A DNA stretch of 44,355 nt, from NCBI GenBank assembly GCA_011390785.1, contig JAABRR010000030.1, positions 1 through 44,355 of the forward strand. Direction: 5' to 3'. Positions 1 through 44,355 of this stretch are shown one piece after another. Source of the DNA: Sphingobacteriia bacterium (GTDB lineage Bacteria; Bacteroidota; Bacteroidia; Bacteroidales; UBA7960). Position 1 is the stretch's first letter. The number at the start of each line of letters is the position of its first letter. The notes under the pieces are model-generated. The model was given only the letters and a program-made list of their open reading frames with translations. It was not told the DNA's origin and did not search any database. Position numbers and translations under genes: made by a program.

Positions 1-19
1 CTTGTTCATTGGGTCAGGT

Positions 20-730
20 TCAGTTAAAAAATTTATCATCCTGCCAGTTTGCAGGATTGTTTCTGATGTATGTTGAAATGCGTTGAAATTCTTCATTGTT
101 CCTGATAATGCGATCGTGATAACGCGATTGCCAGGCAAAATCCGGATGAATTAACCTGGCATTTTTCGTCACACCGGTTTTAAATCCCCGAATGATAGAC
201 GCCAGATTTTTGGATTGGGGGCCGAATTGGTTTTGGGGTGGGGATGGCGTAGAGACGCAATGCATTGCGTCTGTACGATTGGGTTCGTTGGTGTCGGTTT
301 TTGTTGTAGAGACGCAATGCATTGCGTCTCTACGTTGTGCCAAATCCAAACGTCCGGGACCATCCGGCCGTTGTTGTTTTTCCCATTTCATATTATATTC
401 ATTTTCCCCGATAATGATAATGGCGTGAAAATGGTTGGGCATGATCACGTATTCACCCATTTGTAAATTCATATCGGGACGCATTTCGAATGTTTTTATC
501 CATTCGGATTGCGCAATCTGGCCGATGGGTGATAATGAGACGCATAGCATTGCGTCTGTTCCCATCTGCATTTCCCCAAACCAGGAAATGCGGTTTTGTG
601 TGCAGATGGTTACAAAATATGCGGCATTCCGGCCATAATCCCAGTTTTTTAACCGGGCGGAAGGGATCCGGTATTTATTTTGAAATTTATCAGACATGGT
701 TTGGTAATTATTGCAATCCGGGCACAACAT
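20..730 (-). CDS. REP-associated tyrosine transposase (RAYT, IS200/Y1-like) with palindromes inside the gene
   Basis: This is a single-strand HUH-type transposase of the Y1/IS200 superfamily, the RAYT branch that acts on short extragenic palindromes. In the 236-residue reading the HUH motif is MPNHFH (His100, His102) and the likely nucleophile is Tyr221 in STYIRNNPANW. The start may be the internal Met12 (position 697), where the usual N-terminus (MSDKFQNKYR) begins. Residues 59-65, 134-142 and 153-161 (DAMLCVS, RDAMHCVST, TDAMHCVST) are encoded by three copies of one palindrome, all in the same phase, so the frame stays open. The first lies in the loop before the catalytic His motif, the other two in the linker before the conserved FGPQSKNLASIIRGFK block. 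Nothing suggests it belongs to a complete IS. The gene call and family are secure; activity is unknown. Confidence 0.88.
   Translation of the reverse strand: MLCPDCNNYQTMSDKFQNKYRIPSARLKNWDYGRNAAYFVTICTQNRISWFGEMQMGTDAMLCVSLSPIGQIAQSEWIKTFEMRPDMNLQMGEYVIMPNHFHAIIIIGENEYNMKWEKQQRPDGPGRLDLAQRRDAMHCVSTTKTDTNEPNRTDAMHCVSTPSPPQNQFGPQSKNLASIIRGFKTGVTKNARLIHPDFAWQSRYHDRIIRNNEEFQRISTYIRNNPANWQDDKFFN
249..276. repeat. 28-bp palindrome, copy 1, inside the RAYT gene
   Basis: GTAGAGACGCAATG followed by its near-perfect mirror; one mismatch from the symmetric form (CTGTAC instead of CTCTAC at the end). It encodes TDAMHCVST in the transposase. Confidence 0.9.
306..333. repeat. 28-bp palindrome, copy 2 (perfect), inside the RAYT gene
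   Basis: A perfect palindrome: GTAGAGACGCAATG and its exact reverse complement. It starts 57 bp (19 codons) from copy 1 and encodes RDAMHCVST on the minus strand. Confidence 0.93.
537..558. repeat. Degenerate copy 3 of the palindrome, inside the RAYT gene
   Basis: GAGACGCATAGCATTGCGTC matches the core of the other two copies with an altered centre (ATAGC for AATGC). It encodes TDAMLCVS in the same phase as the other copies. Confidence 0.75.
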
Positions 731-807
731 AAAATCCTACCCTAATTTAAGAAAAAAAATTAACATATGGGTCGTGGATTTCTGATATGTGATCTTCCAG
801 GCTAAGC

Positions 808-840
808 AGTCCGGGCACGACTTTGAGTCGTACCCGGACT
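808..840. repeat. 33-bp extragenic palindrome
   Basis: Arms AGTCCGGGcACGAC and GTCGTaCCCGGACT flank a TTTGA loop, with one mispair. It sits 6 bp beyond the 3' end of the SRPBCC gene. No T-run follows on either strand, so it looks like a REP-type palindrome more than an intrinsic terminator, though it could protect the mRNA 3' end. Confidence 0.75.
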
Positions 841-846
841 TTAAAA

Positions 847-1392
847 TTATCCCCCCTTCTTTTTCTCCACCCGTTCCTTCAAAGCCCGGTTCATCTGATG
901 GTAGCCGGTTTCGGTTTTATTGATCATGCCGCCCATAAACAAAACCATGGGACCCATAAACCTTTCAATCTGCCGGAACCGGGTCTTGCCATCGGGCAGG
1001 GGTTCCAGGAGAAAAGTATGGTCGCCGAGATACATGACTTTCAGGAAACTTCCGCCCCATACTATGGCTTGCAGCGGGTGTACCACATACACTTCCGGTG
1101 TAAAGGTCATTGGTTTCAGGCCGGGCGTAACCACCCTTATGCGCAGGCGCTCACCCTCCTTAAGGTTTCCTTCCACTGCAGGAATAAAATCATTCCACGT
1201 TTCCCATGATTGGAAATCCGTAAGCACAGCCCACACCTCTTCGGGTGTTGCATCGACAGTAATGGATGCATCGATGATACGATGCATGGATACTTTATTG
1301 ATTTTCCTGCTCATGGCAGCATCTTCAACAATGGTGTGAAGACCGGGTTTGGCTGTGGCGAGAACCGGGGCAAGGGAGGTTTGGAGGGGCAT
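847..1392 (-). CDS. SRPBCC-family (START/Bet v1-like) protein
   Basis: The core from about residue 38 (DASITVDATPEEVWAVLTDF, then WETWNDFIP) is the start of an SRPBCC/polyketide-cyclase helix-grip fold, which binds hydrophobic ligands in a deep cavity. The middle matches the family pattern: GERLRIRVVTPG, then a beta strand with AIVWGG. The C-terminus is charged (RVEKKKGG). The domain begins near residue 36, so Met27 (position 1314, MSRKINKVSMHR) is a plausible alternative start; the first 26 residues look unlike a signal peptide. It stands alone on the minus strand between the transposase and the Mrr-type nuclease. The ligand cannot be told from sequence. Confidence 0.82.
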   Translation of the reverse strand: MPLQTSLAPVLATAKPGLHTIVEDAAMSRKINKVSMHRIIDASITVDATPEEVWAVLTDFQSWETWNDFIPAVEGNLKEGERLRIRVVTPGLKPMTFTPEVYVVHPLQAIVWGGSFLKVMYLGDHTFLLEPLPDGKTRFRQIERFMGPMVLFMGGMINKTETGYHQMNRALKERVEKKKGG

Positions 1393-1530
1393 GGTGGGGT
1401 TTTTTTGGGTGTAGATGGATTGTTTTTATGTGAATTGTTGGTTATTACCATCTTTTAACCAAACTTGGTTACAAACTAACTTATATTATCGGCGCTGTGA
1501 ACCTTTTAAATGCCTTAATACTTTGCTAAA

Positions 1531-2772
1531 TCATTTGGCAATATATCCTCCATCTGTTTTTTCAATTTTTTCAAGATTAATTAACCACAGGAGCCTAAAA
1601 TTGACCTGGGCCAAAGTGCTCCAATTAACGTCAAAATTCTCCACAATATACTCTAGAACCTCTTGATCAGACTTTGGCTCAGGGCTACTAACCAAAAATT
1701 GATATACTTCTTCAAATGCCATAATATTTGATGAGATAGTTTTAAAAAGGAATTCTAAGTTTTTATTGGTAAGATATTCCTCTCCAGCTACAGTTAAAGA
1801 ACAATCCCCATCTATAAAGTCAATAAGACCCATATTTTTTGGCACAGTCAGATAACCAGTAGCAGTTTTCTTTGATGTAACATTATCAAAGGATTCTACA
1901 AACCAATGAATTAATTCATCCCGATTACTTTTCTTTTTTACAATTCGATCCAACAATTGGTTTAAGGTATCAATATAGGAGTATATGCCCCCAGGTAGTG
2001 GCCAAATAGAACGACTTTTATTCTCACTTCCTTTTAAGGTTGAATCGGCTAACTCATTTTCAAAAAGCTCTGAGTCTATTGAATAAACACTGACGGTTTC
2101 TTCTTTAACACCAACTTTATACTTGAAAAGAAGATCAATTAATTTTTGACCGTTTACAAGGGCAACAGGCATTTTATTAGTTGCTTTTGATTCGTAAAGA
2201 GCGTCTTTGGTGAAATCTGATGTAGTAATGATTAAACCTCTTTGGTCTACCTCAGCACTTCCTCTGAGTTGAGTGATATATTTACCAGAAATATTGTTTC
2301 CAGTCTTATACCTTTTTACTTGAATAACAGTTTTTACATTTGTAAGGCCGTCAACTGTCAAGTTTGCGACTACATCTATTCCTTTATCACCGCTGCGTTT
2401 AGTCACATCAACATTTTCATAACCTATTTTTCTTAAAAGTTCAGCTGCCAAATACTCAAACTGAAACGGGTCCATTTCCTGTACTTTCTCGATCAGCTTT
2501 TGTTTAACTAGATTATTTTGGTTTTGAATTGCTAGTAGCGGAGATTTAGCAGATTCTGTTTGTTTAACAAGAGCAAAAAGTCCTTTACCTACTTTCTTAA
2601 ATTTCGCAGAGTCAGTATACAATTGAGCAGCCATTGTGGCGTCAGGAGTTGCACCGGAAGTTTCTATTAGTGCTTCTTCCAAGGCAATTTTCGTAATCTC
2701 TTTTGCAGTAAGAGGTTCTTCCGCTTCTTTCAATATTCTAACTGCTGCTTCTTTAAAAGATAGTTTCTTCAT
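1531..2772 (-). CDS. Mrr-like restriction endonuclease with N-terminal HARE-HTH domain
   Basis: Residues 1-70 form a HARE-HTH winged helix (FKEAAVRILKEAEEPLTAKEI, then YTDSAKFKKVGKGLFAL), which is often fused to nucleases and thought to read DNA modification. Residues 95-215 are an Mrr_cat (PD-(D/E)xK) domain: Glu111, the SGDKGIDVV loop with Asp133, and the QVK motif (Gln151, Lys153), so the active site is intact. Type IV enzymes of this class cleave modified foreign DNA. Residues 265-413 form a third, mostly helical domain that I do not recognise; its last part (WSTLAQVNFRLLWLINLEKI) resembles a winged helix. No methyltransferase is adjacent, consistent with a stand-alone type IV enzyme. The defence role is inferred from the family. 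Confidence 0.85.
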   Translation of the reverse strand: MKKLSFKEAAVRILKEAEEPLTAKEITKIALEEALIETSGATPDATMAAQLYTDSAKFKKVGKGLFALVKQTESAKSPLLAIQNQNNLVKQKLIEKVQEMDPFQFEYLAAELLRKIGYENVDVTKRSGDKGIDVVANLTVDGLTNVKTVIQVKRYKTGNNISGKYITQLRGSAEVDQRGLIITTSDFTKDALYESKATNKMPVALVNGQKLIDLLFKYKVGVKEETVSVYSIDSELFENELADSTLKGSENKSRSIWPLPGGIYSYIDTLNQLLDRIVKKKSNRDELIHWFVESFDNVTSKKTATGYLTVPKNMGLIDFIDGDCSLTVAGEEYLTNKNLEFLFKTISSNIMAFEEVYQFLVSSPEPKSDQEVLEYIVENFDVNWSTLAQVNFRLLWLINLEKIEKTDGGYIAK

Positions 2773-2885
2773 AGAAATGCATTTATTATGTCAATATAAA
2801 TTCGTCTCATAACCCTATTAGAATTTTCAATTTACATCCAAATATAAAAGTATCAACCGAATAATTCATGCTTTATATTTGAATA

Positions 2886-3243
2886 TTATTGGTCAAGAGA
2901 AGAATCATTGTCATCAAGTAATATATATTTGGTTTGGTTTGAATGTTTCGCTTTTAGATTTTCCCATTTTTCCCTGGTAGTTTTCTTAACTTCTCCTGTA
3001 AGGGTATTCTTAACCATCTCTTCTCCTTCTTCAAGCTTTCCGTAACGCCTGCCGGTGGTATGTACATTAATGATCTGCTCCAGGAGATCATTTGTTTTCT
3101 GCTGGTTTTTCAAATTAACGTTGACTTTCCAGTACCAGAGCCAGAAACCCCTGAGCAGAAGCAGAACAAGTATTAGAATAATTATTGAAACTATTGTCTC
3201 ACCGGGGGTTGTTTAAAAGTAAAGTAGCTGATGTTGATTGCAT
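2886..3243 (-). CDS. Small single-pass membrane protein, interrupted by a one-base frameshift
   Basis: The uninterrupted frame (2886-3113) starts only at a TTG and lacks an N-terminus. Upstream it stays open and encodes a strong transmembrane helix (IVSIIILILVLLLL, then RGFWLWYWKVN), but no ATG/GTG/TTG is available before a stop near 3214. An ATG at 3243 reads MQSTSATLLLNNP in another frame and hits TGA after a run of five C (3204-3208 as G on the plus strand). Removing one C joins the two frames into a 118-residue protein: short N-terminus, one membrane helix at about residues 16-30, then a polar cytoplasmic tail (NLKNQQKTNDLLEQIINVH). This is either a sequencing error, a real mutation or slippage in the C-run. 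The function is unknown. Confidence 0.6.
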
Positions 3244-3408
3244 AATGGGATTATTTATAAAGGTGAAGTCTTCAACTACAACAGGTGGTCAGGTTTTCCT
3301 GTATGATTTTGTGCTATTCTGTCTTTGTAAAAAAGAATTTACGGCCTCTTGATCCTAAAATAGACTTACTTTTTCTTCTATTTTCTTTTGATTTAGTGTA
3401 AACCTATT

Positions 3409-4029
3409 TCAGGACAAGACAGATGCAGATTTTTTTTTATTCTTTACGTCATTATTATTTTCCATCAGACTAAGAAACCTGAAAGCGAGGTAGCCCGACC
3501 AGAATGTCCAGCCCAGGTATAAAAAACGTTGTTTTAGTCCGAAATGATCCGGTAATATTGATGGGAAGAATATCAGGAAACCCAACAACATGATCAGTAA
3601 GCCTGTTATAGCGCCGGCTCTTACTCTTAACTGACTCTCATTGTTTTGCCAGATTATCAGTGCTAATAATGGCGACAGCATAAAAAGCGGAAAGGGGATT
3701 CCGATTATTCCGTGTAATCTTAAGGGCATGGGTACAACGCCAGGGCCTGCAAGAAATGAAAAGAACAACAGAAATAATACCGGAGTTGTATTGATATTAT
3801 GAGATTTACAAATTCTGTACAGCCCAATGACAAAGAAAACATTTAAAACGGAGCTGATTACCAGGCCTGTTGAGAATATGTATTGAGGTTCTGAACCCAG
3901 GGCACCCAATTCACTTACCATGTTTGAGAAATGATTGTAATCATCTATCATCAGGCCACAAATCAAGGTTGTTACCCAAAATATTACCGGGCTTATGAAA
4001 CCCGCAAATAACAAATGTTTTCCCTTCAA
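3409..4029 (-). CDS. DUF998-family integral membrane protein
   Basis: A 206-residue protein with about six hydrophobic segments. The block NHFSNMVSELGALGSEPQY after the first helix is the hallmark of DUF998, a family of six-helix membrane proteins of unknown function. The C-terminus is short, polar and cytoplasmic (KNKKKSASVLS). It lies 47 bp downstream of the TPR protein gene on the same strand, so the two are probably co-transcribed. No catalytic residues stand out. Confidence 0.85.
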   Translation of the reverse strand: MKGKHLLFAGFISPVIFWVTTLICGLMIDDYNHFSNMVSELGALGSEPQYIFSTGLVISSVLNVFFVIGLYRICKSHNINTTPVLFLLFFSFLAGPGVVPMPLRLHGIIGIPFPLFMLSPLLALIIWQNNESQLRVRAGAITGLLIMLLGFLIFFPSILPDHFGLKQRFLYLGWTFWSGYLAFRFLSLMENNNDVKNKKKSASVLS

Positions 4030-4076
4030 CTTATTGTGGTATTTTGTTCAACTGCCTGTAACCTGCGGTTCATAAT

Positions 4077-4880
4077 TCAGTCTTTTTTATTCCAGAAATC
4101 AATACACCTTTCCTGTTCTGCAATTCTCAAAACGGAAAAACCCAGTTCAATTGCTTTGCTGAAATCTTCGCATCCCTGCTCTTGTTCACCTGACTCGTAT
4201 CGGGCCAATCCCCGAAGAAAGTAAGCAATTAGGTTATTCGGGTTTAACGAAATGGCTTTATTACAATCCGATATAGCTCCGCTCAGGTCAAATGGAAATC
4301 GGGTTCCGGCCCTGTTTACATAAGCTCTTGCATTTAACGTATCTGTCAACAAATATACATCAAGATCATCTTTTGCCGGTTTGAGCATACCTGTTGCCAG
4401 GTATATCCTGGCTCTGTGTAAATATAATTCAGGTTCGGGAGTCTCTGATATCTCATCACCCAAAGTCTCTAAAAAATCATTAAAATCAGGCCTGGTCCAG
4501 AATCCCATGGTAGTTTTTATTCTTCCGCCACAATTGTCATCAATTAAATCAAAAGATACATAGTAATCTGTCTGATAAACCTTGTACAGTCCGGTTCCTT
4601 CGCACATATGCCCTTCCTTATCAGTAAATCTGATGGTATCGCCTGATAATTCATATGCTGATATAACATCAACAGTCTGGTCATTTCCAAAATCGGATTC
4701 TACCCATCCGTTTTTTGTAAACTCAAAGGCGACCGGCCCGGTTTGTCCAATCCTTACCCACTTGCCCGTAAGTGTGTTTTCAGGCTTTGCAGTTGTCTGA
4801 TTATTTTGCTTTGAAGCAGAAATGGAAGTAAAAATAAACCCGGTGGAAAGAAGTATCAAAGAAATCAGTTTTGTGTTCAT
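4077..4880 (-). CDS. Secreted TPR-repeat protein
   Basis: Residues 1-23 (MNTKLISLILLSTGFIFTSI) form a Sec signal peptide with no lipobox cysteine. Residues 38-130 form a beta-rich lipocalin-like region (GKWVRIGQTGPVAFEFTKNG, DTIRFTDKEG) of the kind that reports 'threshold' values in secreted Bacteroidota proteins. Residues 150-260 hold about three TPR units (ELYLHRARIYLATGMLKPAK, AISDCNKAISLNPNNLIAYF, GCEDFSKAIELGF). It is likely periplasmic and protein-binding. First gene of a probable two-gene unit with the DUF998 gene; substrate or partner unknown. Confidence 0.82.
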   Translation of the reverse strand: MNTKLISLILLSTGFIFTSISASKQNNQTTAKPENTLTGKWVRIGQTGPVAFEFTKNGWVESDFGNDQTVDVISAYELSGDTIRFTDKEGHMCEGTGLYKVYQTDYYVSFDLIDDNCGGRIKTTMGFWTRPDFNDFLETLGDEISETPEPELYLHRARIYLATGMLKPAKDDLDVYLLTDTLNARAYVNRAGTRFPFDLSGAISDCNKAISLNPNNLIAYFLRGLARYESGEQEQGCEDFSKAIELGFSVLRIAEQERCIDFWNKKD

Positions 4881-5174
4881 ATGTGTATAACTTGGTAAAG
4901 GTGGTCAGACGAAACCTGCAAACTTTACAATGAATCCTAACTCAATATCATCAGCAAATATATACTACTTTGCCGGATATTTTTTGGAAAGTTATTAACG
5001 AATAAACTGAATTGGTTGATGTTAAGGTTCAGTTGAAGAATTGAACAGTTAAATGAGACAAAGTTGAATGCAATGGTGTTCACCGGTATTTGTCTGATCT
5101 GTAATTACTTAACCCGTTGATATTTTTTTATGAAAATCGGATTCAGAAAAATGACAAAGTTAATAGAACATTCC

Positions 5175-5681
5175 CTATCCCCCGAACATTCCATTGATTC
5201 GGTTTTTCAGGACCTGGATTTCTTCGGTTACGGGGAGTTTTTTGTCGAGAACATGAACGATTATGGTTTCTTGGGTGATGACAGTACTGGCAGTTCCCGG
5301 AAGCAGACTTATTACCCAGGTAAGAATCAGGGTTTTTCGCGGATCCTTGTCGTGATTGATGGTAACAAAATCAGGGTCTATCGGGATATTTCGGTAAAAG
5401 ACCCGCCGGGCCACATCCCAACCTCCCAGCATGGCTGTAATGAGAAAATAGGGGATAAACCGGACAACCCCCAGGGGGCTTAAAACCCATTGTCCGGGTG
5501 GAATACTATACATACTAATGAGTGTAGTAATGGATACAAAGAGAATTACGAATCCAATGTCGCTGATTTTTTGTCCACCCATCAATATAAACCAACCTGC
5601 CGTAAATACTGCAAATCGAAGAATAAAGCTTAGAATAAGAGTACTGCTTTTCAGGTTTTTAGTGTCAGTTTTCATAATCAT
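5175..5681 (-). CDS. mrpE: Mrp/Mnh cation/H+ antiporter subunit E
   Basis: MrpE/MnhE-family membrane subunit. Two hydrophobic hairpins come first (FILRFAVFTAGWFILMGG; IGFVILFVSITTLISMYSI), followed by the family's conserved VARRVFYRNIPIDPDFV and ISLLPGTASTVI blocks. Length (168) is normal. It is the last gene of the operon, 5 bp after mrpD3; in most mrp operons E lies in the middle or at the front. The start could be either ATG of the ATG-ATT-ATG cluster (5681 or 5675). No hairpin with a T-run is visible downstream. Confidence 0.92.
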   Translation of the reverse strand: MIMKTDTKNLKSSTLILSFILRFAVFTAGWFILMGGQKISDIGFVILFVSITTLISMYSIPPGQWVLSPLGVVRFIPYFLITAMLGGWDVARRVFYRNIPIDPDFVTINHDKDPRKTLILTWVISLLPGTASTVITQETIIVHVLDKKLPVTEEIQVLKNRINGMFGG

Positions 5682-5686
5682 GATAG

Positions 5687-7447
5687 TTATCGGAGTAAGA
5701 TGAACATGGTTAGGAAAAAGATAAAAAATCCGATGCCCACAACATCCCAGCGCCTGAGCATAGATTCTGCAGAGGCACTGATTTGTGATGCTCGTTTGTC
5801 ATCCGAAATCCTGTAAAATAATTTTTCGGGGCCTTGCAGCGATTTCGTGCCGGACTCCAGCAAAGTAATTCCTTTCAGAAGAAGTTTTGCTAACAGACTT
5901 CCTGCCATAAGAATTATGATAAGAAAATCGCCAGCTGGCAAGAGAGGCTTTTTCAATGACCACTTGTTGAGGGTAGAGATTTTCAGGGAAAGAGCCATAA
6001 GAATGACACCTAAAGTGATTGGCCAAAGTGAAGCCCAATTCGTGGGCAGGTTCCAGAAAAAGGCCATTATTCCTTTTTCTTTTGTGATGTAGTTCATTAG
6101 TTCTGTGGGTAAAAGAGTCGTAGACATTGTCCACCATCCTCCGGCAAGCAAGAGAAGTATCCATGGCAGGAGAAAGGGTGGTGCCATATTTTCAGATGGT
6201 GCCTTAATCTTGTGCAAAAGATGTAAGAAACGACTGAGTAATAATGTTGTGGTGACAGCAGAAATTGTCAGCAAAAGCAAAAAGGTTTGAGCCCCCGGCA
6301 GGCTTGTTTCACCGAGAAAAGTTTTGACCATGTATTTGGTCCAGAGTCCACCGGTGAGAGGACCTCCGGCTATGGCTAAAACTCCCACACCTAAACCCGC
6401 CCACATGAGTATCCGCCAGTATCCACCAACCTTGGCAGGTAGCGCCGTACCCATAAACAACAGAGCCTTGGCTGTTCCGTGATTAAAAGCATAAAGAGCA
6501 ATTGCGGGAAGTAGCAACCCTGCCGGTATGCCGCCATATAAACCAATACCCAAAAGCACGGTCATAATTCCCATTTGGCTGATGCTTGAATAAGCGAGAT
6601 TGGTTTTGGGATCTATCTGAGTTAAGCCAAATATTGCTGCCCCCAAAGCCGCAGTAAAGCCCAGAGATACCATAAGTATGCTCAGAGAAGGCCATTCCAC
6701 CAAACCCACCGGGGCAAGGTTCATCCAGCCAACCAACCCGGCTTTGATCATAGCACCACTGAGCACCGCACTGGCCGGAGCGGGAGCTGCCGGATGTGCC
6801 AGGGGAAGCCAGAAATACAAGGGTATAGCTCCGACCTTTACTCCGAAGCCAATCAGGCCAAGCAAGAAAATGAACGGGCCATTAGGGTCTTTAGCCAGGG
6901 CGGGAGGTATGCTGGCAAGCAGCATACTTTCGGAACTTTGTACAGCCAGATATAATGCCGTAATAAGAAACAACTCTCCAATGATCGCCATAACCAGATA
7001 AATCCTGGCTGCATGACGAGCAGAGGGGGTGCGGCTGTGAATGACCAGGCCATATGAGGCAAAAGTCATCAAGGCAAAGAAGGTATAAAATGCGGCTACT
7101 TCTGCTGATATCAGCAGTCCAAAATTTCCTGCCATAGAGGCACCAAAATAAAATGAAAACTCACCTTTCCTGACGTCGTCTTTTAGGTATGACCCGGCAA
7201 AAAGACCTGATGTGGCCCACAAGATGCCGGTCAGCAGGAGAATTATTTGCCGCGGTGTATCAAGAGAAAAATGCGATTCCAGTAAAAACCAATGTGCTGT
7301 TACTCCCGGTACATCAACCAACCCAAGCCAAAGGGCAGGTAAGGTGGCGCCGGCAAAAATAATTCCGGACCCTCGCCTGCCTGTGGGTAAATAAGCGGTG
7401 ATTATCGCAGCCAACAAAGGCAAAACTATAGTGAGAAACCAGATCAT
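5687..7447 (-). CDS. Third NuoL/M/N-like proton-conducting subunit of the Mrp operon
   Basis: A 586-residue, about 15-helix protein of the proton-conducting transporter family (complex I/Mrp antiporter type). The TM7 and TM8 lysines are present (Lys204 in GVKVGAIPLYFWLP, Lys235 in MIKAGLVG), as is the TM12-type lysine (Lys327 in FNHGTAKALLF). At the place of the key TM5 glutamate (usually within FWEL/FYEF) it has FFALMTFASY, with Ala125, so the Glu of the Glu/Lys pair is missing. The first two subunits in this operon keep it. A long loop before the last helix (KRASQISASAESMLRRW) precedes one final membrane segment. It overlaps the preceding gene by 4 bp (ATGA). Role: part of the antiporter, perhaps scaffold or modified channel. 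Confidence 0.88.
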   Translation of the reverse strand: MIWFLTIVLPLLAAIITAYLPTGRRGSGIIFAGATLPALWLGLVDVPGVTAHWFLLESHFSLDTPRQIILLLTGILWATSGLFAGSYLKDDVRKGEFSFYFGASMAGNFGLLISAEVAAFYTFFALMTFASYGLVIHSRTPSARHAARIYLVMAIIGELFLITALYLAVQSSESMLLASIPPALAKDPNGPFIFLLGLIGFGVKVGAIPLYFWLPLAHPAAPAPASAVLSGAMIKAGLVGWMNLAPVGLVEWPSLSILMVSLGFTAALGAAIFGLTQIDPKTNLAYSSISQMGIMTVLLGIGLYGGIPAGLLLPAIALYAFNHGTAKALLFMGTALPAKVGGYWRILMWAGLGVGVLAIAGGPLTGGLWTKYMVKTFLGETSLPGAQTFLLLLTISAVTTTLLLSRFLHLLHKIKAPSENMAPPFLLPWILLLLAGGWWTMSTTLLPTELMNYITKEKGIMAFFWNLPTNWASLWPITLGVILMALSLKISTLNKWSLKKPLLPAGDFLIIILMAGSLLAKLLLKGITLLESGTKSLQGPEKLFYRISDDKRASQISASAESMLRRWDVVGIGFFIFFLTMFILLR

Positions 7448-8940
7448 AGCAGGTAAAGTTTTTCGGCGATTTCACGGGCAATGGAAAGAGGACTTCCAGC
7501 CGTGGCAGCAAACACTCCGGCAGCAAGGGAGAGTAAGCCGGTGACCACCACCGGGATTAACAATAAAGCCTGAGTTTCCAGGCGACCAGAGCGTAGTTGC
7601 GAAACTACCTCTTGTTCAGGCTCACAAAACCACGCACGGTAAACGATGGGCAGGAAGTAAGCTGCATTTAATGCACTGCTAACAAGGAGAACGAAAACTA
7701 CCCAATAGCTGCCTGCCTCTACCGCACCAAGACCGAGATACCATTTACTGATAAATCCGGCCACAGGCGGCAGGCCGATCATGCCAAAGGCGGCTATAGT
7801 AAAAGCTCCCATGGTTAGGGGCATGCGTCGGCCGATACCGTTTAGTTGACTGATTTTATGGTAACCATAAGTTTCGGCAATATTACCGGCTGTGAAAAAC
7901 ATGGTAATCTTCATGATACCCTGATGCACCAGGTGAACAATGGCTCCGGTGGATGTGAGTACCCCCGGAATGGCTACCCCAAGGGCAATATAGGAAAGCT
8001 GGCTGACCGTGGAGAAGGCAAGTCGTTTTTTAAAGTCATCCTGAAACAATGCTCTAACCGAACCATAAATAATAGTAAAAGCCGCAAATACTGCCAAAAC
8101 GGATAGAAAGTTCATCTGTTCGGCTATTCCGATACCATACACATCATAAACCAAACGTACAATCCCAAAGGCCCCGGCTTTAACTACGGCTACGGCATGC
8201 AAAAGTGCGCTTACCGGGGCCGGAGCAACCATAGAAACGGGCAACCAGCCATGGAGAGGAAAGATCGCTGCTTTAACCGCCAGACCTGTTAACATAAGGA
8301 AAAAAAGAATGGTCAATTGGGTAGTGTATTCCGATATCAGGCCGGCTATTATTTCGGTCTGCCCAAAATAGATGGGGCCGGCAACCACAAACAAACCAAC
8401 AACGCCTAAAAATAAAACCGTGCCTCCGCCAATGGTATACCAAAGGTAGGTTCTGCCCGCTTCCACAGCCTTATCGGTACCACGGTGAACCACCAGCGGA
8501 TAGGTCGACAGGGTAAGAAATTCATAAAATATGAAGAAGGTGAGCACATTTCCCGACAGTGCAATACCGGTACTGGCGGTTACACAGAAACTGAAAAAAG
8601 CAAAAAACCGCCTCCGGTGCTGCCCGCCTTCCAGGTAACCGATTGCATATAAGGTAGTAACCAACCAAAGCACTGATGAGAGGGAAGCAAATAAAAGCCC
8701 CAGTTGATCCACACGCAACGTAAAGGTTAGATCCAGCGCAAGGTTAAAAACAAAAGTATATTCTTCGCCACGCAGGTAACCGGCAAAAACCCAGGCAATC
8801 AGACCCACTTTGGCAACGGCCCCGAAGATGTTCAGAAAAGTGCGCAGAACAGCCTGTTCCTCCCGCAACAGCAGAATCAATATCCCGGGTATCAGGGAGC
8901 TAATGAGAATCAGCAAAGGCAAAAAACTAGTCGTTTCCAT
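7444..8940 (-). CDS. mrpD: Second MrpD/NuoL-like proton-conducting subunit
   Basis: A 498-residue membrane protein of the proton-conducting transporter family, with all key charged residues: TM5 Glu140 (FFIFYEFLTLSTYPL), TM7 Lys223 (LAVKAAIFPLHGWLP), TM8 Lys254 (VVKAGAFGIVRL) and TM12-type Lys344 (QGIMKITMFFTAG). The start is set by METTSFLPLL at 8940, preceded by GGAAGGAGG five bases upstream; a longer reading from 8979 would run through that site. It overlaps the 3' end of the first mrpD by 14 bp, so translation is likely coupled. It should conduct ions alongside the other two antiporter-like subunits. Confidence 0.92.
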   Translation of the reverse strand: METTSFLPLLILISSLIPGILILLLREEQAVLRTFLNIFGAVAKVGLIAWVFAGYLRGEEYTFVFNLALDLTFTLRVDQLGLLFASLSSVLWLVTTLYAIGYLEGGQHRRRFFAFFSFCVTASTGIALSGNVLTFFIFYEFLTLSTYPLVVHRGTDKAVEAGRTYLWYTIGGGTVLFLGVVGLFVVAGPIYFGQTEIIAGLISEYTTQLTILFFLMLTGLAVKAAIFPLHGWLPVSMVAPAPVSALLHAVAVVKAGAFGIVRLVYDVYGIGIAEQMNFLSVLAVFAAFTIIYGSVRALFQDDFKKRLAFSTVSQLSYIALGVAIPGVLTSTGAIVHLVHQGIMKITMFFTAGNIAETYGYHKISQLNGIGRRMPLTMGAFTIAAFGMIGLPPVAGFISKWYLGLGAVEAGSYWVVFVLLVSSALNAAYFLPIVYRAWFCEPEQEVVSQLRSGRLETQALLLIPVVVTGLLSLAAGVFAATAGSPLSIAREIAEKLYLL

Positions 8941-10462
8941 TAATACCTCCTTCCAATATTGTTTCGATACCAGATCCAAAAATTTCGCTGCTTTCCAGAA
9001 ACTGAACCAGGCTATCTGCTGGCAAAACGATCAAAAAGGAACCCAGCGCCAGCAACAAGGCATACACTTCCAGTTTTTTGGGGACCGGGCGGAACGGTGC
9101 TTTTTCACGTGAAGGAGCAAAAGCCAAACGTAGAAGCATAAAGATATAACCGGCAGAGAGCAAACTACCCGTCAGAACCACAGGTGCCCACCACCATTGG
9201 CCACTGAGGAAAATCCCTTTTAAAAGCATCCATTTGGCCATAAATCCTCCACTGGGGGGAAGTCCGATTAAACTGACTCCGGCGAGGCCTATAGCCAGGG
9301 CTGTAATGCGCATATGCCCTACAAGGTCGCGAAGAGACTCTATACGGTCATGTCCGAGAGCCATAATGATGATTCCCGCAGAAAGAAAAAAGGAGGCTTT
9401 GGCAAAGGCATGGGCTAAAACCTGATAGATTCCTGCAGTCCATACCGGAGAAAGCCAGTCAGCCGAATCAGCCGTCACTCCCGGGGCCAGAATAATCAGC
9501 GGGAAAATCATCAGCAAATACCCCAATTGGGCTACACTGGAATGGGCTACAATCAGCTTTAATCTCGTTTGCATAAAAGCTTGCCATGAACCCCATATTA
9601 CCGCTATGGCTCCGGCCAGTCCAATAAGTTGTCCAGCGGCATAAGTAAGGGAAACCCCAAAAACTTCCATCCATAAGCGAAGCAAAATGTAAAAGGCTCC
9701 TTTTACCACCAACGCTGAGAGTAGGGCACTCACCGGAGCAGGGGCAGATGAGTGTGCCGGTGGCAACCAAAAGTGAAAAGGAAATCCTGCCATTTTAATC
9801 ATCAATCCGAGGGTGATAACCAGCAAAGCAAAAGATGTGGTTGTACCGGGTTCCAAAACCTGGCTCAGCAGCTTAAGGTCCAGTGTACCTGTACTTCCGT
9901 AGATAAGAGCTACTCCAAAAAGATAGGCCATTGAACCGGTAATCGCAGCCAGCAGATATCGCAATCCGGCGGATAGAGCAGGTGATTTTCCGGATAACAC
10001 CGCCAGGGCTACTGCACTAATACCTATTACTTCGAGAGTTACAAAAAGATTAAACAGGTCGTTGGAGAGAAAGAGCCCGTTCAGTCCTGCCCACAGAAAA
10101 AGCCATAAAGGCCAGAATAATGGTAAACGACCGTTAGTAGCTTCCTGGGCAGGAAAATACCGCCAGGCATAAAGACTGATGAAGACTCCGACAACGGCTG
10201 TCATACCAATAAATACTGATGCCAGAGGATCCATTCTGAGCAGGATACCCAAAGGAGGTTCCCAGCCTCCCAGTATATGGATAACTGTTCCCATCTTTGT
10301 CACTTCTACGAAAGCGATTAATGCCAATCCTGCGGTGAGCAAGGACCCTATGATGCCAACAATCGCCTCTCCTCTTGTCCTGAAAAAGAGGCTCAGTGTA
10401 GCCATCAAAATTGGCAAACCTACCAGAAGGGCAGGATATGGAGAAATGGGCAAATCTGTCAT
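8927..10462 (-). CDS. mrpD: First MrpD/NuoM-like proton-conducting subunit
   Basis: A 511-residue member of the proton-conducting transporter family. Key residues are intact: TM5 Glu144 (NLFVTLEVIGISAVAL), TM7 Lys223 (MIKMAGFPFHFWLPPAHSSA), TM8 Lys254 (LVVKGAFYILLRL) and TM12-type Lys355 (HAFAKASFFLSAG). It is the closest of the three to canonical MrpD in position, following mrpC with a 4-bp overlap (10459-10462), as in classical operons. MrpD is one of the ion-conducting subunits of the Na+/H+ antiporter in the inner membrane. Confidence 0.93.
   Translation of the reverse strand: MTDLPISPYPALLVGLPILMATLSLFFRTRGEAIVGIIGSLLTAGLALIAFVEVTKMGTVIHILGGWEPPLGILLRMDPLASVFIGMTAVVGVFISLYAWRYFPAQEATNGRLPLFWPLWLFLWAGLNGLFLSNDLFNLFVTLEVIGISAVALAVLSGKSPALSAGLRYLLAAITGSMAYLFGVALIYGSTGTLDLKLLSQVLEPGTTTSFALLVITLGLMIKMAGFPFHFWLPPAHSSAPAPVSALLSALVVKGAFYILLRLWMEVFGVSLTYAAGQLIGLAGAIAVIWGSWQAFMQTRLKLIVAHSSVAQLGYLLMIFPLIILAPGVTADSADWLSPVWTAGIYQVLAHAFAKASFFLSAGIIIMALGHDRIESLRDLVGHMRITALAIGLAGVSLIGLPPSGGFMAKWMLLKGIFLSGQWWWAPVVLTGSLLSAGYIFMLLRLAFAPSREKAPFRPVPKKLEVYALLLALGSFLIVLPADSLVQFLESSEIFGSGIETILEGGINGND
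8946..8954 (-). promoter_or_regulatory. Strong Shine-Dalgarno site for the second mrpD gene
   Basis: GGAAGGAGG on the minus strand, five bases before the ATG at 8940. It lies inside the end of the upstream gene and decides the start. Such a site is notable because most genes in this window have A/T-rich leaders with no SD. Confidence 0.85.
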
Positions 10463-10761
10463 TTGTCGTTTGTAAAAGATTCTTCTTCGGTGAGTTGGTA
10501 AATGCGACGGGCCAAAGCCAGGGCGAAAGCAGCAGAAGCCACCGCTACCACGATTCCGGTTATAACCAGGGCATGGGGAACAGGGTCAGCAAAAGCGAGA
10601 GCATCACGATCGGCAAAACTGACGAAACTCAGAAATACGCCTCCTCCCATAATAATGGTAGCAATGATTTTTTTAATAAAATGTCTTGATATAAAAACTC
10701 CACCTATGCCTATGACAAACAAAACGGCGGAAGTTAAACTGTAAATCTGATAAGTCTCCAT
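10459..10761 (-). CDS. mrpC: Mrp/Mnh cation/H+ antiporter subunit C (NuoK-like)
   Basis: A 100-residue, three-helix protein of the NuoK/MrpC family. The signature second helix and following region are visible: FADPVPHALVITGIVVAVAS, where D-P-x-x-x-A-L-x-x-T-x-I-V is the MrpC hallmark. In the complex it packs beside MrpD and contributes to the proton path. It begins 9 bp after the fused A/B gene and overlaps mrpD by 4 bp. Confidence 0.94.
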   Translation of the reverse strand: METYQIYSLTSAVLFVIGIGGVFISRHFIKKIIATIIMGGGVFLSFVSFADRDALAFADPVPHALVITGIVVAVASAAFALALARRIYQLTEEESFTNDK

Positions 10762-10770
10762 ACTTCTTAT

Positions 10771-11760
10771 TCAATTGGTAGAATCAATTTTGTTCGATTC
10801 CTCTTTTTTCATTTGATTTAAATTGGCAAACATGGCGGTCAGAGCTGCTGCAATGCTTATTGCCGCCAGCGTTTCAACGATCAAAATCAACACTCCTGCA
10901 TACGCAGGTGGGTATTCAAACAGAGTAGCACCTCCGGCAATAAACAGAAAACCCAGGATAAGAAAAAATAAAAGCCCCAAAGTCAGGAGAAGTTGACCCA
11001 GCCAGCGGGGAATCAACAAAAATATCGGCCTGCCTCCTAAATGAAGAAGTATACCAATTGCCCCCCACAAAACTGCAGCCTGGAAAGCTCCTCCTGGCCC
11101 GGTTTTCCCAAAATATAAAAGGAAAGCTCCAAAGAGGAACAAAACCGGAGTAAAAAATAAAATTACCTGACGCAGCAAAATGTCGTCGACAACCGGTATG
11201 GGTTTGCGGTAAATTTGTATTTTCCCTACCGCAAAGACGGCTAGAAGACCCAGTAGAATGACCCCGATTTCCAACCAGGTATCATAAGCGCGAAAATTAA
11301 TTAATACTGCTGTTACAGGATGTTCTACACCCGATTGCGGCAGTAACTTTTCGGCGTCTGCGGCCAAACCACCGCCGTCTGGTATATTCCAGACAGCTTC
11401 TAAGGCTATAAGGAGAAAAAGCCCCAATCCTAACACAAGGGACAGCCTGGGCAGTAAAAGGGATTTAACAGAATTCCTGGAACGAGAATTTTGAACAGTT
11501 GAAATGTTTTTCTGTTCTTCAGAGCTCCTTGGAGAAAAGTCCCTTAACGCATCAAGAAACAAAACTCCCAGAAAGCCTGATGCAATAGCAGCCTCAGTAA
11601 TGGCCACATCCACAGCCCCCAACCGAACCCATGCCAGTGCCAGTGCCAGCCCAAAGGCAAAGAAAAGAAATACACTCTGGGAAAGCCTGGGTGCAAGCAA
11701 ACTCTGTAAGGCCAGATAAATCACAAGGATGGCCAGCAAGATATCAATCAAAACACTCAT
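10771..11760 (-). CDS. mrpB: Fused Mrp subunit: MrpA C-terminal (DUF4040/MbhD-MbhE) plus MrpB
   Basis: A 329-residue membrane protein that joins pieces often found as separate genes. Residues 1-75 are the DUF4040/MbhD part of MrpA (LGAVDVAITEAAIASGFLGV is its signature). Residues 105-185 match the MbhE-like segment (GGGLAADAEKLLPQSGVEHP, then NFRAYDTWLEIGVI). Residues 195-315 are MnhB/MrpB (VDDILLRQVILFFTPVLFLF, then YFGKTGPGGAFQAAVLWGA). The large N-terminal antiporter half of MrpA is absent here; the extra NuoL/M-like genes in the operon probably supply it. A clear SD (AGAAAGGAGT) lies just before the ATG. It stands between mrpG and mrpC. Confidence 0.9.
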   Translation of the reverse strand: MSVLIDILLAILVIYLALQSLLAPRLSQSVFLFFAFGLALALAWVRLGAVDVAITEAAIASGFLGVLFLDALRDFSPRSSEEQKNISTVQNSRSRNSVKSLLLPRLSLVLGLGLFLLIALEAVWNIPDGGGLAADAEKLLPQSGVEHPVTAVLINFRAYDTWLEIGVILLGLLAVFAVGKIQIYRKPIPVVDDILLRQVILFFTPVLFLFGAFLLYFGKTGPGGAFQAAVLWGAIGILLHLGGRPIFLLIPRWLGQLLLTLGLLFFLILGFLFIAGGATLFEYPPAYAGVLILIVETLAAISIAAALTAMFANLNQMKKEESNKIDSTN

Positions 11761-11762
11761 CC

Positions 11763-12062
11763 TTACTCCTTTCTGTTTTTGGTTTGTTCCTGTTCTTTCT
11801 GGAAACGGGCAATGAGATAACTGGATGTAGAACTGGCCAGCAACGTAAACAGCCAGATAAAGAAAATCTTTACTGCTACCCAGGGAGAGGCGATATATAC
11901 TGCCATTCCGGCAGCAATAAAGCCCAGTCCCAGATTGTCAGCTTTGGTAAGGGCATGAAGACGGGAAAATAAATCCGGGAAACGAAGCAATCCAAGGGTT
12001 CCCGCCAGAAAAAAGAAACAACCCACTACCAAAAGAATAACCGTAATTACTTCTTTTATCAT
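11763..12062 (-). CDS. mrpG: Mrp/Mnh cation/H+ antiporter subunit G
   Basis: A 99-residue, three-helix MrpG/MnhG (PhaG) protein. The conserved LGLLRFPDLFSRLHALTKAD block follows the first helix. The start is the ATG at 12062, preceded by GAAAGGAG ten bases upstream; a longer reading from 12263 only runs through the out-of-frame mrpF sequence and has no support. Its ATG overlaps the mrpF stop by one base (TGATG), and it ends 2 bp before the next gene's ATG, so the three are translationally close-packed. Confidence 0.93.
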   Translation of the reverse strand: MIKEVITVILLVVGCFFFLAGTLGLLRFPDLFSRLHALTKADNLGLGFIAAGMAVYIASPWVAVKIFFIWLFTLLASSTSSYLIARFQKEQEQTKNRKE

Positions 12063-12331
12063 CACGACGATTCTCCTTTCTTTTTTTTCCAGACCTGTAC
12101 CAGACCAATTACCAATAAAATCGCAAGTACATTGAAGGTAATGGCAACATTCAGCAATGTAAGCTGCTCCAAATAACCCGTCAGAACCAATAGTATCGCC
12201 ATGCCTGTAGTGCCGAAAAGTTGTGTGGTTAACAAGCGGTCTGCGATCGTTGGTCCCCGCCATACACGAATCAACCCCAGGGCTATGTTGAGCAAAAGAA
12301 AAACACTAACAATGATAAAAATAATATCCAT
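12062..12331 (-). CDS. mrpF: Mrp/Mnh cation/H+ antiporter subunit F
   Basis: An 89-residue, three-helix MrpF/MnhF protein, with the family block RVWRGPTIADRLLTTQLFGT between helices one and two and a lysine-rich cytoplasmic end (KKKKGESS). It is the first gene of the antiporter operon; the 346 bp upstream has no gene and should hold the promoter. Its leader lacks a Shine-Dalgarno site, unlike mrpG, the fused A/B gene and the second mrpD. Confidence 0.93.
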   Translation of the reverse strand: MDIIFIIVSVFLLLNIALGLIRVWRGPTIADRLLTTQLFGTTGMAILLVLTGYLEQLTLLNVAITFNVLAILLVIGLVQVWKKKKGESS

Positions 12332-12677
12332 AATATAAATGTGTTGCCGTAAAAAGTTTAATTAGACTCTTTTGCCTGTTCAATTTTTTCAGAATTCGCA
12401 ACCTGATAGTCAATCCTTGATTATAATTCCCAAAAAAAGAACCGGCAGGAAAATTTTTTCCAGACCAGCCCTGCTTTTGTTGATCATTTTAACAAACAAT
12501 CCCTTAAAATAAAAGTTCAAAGACGTATTTTAATCGATAGTTTCTAAATATTTAGAGTTTATATATTAAATAAAAACGCGACAAATCCTAAAATTATTAA
12601 ACCAACATTTTTATTGATGGCGATAATTCTTTCGGTTCAGTTATTCCCCAATTAAAAGCAGCAATGCATCTAAACTA
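12332..12677. other. Intergenic region upstream of the mrp operon
   Basis: No convincing gene. It must contain the end of the regulator transcript and the promoter of the mrp operon, both on the minus strand. The sequence is very A/T-rich around 12530-12610. I found no exact TAnnTTTG box facing mrpF and no hairpin followed by a T-run. Confidence 0.6.
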
Positions 12678-15491
12678 TTATTCATCAGAATTCATTCGGT
12701 TATCCAGATCGATAAGAAAATCGAAAAGGTTTTGCTCGCTTCTAAGATTGAGCTTTTTGCGCAGGCGATGGCGACTGATCTCAACCGAGCGTGGAGAGAT
12801 GTTTAACAGGCGGGCAATTTCTTTGCTGTTGAAATTTAGTTTCAGATAGGAGCAAAGCCGCAGGTCGTTTGATGTTAATTCAGGATATTTCTCTTTGAGC
12901 ACTTTAAAGAAACCCTGCTGGGTAAGTTTCAGGTTTTTCATGGCATTTTCCCATTCAACATTTTGAGTACCTAAGCCCTGGGCAATTATCTTTTCCATCT
13001 GGCTCAAATATTTTATCGGATATTTTGATGACTTCGTTTTTATGGCTTCTATTTGCTTTTGAAGATCATTGAGGATATCGTCCTTAAGCATGAGATGGCG
13101 CATGATAAGCAACAACTCATAACTTTTATAATCCAGTTCTTTTTCAAGCCGGTTTTGTCTTATTTCCAGGGCAACGAGTTCTTTCTGCCGGCTAATTTCA
13201 AACCTGAAAAAGATTATAATTCCCCAGGTTAGCAAGCCAAAAAGAACAAAATAAATAACGTAGGCTAAATTGGAAAAACGCCAGGGTTTATGCACCATAA
13301 AAGAAATATGTAAAGGTTCGTCGCTTGTTTCTGATGTTATTTCGAGAAGGTATTCCCCGTGTTTTAGGTCGAGATAGGTAAAGTAATTTCTGTTGGTAGA
13401 TTGCCACGACTGGTTTAGCTGTGGAATTCGAAAATAGTATGTTTTTGGATAGTTGGCGAAATCTGCCGGATTAGAAAAATATACGGTAAGATTGTTAATT
13501 TTTGATGGAAGTTTTTTATCCGGCAACTTTCCATACCATGTTAGTGTATCGTTTTTACCGAAAAAGAGCATTTTTTCAATCTTCAGGCGAGACTGGGTTT
13601 TGGCTGTGGATGCCAGATCAAGGTTAATGGCATCAAAATTCTGATGATTGGGTTTGAGAAGGGTTTTTTCATTAAGAGAAACCAGCTGAATACTACGTTG
13701 TGGCAGATTAACGGTAATATGAGGTATTTCGAGCACTTTCGATGCAGTGAAATCAAGCCCTACATCGAAAAGGGCCATTCTATCATCACCAATAAACCAA
13801 TATTTATTTCTCCCAAAAGGGCTTATCTGGTTTACGCTTCCATATTCACCCAAATTTTCGTTGAGGATATCAAACCCCACAATTTCATCGCGCACAAAAT
13901 CCCAGGTGTAGATCTTTTCGCTGGTGTTAAAAATTATCCGGTTATTGATTTTAAAGACATTTATATTATGTGATTTCCCTCCAATGTCTTCAATAAGCTG
14001 TGTGGTGGCAACGCTTCTTAAATCTTCTGATGGCTCAATTTTAAAAATTCCTTTTTGATGATGTGATGCCCATATATAGCCCAGGTAATCGGTTTCCAGA
14101 TAACGTGTAGGTTCGAGAAATCCTTCAATTTTGTTTCGAAACTGCCATTGTCCGAAAGGAGATTTTTCAAGAACAACAATGCCAGTATAAGTACCTGCAA
14201 GTACATATTCGTTATAAGGTGTAAAGGACCAGCCACCGGTTACTGAAGAAATTTTCTCGATTCGGTTACCTTTCACCAAAAAAATACCTTCATTGTGACC
14301 ACAAAATACTTCTCCTTCAATCTCGGTTAAATTCCATACCTGTCCCTGGCTACCTCTTATAAATTCTAAATCTTCAAAGCTGAAAATATGTCCTTTTTGA
14401 ACAATTGATGCCCTGAAAAGGCCATGATTGGTGCCCACGTACAAATAATCATTTTTTCTTAACAAGGCATAAATGGTACCCATTGTACCATTTCGGGTTG
14501 TGTAATAGGTAAAGGGCGAAAGGAGATCAATATGATTTACCCCTTCATCGAGCCCCACCCATAAACCCTTATCTGCATCAATAAAAAGCGATAAAACGGT
14601 GTTGTTATTCAGTCCGTTGTTGGTATTGTAACTTTCCTGTATATTCCCATCTTTATCAGTAATAATAAGACCATTGAGGATACTCCCAAAAGCAAAAGCA
14701 GAATCGCTGAGTTGTTTGGCGGCATTGCATGTATAATCCATCAAAAAATCAGATGCTTCAGAAGCAAAATAGATGAAATTTTCTCCGTCAAATAAATACA
14801 AACCTTCCTTTTCGGTGCAGACCAGCCAATTATCTTTATCATAGGGAACAATGGCGTGTATTTTCTGTGATGTAAAAATATCGCTGTTTTCAATAGATAT
14901 AAATTCACCTTTATCAAACCAGAACAAACCGTTGTCAAGAATCTGCACCACAAACCGATCATCAATGGCATGCATAAAAAGCATAACATAGGGAGCCTTA
15001 TACTTTTCAACACTATCCCCCTTGTATTGGTAAATAGTTGTAAACGATTGAAAATATACACAATCGTCTTTATGATAGATTTTCCATATCTCATCATTCT
15101 TTTCCGGCTCGGTAAGCACCGCCAGCGATGTATAGTACAGTTGCCCTAAATCATCATACTGCCAATAACCAAAATCCTGGAACGATCCGGTAAAAATGCG
15201 GCCATCTGGATGAACCATTACTGATCGGATGGGCCGGTTCTCGTTCAATACATGTTTTTGCACGCCCACACCATTAAAAACAATTAACCCATCCGAATTG
15301 GCAAAATACAAATAACGTAAATCACGATCTTGAGAAATGGCCCAGTTTTGACTGCCAATATCAAAATCATTTTTTATATACGATTGAATGGTAGGCAATT
15401 CAGGGGGGAACGCCCTGGCCCCGAAAAGACATACCAAACCCATCAATAAGAAAATAAAATTGACTATTTTACTATTGATGAGCTTCTGCAT
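12678..15491 (-). CDS. Reg_prop sensor with membrane anchor, coiled coil and LuxR-type HTH
   Basis: A 937-residue one-component regulator. Residues 1-28 form a signal/anchor. Residues 35-650 form two beta-propellers of Reg_prop-type repeats (DKGLWVGLDEGVNHIDLLSP and NDYLYVGTNHGLFRASIV are typical). A Y_Y_Y-like Ig domain follows (residues 660-745, ending YFTYLDLKHGEYLLEITSET), then one transmembrane helix (about 755-778, YVIYFVLFGLLTWGIIIFF), a coiled coil (RQNRLEKELDYKSYELLL) and a C-terminal GerE/LuxR HTH (about 865-925: NSKEIARLLNISPRSVEISR). There is no kinase or receiver domain, so an outside ligand is probably read straight through to DNA. It lies 54 bp after the EEP gene and probably shares its transcript. 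The ligand is unknown. Confidence 0.9.
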   Translation of the reverse strand: MQKLINSKIVNFIFLLMGLVCLFGARAFPPELPTIQSYIKNDFDIGSQNWAISQDRDLRYLYFANSDGLIVFNGVGVQKHVLNENRPIRSVMVHPDGRIFTGSFQDFGYWQYDDLGQLYYTSLAVLTEPEKNDEIWKIYHKDDCVYFQSFTTIYQYKGDSVEKYKAPYVMLFMHAIDDRFVVQILDNGLFWFDKGEFISIENSDIFTSQKIHAIVPYDKDNWLVCTEKEGLYLFDGENFIYFASEASDFLMDYTCNAAKQLSDSAFAFGSILNGLIITDKDGNIQESYNTNNGLNNNTVLSLFIDADKGLWVGLDEGVNHIDLLSPFTYYTTRNGTMGTIYALLRKNDYLYVGTNHGLFRASIVQKGHIFSFEDLEFIRGSQGQVWNLTEIEGEVFCGHNEGIFLVKGNRIEKISSVTGGWSFTPYNEYVLAGTYTGIVVLEKSPFGQWQFRNKIEGFLEPTRYLETDYLGYIWASHHQKGIFKIEPSEDLRSVATTQLIEDIGGKSHNINVFKINNRIIFNTSEKIYTWDFVRDEIVGFDILNENLGEYGSVNQISPFGRNKYWFIGDDRMALFDVGLDFTASKVLEIPHITVNLPQRSIQLVSLNEKTLLKPNHQNFDAINLDLASTAKTQSRLKIEKMLFFGKNDTLTWYGKLPDKKLPSKINNLTVYFSNPADFANYPKTYYFRIPQLNQSWQSTNRNYFTYLDLKHGEYLLEITSETSDEPLHISFMVHKPWRFSNLAYVIYFVLFGLLTWGIIIFFRFEISRQKELVALEIRQNRLEKELDYKSYELLLIMRHLMLKDDILNDLQKQIEAIKTKSSKYPIKYLSQMEKIIAQGLGTQNVEWENAMKNLKLTQQGFFKVLKEKYPELTSNDLRLCSYLKLNFNSKEIARLLNISPRSVEISRHRLRKKLNLRSEQNLFDFLIDLDNRMNSDE

Positions 15492-15545
15492 TATTTTCTC
15501 AGTTTAGCTTATTCCCGACATATTTCAGTGTAGTCATTCAGACCA

Positions 15546-16409
15546 TTATTTAGTTTGCAAAAGAACCCTTACGGGCCAATGATCTGAAATGAACAAACTA
15601 TCCTGCTTGTAGGTGTCTACTGCATAGCTTTTAACATTAAAATGCTCATTAACAAATATGTAGTCAATTACTCTGGGCCTTATTTCATCCCTAAAGCCAG
15701 TGACTGTATTGTCTGCAGGAGGTATAACTTCTTCAGCTATGAGACTGGAATTTTGAAGATTGTTTTGTTCCTTTAAATGGCTTTCCATATAGTTGTACAA
15801 TTCAGAACCCTGGGTAATGTTAAAGTCGCCGGTAACAATAACAGGCTCATCTCCGGCAATTTCTTTGATTTTTTCCGACATAAACTCCATGCTTCTCTCG
15901 CGGGCCAGATCGCTTACATGGCTGTAATGGGTGTTGAAAAAGTAAAATTCTTTCCCCGATTCCACATGTTTAAACCGGGCCCAGCAAACCACCCTTGGCA
16001 AAACCGCTTCCCAACCAATACTGCCGGGCACATCAGGAGTTTCTGAAAGCCAGAACTGCGAGTCTTCAAGAATTTCCAGAATTTTTGTATTGTAAAAAAC
16101 GGAAGAAAACTCTCCGCTTTGCTTGCCATCATCTCGACCACTGCCAATGTAAGCATAACCGGGCATCATTTTCAGCATATCTTCATTTTGGTGGTATAAT
16201 GCTTCCTGAACCCCCATTACATCAGGCATTTCATTTTTCATGTAAGTTTCAACAAGTGGCATACGGCTGGGCCAATCGTTGGGGGCATCGCCAGGATTAT
16301 CAAATCTCATGTTGAAAGAAATAACTTTGAGTTCTACCTGAGATGGTTGTGTTGTGCAATTGGTAAATAAAATCAGCAATACGGGAACAATGTAAATCAG
16401 TTTTTTCAT
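15546..16409 (-). CDS. Secreted endonuclease/exonuclease/phosphatase-fold hydrolase
   Basis: EEP-superfamily (DNase I-like) metal-dependent hydrolase. Residues 1-22 are a lipoprotein-like signal (IVPVLLILFTNCTTQPS, with Cys18 as likely lipid site), so it should sit in the envelope. Catalytic landmarks are present: SFNMRFDNPGDAPNDWPSR (metal-binding Asn/Asp start), GVQEALYHQ (metal Glu), TGDFNIT (Asp/Asn), and SDHWPVRVLL (catalytic Asp-His). Length (287) is typical of secreted Bacteroidota EEP proteins that act on phosphodiesters, sphingomyelin-like lipids or nucleic acids; the substrate cannot be decided here. It is upstream of, and probably co-transcribed with, the Reg_prop regulator. Confidence 0.88.
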   Translation of the reverse strand: MKKLIYIVPVLLILFTNCTTQPSQVELKVISFNMRFDNPGDAPNDWPSRMPLVETYMKNEMPDVMGVQEALYHQNEDMLKMMPGYAYIGSGRDDGKQSGEFSSVFYNTKILEILEDSQFWLSETPDVPGSIGWEAVLPRVVCWARFKHVESGKEFYFFNTHYSHVSDLARERSMEFMSEKIKEIAGDEPVIVTGDFNITQGSELYNYMESHLKEQNNLQNSSLIAEEVIPPADNTVTGFRDEIRPRVIDYIFVNEHFNVKSYAVDTYKQDSLFISDHWPVRVLLQTK

Positions 16410-16494
16410 TTGTATATAATTTTTATTTTGCTGTTATTCAGCGCTGTACAATTTTGTTGTTTAAGCATCACTTTTTGCAAAGGTAGTCCTTACT

Positions 16495-16576
16495 CCCCCT
16501 TTGAAGGGGGGTGGGGGGATGTTTTTAGGTTTTAGCCATCCTTTAACAACATCCCCCTAACCCCCTTCAAAGGGGG
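16495..16576. repeat. Nested inverted repeat rich in C/G runs
   Basis: Two arms of about 29 bp (16495-16523 and 16548-16576) are inverted copies of each other, and each arm contains its own palindrome CCCCCTTTGAAGGGGG. The spacer is about 24 bp. Palindromes of this CCCCCTTNGAAGGGGG type are widespread in Bacteroidota genomes. It could fold as one long stem or as two short hairpins. No T-run adjoins. Confidence 0.85.
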
Positions 16577-16644
16577 AATTACGCTTCGTCCAACGGTTCC
16601 GAGCATAGAAAATGTTTTTTTCTTTGGTCAGCCTTACATCAATA

Positions 16645-16689
16645 TTTATCCGCGTGTGTGTCAAAATTTTTGTAATGGCTCGGTTCATC
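16645..16689 (-). repeat. Terminal fragment of the dispersed 173-bp element
   Basis: On the minus strand it reads GATGAACCGAGCCATTAC and continues through ACACACACGCGGAT, matching the first 45 bases or so of the full copies. The hairpin core is absent. Confidence 0.75.
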
Positions 16690-16749
16690 TGGCAAATTAT
16701 TTTGGGTTGAACAATCAGGTTTTAAAGAAGTAAGATAAAAAGATTTTGA

Positions 16750-17433
16750 TTATATGGGTTTGGTAAGATCAAACTGGGCTTCAAACATAAGCTCTCCGGA
16801 ATAATGAAGCTGATAGCTGAATGTTGACAGATCATCACTTATGCTAACTTCCCAGCGGCGGCCCAGGGTATCGGTAAGCAGGTCAATGGTATAATCGTCG
16901 GCAGGGAAAAATTGTTTCAGTGCGGTTCCGTTGCCATCGGCATAGCCACCATAAAGGGTGAGGTCTTCAGGGGTGCCATCTTCGTGGCGATGGTCATGTC
17001 TGAAACGTAGTTTGCCATCTTCAGCCAGAAACATCCATGTGCGCGATTTGTCTTCATCCATATGGAATGGTATCTGCACACCAGAATCATCGCAAACAGT
17101 AACATGCATAACCATTTTACGATCGGCCCAGCTGTCTCTGCCAGATTTTGAATAGGTCTCTTTTCCGGTAAATGATTTTCCGCACAACCCGGCCAGATTA
17201 TCCAGAAAAGCTTGCTGGGTTTCGGGCAAAGCGGAGACTTCGGATGTTTTTGTGTTATTTACAGTAGTCTGCGATTCTTTTCCCGCAGGTGCTCTACAAG
17301 AAAAAAGAAATATAGCAATAATGACACTTAAAACAGATCTTTTTGATATCGACATGAGCATGTAGTTTTTAAGCATGTTTATTTTAGGTAAAGGGGTAAT
17401 ATTATGATTTGATACAATGTGTTTTCTTCGCAA
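16750..17433 (-). CDS. Lipoprotein of unknown function
   Basis: A probable lipoprotein: the hydrophobic stretch SVLSVIIAIFLFSC ends in a lipobox-like Cys46. The best start is Met20 (MLKNYML, position 17376) or one of the next Met codons; the first 19 residues are not signal-like. The mature part (about 180 residues) is polar and beta-rich, with many charged residues (RFRHDHRHEDGTPEDLTLYG; DTLGRRWEVSISDDLSTF). I do not recognise a catalytic motif. Members of this sort are often small secreted proteins with a single predicted beta domain. It is flanked by intergenic regions of more than 330 bp on both sides, so it is probably monocistronic. Confidence 0.75.
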   Translation of the reverse strand: MRRKHIVSNHNITPLPKINMLKNYMLMSISKRSVLSVIIAIFLFSCRAPAGKESQTTVNNTKTSEVSALPETQQAFLDNLAGLCGKSFTGKETYSKSGRDSWADRKMVMHVTVCDDSGVQIPFHMDEDKSRTWMFLAEDGKLRFRHDHRHEDGTPEDLTLYGGYADGNGTALKQFFPADDYTIDLLTDTLGRRWEVSISDDLSTFSYQLHYSGELMFEAQFDLTKPI

Positions 17434-17769
17434 GGATAAAAACCCTATAGCAGTTGCATGCAGAAAGTTCCTGCAATGTTACTAATTAATTTTTTTACAG
17501 TGGTTAATTTTGGATGAAATAATTTTATGAAGGTAAAGTTAAAGCCAGGCCTAACGGGGCGATAGGTAGCGTAGTAGAATTTCGATCCGTGGGTTTGCTT
17601 TGCACCTACAGAGAATCATGGAAAACCCCTTTGGTGATGTTGTGAATATTAAAAAGAAGTTGATATTGGATAGAAGTACCCAGGTAAAGCAAGTCAAAAA
17701 AAAGACCCCCATTGCCGGTGCAGTGCAAGCAATGAAGGTCTTTTGGGGAAATGTAACCTGTAATTAAAA
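17434..17769. other. Intergenic region between xylA and the lipoprotein gene
   Basis: Contains the xylA terminator at 17696-17744. The rest shows no credible gene; the promoter of the minus-strand lipoprotein gene should lie near 17434-17520, which is A/T-rich. Confidence 0.6.
17696..17744 (-). terminator. Intrinsic terminator of xylA
   Basis: On the minus strand, AAAAGACCTTCATTGC pairs with GCAATGGGGGTCTTTT (a small internal bulge), followed by a run of eight T at the end. It starts 26 bp past the xylA stop codon. This is the clearest intrinsic terminator in the xylose operon. Confidence 0.85.
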
Positions 17770-19101
17770 CTACCTGATGTACTGGTTTATAATACTTTCG
17801 TATAATTCCTGCTTACCACTTATCTGGGTAGGTTCACCATTTTTGATGGCCAGTTCGCGTAGGTCTTCAAGGGTAAGTTTGCCTTCTTCGAAAGCTTTGC
17901 CATCGCCAGAATCGAAAGATTTGTAACGATCGTTGCGCATTTTAATGATGGGCGAAGTTTCGATTAGGTTGTGAGCAATTTCAAGGGCACGGGCAAAAAC
18001 ATCCATTCCGGCAATATGTGCGATAAAGATATCTTCCAGATCGGTAGAGTTACGACGAATTTTGGCGTCGAAGTTGATACCGCCGGTTTTGAAGCCACCA
18101 GTCTGAAGGATTACCAGCATAGCTTCAACGGTTTCAGAAATGTTGATAGGGAATTGATCGGTGTCCCATCCATTTTGATAATCGCCACGGTTGGCATCAA
18201 TGCTGCCAAACATGCCATTATCTGCAGCCACCTGCAATTCGTGCTGGAAAGTATGGCCAGCCAGGGTAGCATGGTTCACTTCAATATTAAGTTTGAAATC
18301 GTCGGCCAGGCCATATTTGTTTAGAAATCCAATAATGGTAGCTGCATCGTAATCGTATTGATGCTTGGTTGGCTCCATGGGTTTGGGTTCTATAAGAAAA
18401 GTGCCCTTAAATCCTTGCTTGCGGGCATAATCGCGCGCCATACCAAGGAAACGACCCATGTGGTCGAGTTCACGTTTCATGTTGGTATTCAGCAAAGAGC
18501 TGTAGCCTTCGCGGCCACCCCAGAACACGTAGTTTTCACCACCCAGGGCAATGGTAGCATCCAGGGCATTTTTAACCTGTGTAGCAGCATAAGGAAGTAC
18601 ATTAAAGTCAGGATTGGTAGATGCCCCGTTCATGTAGCGCTTGTGCGAGAAAAGATTGGCAGTACCCCATAATAGCTTAACGCCTGATGCAGCCTGCTTT
18701 TCTTTGGCATATTCCACAATGGTTTGCAATCTCTTTTCTGATTCGGCAACGGTTGACCCTTCTGCCACCGTGTCAAAATCATGAAAACAATAGTAAGGAA
18801 CACCCAGTTTGGTAACAAACTCAAAAGCAGCATCCATCTTATTTTTGGCCACTGAAATGGCATCGCTACCACTATTCCATGGGAAAATAAGGGTGTCTCC
18901 ACCAAATGGATCAGAACCGCCGTCGCAGAAAGTATGCCAGTAAGCCACAGCAAAACGCAGGTGCTCCTTCATGGTTTTTCCGGCAACTACTTTGTTTTCG
19001 TCATAATATTTATATGCCAGCGGATTTTGTGAATCGCGGCCTTCGAACTGAATTTTTCCAATACCTTTAAAATATTCGGTATTTCCTGTTGTAACACTCA
19101 T
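17770..19101 (-). CDS. xylA: Xylose isomerase
   Basis: Converts D-xylose to D-xylulose (EC 5.3.1.5). The 443-residue length is that of class II enzymes. Catalytic and metal-site residues are visible: His107 and Asp110 in YYCFHDFD, Glu238 and Lys240 in [14 protein letters not shown], Glu274 and His277 in [16 protein letters not shown], and Asp302 in SIDANRGD. It is the last gene of the minus-strand xylR-xylB-xylA set, 104 bp after xylB, and ends in a good terminator. The 104-bp gap could hold its own promoter. The next enzyme in the pathway, xylulokinase, is encoded just upstream. Confidence 0.98.
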
Positions 19102-19205
19102 AGTAGTTAATTTTTAAATGAAAATAATAAGGATGATATAAAAACTGTAATTCCGTTGTCCCTCATTGCCGTTACAGACCAAAGGGTAATAAGTAAATAA
19201 AATCG

Positions 19206-20690
19206 TTAAAAGACCCTGTCCACCAAAGCTTTCCAACTTTCATAGGCATCAAGCAAAGGCTGTTTCAGCGTTTCATCAGGTTCAATGGTTTTCATTCTTT
19301 CCAATCCTTTAAAAGCTTCTGTTTCTGATGCAAAAACTTTGGCTCCCAGGCCGGCAGCCCTTGCTGCTCCCTGAGATCCATCGGTGTTATAAAGCTCGAT
19401 GGTTGTGCCGGTAATACTTGCCAAACAGTCGCGGAAAACAGGACTTAAAAACATGTTGGAGTCCCCGGCCCTGATCACTGAAGGCTCGATGCCGGTTTGA
19501 AGCATAATATCCATGCCCATTTTGAAGGCATAAACAATTCCTTCGTGAGCGGCCCTGATAAAGTGCGACTGGTTGTGTCGGTTAAAATTTAATCCTTCTA
19601 CAACACATCCCATATCTTTATTACCGGTAATACGCTCAGCACCGTTGCCGAAGGGTACAATCTTAAGGCCTTCTGCTCCGGGTTTTACAGAGGCAGAAAG
19701 GGCGTTCATATCGTCGTAACTCAGGCTGTTGCCTCCTATGTTGCGTTTTAGCCAGGAGTTCATGCTTCCGGTTCCATTGATACAGAGCAATACACCCAAC
19801 CGGTTTTGTTCGCGGGTATGGTTAACATGGGCAAAGGTGTTTACCCGTGACTGAGGGTCGTATTTGATCTGGTCGCTAACACCAAAAACAACACCGGAGG
19901 TACCTGCTGTTGCGGCTATTTCGCCGGGATTGAGTACGTTGAGAGAAAGCGCATTATTGGGTTGGTCGCCGGCACGGTAGGTAAGTGGAATACCTGCTTC
20001 CAGACCCAGCTGGTTAGCAGCCTGGCTGGATAGTTCACCCTGATGTCCAATGTTAGGCACCAGGTCTGGAATGAAACTGCTTTCAAAACCATAGTGCTCC
20101 ATGATAAGCGATGATACTTCATGATTGGGAAAATCCCAAAGAATCCCTTCAGACAAGCCGGATGGAGTGGTAGATGTAGCACCCGTCATACGCAAGGCGA
20201 TATAATCTCCGGGGAGCATAATTTTATCAATGCGGCTGTATAATTCCGGCTCATTGTCTTTTACCCACTTTAGTTTGGAAGCGGTAAAATTACCGGGTGA
20301 GTTGAGCAGTGTTTTCAGGCACTTCTCCTCTCCAATTTCTGCAAAGGCTTTTTCGCCAGTGGCCACTGCGCGGCTGTCGCACCAAATTATAGAAGGGCGC
20401 AACACACTATGATTCTTATCGGTAAGCACAAGGCCATGCATCTGGTAGGAAATACCAATGGCTTTAATGGCCTTAGGATCAATCCCTGGTGTTTGTAAAG
20501 CTTCGCTGGTAGCAGCTTTGATACTTTCCCACCACATATCGGGGTCTTGTTCTGCCCAGTCGCTTTTGGGGGCAGAAATAATCATTTCCTCTTTGGGGTG
20601 AAAAGCCGAAGCAACACATTTACCACTGGTGGCGTCAATAATGCTCGCTTTTACCGAAGAGCTTCCTAAATCATATCCGAGTAATAGCAT
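19206..20690 (-). CDS. xylB: Xylulokinase
   Basis: Phosphorylates D-xylulose to xylulose 5-phosphate, feeding the pentose phosphate pathway. FGGY-family carbohydrate kinase, 494 residues: the ATP phosphate loop is GYDLGSSSVKASIID (5-19), the xylulokinase-type substrate loop is YQMHGLVL (82-89), the catalytic base is Asp242 in YRAGDQPNNALS, and the second ATP-binding stretch is EIAATAGTSGVVFG. The downstream gene is xylA and the upstream gene is the Nudix regulator, 11 bp away, so regulator and kinase are almost certainly co-transcribed. Confidence 0.96.
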   Translation of the reverse strand: MLLLGYDLGSSSVKASIIDATSGKCVASAFHPKEEMIISAPKSDWAEQDPDMWWESIKAATSEALQTPGIDPKAIKAIGISYQMHGLVLTDKNHSVLRPSIIWCDSRAVATGEKAFAEIGEEKCLKTLLNSPGNFTASKLKWVKDNEPELYSRIDKIMLPGDYIALRMTGATSTTPSGLSEGILWDFPNHEVSSLIMEHYGFESSFIPDLVPNIGHQGELSSQAANQLGLEAGIPLTYRAGDQPNNALSLNVLNPGEIAATAGTSGVVFGVSDQIKYDPQSRVNTFAHVNHTREQNRLGVLLCINGTGSMNSWLKRNIGGNSLSYDDMNALSASVKPGAEGLKIVPFGNGAERITGNKDMGCVVEGLNFNRHNQSHFIRAAHEGIVYAFKMGMDIMLQTGIEPSVIRAGDSNMFLSPVFRDCLASITGTTIELYNTDGSQGAARAAGLGAKVFASETEAFKGLERMKTIEPDETLKQPLLDAYESWKALVDRVF

Positions 20691-20701
20691 AGTATTGAAA
20701 T

Positions 20702-21424
20702 TTAAAAGATGATACGGTTGTTGCTGAATTGTGCAAATTTATCCGGATCGAACCGGTATAACTGCGCGGGTTTATGCGCAACATTTTTTTGTTTTTCGTT
20801 GAGTGCTACAATGAAGTCGAGCTTTTTAATCTTCTTCCTGAAATTGCGGCTGTCGGGTTCTTCATCATAAAAAACAGAAATAAGATTTTGTAATTGATTG
20901 ATGGTGAATTTCTCAGGCAGATAGCCAAAAATAAGACCATCCCTTTTAAACCGTTGCCTAATGGCAGTAAGGGCCCCTTGAATAATGTCTTCGTGATCGA
21001 AGGGCAGGTTGTGAGTTTGGTTCATCTCAACCCAATGAGAATTTTGATTGCAGCTATTGATAACAGATGATTCAACAATGCCGTAATAGGCAATGGAAAC
21101 AACCCTTTCAATGGAAAGACCGGTGGTTTCTTCGAGCCAGACTCTGTCAGCTTCGTTTCCCATCCTGTTTAAAGAATCAAGAACATCAAACTGATACAGA
21201 GTTGTTTTTTTCATTCCACTGAGTTCTTCTAAAACCCGGGTTGCTGCATCAGAGAGCAGCTCGTTGTTAAAAACAAGCCCGCCAGGAAGTTTCAGCCGGT
21301 TATGATCATAGGTTTCTGCTGGCTGCCCTTTAGTATCCCTATCTACCAGCAATACCCTTAATCGTTGGTTATCAACACCAAAAATTACACAGTCAACCGA
21401 AAGATGAGGATTTAATTTGTTCAT
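20702..21424 (-). CDS. xylR: Nudix-family transcriptional regulator of xylose use (XylR-type)
   Basis: Residues 1-140 are a Nudix fold with a broken Nudix box: LPGGLVFNNELLSDAATRVL, then EELSGM, where the usual REUXEE reads RVLEEL, so hydrolysis is unlikely. The rest (about 150-240; FTINQLQNLISVFYDEEPDS, then FRKKIKKLDFI) is the winged helix found in NrtR/AraR-type regulators. Such proteins in Bacteroidota control pentose genes and are thought to respond to the sugar. The start is Met12 of the longer reading (MNKLNPHLSVD, position 21424), a better N-terminus than 21457. It is the first gene of xylR-xylB-xylA, and a 23-bp palindrome lies 39 bp upstream, fitting autoregulation. The name is by context. 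Confidence 0.9.
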   Translation of the reverse strand: MNKLNPHLSVDCVIFGVDNQRLRVLLVDRDTKGQPAETYDHNRLKLPGGLVFNNELLSDAATRVLEELSGMKKTTLYQFDVLDSLNRMGNEADRVWLEETTGLSIERVVSIAYYGIVESSVINSCNQNSHWVEMNQTHNLPFDHEDIIQGALTAIRQRFKRDGLIFGYLPEKFTINQLQNLISVFYDEEPDSRNFRKKIKKLDFIVALNEKQKNVAHKPAQLYRFDPDKFAQFSNNRIIF

Positions 21425-21462
21425 TTTAAATTCAATTGATCTGGTAAAAGTAAACAAAAATA

Positions 21463-21485
21463 CTTAACGTACTTAATACGCTAAG
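21463..21485. promoter_or_regulatory. Candidate XylR operator (23-bp imperfect palindrome)
   Basis: CTTAaCGTA and TACGcTAAG are mirror arms separated by five bases; 9 of the 11 base pairs around the centre match, allowing the two inner mismatches. It is 38 bp upstream of the xylR ATG on the minus strand, where a repressor site is expected. No similar palindrome is visible in the xylB-xylA gap. Confidence 0.6.
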
Positions 21486-21576
21486 AAATAAATTTCATTT
21501 TTATTCAACCACCATTGTTTATGCGTTGACATGAGTTTTGCTATTTGAAATCATTAGTGTCCGATAAAAATGAATT

Positions 21577-21750
21577 GATGAACCGAGCCATTAAAACAAT
21601 ACTTACACACACTCGTATGAATATAATTTCGCAGCATGGCAAAACATGCAGAATGAATATTGTTGGTGATTTATCCCGCTTTTCGCGGGAGCTCTCTCGT
21701 CATAAAAGACGAGACAAGCTATCTGACCGAATTAATAAAATTATAAACAG
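21577..21750 (+). repeat. Dispersed hairpin element, copy A
   Basis: About 174 bp, from GATGAACCGAGCCATTA to ATTATAAACAG. It contains a small stem GCATG/CATGC near 21632-21650, then a core at 21668-21728 with stems CCCGC/GCGGG and CTCGTC/GACGAG, the second extended by AGCT ends. The core is identical to copies B and C over 61 bases, whereas the first 90 bases differ at many positions. The frame through it is not shared with copy B, so it is not coding. Confidence 0.88.
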
Positions 21751-21768
21751 TAAAAATAATTTAATTAG

Positions 21769-21875
21769 AGATTGGCTTCGCCGAGCTTACGGTTCCTCAC
21801 TCCGTTCGGAATGACAGTTACTTACGTCTTTACAACGAAAGCCTTATCATTTCGACCGAAGGGAGAAAACTCGAA
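21769..21875. repeat. Imperfect inverted repeat of a common Bacteroidota intergenic type
   Basis: TTCCTCACTCCGTTCGGAATGA on the left faces TCATTTCGACCGAAGGGAG on the right as imperfect inverted arms. A short hairpin GGCTTCGCCGAGC precedes it. No coding potential. Confidence 0.5.
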
Positions 21876-22084
21876 AGTTTTACCTGACAACACTGATTAG
21901 AAATCTATTGATAGCCCAGGTTGAACATTGCCTGTTAATGAATCAAATTTTACGCTATTTGTAATTAAGCCCTTAAATAATCGTCTTAAGATTTAAAAAT
22001 TACCTGTTCAGCAACTCCGGTTAGATAAAAAGAGCTGGTTTGACTTATTTTGCCCTGAAAATGTAACATCAAAACAATTATACT

Positions 22085-23323
22085 ATGCAAACTACCTTTA
22101 GCCCCTATTTAAAAAGTGAACGTCATGAATTTATAGATTTATTACGTGGATTTGCCCTGTTGGGTATCCTGATGGTGAATATGCCCCTTATGAATGCTCC
22201 TTTTATGGCTCAATATGGTGAGTTGGCCTTGTGGACAGATCCTGCCAATCATGCTTCCCATTGGATAATCCTCTTCTTTTTTACCGGAAAATTTTATACT
22301 ATTTTTTCGATGCTGTTTGGCATTGGTTTTTATTTTTTTCTTCGTAAGGCTGATGAAACCGGCAAATCAGTGCTTCCCGTTTTTCGTAGGCGGCTCGGCT
22401 GGCTGCTGGCAATCGGAATACTTCATGTTGTCTTGTTTTGGTATGGCGATATCCTGGTATTTTATGCTCTTTTCGGATTTATCATGATCCTGTTTCGCAA
22501 AGTATCTAACCGCGCATTAATTATCTGGGCCATTGTAATAATACTAATTCCGATCTCTATAACCATTCTGCTAACTCTTTTCATTAAAATGGCTATGAGT
22601 ATGCCCGAAGCAGCTGCCGCGATGCAGGAAAGTTTTGCCGGAGCAGACGAAAACATGCGTCTGATGACCGAGAATGCCCTTGCCATTTATCCGAACGGAA
22701 GTTTTGGTGAAATTGTATCTGTACGATTAAAAGAATATAGTAATGTGCTGGGCGGTTTAATCTTCTTTTTCCCCAATGTATTGGCCATGTTTCTGGTGGG
22801 AATGGTTCTGGCACGTAAAAAAGTTTTTGAGAACCTGGAGGAGTCTAAACCTTTCTTCAAAAAACTATTAATTATCAGTTTGCCGATTGCTCTTATCGGC
22901 AACTTTATGTTGGCACACTTTGGATTAAAGAGCAGCTATATTTCTGTTGACTGGAATACGGTAGGTTTTATTGTTGGCCAGGGAGTGGGTGGTCCGGCCA
23001 TGAGCTTCGTTTATATTTCACTATTGGCACATTGCTACCACAGAGGATATTTCAGGAAACTGAGCCAGATGATTATCAAGACAGGCAGAATGGCACTTAC
23101 CAATTACCTGATGCAATCGGTTATAGCCACTACTATCTTTTTCTCCTATGGTTTTGGATTGTATGGAAAAGTAAATGTTTGGCAGGGAATGTTATTAACT
23201 CTTTCTATCTATACCATTCAGGTTTTATGGAGCGAATATTGGCTCAATCGTTATCGCTTTGGACCAATGGAGTGGCTCTGGCGCACACTCACTTATGGAA
23301 AGAAACAAAAAATGCGGGATTAG
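22085..23323 (+). CDS. DUF418 integral membrane protein
   Basis: A 412-residue protein with about ten membrane helices. The start, IDLLRGFALLGILMVNM, is the heparan/acyltransferase-like opening shared by the DUF418 (YeiB) family; the C-terminal half has the DUF418 blocks (GRMALTNYLMQSVIATTIFF; SEYWLNRYRFGPMEWLWRTL). Family members are proposed to move or modify small molecules at the inner membrane, but no function is proven. The A/T-rich leader has no SD. Its stop overlaps the end of the convergent Lrp gene by 4 bp. Confidence 0.92.
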   Translation: MQTTFSPYLKSERHEFIDLLRGFALLGILMVNMPLMNAPFMAQYGELALWTDPANHASHWIILFFFTGKFYTIFSMLFGIGFYFFLRKADETGKSVLPVFRRRLGWLLAIGILHVVLFWYGDILVFYALFGFIMILFRKVSNRALIIWAIVIILIPISITILLTLFIKMAMSMPEAAAAMQESFAGADENMRLMTENALAIYPNGSFGEIVSVRLKEYSNVLGGLIFFFPNVLAMFLVGMVLARKKVFENLEESKPFFKKLLIISLPIALIGNFMLAHFGLKSSYISVDWNTVGFIVGQGVGGPAMSFVYISLLAHCYHRGYFRKLSQMIIKTGRMALTNYLMQSVIATTIFFSYGFGLYGKVNVWQGMLLTLSIYTIQVLWSEYWLNRYRFGPMEWLWRTLTYGKKQKMRD

Positions 23324-23811
23324 AAAAAATTAATATTCCCTTCATTTACCGGTAGATTCCTCGAAAAACCCTCTTCAAGCGAAATGAATGTTTCGGTACT
23401 GGTAACTTCCACAATAGATTGAATATTCTCAACGATTACCTTTTTGAGATGTTCGTTATTTTTTGTGTATACTTTAACGAAAAGGGAGTACTTTCCTGAA
23501 ATATGATGACATTCAACAATTTCCGGGATTTCCATAATTTTTTGAAATACCTGCTGATGGGTCGAATTGGCGTTCAGGTTAACCTGAATACCAATATATG
23601 CACAGGTTTGATATCCCATACCTTTTGGATTAAGAATAAACTGCGATCCTTTAATTACCCCGGCATCCATTAGCTTTTGAACACGCTGGTGAACAGCTGC
23701 ACCACTTATGCCACAAATTCTGGCCACTTCAAGAAAAGGCATACGGGCATTTTGGGTTAATACTTCAAGAATTTTCTGGTCAGTTTTATCAATCTGAAAG
23801 CCACCATCCAT
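23320..23811 (-). CDS. Lrp/AsnC-family transcriptional regulator
   Basis: A 163-residue Lrp/AsnC protein. Residues 6-60 are the helix-turn-helix (DQKILEVLTQNARMPFLEVA, then ISGAAVHQRVQKL); residues 75-150 are the RAM effector domain (YIGIQVNLNANSTHQQVF; VECHHISGKYSLFVKVYTKN; STETFISL). Lrp proteins bind amino acids and regulate their metabolism. It is divergent from the PLP-dependent lyase across a 179-bp A/T-rich gap, which is the usual place for its target, so control of that lyase is likely. The extra C-terminal 13 residues after FISLEEGF are unusual for the family but short. Confidence 0.93.
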   Translation of the reverse strand: MDGGFQIDKTDQKILEVLTQNARMPFLEVARICGISGAAVHQRVQKLMDAGVIKGSQFILNPKGMGYQTCAYIGIQVNLNANSTHQQVFQKIMEIPEIVECHHISGKYSLFVKVYTKNNEHLKKVIVENIQSIVEVTSTETFISLEEGFSRNLPVNEGNINFF

Positions 23812-23841
23812 TTTTCAACACTTTTAAATTACAATATTTTG

Positions 23842-23849
23842 CAAATTTA
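23842..23849 (-). promoter_or_regulatory. Candidate -7 box for the lrp-type gene
   Basis: TAAATTTG on the minus strand fits the Bacteroidota TAnnTTTG box, about 31 bp upstream of the ATG. The -33 element is weak (TTG 24 bp further up). Confidence 0.45.
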
Positions 23850-23933
23850 ACGATTTTATCGAAAAATTATAATCAATGAATGAAATTCTGATGATATTTT
23901 TTATAATAATTATGGATAATACAGTAAATTTAT

Positions 23934-23941
23934 TATTTTTG
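23934..23941 (+). promoter_or_regulatory. Candidate -7 box for the PLP-dependent lyase
   Basis: TATTTTTG fits TAnnTTTG and lies 50 bp before the ATG of the lyase gene. No clear -33 TTTG is seen about 20 bp upstream, so the promoter may need an activator such as the divergent Lrp protein. Confidence 0.45.
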
Positions 23942-23990
23942 CTGTGCTGTTATCACAATCATTCATTGGTCACCCTAAATCTCAAAACAC

Positions 23991-25196
23991 ATGAAATTTG
24001 ACCCGGCAACCAATATTCAAGACCTGCTCCAGTTTGGTGAGTTTGGTGATGTAAATCCTTCTATTACAGATTCTGCTACCTATACTTTTCTGCACGCCAA
24101 TACAATGATAGATACTTTTCATGGTGAGCAGGAAGGATGTTTTTTGTATTCACGGCACTGGAACCCTTCTAACCGTTACCTCGCAGAAGCTCTGTCAGCC
24201 ATGGAAGGAACAGAAAGTGCATGGGTTACATCGTCGGGAATGGCGGCTATTACTTCTGCTATTCTTCAGCTTTGTAAATGCGGCTCGCATATAGTTTCTT
24301 CCGTAACAACCTACGGTGGCACATTTGCTTTCCTGGCCAATTACGTCAAAAAATTTAACATCGAAGTTACCTTTGTTGATCCTACCGATCATCAACAGAT
24401 AAAAGAGGCTATCCGATCAAATACAACTTTGATCTACACCGAAACAATGACCAACCCCTTGTTGCAGATCTGTGATATTGAAGCACTGGCCAAAATTGCC
24501 AATGATCATAACATAAAACTATTGGTTGACAATACTTTTACCCCCATGATTGTTGCGCCTGCCAAACTGGGTGCTCACATTGTGGTTTACAGCATGACCA
24601 AATTCATCAACGGGAAAAACGACTGTGTAGCCGGTGCCATTTGTGCCGACGAAAAGTTTATTAACGACCTTGCCGATGTAAATACCGGAACCGCCATGCT
24701 GCTGGGCCCTGTTCTCGATCCGCTGCGCTCATCAAGCATCCATAAAAATCTGCATACGCTGCATATCAGAATGAAACAACACAGCCATAATGCTATGTAC
24801 CTGGCAAAGAAATTTAAAGAACTCGGGATTAAATTCAATTATCCGGGAATGCCAGAACATCCGCAATACGAGTTGTTTAAGAAAATAATGCATCCCGATT
24901 TTGGCTTTGGCGGCATGATTGCCATTGATATGGAAACAGCAGAAAGAGCCAGTATGCTTATGGAAAAAATGCAGGAAAAAGGTGTAGGTTACCTGGCTGT
25001 TAGCTTAGGATATTTCAAAACCCTTTTCAGTAATTCGGGCAAAAGCACATCGAGTGAAGTACCGGAAGAACTGCAACGTAAAATGGGTATGTCAGAAGGT
25101 CTTGTAAGATTTTCTGTTGGGCTTGATCACGACATTGAGCGTACCTACAAACTTATACACGAATCACTTAACGAACTAAATCTGATTGGGAACTAA
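23991..25196 (+). CDS. PLP-dependent Cys/Met metabolism enzyme (methionine gamma-lyase type)
   Basis: A 401-residue Cys/Met-metabolism PLP enzyme (fold type I). Key residues are present: Tyr53-Arg55 in FLYSRHWNPSN, the cofactor-stacking Tyr108 region (TTYGGTF), Asp180 (LLVDNTFTP) and the PLP lysine Lys204 in VVYSMTKFINGKND. Methionine gamma-lyase, cystathionine gamma-lyase and cystathionine gamma-synthase share this pattern; which reaction it runs cannot be fixed here, though the lone setting next to an Lrp regulator favours amino-acid breakdown. The C-terminal block SLGYFKTLFSNSGKSTSSEV matches the family substrate-binding end. A good terminator follows. Confidence 0.9.
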   Translation: MKFDPATNIQDLLQFGEFGDVNPSITDSATYTFLHANTMIDTFHGEQEGCFLYSRHWNPSNRYLAEALSAMEGTESAWVTSSGMAAITSAILQLCKCGSHIVSSVTTYGGTFAFLANYVKKFNIEVTFVDPTDHQQIKEAIRSNTTLIYTETMTNPLLQICDIEALAKIANDHNIKLLVDNTFTPMIVAPAKLGAHIVVYSMTKFINGKNDCVAGAICADEKFINDLADVNTGTAMLLGPVLDPLRSSSIHKNLHTLHIRMKQHSHNAMYLAKKFKELGIKFNYPGMPEHPQYELFKKIMHPDFGFGGMIAIDMETAERASMLMEKMQEKGVGYLAVSLGYFKTLFSNSGKSTSSEVPEELQRKMGMSEGLVRFSVGLDHDIERTYKLIHESLNELNLIGN

Positions 25197-25255
25197 CATT
25201 TCTTAATCTTTGAAAAATACCCTTTAATCAACCTATCAAATCAAAACACCAACCC

Positions 25256-25289
25256 AAACCTTCAGGCTAACACACCTGAAGGTTTTTTT
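25256..25289 (+). terminator. Intrinsic terminator of the PLP-dependent lyase
   Basis: AAACCTTCAGG pairs with CCTGAAGGTTT across an eight-base loop and continues into a run of seven T. It lies between the convergent lyase and WYL genes; on the minus strand only a short T-run follows, so it mainly serves the lyase. Confidence 0.9.
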
Positions 25290-25298
25290 ATGGCATGT

Positions 25299-26207
25299 TT
25301 ATGAATATTGCCTGAGGGCACTTTTGTAAGTTTCAACGATCTCCTCTACCAGCGCCGGAGGTTCAATTACCATTACACTGTCGCCAAAAGAGAGAATTTC
25401 CATAAGCAGATCGTGGGTAATAAAAAGGGTAAGTTTAATCCGTACTTCCTTACTGTTATCAATCAGGAGTTCCTGCGATTCATGCAGGGGCAGTGTTTTA
25501 ATGTATTTACCCTGAAGTGGTGTAAAAGACAAAACAATTTCCCGAGGCTCATTATTATTGGGGCTAATGATGCCGAAACAATACTTAAAGTGTTCCAGCA
25601 TATCGAAATTTCGGGGAATATCAAACCGGGTTCGGGTAATATCCAGATCAGTTAGTCTGTCGAGTGCAAAACTTTTTATCTGCTTATCGGCCATATCGCG
25701 ACCCATAAGATACCATCTGTTCCTGAATTCTTTCAAAGCATATGGATGCACCTCACGTATGGTGGGTTTATCATCCCAGAATTTGTGGTGGATAAAACTT
25801 ACCTGCTTTTTGTGCCTGATGGCATGCATAAGTCCGTAAAGATTTTCTGTTCCCTGCGATGTTCTTTTTTCCAGATGGATTATTTCAGAAAGGCTTTCAC
25901 GAATATTAAGGGCGTTAAAAGTATCAAATGCTTCAAATAACCTATCGTTAAACTCCGGGCTTTGGTCAAAATCCATATAATAGACTTTTTTCAGAAAATC
26001 ATATCTGATATCAATACCATATATAGATCTTATGTCAGCCAGATCGCGTTGGAAAGTGCGCTTGGATATATTAAAATTATATTCATGAATTTCAGACTCC
26101 CGGGCAAGGTAATCTTCTATCTCATCAAAAGTGCACAACTTACGCTTCAATAGTTTAATAATAAGATTATAGCGGCTAATCGATTCTCTTTTTGTCATAA
26201 CATCCAA
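25299..26207 (-). CDS. WYL-domain transcriptional regulator
   Basis: A 302-residue YafY/WYL regulator. Residues 8-75 form an HTH (NLIIKLLKRKLCTFDEIEDY; ISKRTFQRDLADIRSIYGI). Residues 125-210 form the WYL domain, here with NRWYLMGRD at about 163-171 and the following KSFALDRLTDLDIT. The rest is the WYL C-terminal extension (ITHDLLMEILSFGDSVMVIE). WYL domains bind nucleic acid or nucleotide ligands and often control stress or defence genes. Met4 (26198, MTKRESIS) is an equally good start. No obvious target lies next to it. Confidence 0.9.
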   Translation of the reverse strand: MDVMTKRESISRYNLIIKLLKRKLCTFDEIEDYLARESEIHEYNFNISKRTFQRDLADIRSIYGIDIRYDFLKKVYYMDFDQSPEFNDRLFEAFDTFNALNIRESLSEIIHLEKRTSQGTENLYGLMHAIRHKKQVSFIHHKFWDDKPTIREVHPYALKEFRNRWYLMGRDMADKQIKSFALDRLTDLDITRTRFDIPRNFDMLEHFKYCFGIISPNNNEPREIVLSFTPLQGKYIKTLPLHESQELLIDNSKEVRIKLTLFITHDLLMEILSFGDSVMVIEPPALVEEIVETYKSALRQYS

Positions 26208-26445
26208 TTTAAATCATACACAAATATATATATGATAAACGACAAATAATGCCGCATCAGTTAATTTCAATGTTAATTTTATGTGAACTTATCGAAAACC
26301 CATTAATAAACTGCCTATATAAACAAGTTTGCCCTGGTTTACGTTTTAAGATATTGAAAGCAATTTAGTACCTTTACGCGCTTATACATCAATTCATTAG
26401 TTTTAAATATTTACGCCTTTCTGGCACGATTAAGCACCTTAAAAA

Positions 26446-28116
26446 ATGAGCAATAATAATTTCCGTATATTCTTACCTTTTCTCTTTGCTATCATTCTGG
26501 CTCTGGGAGTTTTGCTGGGTTTAAACCTCAATTTTAGTGAAACCACAGCACCTGTCAGTAGCGAAAGGCGATTTCTATCCATTGGTTTCGACCGCAATGA
26601 TAAATTAGGAGATATAGTAAACTTAATCATGGATTCTTATGTAGATAGTCTTGACCGACAGGAATTGACCGAGGATGCTATCGTGAATCTTCTTGAAAAT
26701 CTCGACCCACACTCTTCCTATATTCCTGCATCAGCCTTCAGAGAGATGAACGATCCCTTAATGGGAAGTTTTGAAGGAATAGGCATAGAATTCAACATGA
26801 TCAATGACACTGTTATTGTTATCAATCCGGTGCCCGGTGGCCCCAGTGAAACCATAGGATTGCGTTCCGGCGACCGTATAACCCATGTTGATGGCGAACT
26901 TATTGCCGGCGTGGATATGAATACCCGCGATATTGTGGGCAAGCTTAAGGGGCCCAAAGGAACAAAAGTAACGGTATCGGTAGCACGCAGGGGTGTGGAT
27001 GATTTGCTCGATTTTACGATAACCCGTGATAAAATACCTTCTTATAGTCTTGATATCGGTTATATGATCGATGATGTAACCGGATATATTAAACTGGGCC
27101 AGTTTTCGGCAACCACCCATCAGGAATTCAAACAGGCCATGGAGCGGTTAAAGCGCAACGGGATGACACAGATGATCCTTGACCTGCGCGGTAACGGGGG
27201 AGGATTTCTCGAAGCAGCCATCAATATTTCTGATGAATTGCTTAAACCTGAATCACTCATTGTATATACACAGGGAAACAGCCGGCCCATTACCCATGCT
27301 TACGCTCGTCGTAATGGCGCCTTCGAAACCCAGCCTCTGGTTATTCTTCTTGATGAATGGTCTGCTTCGGCCAGCGAAATTGTTGCCGGTGCTATACAAG
27401 ATCATGACCGTGGATTGATCATTGGCAGGCGCTCATTCGGCAAAGGTCTTGTGCAGGAGCAGGTGCAGCTTGGCGATGGTTCGGCCCTGAGAATTACAGT
27501 AGCAAGATACTATACCCCATCCGGGAGAAGTATTCAAAAACCCTACGACAATGGCTCAGAGGAGTATTACACCGACCTTATGCAACGGATGATGGATGGC
27601 GAGCTTGAAAACCAGGATAGTATCAAAAACATCGACTCTCTAAGGTATGAAACAACAAACGGACGTATTGTTTATGGCGGTGGAGGTATTACTCCTGATA
27701 TTTTTGTCCCCCTTCAAACTGATGAAAGATCTCCCTACTATATGAAAGTTGCCAACCGTGGCCTTATTTACCGGTTTGCCTTTGACTATGCCGATGACAA
27801 CCGCGACCAGTTAAAAAACTACCTGGATGCTCCTACCTTTGTAAGTGATTTTACCGTTTCCAATCAAATAATGCAGGATTTTATTGCTTTTTCCGGTGAA
27901 GAGGGTGTTGCCTTTAATCAGCAGGAATATACTTCATCCCAAAACATCATTAAAACACAGATTAAAGCCTATATAGGCCGTAATCTGTTTGGTAACGATG
28001 CCTTTTACCCTGTTATCAATCAGGACGATGAAACCATCCAAAAAGCACTGGATGCGCTTAATAACGGGGCCATGTCCAGTTATCTTGAACCGGTTCAAAC
28101 TGCCGTTGTAAATTGA
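26446..28116 (+). CDS. S41-family C-terminal processing protease (CtpA/Prc-like)
   Basis: A 556-residue envelope serine protease. Residues 7-30 form an uncleaved signal anchor. A helical part (50-105) leads to a PDZ domain (about 108-190, GIGIEFNMINDTVIVINPVP; GDRITHVDGE), then the S41 catalytic domain: Ser308 in EWSASASEIVAGAIQDHDRG and Lys333 in SFGKGLVQEQ, 25 residues apart as in Prc. The remaining C-terminal 160 residues carry the family helical cap. It probably trims or degrades periplasmic proteins. It stands alone on the plus strand; no SD (leader CTTAAAAA before ATG). Confidence 0.94.
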   Translation: MSNNNFRIFLPFLFAIILALGVLLGLNLNFSETTAPVSSERRFLSIGFDRNDKLGDIVNLIMDSYVDSLDRQELTEDAIVNLLENLDPHSSYIPASAFREMNDPLMGSFEGIGIEFNMINDTVIVINPVPGGPSETIGLRSGDRITHVDGELIAGVDMNTRDIVGKLKGPKGTKVTVSVARRGVDDLLDFTITRDKIPSYSLDIGYMIDDVTGYIKLGQFSATTHQEFKQAMERLKRNGMTQMILDLRGNGGGFLEAAINISDELLKPESLIVYTQGNSRPITHAYARRNGAFETQPLVILLDEWSASASEIVAGAIQDHDRGLIIGRRSFGKGLVQEQVQLGDGSALRITVARYYTPSGRSIQKPYDNGSEEYYTDLMQRMMDGELENQDSIKNIDSLRYETTNGRIVYGGGGITPDIFVPLQTDERSPYYMKVANRGLIYRFAFDYADDNRDQLKNYLDAPTFVSDFTVSNQIMQDFIAFSGEEGVAFNQQEYTSSQNIIKTQIKAYIGRNLFGNDAFYPVINQDDETIQKALDALNNGAMSSYLEPVQTAVVN

Positions 28117-28205
28117 TCCTGCTTTTAATAGGAATTAAACTCAACAAAATTGTTATATAACAACAATTGAATACAGGGTATTTTATACCCCAAAAAAAAT
28201 CTATC

Positions 28206-29276
28206 ATGACGAACAATTCCGGATCGGACCAGACAGAAAACACCTACACATTACACCCTTTTGACAGGCCTTTACAATCACTGGTTTATGAACAGCGAAA
28301 GGTCTTTAATCCGTCATGGTTTCAGGGAAGCCGCGAAACAAAACAATATTTTGAAGGTTGGTATTTTAAAAATGTAAGTGCTGACGAAAAATCGATATGG
28401 TCTTTTATTCCTGGTATTTCGCTGGTTGAAAATGACACACACGCTTTTGTGCAGGCCATAAACGGACAAACAGGAGATACTTTCTATTTTCGGTACCCTG
28501 CAGATGAGTTTTCATTTTCTTCAACTGGCTTTGAGATTTGTGTCGGGAAAAATTTCTTCTCAGACAAATTGTTTGTGCTCGATCTGGATAATGGAAAAGA
28601 CCAGTTCAGAGGAGAAATATTTCTGGAAGAAGTTACTGATTATCCTACCTGGTATGCCCGGCCGGGAATTATGGGTTGGTACCGGTATGTTCCGTTTATG
28701 GAGTGTTATCATGGTGTGGTGAGCCTTGATCATGCACTGAAAGGGGCCCTGGAATTCAACGGAGATGTTATAAATTTTGATGGCGGACGGGGATACATAG
28801 AAAAAGACTGGGGATCTTCAATGCCCAAATCATGGATATGGATGCAAACCAATCACTTTGAGCAAAGCAGAACATCATTTATGTTATCGGTAGCACGTAT
28901 TCCATGGATAGGCAATACTTTTACCGGTTTTCTGGGTTTCTTTTTGCATGAAGGGAAAATACTTTCTTTTGCTACCTATACCGGTGCACAAATAGAGAAC
29001 CTTGCATACTCATCAACTGAAACAAAAATTACCATTAAGGGCCAAAAAACAATTATTGATATCTATGCCCGCAAGTCGGACAGAGAAGGGCAAAAACCGG
29101 CAAATGGGGGCCTGAAGGCGCCTGTTTTTGGAAACATGGAACGCACCATTCATGAAAGTATTGATTCGGAAATTGATATTACCATTTCGCAGCTAAACGG
29201 CGAACAGATTTTTAAGGGTAGAGGAAGAAATGCCGGTTTTGAAATGGTGGGAGATCTGGAACTGCTGAAACTCTGA
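28206..29276 (+). CDS. Tocopherol cyclase-like protein
   Basis: A 356-residue protein of the tocopherol cyclase-like family (the fold of plant VTE1). Family landmarks seen are QYFEGWYFKNVS near the start and GGRGYIEKDWGSSMPKSWIW in the middle, with W-I-W-M-Q-T-N following. In plants this enzyme closes the chromanol ring of tocopherols; bacterial members without the rest of that pathway are usually left as tocopherol cyclase-like and may act on lipids or quinones. The start is the internal ATG at 28206 (MTNNSGSD), since the 13 residues before it come from an A-rich leader. It lies 89 bp after the S41 gene on the same strand. Confidence 0.85.
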   Translation: MTNNSGSDQTENTYTLHPFDRPLQSLVYEQRKVFNPSWFQGSRETKQYFEGWYFKNVSADEKSIWSFIPGISLVENDTHAFVQAINGQTGDTFYFRYPADEFSFSSTGFEICVGKNFFSDKLFVLDLDNGKDQFRGEIFLEEVTDYPTWYARPGIMGWYRYVPFMECYHGVVSLDHALKGALEFNGDVINFDGGRGYIEKDWGSSMPKSWIWMQTNHFEQSRTSFMLSVARIPWIGNTFTGFLGFFLHEGKILSFATYTGAQIENLAYSSTETKITIKGQKTIIDIYARKSDREGQKPANGGLKAPVFGNMERTIHESIDSEIDITISQLNGEQIFKGRGRNAGFEMVGDLELLKL

Positions 29277-29398
29277 TGAGAGTTCTCCTCTCCTGCCCCC
29301 AAACCTTTTTCCGAAACCTTCTTTTCAAATCCAGGAAATAGTTACGGGGAAAGATGAAGGCTTCATTGTCAGTATTTTATGTTAGGAGAAACTAAGCG

Positions 29399-29941
29399 CT
29401 ATTTCAATTCTTTCATAGCATCAAGCGCCAAAGCGGCAAATTCGGGAAGAGGAATTCCGATCAGTTCACATTCCATGATGTTTTCTCGATTAACAGAAGC
29501 GGCAAAAGCTTTCTCTTTCATACGTTTGGTAATGGATTTGGGTTTAACGCTCTGAATATTTTTATCAGGATAAACCAGTGCTGTTGCAGTAATGAGACCT
29601 GTTATGGTTTCACCCGCAGCCAGGGCATGATGGAATTTTTGGGTTCGTTTTTGACCGTGTGCCGCATCTTCATTGTGTAACATAATAGCTTCCAGAATAT
29701 CTTCATCAATTCCTTTTTCGCGTAGGATCCGAACTGTTTCCATGGCATGAAGTTCCATGTCGTGGGCGGTAAATTCAACATCCAGATCGTGTAACAGGCC
29801 GGCAAGTCCCCATTTCTCTTCATCTTCGCCAAGCCTTTTGGCCATGGCACGCATCACCGCTTCTGAAGCAAGACAGTGAGCAATCATTTTATCGTTTTTT
29901 ACGTATTCATTTAAAAGGGTAAGGGCTTCGCTTCTATTCAT
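29399..29941 (-). CDS. HDIG/HD-domain phosphohydrolase
   Basis: A 180-residue single HD-domain protein. Metal-binding residues are His22 (MIAHCLAS), His51-Asp52 (GLLHDLD) and His93 (AIMLHNEDAA), spaced as in the HDIG subfamily. Such proteins dephosphorylate nucleotides or related phosphates; no fused sensor or synthetase domain is present, so the substrate is open. It is monocistronic, with 122 bp to the convergent gene on one side and 207 bp on the other. Confidence 0.9.
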   Translation of the reverse strand: MNRSEALTLLNEYVKNDKMIAHCLASEAVMRAMAKRLGEDEEKWGLAGLLHDLDVEFTAHDMELHAMETVRILREKGIDEDILEAIMLHNEDAAHGQKRTQKFHHALAAGETITGLITATALVYPDKNIQSVKPKSITKRMKEKAFAASVNRENIMECELIGIPLPEFAALALDAMKELK

Positions 29942-30083
29942 ATATGATATCTGTTTAGCATGAAAGGTATTTAAAAATCTGACTTTCCTGCGATTCTTAG
30001 GGCTACTATGATTTTTAAGTGCTAAATTACGACAAAAATAGTGTGATTTAAAAGATTATTGAATTACAAATTCAATGTTGTTT

Positions 30084-30125
30084 AAAGCTGAATTGCAAAT
30101 TCACTGTTGCTAAAAAATTCAGCTT
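30084..30125. repeat. Inverted repeat downstream of the DUF255 gene
   Basis: AAGCTGAATT (30084-30093) and AATTCAGCTT (30116-30125) are perfect inverted arms around a 22-base loop, 24 bp beyond the stop codon of the minus-strand DUF255 gene. No T-run follows, so its role as a terminator is uncertain. A nearby duplicated phrase (AATTACAAATTCAATGTTG / AATTGCAAATTCACTGTTG) suggests a short local duplication. Confidence 0.6.
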
Positions 30126-30148
30126 AGCCGGGCTTAGCTTTGGCGTTG

Positions 30149-32176
30149 CTAAATGTTGTTCAATTCTGAAGGATCGGTAAAGGGAGGCAGGCATTCATTC
30201 AGGGTACAGGGGTAGATAAGGGTTTGTTTGTCTGTCCAGCGATTTTTCAGCACCGGGAGCTGGGTGTTTGGTTGTGGAAGGCTACACACCAGGGTGTCTG
30301 GTAAATAATTCTGCATTAACTGACTGGCCTTATCCATTGCATCGGGTCCACAGACAGCAAGGGTATAAAAATCTTTTTGATGATGTAGCCACAAGATGCC
30401 CCAGTTGGCAGCCCAGCTTCCTGATTTCTCAATGAGACCGCTCATATCACTCAACATCAACCGGCTTCTTTCTACCCATTCATTTTTCCCGAATAAGTTT
30501 CCGAGGTAAAACAGGTTTCTTGCCATGATGCTGTTGGAAGAAGGAATAACGTTATCCTGAAATTCATAATGGGGTGCTGCAAGTTTCTGAGATGTATCTG
30601 CACTAAAAGGAAACATGCTCGTATCTACAGAACTAAAATGTGAAAGAACATACTGTTGAAGATCAGAGGCAACATGAAAGTATGACTCTCTGCCTGTTGC
30701 TTCACCCAGCCTTATTGATGCATTGATCATACAGGCATAATCTTCCAGAAAACCGTCGATAGATGCCTTTTCTCCCTGTAAGGTATGATAGAGACTGTTA
30801 TCAGCCCTAAGGCCAAACCTGAGAATAAAACGGGCAGCTTTTTCTGCATCGGCGAGCCATTCAGGATTTTGAAATGCAACTGCTGCATCTGTCAACGCCG
30901 CAATCATCAATCCATTCCACGATACGAGAACTTTATTATCGAGCCCGGGCCGCACGCGGGTTTCCCGATGACGAAGTAATAAGGTTTTCCATCCGGCAAT
31001 TTTTTCGCGCATAAGTTCTTCATCCAGGCCATGTTTTCTGGCAAATTCTTCTGCCGTAAAGGTGTTAAGCAATATATTGTTGTTGTGCTCCCAGAAACCC
31101 TTTCCACCCAAATGAAAAAAATCAATAGCCAGAGGGGCATCTTCTCCCAGCACTTTGCGAAATTCCTTTTCTTTCCATACATAAAATTTCCCTTCCTCCC
31201 CTTCGCTGTCGGCATCAAGGGCAGCATAAAATGTTCCATGCAAACTGCAAAGCTCTCTTTTAACAAAGCCTATGGTTTCTTCGACAACCTGTCGGTAAAG
31301 GGCCTTTTTGTTTATTTTCCATGCCTTCGAATAGAGAGATACTAACTGGGCATTGTCGTACAACATTTTTTCAAAATGGGGAATTTTCCAGATCTCGTCA
31401 ACAGAATAGCGGGCAAAACCACCACCCAACTGATCGTAGATCCCTCCCATTGCCATTTTTTCGAGCGTAATACTTACGGCATCAAGAGCATTGGCTTTCG
31501 TTGGATTTTGAGAATGATAGTGCAGTAAAAACTCATAGATAACAGGAAGAGGAAATTTCGGGGCACCAAGAGTACCACCTTCTGTCATGTCGGTATTGTT
31601 TATCAGAGATTCCGCCATAGTCTGAGCCGTCTGCGCTTCAAACCTTACGGGCTTATCTTTAGAAACAGATAGCAACGCGTTTTGCTCCACTCCCCTGGTG
31701 AGCTGAATGGCCTGTTCTTCCACATCGGAATACTTATTTCTGTATAGCTCATTGATTCTTATCAGAACGTTTTTCCACTGGTCTCGCGGAAAATAGGTTG
31801 CCCCCCAGAAGGGGCGGCCATCAGGAAGAGCAAAACAATTGAGCGGCCACCCGCCACGGCCGGAAAGTAGCTGAACGGCATTCATGTAGAGATGGTCTAC
31901 ATCGGGCCTTTCTTCTCTGTCTACTTTGATGCAAACAAAATGGTCGTTCATCAGCCTGGCCACATCATGGTCTTCAAACGATTCTTTTTCCATAACATGA
32001 CACCAGTGACAAGCAGAATACCCTATGCTTACCAGTAAAGGTTTGTTTTCTTTGCGTGCTTTTTGCAGTGCTTCTTCACCCCAGGGATGCCAGTCAACCG
32101 GATTATAAAGATGCTGCAAAAGGTATGGGCTCGATTGGCCTTTTAAATGATTTTCTTTACTCCTGGATACCGACAT
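30149..32176 (-). CDS. DUF255 thioredoxin-like protein (YyaL/SPATA20 family)
   Basis: A 675-residue DUF255 protein. The N-terminus [20 protein letters not shown], then [17 protein letters not shown], is diagnostic, and the thioredoxin-like domain carries Cys56-x-x-Cys59 in [14 protein letters not shown]. Residues 200-650 form the (alpha/alpha)6-type barrel with [17 protein letters not shown] and [12 protein letters not shown]. The family is widespread and conserved, with no settled reaction. The start is fixed at 32176, where the ATG lies inside the end of the SDR gene (20-bp overlap); the longer reading through the SDR is spurious. The overlap indicates translational coupling with the SDR. 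Confidence 0.92.
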
Positions 32177-32996
32177 AAGCTTCACTGATCTCCCAGAGCT
32201 TATCAGCAGAAGCTTGCTGCAATGCCTGAGATGCTGGTTTTTTTGGTTTGGATTTTGAAAAATACAGCCCGTTTGTTTTTTCCACATCAGGTGAAGTTGC
32301 AAGATATATTGTTGTTTGTGCCCCTTTTTCTGGTGTGATCATAAACAGGTTCATTGCTTTCATAAGAATTCCGGGCATCTTATCAAACAGATTGGTAGAA
32401 ACCACTCCCGGGTGCAGGCAGTTAACCGTTACCCCCGAGCCACTTAATTCTTGTGATAACTTTTTCGTAAATAAGATATTGGCCAGCTTCGACTGTGCAT
32501 ATGCTTGAAAGCTTGAAAATTTATTGTTGAATTCGATATCCTGAAATTTTATTTTACCCTGTCTGTGTGCTTCGCTTGCCACGTTAATAATGCGGGCCGG
32601 CGAGCTTTCTTTAATTGTATCAAGCAAAAGGTTGGTGAGAAGAAAGGGAGCCAGATGGTTTACAGCAAAGTTTTTTTCAATGCCATCAGGGGTAATATTT
32701 CGTTTTGTTTCCCAGATACCGGCATTGTTGATAAGCAAATGCAGTTTTTGATATTTGCTTTTAAACTGATGCACAAATTCGCGAATTGATGACAATGAAG
32801 CAAGGTCGCAGTGCATAAAATCCAACTTGGCATCCGGAGTTTGTTTTATGATTTCATCACGCAGCGTGTCTCCTTTTAAGGCATCGCGGATTGGCAAAAC
32901 CAGGGTAGCACCAAGTTGAGCAAGGGTTTTGGCTGTTACCATTCCAATTCCTGATGTTGAGCCGGTAATAATGCAAATCTTATTGGTTAAATCCAT
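32157..32996 (-). CDS. Short-chain dehydrogenase/reductase (retinol dehydrogenase-like)
   Basis: A 279-residue classical [11 protein letters not shown] cofactor loop (11-18), NNAG at 90-93, and catalytic Ser141, Tyr166 and Lys170 (YAQSK). The C-terminal part ([40 protein letters not shown]) is typical of the retinol dehydrogenase-like group, in which NAD(P)H-linked oxidation or reduction of hydrophobic alcohols or ketones is expected; the substrate is unknown. The start is the ATG at 32996 ([12 protein letters not shown]), since the extra 60 residues of a longer reading are lysine/tyrosine-rich and unlike any SDR. It shares its 3' end with the DUF255 start. Confidence 0.92.
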
Positions 32997-33216
32997 GATC
33001 ATGAAGTTCAGAAAATAGTGATTAAAGAATACAAAATAAATAATAGCTTTCGGTTTATATGGGTATTTCAACGGAGATGACAAATATTTGTTCAGGTTGA
33101 CAGACTCATAACCAATTCGTTTTTCTTTTCTTTTAAGGGTATGATAAATAAATGATAATAACCTGGGTGCAAACAAACCCGATACAATTCTGTTTATCGA
33201 AAGTAATTAAATTTTT

Positions 33217-34374
33217 ATGAGACAAATGGCATTTTTAATTTTCTTTTCGATTGTATTGCTCATCTACGGGAGCATTAACTACTATATTTACATTCGCGGT
33301 ATGCAGGCCTTGCCTTCCGGAAGTATGATAAGGAGCATTTTCCCTTATGTTTTCTGGTTACTGGTGGCAACATTTGTTGCTGGCAGAGTGCTGGAAAAAG
33401 TATATTTATCGCAAGTGAGCGATGCATTGGTATGGACGGGCTCCTTCTGGCTTGCCGGGATGTTATATTTTTTCCTGGCTGTATTTTTCCTTGATATTTT
33501 AAGACTTATCAACCATTTGGTGCCTTTTTTCCCGGCATTTGTTACACGGGATTATGCTCAGTTTAAAATGTGGCTTTCGGGTGGAGTTAGCCTGGGGGTT
33601 GTTATTTTAGTCATTGCCGGTCACATTAACACGTTGCATCCTGTGGTGAGAAAGTTAGACATTCACATTGCCAAAGAAGCTAATGGAATGAAAGAGCTCA
33701 ATGCTGTGGTAATGTCTGATATACATCTTGGAACGATCATCAACAATGGTCATTTTGAAAAGATTGTGAAGAAAGTACAGGCTCTCAATCCTGATATTAT
33801 CTTACTTGCAGGTGATGTGCTTGATGAAGACCTCGAGCCGGTTTTGCGGCAAAATATCGGTGAAACTCTTCGTGGCTTAAGTGCACCATTGGGTGTATAC
33901 GCCATAATGGGAAATCATGAATACATTGGTGGTGCTGATCCGGCCTATAAATACCTTACCGATCATGGACTGCAGGTAATACGAGACAGTGTAATAAAAG
34001 TAAAGGACAGTTTTTATCTTGTAGGCCGCGAAGACCGGGATAAACCACGTTTTTCGGGGAAAGAAAGATTGCCTTTGGATAAACTTATTGGTATGGCAGA
34101 CAAAAAATATCCGGTTATACTGATGGACCATCAGCCTTACTATCCGGAGCAGGCATCGGAACTGGGAGTTGACCTGCAGCTCTCGGGCCATACACACCAT
34201 GGCCAGTTGTGGCCATTAAATTTTGCTACCAGTGCTATTTTTACGATAAGCAGGGGGTATAAAAAAATTGGAAACATGCATACGTATGTTTCCAATGGGG
34301 TGGGCACGTGGGGTCCTCCAGTAAGGATAGGAAACCGGCCCGAAATTGTTCAGATAAATATTCGTTTCGAATAA
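33217..34374 (+). CDS. Membrane-anchored metallophosphoesterase
   Basis: A 385-residue calcineurin-like phosphoesterase with an N-terminal membrane part. Four hydrophobic segments (5-26, 40-62, 72-98, 115-138) precede the catalytic domain. Its metal ligands are visible: MSDIHLG (Asp168, His170), LAGDVLDED (Asp200), MGNHEYIG (Asn233, His234), DHQPYYPEQ and LSGHTHHGQLWP. Members with this build are YkuE-like phosphoesterases, possibly acting on lipid or sugar phosphates at the membrane. The leader has no SD. It ends one base before the convergent small-protein gene. Confidence 0.92.
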   Translation: MRQMAFLIFFSIVLLIYGSINYYIYIRGMQALPSGSMIRSIFPYVFWLLVATFVAGRVLEKVYLSQVSDALVWTGSFWLAGMLYFFLAVFFLDILRLINHLVPFFPAFVTRDYAQFKMWLSGGVSLGVVILVIAGHINTLHPVVRKLDIHIAKEANGMKELNAVVMSDIHLGTIINNGHFEKIVKKVQALNPDIILLAGDVLDEDLEPVLRQNIGETLRGLSAPLGVYAIMGNHEYIGGADPAYKYLTDHGLQVIRDSVIKVKDSFYLVGREDRDKPRFSGKERLPLDKLIGMADKKYPVILMDHQPYYPEQASELGVDLQLSGHTHHGQLWPLNFATSAIFTISRGYKKIGNMHTYVSNGVGTWGPPVRIGNRPEIVQINIRFE

Positions 34375-34375
34375 G

Positions 34376-34654
34376 TTATAAAGAACTTTGATCCTTCTCT
34401 TTCTTCTTCTTTTTCGACTTTCTCCTGGATCCGAACCACGAGATCAGTTGATGTATTTTCTTATAAACTCTTTGCCCCACTTCAAAACCATAAGTTATTC
34501 TGGAAATCAGGGCTGAATAACTAGCCATATCTTCTACCGCCTTGAAATTCTCATTAAGATTGTTCTCAATAACGAGTAATTCGTAGCGAAGCCGGGCTTT
34601 TTCCAGTTTCAGATCGTTAAGCGATTTTATTTTCTTGAAACGGCTGTTAGTCAT
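34376..34654 (-). CDS. Small conserved-looking protein, third gene of the YtxH/holin cluster
   Basis: A 92-residue polar protein without a signal peptide. Residues 8-45 are likely a coiled coil (KSLNDLKLEKARLRYELLVI, ENNLNENFKAVEDM), followed by a short amphipathic stretch (ISRITYGFEVGQRVYKKIHQ) and a lysine-rich end (RRKSKKKKKEKDQ). I do not recognise a domain. It lies 15 bp after the holin-like gene and probably shares its transcript; proteins of this shape next to YtxH and Phage_holin_3_6 genes are common in Bacteroidota. The function is unknown. Confidence 0.78.
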   Translation of the reverse strand: MTNSRFKKIKSLNDLKLEKARLRYELLVIENNLNENFKAVEDMASYSALISRITYGFEVGQRVYKKIHQLISWFGSRRKSKKKKKEKDQSSL

Positions 34655-34669
34655 ATACCAAAAGAGAAG

Positions 34670-35065
34670 TTAAGGATTTTTTTGATTACCGGCATTACCA
34701 GGCAGTTCATCATCATCATCCTGAAAGAATAAACCTACCAGGAAGGTGATGATGAACCGACTAAATATCTGCCTTTTAAAAATAAGGAAAATAATTCCGA
34801 GAAAAAGATAAAAACCTGCTACAATCAGTAAACCCAGTTCAAAACTCTCCAACAATCTGCCAACATATAATGCTCCGGCAAGCGACATCAGGAATATGGC
34901 CATGGCCATAGACATAATGACAAAGCTGTTGGAGATAAAAACAGTGAGAGCCTTTACACTTTTATCAAAAGCTATCAGCGCGTATAAAGAGACTTTTGTC
35001 TCAAAATATAGTCTGAGGTTCTCTTTTATCCCGGAAATGGTTTCAGCAAATGACTTATTTTCCAT
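34670..35065 (-). CDS. Phage_holin_3_6 / DUF1469-like membrane protein
   Basis: A 131-residue protein with two long hydrophobic hairpin segments (FISNSFVIMSMAMAIFLMSL; FELGLLIVAGFYLFLGIIFL) and an acidic C-terminal tail (FFQDDDDELPGN). The pattern of an N-terminal amphipathic helix, two TM helices and a KRQIFSRFIITF turn fits the Phage_holin_3_6/DUF1469 family, which is a cellular envelope family despite the name. There are no lysis genes nearby. It sits between the YtxH gene (94 bp upstream) and the 92-residue protein gene. Confidence 0.85.
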   Translation of the reverse strand: MENKSFAETISGIKENLRLYFETKVSLYALIAFDKSVKALTVFISNSFVIMSMAMAIFLMSLAGALYVGRLLESFELGLLIVAGFYLFLGIIFLIFKRQIFSRFIITFLVGLFFQDDDDELPGNAGNQKNP

Positions 35066-35159
35066 TTAAAATATTATTAAAACAGTAAATCCCCAAAATC
35101 AAAGTCCCTTTATTTACTGTTAAAATTAATCCATGTAAGGTTAGGATCAGTTTCATTCA

Positions 35160-35405
35160 TCAGGCGTTTTCAACCTTATTGAATTTTTTCTTCACATCAT
35201 TGGTCATATCCTGAACGTAACTTTTCATTTCGTCCATTTTTTCTCCAACTTTTGCGGTTACTTCTTTGCTGATTTCATCTGCTTTGAGCTTGATATCCTT
35301 GCGGGTTTCAGTTCCTTTTTTGGGTGCAAATAAAAGTCCGGCAGCAGCACCAAAAGCTGCTCCTACAATAAAGCCTACCAAGGCTTGTCCTGTTGATTTA
35401 TCCAT
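35160..35405 (-). CDS. YtxH-domain protein
   Basis: An 81-residue YtxH-family protein. The glycine/alanine-rich membrane segment (GFIVGAAFGAAAGLLFAPKK) with the FAPKKGTETR end is the family mark, followed by a long charged amphipathic helix (KADEISKEVTAKVGEKMDEM; KKKFNKVENA). Related proteins are general-stress or envelope-associated. The start is Met38 of a longer reading, ATG at 35405; the extension crosses the promoter. It probably opens the cluster with the holin-like and 92-residue genes. Confidence 0.9.
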   Translation of the reverse strand: MDKSTGQALVGFIVGAAFGAAAGLLFAPKKGTETRKDIKLKADEISKEVTAKVGEKMDEMKSYVQDMTNDVKKKFNKVENA

Positions 35406-35485
35406 AGTTATATAATTTAAAGTTAAACAATAATTTAAATAAGTGCGAATTTTAATTCGCTTAAGAAATAATTTTTTGGGTTTAC

Positions 35486-35517
35486 CAAAGATACGAAAAA
35501 AATAGGGAACATGCAAA
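35486..35517 (-). promoter_or_regulatory. Consensus Bacteroidota promoter upstream of the YtxH gene
   Basis: On the minus strand, TTTG (35517-35514), a 20-base spacer, then TATCTTTG (35493-35486). Both boxes and the spacer fit the TTTG-N19/20-TAnnTTTG consensus of the primary sigma factor in Bacteroides. The start point would be about 75 bp before the YtxH ATG. Confidence 0.7.
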
Positions 35518-35788
35518 TAGCAGACTTTCTATTTATAATGATATCCTGTATTTTAAACGGCTTGCGGGTAACATTGTTTAAATATTAGGATATTTAATCT
35601 GATTGTCATATTCAAATTTTACGGTTGGTTTTTTGGCAAAAATAAAAAGTCTATCTGGATGAAAAACTCATTACAACGAATTTATGCATGTTGTTTTTGT
35701 CAAATAGAGTTATATGTGTATTTTTACTAACTTGTATGTATCGCGTTGGAAAATTACCACTACAGGCTACTCAATTAAACCACCCTTC

Positions 35789-36280
35789 ATGAAATATATT
35801 GATATCAATTTTCAAATAACGGAAATTACCGATGTTTCTGAGCTTTCTGCCGACGAACAAAAGCTGGTTGCTACTGCCAACACTATGACCGAAAAGGCCT
35901 ATGCTCCCTACTCTCAATTTTCTGTTGGTGCCGCCATTCTGCTTGATAACGGTGAAATCATTGTAGGTAGTAACCAGGAAAATGCAGCCTATCCCAGTGG
36001 TTTGTGTGCCGAACGGGTAGCCGCTTTTGCTGCTGCTTCACAATATCCGGGAGCAATAATGAAGGTTATTGCTATCAGTGCAAAATCAAAACATGCTAAA
36101 AATGATCAGCCGGTTTCGCCCTGTGGTGCCTGCCGGCAGGTGTTGCTGGAATATGAGTTTAAGCAGAAAAAACCATTGAAAATACTACTGAGCTCGGTAT
36201 CCGGAAAAATTTATAGCATTAACAAGGTAAAGGATATTCTGCCCCTTTCTTTTACGGCAGAAGACCTGGGGATATTTTAG
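35789..36280 (+). CDS. cdd: Cytidine deaminase
   Basis: Deaminates cytidine/deoxycytidine to uridine/deoxyuridine in pyrimidine salvage. The zinc site is intact: Cys73-Ala-Glu75 in GLCAERVA and PCGACRQ with Cys112 and Cys115. The N-terminal TMTEKAYAPYSQFSVGAAIL block is the family signature. The 163-residue length from the ATG at 35789 (MKYIDINFQ) is that of a single-domain tetrameric enzyme with a slightly long N-terminus; the 25 residues of a longer reading from 35714 are not needed. Confidence 0.95.
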   Translation: MKYIDINFQITEITDVSELSADEQKLVATANTMTEKAYAPYSQFSVGAAILLDNGEIIVGSNQENAAYPSGLCAERVAAFAAASQYPGAIMKVIAISAKSKHAKNDQPVSPCGACRQVLLEYEFKQKKPLKILLSSVSGKIYSINKVKDILPLSFTAEDLGIF

Positions 36281-36356
36281 CCGCTAAAAAATTCTGTTAG
36301 GTTTACTAAATTTTTAATTTGTCATGTTGATTTAATCATTACTAAATAATTGGATA

Positions 36357-37235
36357 ATGAAAAGATACTTCTTTACAATTTTGGTTGTTTCAGCTTTAGT
36401 GCTTGCATCATCCCCTGTAATGTCGCAGCATCTGGCAGCATATCGTCTGTTCGACAAAAATGGCGTGGAAACCGATTTCGGGAAAATGGTAACAGAAACA
36501 TCGCAAACGCAGGTTGTTCTCTTTGGCGAGTTGCATAACAACCCGATAAGCCATTGGCTGCAACTGGAGCTCACCATGGCTCTGCATACCGAAAAACAAT
36601 CTGATCTCGTGCTGGGGATGGAAATGTTTGAAGCCGACGATCAGCTTAAGATCGATGAATATTTTTCCGGGTTGATAGCCCAACGGAATTTTAAACAGGA
36701 GGCCCGGCTGTGGAGTAATTACAGTACCGATTACGAACCCCTGCTGGAGTTTGCCCGCAAAAATAGCCTGCGATTGATTGCCACCAATGTTCCCCGCAGG
36801 TACGCATCTCTGGTAAACCGACTTGGTTTTGAAGGACTGGATAGCTTAAGCACAGAAGCCCGCAGGTTTGTAGCTCCGCTCCCCGTGCCCTATAACCCCG
36901 AACTGCCAGGTTACAAGGCCATGCTCGAAATGACCGGTATGCCTGCACACACCAACGAGAATTTCCCCAAAGCACAAGCCATTAAAGATGCCACCATGGC
37001 ATATTTTATTGTGAAGCACCTCGGAGAAACCAGCACTTTTATCCATTACCATGGCGCATTTCATACCGATAATTATGATGGAATTGTATGGTACCTTCAG
37101 CAGTATTTTCCCGATATCAGGTTTGTAACCATCAGCACCGTTGAACAGTCGCAAACCGAAATGCTGGATGAAGAAAATCTGGGTGTGGCAGATTTTATTA
37201 TCGTAGTGCCAGCAACCATGACCAAGACCTACTGA
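36357..37235 (+). CDS. ChaN-like (Tiki-superfamily) secreted protein
   Basis: A 292-residue secreted protein. Residues 1-23 (MKRYFFTILVVSALVLASSP, VMS) form a Sec signal without lipobox Cys. The ChaN/Tiki motifs are VVLFGELHNNPISHWLQLEL, GMEMFEADDQ, the middle block ending NVPRRYASLV, and HYHGAFHTDN. ChaN binds haem in the envelope of some bacteria, while other Tiki proteins are metalloproteases (the GELH/E and HYHGAFH residues would be the metal site); either is possible. It stands 76 bp after cdd on the same strand, but is unlikely to share its job. Confidence 0.88.
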   Translation: MKRYFFTILVVSALVLASSPVMSQHLAAYRLFDKNGVETDFGKMVTETSQTQVVLFGELHNNPISHWLQLELTMALHTEKQSDLVLGMEMFEADDQLKIDEYFSGLIAQRNFKQEARLWSNYSTDYEPLLEFARKNSLRLIATNVPRRYASLVNRLGFEGLDSLSTEARRFVAPLPVPYNPELPGYKAMLEMTGMPAHTNENFPKAQAIKDATMAYFIVKHLGETSTFIHYHGAFHTDNYDGIVWYLQQYFPDIRFVTISTVEQSQTEMLDEENLGVADFIIVVPATMTKTY

Positions 37236-37350
37236 TTTTTGCCGGGAATAAATTTACAATCTCCTTTTCAGGGATTTTTGTCTCATTTTTTAACTTGAGC
37301 TTTCATCATCTGTCTCACATGTTTAAAAATTACATCCCGACGCACTTTCT

Positions 37351-38469
37351 TCAGGGCCAATTTTTTACCCAACTATTAAAATACTCCGGTAATGTAAAAG
37401 GCTTTGCGGCATGCATTCTATTAACAACCAACCCCTGGAGTTGCATGGCCTGCTCAATGCATTGGGGTAGCCGCTGAAGTTCGTTCTGCGAAAGGGCACT
37501 GATATAGCCCCGGCTTTCGAGGTGCCGTGCCAGATACTCTTGTTCGGTTTGCCCCGGAGTGGGAATAAAAACGGCCCGCTTACCAAAAACAGACAAATCC
37601 ATAATGGTAGAATACCCCGACCGACTGATTACCAAACGACTATTACGGATTAGCCAGGCAATGGTTTCCGTATCGGCATGATCAAAAAACCAATGGTTTC
37701 CCTTTTGATGAGGTGCATAACTTTCACCCGGTAACCCTCTCAGCCATACACAGGTTTTATGCTCAAGTTGTTCAATAAGGAGGTTTTCGAGAAGGGTGCG
37801 TTGTGGCTCAGGGCCGGAAAGCAAAATCAGCAGAAAGTTATCGGGCAGCAGTTCAAAGGGTACTTTCAGATCTTTTTTCAATACCCTTTCGAATCGGCTC
37901 AGGGGCCCTATATATTGAATGTTTGTCAGTTTTACTCTGTGAGATAATGAGCCAGCCAGCCCGGGCTCTTCTTCAAAATCAGGCACCAGGCACAGGTCAA
38001 ATTTCTTTAGGAGCCACCGATTGACGCTGTTAACAATTCCGGCCATCCAACGCCATCCTGTTGGAAGTTGTATTTCCAGCTGGTGGCCCATAAAAACAGA
38101 AAATACCCCTTTTGTCCGCACCCCATAGCGATTGTCGGAAATGATGACATCGGGTTTCAGCGTTTGGGAATACTTTTTTGTCAACCTTTTTTCTCTCCAC
38201 AAATTCATAATGAGTGCCGGCAACTGACGGGCTATAGCTAAAACCATGCTGCTCCCTCCTGAATACCGGACTGTAACCCCGGGAAATCCGACATAATCAA
38301 CCTTACCGCCAAACTCTTGTTTCAGCATAATCAAAGGTTTGCCCGATGCACCTATTGTAACCCTGTATCCTGCATCCAGAAAAGAGTATACCATGGGTAT
38401 GATGCGACTTGCGTGGCCTAGTCCCCAGTTGAGTGGACATATGAGGATGTGGAGAGGCATAATTAACAT
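37351..38469 (-). CDS. GT28/MurG-like glycosyltransferase
   Basis: A 372-residue glycosyltransferase of the GT-B fold. The N-terminal domain opens with HILICPLNWGLGHASRIIPM (nucleotide-sugar transferase-type glycine motif), and the C-terminal domain has the GT28 donor site: RNSRLVISRSGYSTIMDLSV, then GKRAVFIPTPGQTEQEYLAR (Gln/Glu pair). Related proteins make glycolipids or polysaccharides, but acceptor and donor are unknown. The start may be Met4 (38460, MPLHILIC). It converges with the ChaN-like gene and has no partner genes. Confidence 0.88.
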   Translation of the reverse strand: MLIMPLHILICPLNWGLGHASRIIPMVYSFLDAGYRVTIGASGKPLIMLKQEFGGKVDYVGFPGVTVRYSGGSSMVLAIARQLPALIMNLWREKRLTKKYSQTLKPDVIISDNRYGVRTKGVFSVFMGHQLEIQLPTGWRWMAGIVNSVNRWLLKKFDLCLVPDFEEEPGLAGSLSHRVKLTNIQYIGPLSRFERVLKKDLKVPFELLPDNFLLILLSGPEPQRTLLENLLIEQLEHKTCVWLRGLPGESYAPHQKGNHWFFDHADTETIAWLIRNSRLVISRSGYSTIMDLSVFGKRAVFIPTPGQTEQEYLARHLESRGYISALSQNELQRLPQCIEQAMQLQGLVVNRMHAAKPFTLPEYFNSWVKNWP

Positions 38470-38554
38470 TGTGTTGATAGATGAATTCTTTAATGTAACA
38501 GCAAAGTTAGTTGTTGTTTGCTAAATCATTGAAAAGGAACCGCAGAGACAGGGG

Positions 38555-38640
38555 GAGCCGGAATTTACCTCACGCAAAGATCGCGAAGTGTGGCGCGAAG
38601 ATCGGGAAGAACTTGGGGAGTTGGGGAGTTGGGGACGGGG
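38555..38640. repeat. Guanine-rich phrase repeat, copy 1
   Basis: Reads GAGCCGGAATTTAC, CACGCAAAGATCGCGAAG, GGCGCGAAGATCGGGAAG and then several GGGGAGTTGGGGA units. Copy 2 at 40401-40494 matches over most of its length. Such phrases are common between Bacteroidota genes; no protein is encoded. Confidence 0.75.
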
Positions 38641-38711
38641 GGGTTTCTACACTGATATCCATCTCTCTGCCTGTTTTATCGCGTCAATAATAGACCTGAA
38701 TATCATTTTGC

Positions 38712-38816
38712 TCATTTACCTGATGTTTTACCCGATTGCCAGGGCCCTGTTACTGCCAGAACCTTGAACTTTTTGCATAAATGAATCAGTCTTTTTTCTG
38801 CTGTTCGAATAATCAT
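38712..38816 (-). pseudogene. N-terminal remnant of an AAA/DUF4143-type ATPase
   Basis: From the ATG at 38816 the frame reads MIIRTAEKRLIHLCKKF, then AVTGPWQSGKTSGK and a stop. The Walker A loop GPWQSGKT and the family start (IxRxAExxL, xxxFKxxAVTGPRQSGKTTL in intact members) are recognisable, but everything after the P-loop is gone. An open reading upstream to 38915 passes through the inverted repeat and is not expected to be coding. A short frame overlapping its stop (about 38640-38707) might be another fragment, too short to place. Confidence 0.8.
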
Positions 38817-38829
38817 TTCGTAAAAATAT

Positions 38830-38862
38830 GGAATTATGTGGACTCTAACTCCACATAATTCC
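38830..38862. repeat. Perfect 13-bp inverted repeat
   Basis: GGAATTATGTGGA and TCCACATAATTCC flank a seven-base loop (CTCTAAC), 13 bp upstream of the ATPase remnant on its minus strand. No T-run follows. Confidence 0.88.
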
Positions 38863-39132
38863 GGATTTATTTCGAATTTGTTTGAGAATGGTTGAGTGTT
38901 TGGCTCCGTGTCCAATAATTTGAAGAGATTTCATGTTTCACGCAAAGGGGCAAAGGAGGCGCAAAGGACACAGAGTATTATATGGACCGCGGAGACAGCG
39001 AGACGCGGGGTATAAATGAAGTTTGAAGCTGGAAGGTGGAAGCTCCAGGCTGTAAGGGCCGGAATGAGCATAATCGAAGGCTATGGCTTTCAATTCCAGT
39101 TAATTTTAATAACATCTGCTCTGAGATTTTAT

Positions 39133-39140
39133 TACTTTTG
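39133..39140 (+). promoter_or_regulatory. Candidate -7 box upstream of element copy B and the epimerase
   Basis: TACTTTTG fits TAnnTTTG. It ends 12 bp before element copy B, so a transcript from here would begin almost exactly with the element and run into the epimerase. The expected -33 TTTG is not clear. Confidence 0.4.
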
Positions 39141-39152
39141 CCGAAAAACTAA

Positions 39153-39325
39153 GATGAACCGAGCCGTGACAAAAATTTTGAAACATATACGGATGATTAT
39201 AAATCGCAGCATGGTAAAACATGCATTCAGAGTTTTGTTGGCGATTTATCCCGCTTTTCGCGGGAGCTCTCTCGTCATAAAAGACGAGACAAGCTATCTG
39301 ACCTATTTAATCAAATTATAAACAG
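39153..39325 (+). repeat. Dispersed hairpin element, copy B (leader of the epimerase gene)
   Basis: About 173 bp, GATGAACCGAGCCGTGAC to ATTATAAACAG. It has the stem GCATGGTAAAACATGC and the 61-nt core (39243-39303) with stems CCCGC/GCGGG and CTCGTC/GACGAG. It ends on the base before the epimerase ATG (39326), so it forms the 5' leader, if transcribed. Confidence 0.88.
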
Positions 39326-40303
39326 ATGGATAAAGTTTTAATAACAGGCGCAGCTGGTTTTATTGGATTTCATCTGACCAGGCGGTTATTGGGTGAGAAT
39401 TATCAGGTGATTGGAATTGATGAGCTTAACGACTACTATTCAGTTGATCTAAAAAAAGATCGGTTGGCTGAACTTGGTTGGAGAAAAGGGGAAAACAATG
39501 AAAATTTTCAATTCTACCAGTTTAGCACTTATGACAGAAGGGCCATTGAAGGTCTTTTTGAAGACAATAAATTTGATTTTGTAATCCATCTTGCAGCACA
39601 GGCAGGTGTAAGACACAGTATTGACAACCCTTACTCCTATACGCTAAGTAACATCGAAGGATTTCTGCCTATTCTGGAAGCATGCAGAAATCATCCACCA
39701 AAACATATGATCTTTGCCAGCTCCTCCAGCGTTTATGGAAACAGTAATAAAATCCCTTTTGATGAAACAGATGTTGTAGATAAACCAGTAAGTCTGTATG
39801 CTGCTACAAAGAAAGCTAATGAATTAATGGCCTATACGTATAGTCATTTGTATAATATACCAATTACAGGCTTACGATTTTTCACTGTTTATGGCCCGTG
39901 GGGCAGACCAGATATGGCCTATTTTAAGTTTGCAAAAGCAATTTTAGATGGTAAACCCATTGATGTTTACAACAATGGTAATCTTAGAAGAGATTTTACT
40001 TATATTGATGATGTGGTGGATGGGATTTGTGGGTTACTGAAAAAGCCTTCAGGTAAGGAGCCGCCGTATAATATTTTTAATATTGGGAATTCAATACCAG
40101 TCAACTTGTTGGAGTTTATAAATATTTTGGAAGATAAACTCGGGAAAAAGTCCATAAAATCTTTCAAACCTATGCAGGCAGGTGACGTTTATGAAACCTA
40201 TGCATCGGTTAAAAAGATAAGTGATTACATTAACTATCAACCCAGGGTTAATCTTGAGACAGGGCTTCAACGTTTTGCAAATTGGTTTAAAGATTATTAT
40301 TGA
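39326..40303 (+). CDS. NAD-dependent sugar-nucleotide epimerase (UDP-glucuronate 4-epimerase-like)
   Basis: A 325-residue extended SDR. The NAD loop is TGAAGFIGFH (7-16), the active-site Tyr158-x-x-x-Lys162 is in SLYAATKKANE, and Ser135 lies in ASSSSVYG. RFFTVYGPWGRPDMAYFKF and the C-terminal MQAGDVYETYASVKK match UDP-glucuronate 4-epimerases (GAE/CapI group), so C4 inversion of UDP-GlcA to UDP-GalA is the best guess. No other nucleotide-sugar or polysaccharide gene lies nearby; it stands between two copies of the dispersed element, suggesting it moved or that the rest of a cluster was lost. Confidence 0.9.
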   Translation: MDKVLITGAAGFIGFHLTRRLLGENYQVIGIDELNDYYSVDLKKDRLAELGWRKGENNENFQFYQFSTYDRRAIEGLFEDNKFDFVIHLAAQAGVRHSIDNPYSYTLSNIEGFLPILEACRNHPPKHMIFASSSSVYGNSNKIPFDETDVVDKPVSLYAATKKANELMAYTYSHLYNIPITGLRFFTVYGPWGRPDMAYFKFAKAILDGKPIDVYNNGNLRRDFTYIDDVVDGICGLLKKPSGKEPPYNIFNIGNSIPVNLLEFINILEDKLGKKSIKSFKPMQAGDVYETYASVKKISDYINYQPRVNLETGLQRFANWFKDYY

Positions 40304-40400
40304 AATGCTTCAAAAAAGTAATTCTGTTTTACACCCCTTAGTACTCATTTATTTGATAGGTTACGGATATTTAGATGGAAGCCGGTAGGTGGAAGGTTTG

Positions 40401-40494
40401 GAAGCCGGAATTTACTGCACGCAAAGATCGGGAAGGGTGGCGCGAAGATCGGGAAGGACTGGGGGGACGCGGGGACTGGGGACGCGGGGAGTTG
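40401..40494. repeat. Guanine-rich phrase repeat, copy 2
   Basis: Matches copy 1 (38555-38640): GAAGCCGGAATTTACTGCAC, GGCGCGAAGATCGGGAAG and GGGGAC units. The two copies lie on opposite sides of the epimerase island in the same orientation. Confidence 0.75.
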
Positions 40495-40501
40495 AGGGAG
40501 G

Positions 40502-40699
40502 TTAGGTCCATTTTTCGGGTTGGTTGGACATGGTGACGAGCATACCAATTATGCTATTACAGCTTGCATCTAATCGTGTATAAGTTTCCTGATCGATGTA
40601 ATTAAATACAAGGGCAAAATCCAGCCAGACCTGTGTTTCTGCTGCTTCAGATTCGGAATCGGTTTGTTTTGAAACAAAATGTTTAGGATATTTTCTTTT
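40502..40699 (-). pseudogene. C-terminal remnant of a four-helix-bundle (23S rRNA IVS-type) protein
   Basis: On the minus strand the frame reads KRKYPKHFVSKQTD, SESEAAETQVWLDFALVFNY, IDQETYTRLDASCNSIIGML, then SNQPEKWT and a stop. A-E-x-x-x-T-Q-V-W-L-x-F-A is the signature of the four-helix-bundle family (S23/IVS proteins), near its C-terminal half. The first half of the gene is missing: the frame is blocked by a stop at the boundary with element copy C. This small open region has no start codon of its own. Confidence 0.8.
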
Positions 40700-40703
40700 T
40701 CAT

Positions 40704-40875
40704 CTGTTCATTATTTGATTCAATAGGTCAGATAGCTTGTCTCGTCTTTTATGACGAGAGAGCTCCCGCGAAAAGCGGGATAAATCGCCAACGATATACT
40801 GGCTGGGTGTTTTACCGTACTACGAATTATAATCATCCGCGTGTGTGTTAAAGTTTTTGTCATGGCTCGGTTCTG
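40704..40875 (-). repeat. Dispersed hairpin element, copy C (inverted)
   Basis: The same element as copies A and B, on the minus strand, with an identical 61-nt core at 40726-40786. The first arm differs (GTACGGTAAAACACC replaces the GCATG stem). Its 3' end (minus strand) abuts the four-helix-bundle remnant with AACAG followed by an ATG in a non-coding frame. Confidence 0.88.
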
Positions 40876-41145
40876 AAGGCTTCAGCCAAATTCGCACATA
40901 CTGACCGACTTGACCTTCTGATCTGATCCCCTTCTCCCCCTTTCCAGTTCTCTATATTCAGACTATGGCCTAAATTATTAACCGGACGCTTCCATTTCCT
41001 TCTAACAGCCTGTCCCGATTTTTTTTCGGGAATGGGAAGTCCTTCGGGAAAGGAAAGTGTTCGTAAATCCTTTGGGTGGTTGGATGGAGAAAAGTTTTAT
41101 TCGGTTTGTGGACCCATAAAAGCAGAATTCTTCATTCTTCATTCA

Positions 41146-42360
41146 TCATTCATCATTCTGCCCTGCCCAACGAAAAAATGGAACAACACTAATGGTTTTA
41201 TCTTTGATGGTAAAGGTATCAGACTGGTTGTGGGTTACAATTATCGACTCATGATGATTGAAGAACTCCATCGCCTGCATTGCACCGGCGATTTCTCTGT
41301 CCATATTGTTTTGATCAAGCTGATAGCATGCCTGAAAAATTCCTTTGACTTTACCGTTTGAGAAAATAATAAAATCGCATTCCTTTCCTTCATTAAAGTA
41401 AAAGATATCAGCTGATGATCTGCGCAATTGCATATAGACCATATTTTCAAGAAGTCTGCCCAAATCTCCTGAAAACGATACTGAATTGGTGGTAATAAAT
41501 CCATTGTCGTTGCAATATACTTTTTTGGGATTCACCAATTGTACTTTCTGTGAATAACTAAATTTGGGCACATAGAAAAACATATAAGCATCAGCGAAAA
41601 AAGACAGATACTCCATAATGCTCGAAGATGATGCTATACCAAACATTTTTTTTAAGCTGTTTCCCGACACTGATTTCCCCACATTGGATACCAGCCAGAC
41701 ACCCAGTTGCTTTAGCAGCAAAGTGTTTTTGATGTTGTATCTCAATACAATGTCCCTTGAAATGATGTCATTAAAGCATTGCATAAGGATTTCCTGTTGT
41801 TTGGTCTTCACGAATTCAGGGAAGCCGCCCCCAAGCATATACTCCATAGAAGAGTTTGCATTGGCATCAGTATGGTTATATGTCAGAAACTCAGCATAAG
41901 AAAATGGAAATAACTCCCTGGATATATGCCGCCCTGTTAGTTTGGAACCCAGTTCTCTGCTCAACATGAATGAATTGGAACCTGAAATAAAAACCCTGTC
42001 ATGTTCATCCAGCCGAAATCGTACAAAACTTTCCCATTTGTCAACGAGTTGTACCTCGTCCAGAAAATATATATTGATTTTCTTTTGTTGAGCTATATCA
42101 TAGAGCCGGTTAAAATCACTAAGGTCAAACCCGGCTAAACGGGGGTCTTCAAAGTTCAGATAGATACTTAAACCATCAACCGACCGGTTTATTTGCTGTA
42201 AAAGAGTGCTCTTGCCACATCTTCTTATGCCGGTTACTATAAATGCATGTGTGCGTAATTGTTCGTATCCTGAAATTCTTCTCTCCAAACCCATATCCAT
42301 TGATTTGAGTCTTTCCAGCTGAGAATCTATAACCTGTTCAATAACTACTTTTGAAAGCAT
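41146..42360 (-). CDS. AAA ATPase with C-terminal DUF4143 domain
   Basis: A 404-residue AAA_14/DUF4143-family protein. The P-loop is VTGIRRCGKSTLLQQ (about 42-56), Walker B is INIYFLDEVQLVDKWE, and sensor 1 is VFISGSNSFML. The DUF4143 part (about 200-400) contains YFNEGKECDFIIFSNGKVKG, a nuclease-like E-x-D-F-x-x motif and a following EVK-like region (here IFQACYQL, so the K is not obvious). The P-loop type with IRRCGKS differs from the second gene (GPRQSGKS), so these are not recent duplicates. Genes of this family are often mobile and their function is unproven; regulatory or toxin-antidote roles have been suggested. Confidence 0.9.
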   Translation of the reverse strand: MLSKVVIEQVIDSQLERLKSMDMGLERRISGYEQLRTHAFIVTGIRRCGKSTLLQQINRSVDGLSIYLNFEDPRLAGFDLSDFNRLYDIAQQKKINIYFLDEVQLVDKWESFVRFRLDEHDRVFISGSNSFMLSRELGSKLTGRHISRELFPFSYAEFLTYNHTDANANSSMEYMLGGGFPEFVKTKQQEILMQCFNDIISRDIVLRYNIKNTLLLKQLGVWLVSNVGKSVSGNSLKKMFGIASSSSIMEYLSFFADAYMFFYVPKFSYSQKVQLVNPKKVYCNDNGFITTNSVSFSGDLGRLLENMVYMQLRRSSADIFYFNEGKECDFIIFSNGKVKGIFQACYQLDQNNMDREIAGAMQAMEFFNHHESIIVTHNQSDTFTIKDKTISVVPFFRWAGQNDE

Positions 42361-42431
42361 TGCATAAAGTATTTGTTGGCAAAGATAACTAATGTTCGTT
42401 TACAACGAAAGCTTTTTTATTGATTGCCATG

Positions 42432-42452
42432 TCTCGCTTATTTACAGCGAGA
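42432..42452. repeat. Short inverted repeat between two ATPase genes
   Basis: TCTCGCT and AGCGAGA flank a seven-base spacer in the 142-bp gap between the ATPase genes. It could form a hairpin at the 3' end of the 42503-43657 gene or in the leader of the next; there is no T-run. Confidence 0.6.
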
Positions 42453-42502
42453 TCCTTTGTTCTGGTTTTCTGGATTACTAATTATTCAGTTTTTTCAAAT
42501 CT

Positions 42503-43657
42503 CTAATCATTACACCAGTTTTTCCACGACAAAAGCTGCCCGTGCTTTGTTGAAAGGTCTTTTTCACCACCGTAGATAACCCCTCCATCCGGAAATTTAC
42601 CAGTAGCTTTCTCCCAGAAACGCAAACCCTTAAAATGATCGCTATGGTATGTGTTACCCGATTTTATTTCCCATACGTACACCCGACCATTCTGCTCAAC
42701 TATCAGGTCAGTTTCATTTCCGGTATTATCCCTCCAGAAATATAAAGCAGGTTCTTTCGCCTGATTATATTGCATTTTTAAATACTCTGAAATGATGAGA
42801 TTTTCAAATAAGGCTCCTCTTTGATAATGACTGAAGATTTGCTCCTTTTGGCTTATGCCCAGTAATGAACAGGCAAGACCAACATCGTGAAAGTATAATT
42901 TAGGCGTTTTTACCAGCCGTTTATTGAAATTTTGATGAAAAGGTTTCAACAAATAAACAATATAACTGCTCTCCAGAACAGATATCCATGACTGCGCTGT
43001 AGGCTGACTTATGCCACATTCGGTACCCAGTGACGAAAGATTCAGTAATTGCCCGATACGCCCGGCACAAAGCTTTACAAACTTTATAAATTTTGATGTG
43101 TCTGAAATATTCACCAATTGGCGCACATCTCTTTCAACATACGTTTGAATATAAAATGGATAAAATTCAGCCGGCTTAAGGTTTTTATCATGTAGCCTGG
43201 GATAGAATCCATTGAAGATAGCCTCATCTGGCTCATCAGGGTTAATCCTGGCGTTGGTAAGCTCTTTCAATGAGAACGGAAGCAATTTCAACACAGCAGT
43301 CCGACCAGCAAGCGATTGACTTATGCGTTCCATTAATAAAAAATTATGCGATCCTGACAAAATGTACATACCAGTTTTGCCTACAGCATCAACATGGGTT
43401 TGCAGCCAGGAAAACAGATCAGGAAAACGTTGAGCTTCATCAATAATTACCTTAGCGGGGTATTGTTTCAGAAAAAGACGGGGATCTTCCTGGGCAAGCA
43501 GGAGTACATCTGGGTCTTCGAGTGAAAGATAAGTGTAATCACTGAAGGTATTCTTAAGTAAGGTAGATTTGCCCGATTGCCTGGGGCCAGTAACGGTAAC
43601 CACAGGATACTTATCCAAAAAATAGTGTATCCTGCTGGTTAGTTTCCGATCAATCAT
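42503..43657 (-). CDS. AAA ATPase with DUF4143 domain, second in the row
   Basis: A 384-residue AAA_14/DUF4143 protein. P-loop VTVTGPRQSGKSTLLKNTFS (about 19-38), Walker B PAKVIIDEAQRFPDLFSWLQ, sensor 1 YILSGSHNFLLMERISQSLA. The DUF4143 part has YFHDVGLACSLLGI, RGALFENLIISEYL and, at the end, NETDLIVEQNGRVYVWEIKS (E-T-D ... E-I-K: a PD-(D/E)xK-like signature). In related proteins this signature is kept but enzymatic activity has not been shown. The start at MIDRKLTSRI is typical. It is followed by another member after 205 bp. Confidence 0.92.
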   Translation of the reverse strand: MIDRKLTSRIHYFLDKYPVVTVTGPRQSGKSTLLKNTFSDYTYLSLEDPDVLLLAQEDPRLFLKQYPAKVIIDEAQRFPDLFSWLQTHVDAVGKTGMYILSGSHNFLLMERISQSLAGRTAVLKLLPFSLKELTNARINPDEPDEAIFNGFYPRLHDKNLKPAEFYPFYIQTYVERDVRQLVNISDTSKFIKFVKLCAGRIGQLLNLSSLGTECGISQPTAQSWISVLESSYIVYLLKPFHQNFNKRLVKTPKLYFHDVGLACSLLGISQKEQIFSHYQRGALFENLIISEYLKMQYNQAKEPALYFWRDNTGNETDLIVEQNGRVYVWEIKSGNTYHSDHFKGLRFWEKATGKFPDGGVIYGGEKDLSTKHGQLLSWKNWCND

Positions 43658-43782
43658 TCTTTACAAATTTAAAGTTCAACTTTTAATTTGTAAAGATAAC
43701 AGAATTGCAGGAATTAAGAATTAAAAATTACGAATTACGAATGTGCATGTGGCCATTGGCTGTTAGCGGGTTAGCAATAAAC

Positions 43783-43815
43783 AGTGGCGGGGTCACTGAG
43801 AGTGGCCCCGTCACT
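43783..43815. repeat. 33-bp inverted repeat upstream of the second ATPase
   Basis: AGTGGCGGGGTCACT and AGTGGCCCCGTCACT flank a three-base loop as near-perfect inverted arms. It lies in the gap between the second and third ATPase genes, 48 bp before the end of the latter; no T-run adjoins. Confidence 0.8.
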
Positions 43816-43862
43816 TCCGGACATCACCGATAAAATCAAACTCTAAACACGAATACTAAACG

Positions 43863-44355
43863 TTAAACTTTTGTTAGTTCACTGATTGCGTAGAGAGGTA
43901 TATTCACCAGCCAATCCTGTTCGCGATGGTTTGACATGGATGCCCGGACACACCTTTGAAGATTATACTTCTCATGAAAAACTTTTAAACTTTTAGCCTG
44001 CAGGTTTTCTTCGGCCTTAACTTCAATAGGTATTACTATTCCGTTATTCTGAACCAGGAAGTCGAGCTCGGCAGTTGAACGTTCTGCTGTCCAATAATAA
44101 ATTGCATTCTCCCTGTCATTTACAAGTTGTTGTAAAACAAATTGTTCTGTAATTGCTCCCTTAAATTCACTGAAAATGGCATTGCCCTCCAGTATGGTTT
44201 TTGCATCAATACTGCCCATTGCACCCAGCAGTCCTACATCAACCAGAAATATTTTAAAAGCACTCCTGTCTTCGTAGGCTTTTAATGGAATTGCCGGTTT
44301 TGTAGTGCGAAATACCTTATGAATTTGCCCGCAATTAACCAACCACTCAATGGCA
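43863..44355 (-). CDS. C-terminal part of a third AAA/DUF4143 ATPase (cut by the window end)
   Basis: The frame is open to the window edge, so only the last 164 residues are seen. AFKIFLVDVGLLGAMGSID, EFKGAITEQFVLQQLV, IYYWTAERSTAELDFLVQNN and GIVIPIEVKAEEN are the DUF4143 C-terminal signature, with a complete E-L-D-F ... E-V-K triad. Its AAA domain must lie beyond 44355. The apparent start at 44342 (a TTG) is only where the window cuts the gene. It would be the third DUF4143 gene in a row, followed on the left by the other two. Confidence 0.9.
   Translation of the reverse strand, partial: AIEWLVNCGQIHKVFRTTKPAIPLKAYEDRSAFKIFLVDVGLLGAMGSIDAKTILEGNAIFSEFKGAITEQFVLQQLVNDRENAIYYWTAERSTAELDFLVQNNGIVIPIEVKAEENLQAKSLKVFHEKYNLQRCVRASMSNHREQDWLVNIPLYAISELTKV

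What the first reader, a model, noticed from the sequence alone, without database searches (positions are those of the whole stretch)
21577..21750. Dispersed 173-bp element with an identical 61-nt double-hairpin core and a diverging arm
Copies A, B and C keep a 61-nt core (21668-21728, 39243-39303, 40726-40786) without a single change, while the first 90 bases differ much. Neutral decay of a dead repeat would not spare only the core. Options: a small RNA or RNA leader with conserved stems, a MITE moved by an HUH-type transposase such as the RAYT at the left end, or a site for a DNA-binding protein. Frames are not shared, so it does not code. A fourth, partial copy lies at 16645-16689.
Basis: partly seen in the sequence, partly recalled or inferred. 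Interest (0 to 1): 0.72.

Follow-up and report, generated by a model that had tools for sequence, protein, structure and literature searches.

The report
Mobile hairpin element docking at start codons
A short folded piece of DNA has spread through many related bacteria and often lands exactly in front of the start codon of unrelated genes, pairing with that start codon through a built-in guide sequence; we could not place it in any known family.

Summary
In detail: three window copies share a 61-nt core exactly; the genome has 48 model matches, the genus 285 in 12 of 12 genomes. The reading changes. The two hairpins are optional; 30 of 63 copies have neither. What persists is a bipartite internal segment: its left half pairs with the element's 5' end (P1), its right half with the 3' end plus the flanking ATG (P2). 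Both stems covary. Relatives occur in 76 of 247 genomes of the order. Copies are usually followed by ATGAA, often a start codon: 51 of 126 in this genus, 79 of 108 in other genera, against 8 of 50 non-coding ATGAA sites in the window. In one genome 11 near-identical copies precede 11 unrelated genes. rlmH carries a copy in 2 of 9 orthologues. I read it as a non-autonomous mobile element whose fold holds both ends and the target. No mobilising enzyme was found; a RAYT/Y1 or IS110 link is not supported. Start-codon and sense bias hint at targeting linked to transcription or translation; unproven. No Rfam family reached its threshold over it.

The parts
21579..21750 (+). Copy A (172 nt); the right flank is TAAAA instead of ATGAA, so it abuts no start codon
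21668..21728 (+). Core of copy A: both optional hairpins plus the right half of the bipartite guide (ATCTGACC)
21674..21690 (+). Optional hairpin module HP4 (TCCCGCTTTTCGCGGGA) of copy A
   Evidence: absent in minimal copies
21694..21714 (+). Optional hairpin module HP5 (CTCTCGTCATAAAAGACGAGA) of copy A
   Evidence: stem variants listed
39155..39325 (+). Copy B (171 nt); its 3' end directly abuts the ATG of the epimerase gene at 39326
39326..40303 (+). NAD-dependent epimerase gene on whose start codon copy B is docked
   Evidence: PF01370, PF16363
40704..40874 (-). Copy C (171 nt), followed on its strand by ATGAA (40699-40703) that opens only a 6-codon frame
16579..16687 (-). Degenerate fourth copy

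Best explanation
The feature is a copy of a non-autonomous mobile element, one subfamily of a superfamily found across the order of the host (named relatives are mostly labelled Bacteroidales). Shown here: copies typically begin with (A)TGAA, end in a trinucleotide such as CAG, and sit directly 5' of ATGAA, often a start codon. An internal bipartite guide (for example TGGATGTT-C-CATCTG) can pair by its left half with the element's 5' end (stem P1) and by its right half with the element's 3' end plus the flanking ATG (stem P2), and both pairings are kept through sequence change. Optional hairpins sit between the halves. Forms of about 56 nt reduce to little more than P1 and P2. Inferred: the folded single strand (RNA or DNA) holds both ends and a target ATGAA together for a recombinase or transposase supplied in trans; tandem copies arise because each copy's own end recreates the target; the core is conserved because it carries half of the guide and because modules are exchanged between copies; at a start codon the element becomes part of the gene's 5' leader.
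For: Covariation: P1+P2 over 14 distinct rows, 6 of 14 pairs with changes on both sides, score 0.246 against shuffled 0.086 (sd 0.018) and slid 0.027-0.048. Inner three pairs of P2 over 109 of 113 copies: 0.957 paired, shuffled mean 0.814, maximum 0.859; with the segment chosen anew in each shuffle 0.813 and 0.850, and chosen by position alone 0.948 against 0.806 and 0.847. One P1 pair in subfamily 1, Fisher p 3e-4. Dispersal: 11 copies in genome G250 average 93.5% identity with flanks at 50-53%, each before an ORF of at least 176 codons. rlmH (family checked) occupied in 2 of 9 orthologues. Start codons: 79 of 108 and 51 of 126 against 8 of 50 sites in the window (p 1e-11, and 0.002), or 6 of 42 when sites at the window's own copies are left out (p 4e-11 and 0.002). 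Orthologous copy with different hairpins. Short form in the same genome. Copies on three viral contigs, two of them before recognisable phage structural genes.
Against: No mobilising enzyme and no longer, autonomous version was found in the loci held, mostly with 1.5-kb flanks; IS110 was searched in one genome only. ATGAA stands on both sides of most copies, so a 5-bp target duplication is not excluded, although departures on the two sides do not go together. The functional strand is unclear: P2 positions 1-5 show 42 G.T against 4 A.C read on the sense strand, but position 6 shows 21 A.C to 1 G.T, and the antisense strand folds slightly more stably (-27.0 against -24.8 kcal/mol; sense lower in 66 of 228). 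RNAalifold of the subfamily-1 alignment is weak (-4.2 kcal/mol), and alignment A3 shows only 1 of 12 pairs with double changes. Rows are related, so shuffles overstate significance. In one search the guide was picked by its pairing. Start calls rest on ORF length; 29 of 108 and 75 of 126 copies do not meet that test.
Confidence: 0.65

Rival explanations
1. A cis-regulatory leader RNA: the fold sits in 5' UTRs and P2 hides the start codon, so it controls translation, and copies are kept for that function.
For: Start-codon docking. P2 covers the ATG in 189 of 228 MFE folds against 48 of 228 mononucleotide shuffles. Folding z-scores from -1.94 to -4.18 for 8 copies. Copies not at a start are also sense to the next gene, 31 to 9. 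lpxB starts are occupied in two genera.
Against: Downstream genes look unrelated (read by eye); 75 of 126 copies of the genus abut no ORF of 90 codons; start-docked and other copies fit the family models alike (n 47 and 66, p 0.96 and 0.46); 7 of 9 rlmH orthologues lack it; within-genome bursts.
Confidence: 0.13
2. A REPIN- or PATE-like DNA element moved by a Y1 HUH transposase (RAYT or IS200 type) acting on the bottom strand, 3' of TTCAT.
For: Read on the bottom strand TTCAT precedes most insertions (104 of 118), no duplication is provable, and subterminal sequence is complementary to the cleavage region; four sub-threshold RAYT-type matches in the genome and two Y1 matches.
Against: None of 20 Y1/RAYT locus records (18 places) is bounded by subfamily-1 ends. 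The left flank is not random (A in 87%), and the start-codon share is not expected from a plain pentanucleotide target.
Confidence: 0.14
3. A guide-RNA element in the manner of IS110 bridge RNAs, mobilised in trans by a DEDD recombinase.
For: One internal segment pairs with both ends, i.e. with the junction seen in tandems, and with the target; bridge RNAs pair with donor and target (passages of PMC11208160).
Against: No IS110 recombinase (PF01548) in this genome; one guide segment rather than two loops.
Confidence: 0.05
4. Old, immobile repeats homogenised by gene conversion.
For: Different hairpins at one orthologous copy; insertions shared between species (L033/L054; L062/L072 look alike).
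Against: Near-identical copies at unrelated loci, rlmH occupancy differences, copies on viral contigs.
Confidence: 0.03

Closest known systems
BOX elements of Streptococcus pneumoniae and S. suis (PMC3049150, passages seen)
   Same: Small interspersed repeats with conserved end modules, a variable number of inner modules, a predicted RNA fold, regarded there as parasitic
   Different: BOX is described with terminal inverted repeats and target duplications, and the passages seen do not mention docking at start codons; here the 3' end pairs with the flanking ATG
REPIN/RAYT systems (PMC3116915, PMC2817692: search listing with start of abstract only)
   Same: Short palindromic non-autonomous repeats; RAYT-like genes are present in this genome
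   Different: Not two inverted REPs; RAYT/Y1 genes not bounded by copies
BrickBuilt MITE of Porphyromonas gingivalis (PMC4596501, passages seen)
   Same: Modular intergenic element with a variable number of inner repeats in a Bacteroidales species
   Different: 23-nt tandem repeats between leader and tail, terminal inverted repeats like those of P. gingivalis IS elements, 84-991 nt
IS110 bridge RNA (PMC11208160, passages seen)
   Same: Non-coding segment complementary to donor junction and target
   Different: Two loops, encoded with a recombinase; no such recombinase found here
HEARO / IscB omega RNA, RF02033 (passages of PMC9755519)
   Same: Recalled, from Weinberg et al. 2009 which is not held: HEARO elements lie 5' of ATGA or GTGA
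   Different: RF02033 is not among the matches in the loci tested; much shorter and without an ORF

Membership tests
MITE | Short, non-coding, many dispersed copies | tested here: met
   48 matches in the genome, 285 in the genus; indels between copies break any shared frame (seen in the alignment, no formal coding test)
MITE | Terminal inverted repeats | tested here: not met
   Ends read TGAACCGAGCC and AAACAG; the complementarity is of each end with an internal segment
MITE | Target-site duplication | tested here: inconclusive
   Of 118 copies, left base A and right ATGAA in 92, right ATGAA only 12, left A only 11, neither 3; exceptions such as left ATGAA with right ATGGA (L008) speak against it
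MITE | Shares ends with an autonomous element in the genome | tested here: inconclusive
   No long version with both ends in the loci held; whole genomes could not be scanned for it
REPIN / RAYT element | RAYT gene flanked by the repeat | tested here: not met
   0 of 20 Y1/RAYT locus records, 18 places, subfamily-1 model
BOX-type repeat | Conserved ends with variable inner modules forming a fold | tested here: met
BOX-type repeat | Terminal inverted repeats | tested here: not met
IS110 bridge RNA element | DEDD recombinase in the genome | tested here: not met
   0 matches of PF01548 in G000; other genomes not searched
HEARO / omega RNA | Match to RF02033 | tested here: not met
   Not among the matches (window and 24 loci)
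HEARO / omega RNA | Associated IscB gene | not tested
   IscB was not searched
Cis-regulatory leader RNA | Conserved association with related genes | tested here: not met
   Downstream proteins look diverse (by eye); rlmH 2 of 9; lpxB recurs in two genera
Cis-regulatory leader RNA | Effect on expression | not testable with these tools
   needs reporters or RNA-seq

The most novel reading that the evidence does not exclude
The element targets translation starts as such: its RNA, through the guide complementary to AUGAA, inserts into or is recombined at start codons while they are being transcribed or translated (a reverse-splicing-like or RNA-guided reaction), a class of mobile element that selects start codons rather than a DNA motif. 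For: start docking of all 11 near-identical full-length copies compared in one genome, sense orientation of copies away from starts (21 sense to 3 antisense between co-directional genes), near-complementarity of guide and tandem junction. Not shown: any RNA step or enzyme; selection against other insertions could give the same picture.
Probability: 0.15. Interest if true: 0.92.

Novelty: new variant of a known kind. Interest (0 to 1): 0.74.

Why it matters
If right, more than a hundred genes seen here (51 and 79 start-docked copies), among them rlmH, lpxB, an epimerase gene and phage structural genes, carry a leader put there by a mobile element that pairs with start codons. That would be a new way for a parasite to find tolerated sites, a ready source of new 5' leaders, and a compact natural guide (about 56 nt in its smallest form) whose mobilising enzyme is unknown.

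Tried and rejected
Coding: judged absent from indels between copies, no formal test. Known RNA family: nothing over the element reached a gathering score; window at gathering threshold, 9 and 15 loci at relaxed thresholds. Weak sub-threshold matches that overlap copies of other subfamilies (mir-4000 in L192 and L204, 21 bits against 58; SpF10 in L186, 26 against 60) and one at the edge of copy B (Ysr197 in L008, 17.6 against 167) I take as chance. Structured RNA from the subfamily-1 alignment alone: weak; single folds are stronger. RAYT/Y1. IS110. Long autonomous copy: none in the loci. Plasmid and phage collections: no match to one subfamily-1 copy. Viral contigs: three patterns gave nothing; one gave 23 stretches in which I saw no 5' end of the element, most of them repetitive coding sequence, all dropped; copies that I accept are L362, L363 and L387. 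A relative of the L363 gene without the element was sought, but only the same contig came back. Literature: the ten searches listed no paper whose title or abstract opening describes start-codon-docked repeats in this group; this is no proof of absence. Empty sites at base-pair resolution: the two flanks could not be aligned between species.

De novo scan for 5'-arm/guide/ATGAA elements: the first version had an offset error and found 0; corrected, it found 13, with 0 in reversed sequence. It was tuned on known copies.

Rows dropped: three copies before A1 and A2; copies with little downstream sequence before the start counts (137 to 126; 5 of 113); 19 of 250 copies unparsed in the P2 tally; 4 of 113; 39 of 118 unparsed in the P1 tally; of 13 matches in G250, one was not fetched and a tandem pair on L337 fell outside the length filter (one of the pair at a start, one followed by the other copy). 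Related or orthologous copies (L033/L054, L062/L072) were counted apart.

Full report
What is there. The three copies and the exact 61-nt core are as described. The window is one contig of a 4.8-Mb draft genome of 158 contigs; named records holding the motif ACACACGCGGATGATTATAAT are metagenome genomes labelled Bacteroidales or, for one genome, Sphingobacteriia. A DNA search gave 44 matches in the genome and hits in 12 of 31 genomes, 2 of 20 genera. A model of 30 minimal copies (R1) gave 48 matches in the genome at E<=0.01, the weakest of them doubtful (L395, L396), and 285 at E<=1e-4 over 12 of 12 genus genomes (my sum of the column).

Anatomy. Aligned copies show a minimal unit of about 126 nt in this genus: TGAACCGAGCC...TTGTTGGCGAGCTCCATCTGACC...AAATTATAAACAG, usually followed by ATGAA. 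The two hairpins of the window copies are insertions between TTGGCG and ATCTGACC; 30 of 63 copies have neither, and some carry a similar hairpin elsewhere, after ACACAC (L017, L018, L023). One orthologous copy in two species (L033, L054) has the same flanks but different hairpins. A 61-nt match in the same genome, ATGAA included, keeps little more than the two stems (L389), and a similar one lies on a viral contig (L387).

Guide and fold. Further subfamilies made the logic visible: the internal segment, such as TGGATGTT-C-CATCTG, is complementary to the 5' end (AACATCCA; P1) and to the 3' end plus the flanking ATG (CAGATG; P2). It is close to the reverse complement of the tandem junction CAGATGAAACATCCA (14 of 15 by hand). 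Over 14 distinct rows, 6 of 14 pairs change on both sides; score 0.246, shuffled 0.086 (sd 0.018), slid at most 0.048; in these rows the guide was picked by its pairing. In other genera P2 occurs as CATCTG/CAGATG, CATCCG/CGGATG, CATGTG/CACATG, CATATG/CATATG, CATCAG/CTGATG and others: inner pairs 0.957 paired, shuffled mean 0.814, maximum 0.859. With the choice repeated in every shuffle the control is 0.813 (maximum 0.850), and with choice by position alone 0.948 against 0.806 (maximum 0.847). The rows are related, so these controls overstate significance. The outer three pairs are held by the constant ATG; copies with ATA instead have a T-starting guide in 3 of 6 against 22 of 221 for ATG (p 0.02), a weak hint that guide and target go together. 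Within subfamily 1 the P1 evidence is one covarying pair. P2 appears in the folds of all eight copies and of copy B; copy A, whose ATGAA is gone, does not form it. Over 228 copies the flanking ATG is paired upstream in 189, against 48 of 228 mononucleotide shuffles, one each. Which strand folds in life is unclear.

Where it sits. Of 118 subfamily-1 copies with enough flank, 104 are followed by ATGAA. Of 126 copies with enough downstream sequence, 51 abut an ORF of at least 90 codons starting at that ATG, whereas in the window 8 of 50 non-coding ATGAA sites are starts (p 0.002); in 30 loci of the genome, which contain copies themselves, it is 32 of 169. Leaving out sites at the window's own copies gives 6 of 42. 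In other genera 79 of 108 classifiable matches abut an ORF of at least 70 codons (p 1e-11). The model contains ATGAA, so the 111 of 113 ATGAA count is partly built in, but the start share is not. ORF cut-offs differ (90 and 70) and the background is from one genome. Some start calls are doubtful, e.g. L039, where the true start seems to lie downstream. In G250, 11 of 11 copies of 100-112 nt sit at starts; of its 13 matches one was not fetched, and a tandem pair (L337) was outside the length filter, one at a start and one followed by the other. Of 48 copies of the genus not at a start, on loci of 2 kb or more, the next ORF is co-directional in 31, opposite in 9, absent in 8; between co-directional genes 21 are sense and 3 antisense.

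Mobility. Within G250 the 11 elements average 93.5% identity while flanks are at 50-53%. Among 9 rlmH orthologues with a readable start, 2 carry the element at the ATG and 7 do not; a tenth match lacked the 5' end, and RlmH is confirmed by NCBIfam. Tandem copies share one ATGAA. Three viral contigs carry copies: one before a short gene with weak tail-family matches, near sheath and tape-measure genes, one before a cement protein, one at a contig edge with an uncertain gene. One subfamily-1 copy had no match among named phages and plasmids.

Spread. Model R2 found matches in 76 of 247 genomes and 66 of 174 genera of the order, with only 13 candidates scored per genome, so copy counts are lower bounds.

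The core question. Twelve full-length copies of this genome differ by 0.174 in the arm, 0.077 in the core and 0.243 in the tail; four share an identical core. So the core is constrained or exchanged, not immutable, and the hairpin changes sequence while its stem stays largely paired (variants). Start-docked and other copies fit the family models equally well (n 47 and 66, p 0.96 and 0.46), which speaks against a gene-serving function.

What moves it. Not found. Y1/RAYT loci are not bounded by the ends, IS110 recombinase is absent from this genome, and no long version was seen in the loci held. I therefore commit to a mobile element with a bipartite guide (0.65), leave the enzyme open, and hold the RNA-level or translation-coupled reading as the boldest case (0.15).

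Known kinds. BOX elements come closest in style (PMC3049150, passages) but have inverted termini and duplications. No Rfam family reached its threshold over the element. The HEARO insertion rule is recall; the source paper is not held.

Noticed in passing
window 20-730 (-): RAYT-like ORF (NCBIfam REP_Tyr_transpos, 56 bits, below the cut-off of 80) whose protein contains repeated DAMLCVS/DAMHCVST stretches, which suggests a repeat inside coding sequence.
   Followed up: partly
window about 809-840: Palindrome GTCCGGGCACGAC..GTCGTACCCGGAC beside the RAYT-like ORF, seen; possibly its REP.
   Followed up: no
window 16560-16576 and L019 508-605: CCCCCTTCAAAGGGGG-type palindromes, perhaps another dispersed hairpin repeat; in L019 it forms a long hairpin that Rfam matched below threshold to mir-3817.
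   Followed up: no
window 21770-21819: The stretch ending TTCGGAATGACAGTT just after copy A looks like another interspersed repeat.
   Followed up: no
window 1531-2772 (-): Mrr-type restriction endonuclease with HARE-HTH domain.
   Followed up: no
L363 8700-9170 and L387 6960-7020: Copies of the superfamily on viral contigs in front of phage structural or tail-region genes.
   Followed up: partly
L347 and L310: Two genomes of different families (G116, G203) carry the element at the start of lpxB (NCBIfam lpxB, partial proteins, 176 and 177 bits).
   Followed up: partly
G231 C1:824925-825322 (L282): Three tandem copies at 131-nt spacing in a single-contig genome.
   Followed up: no
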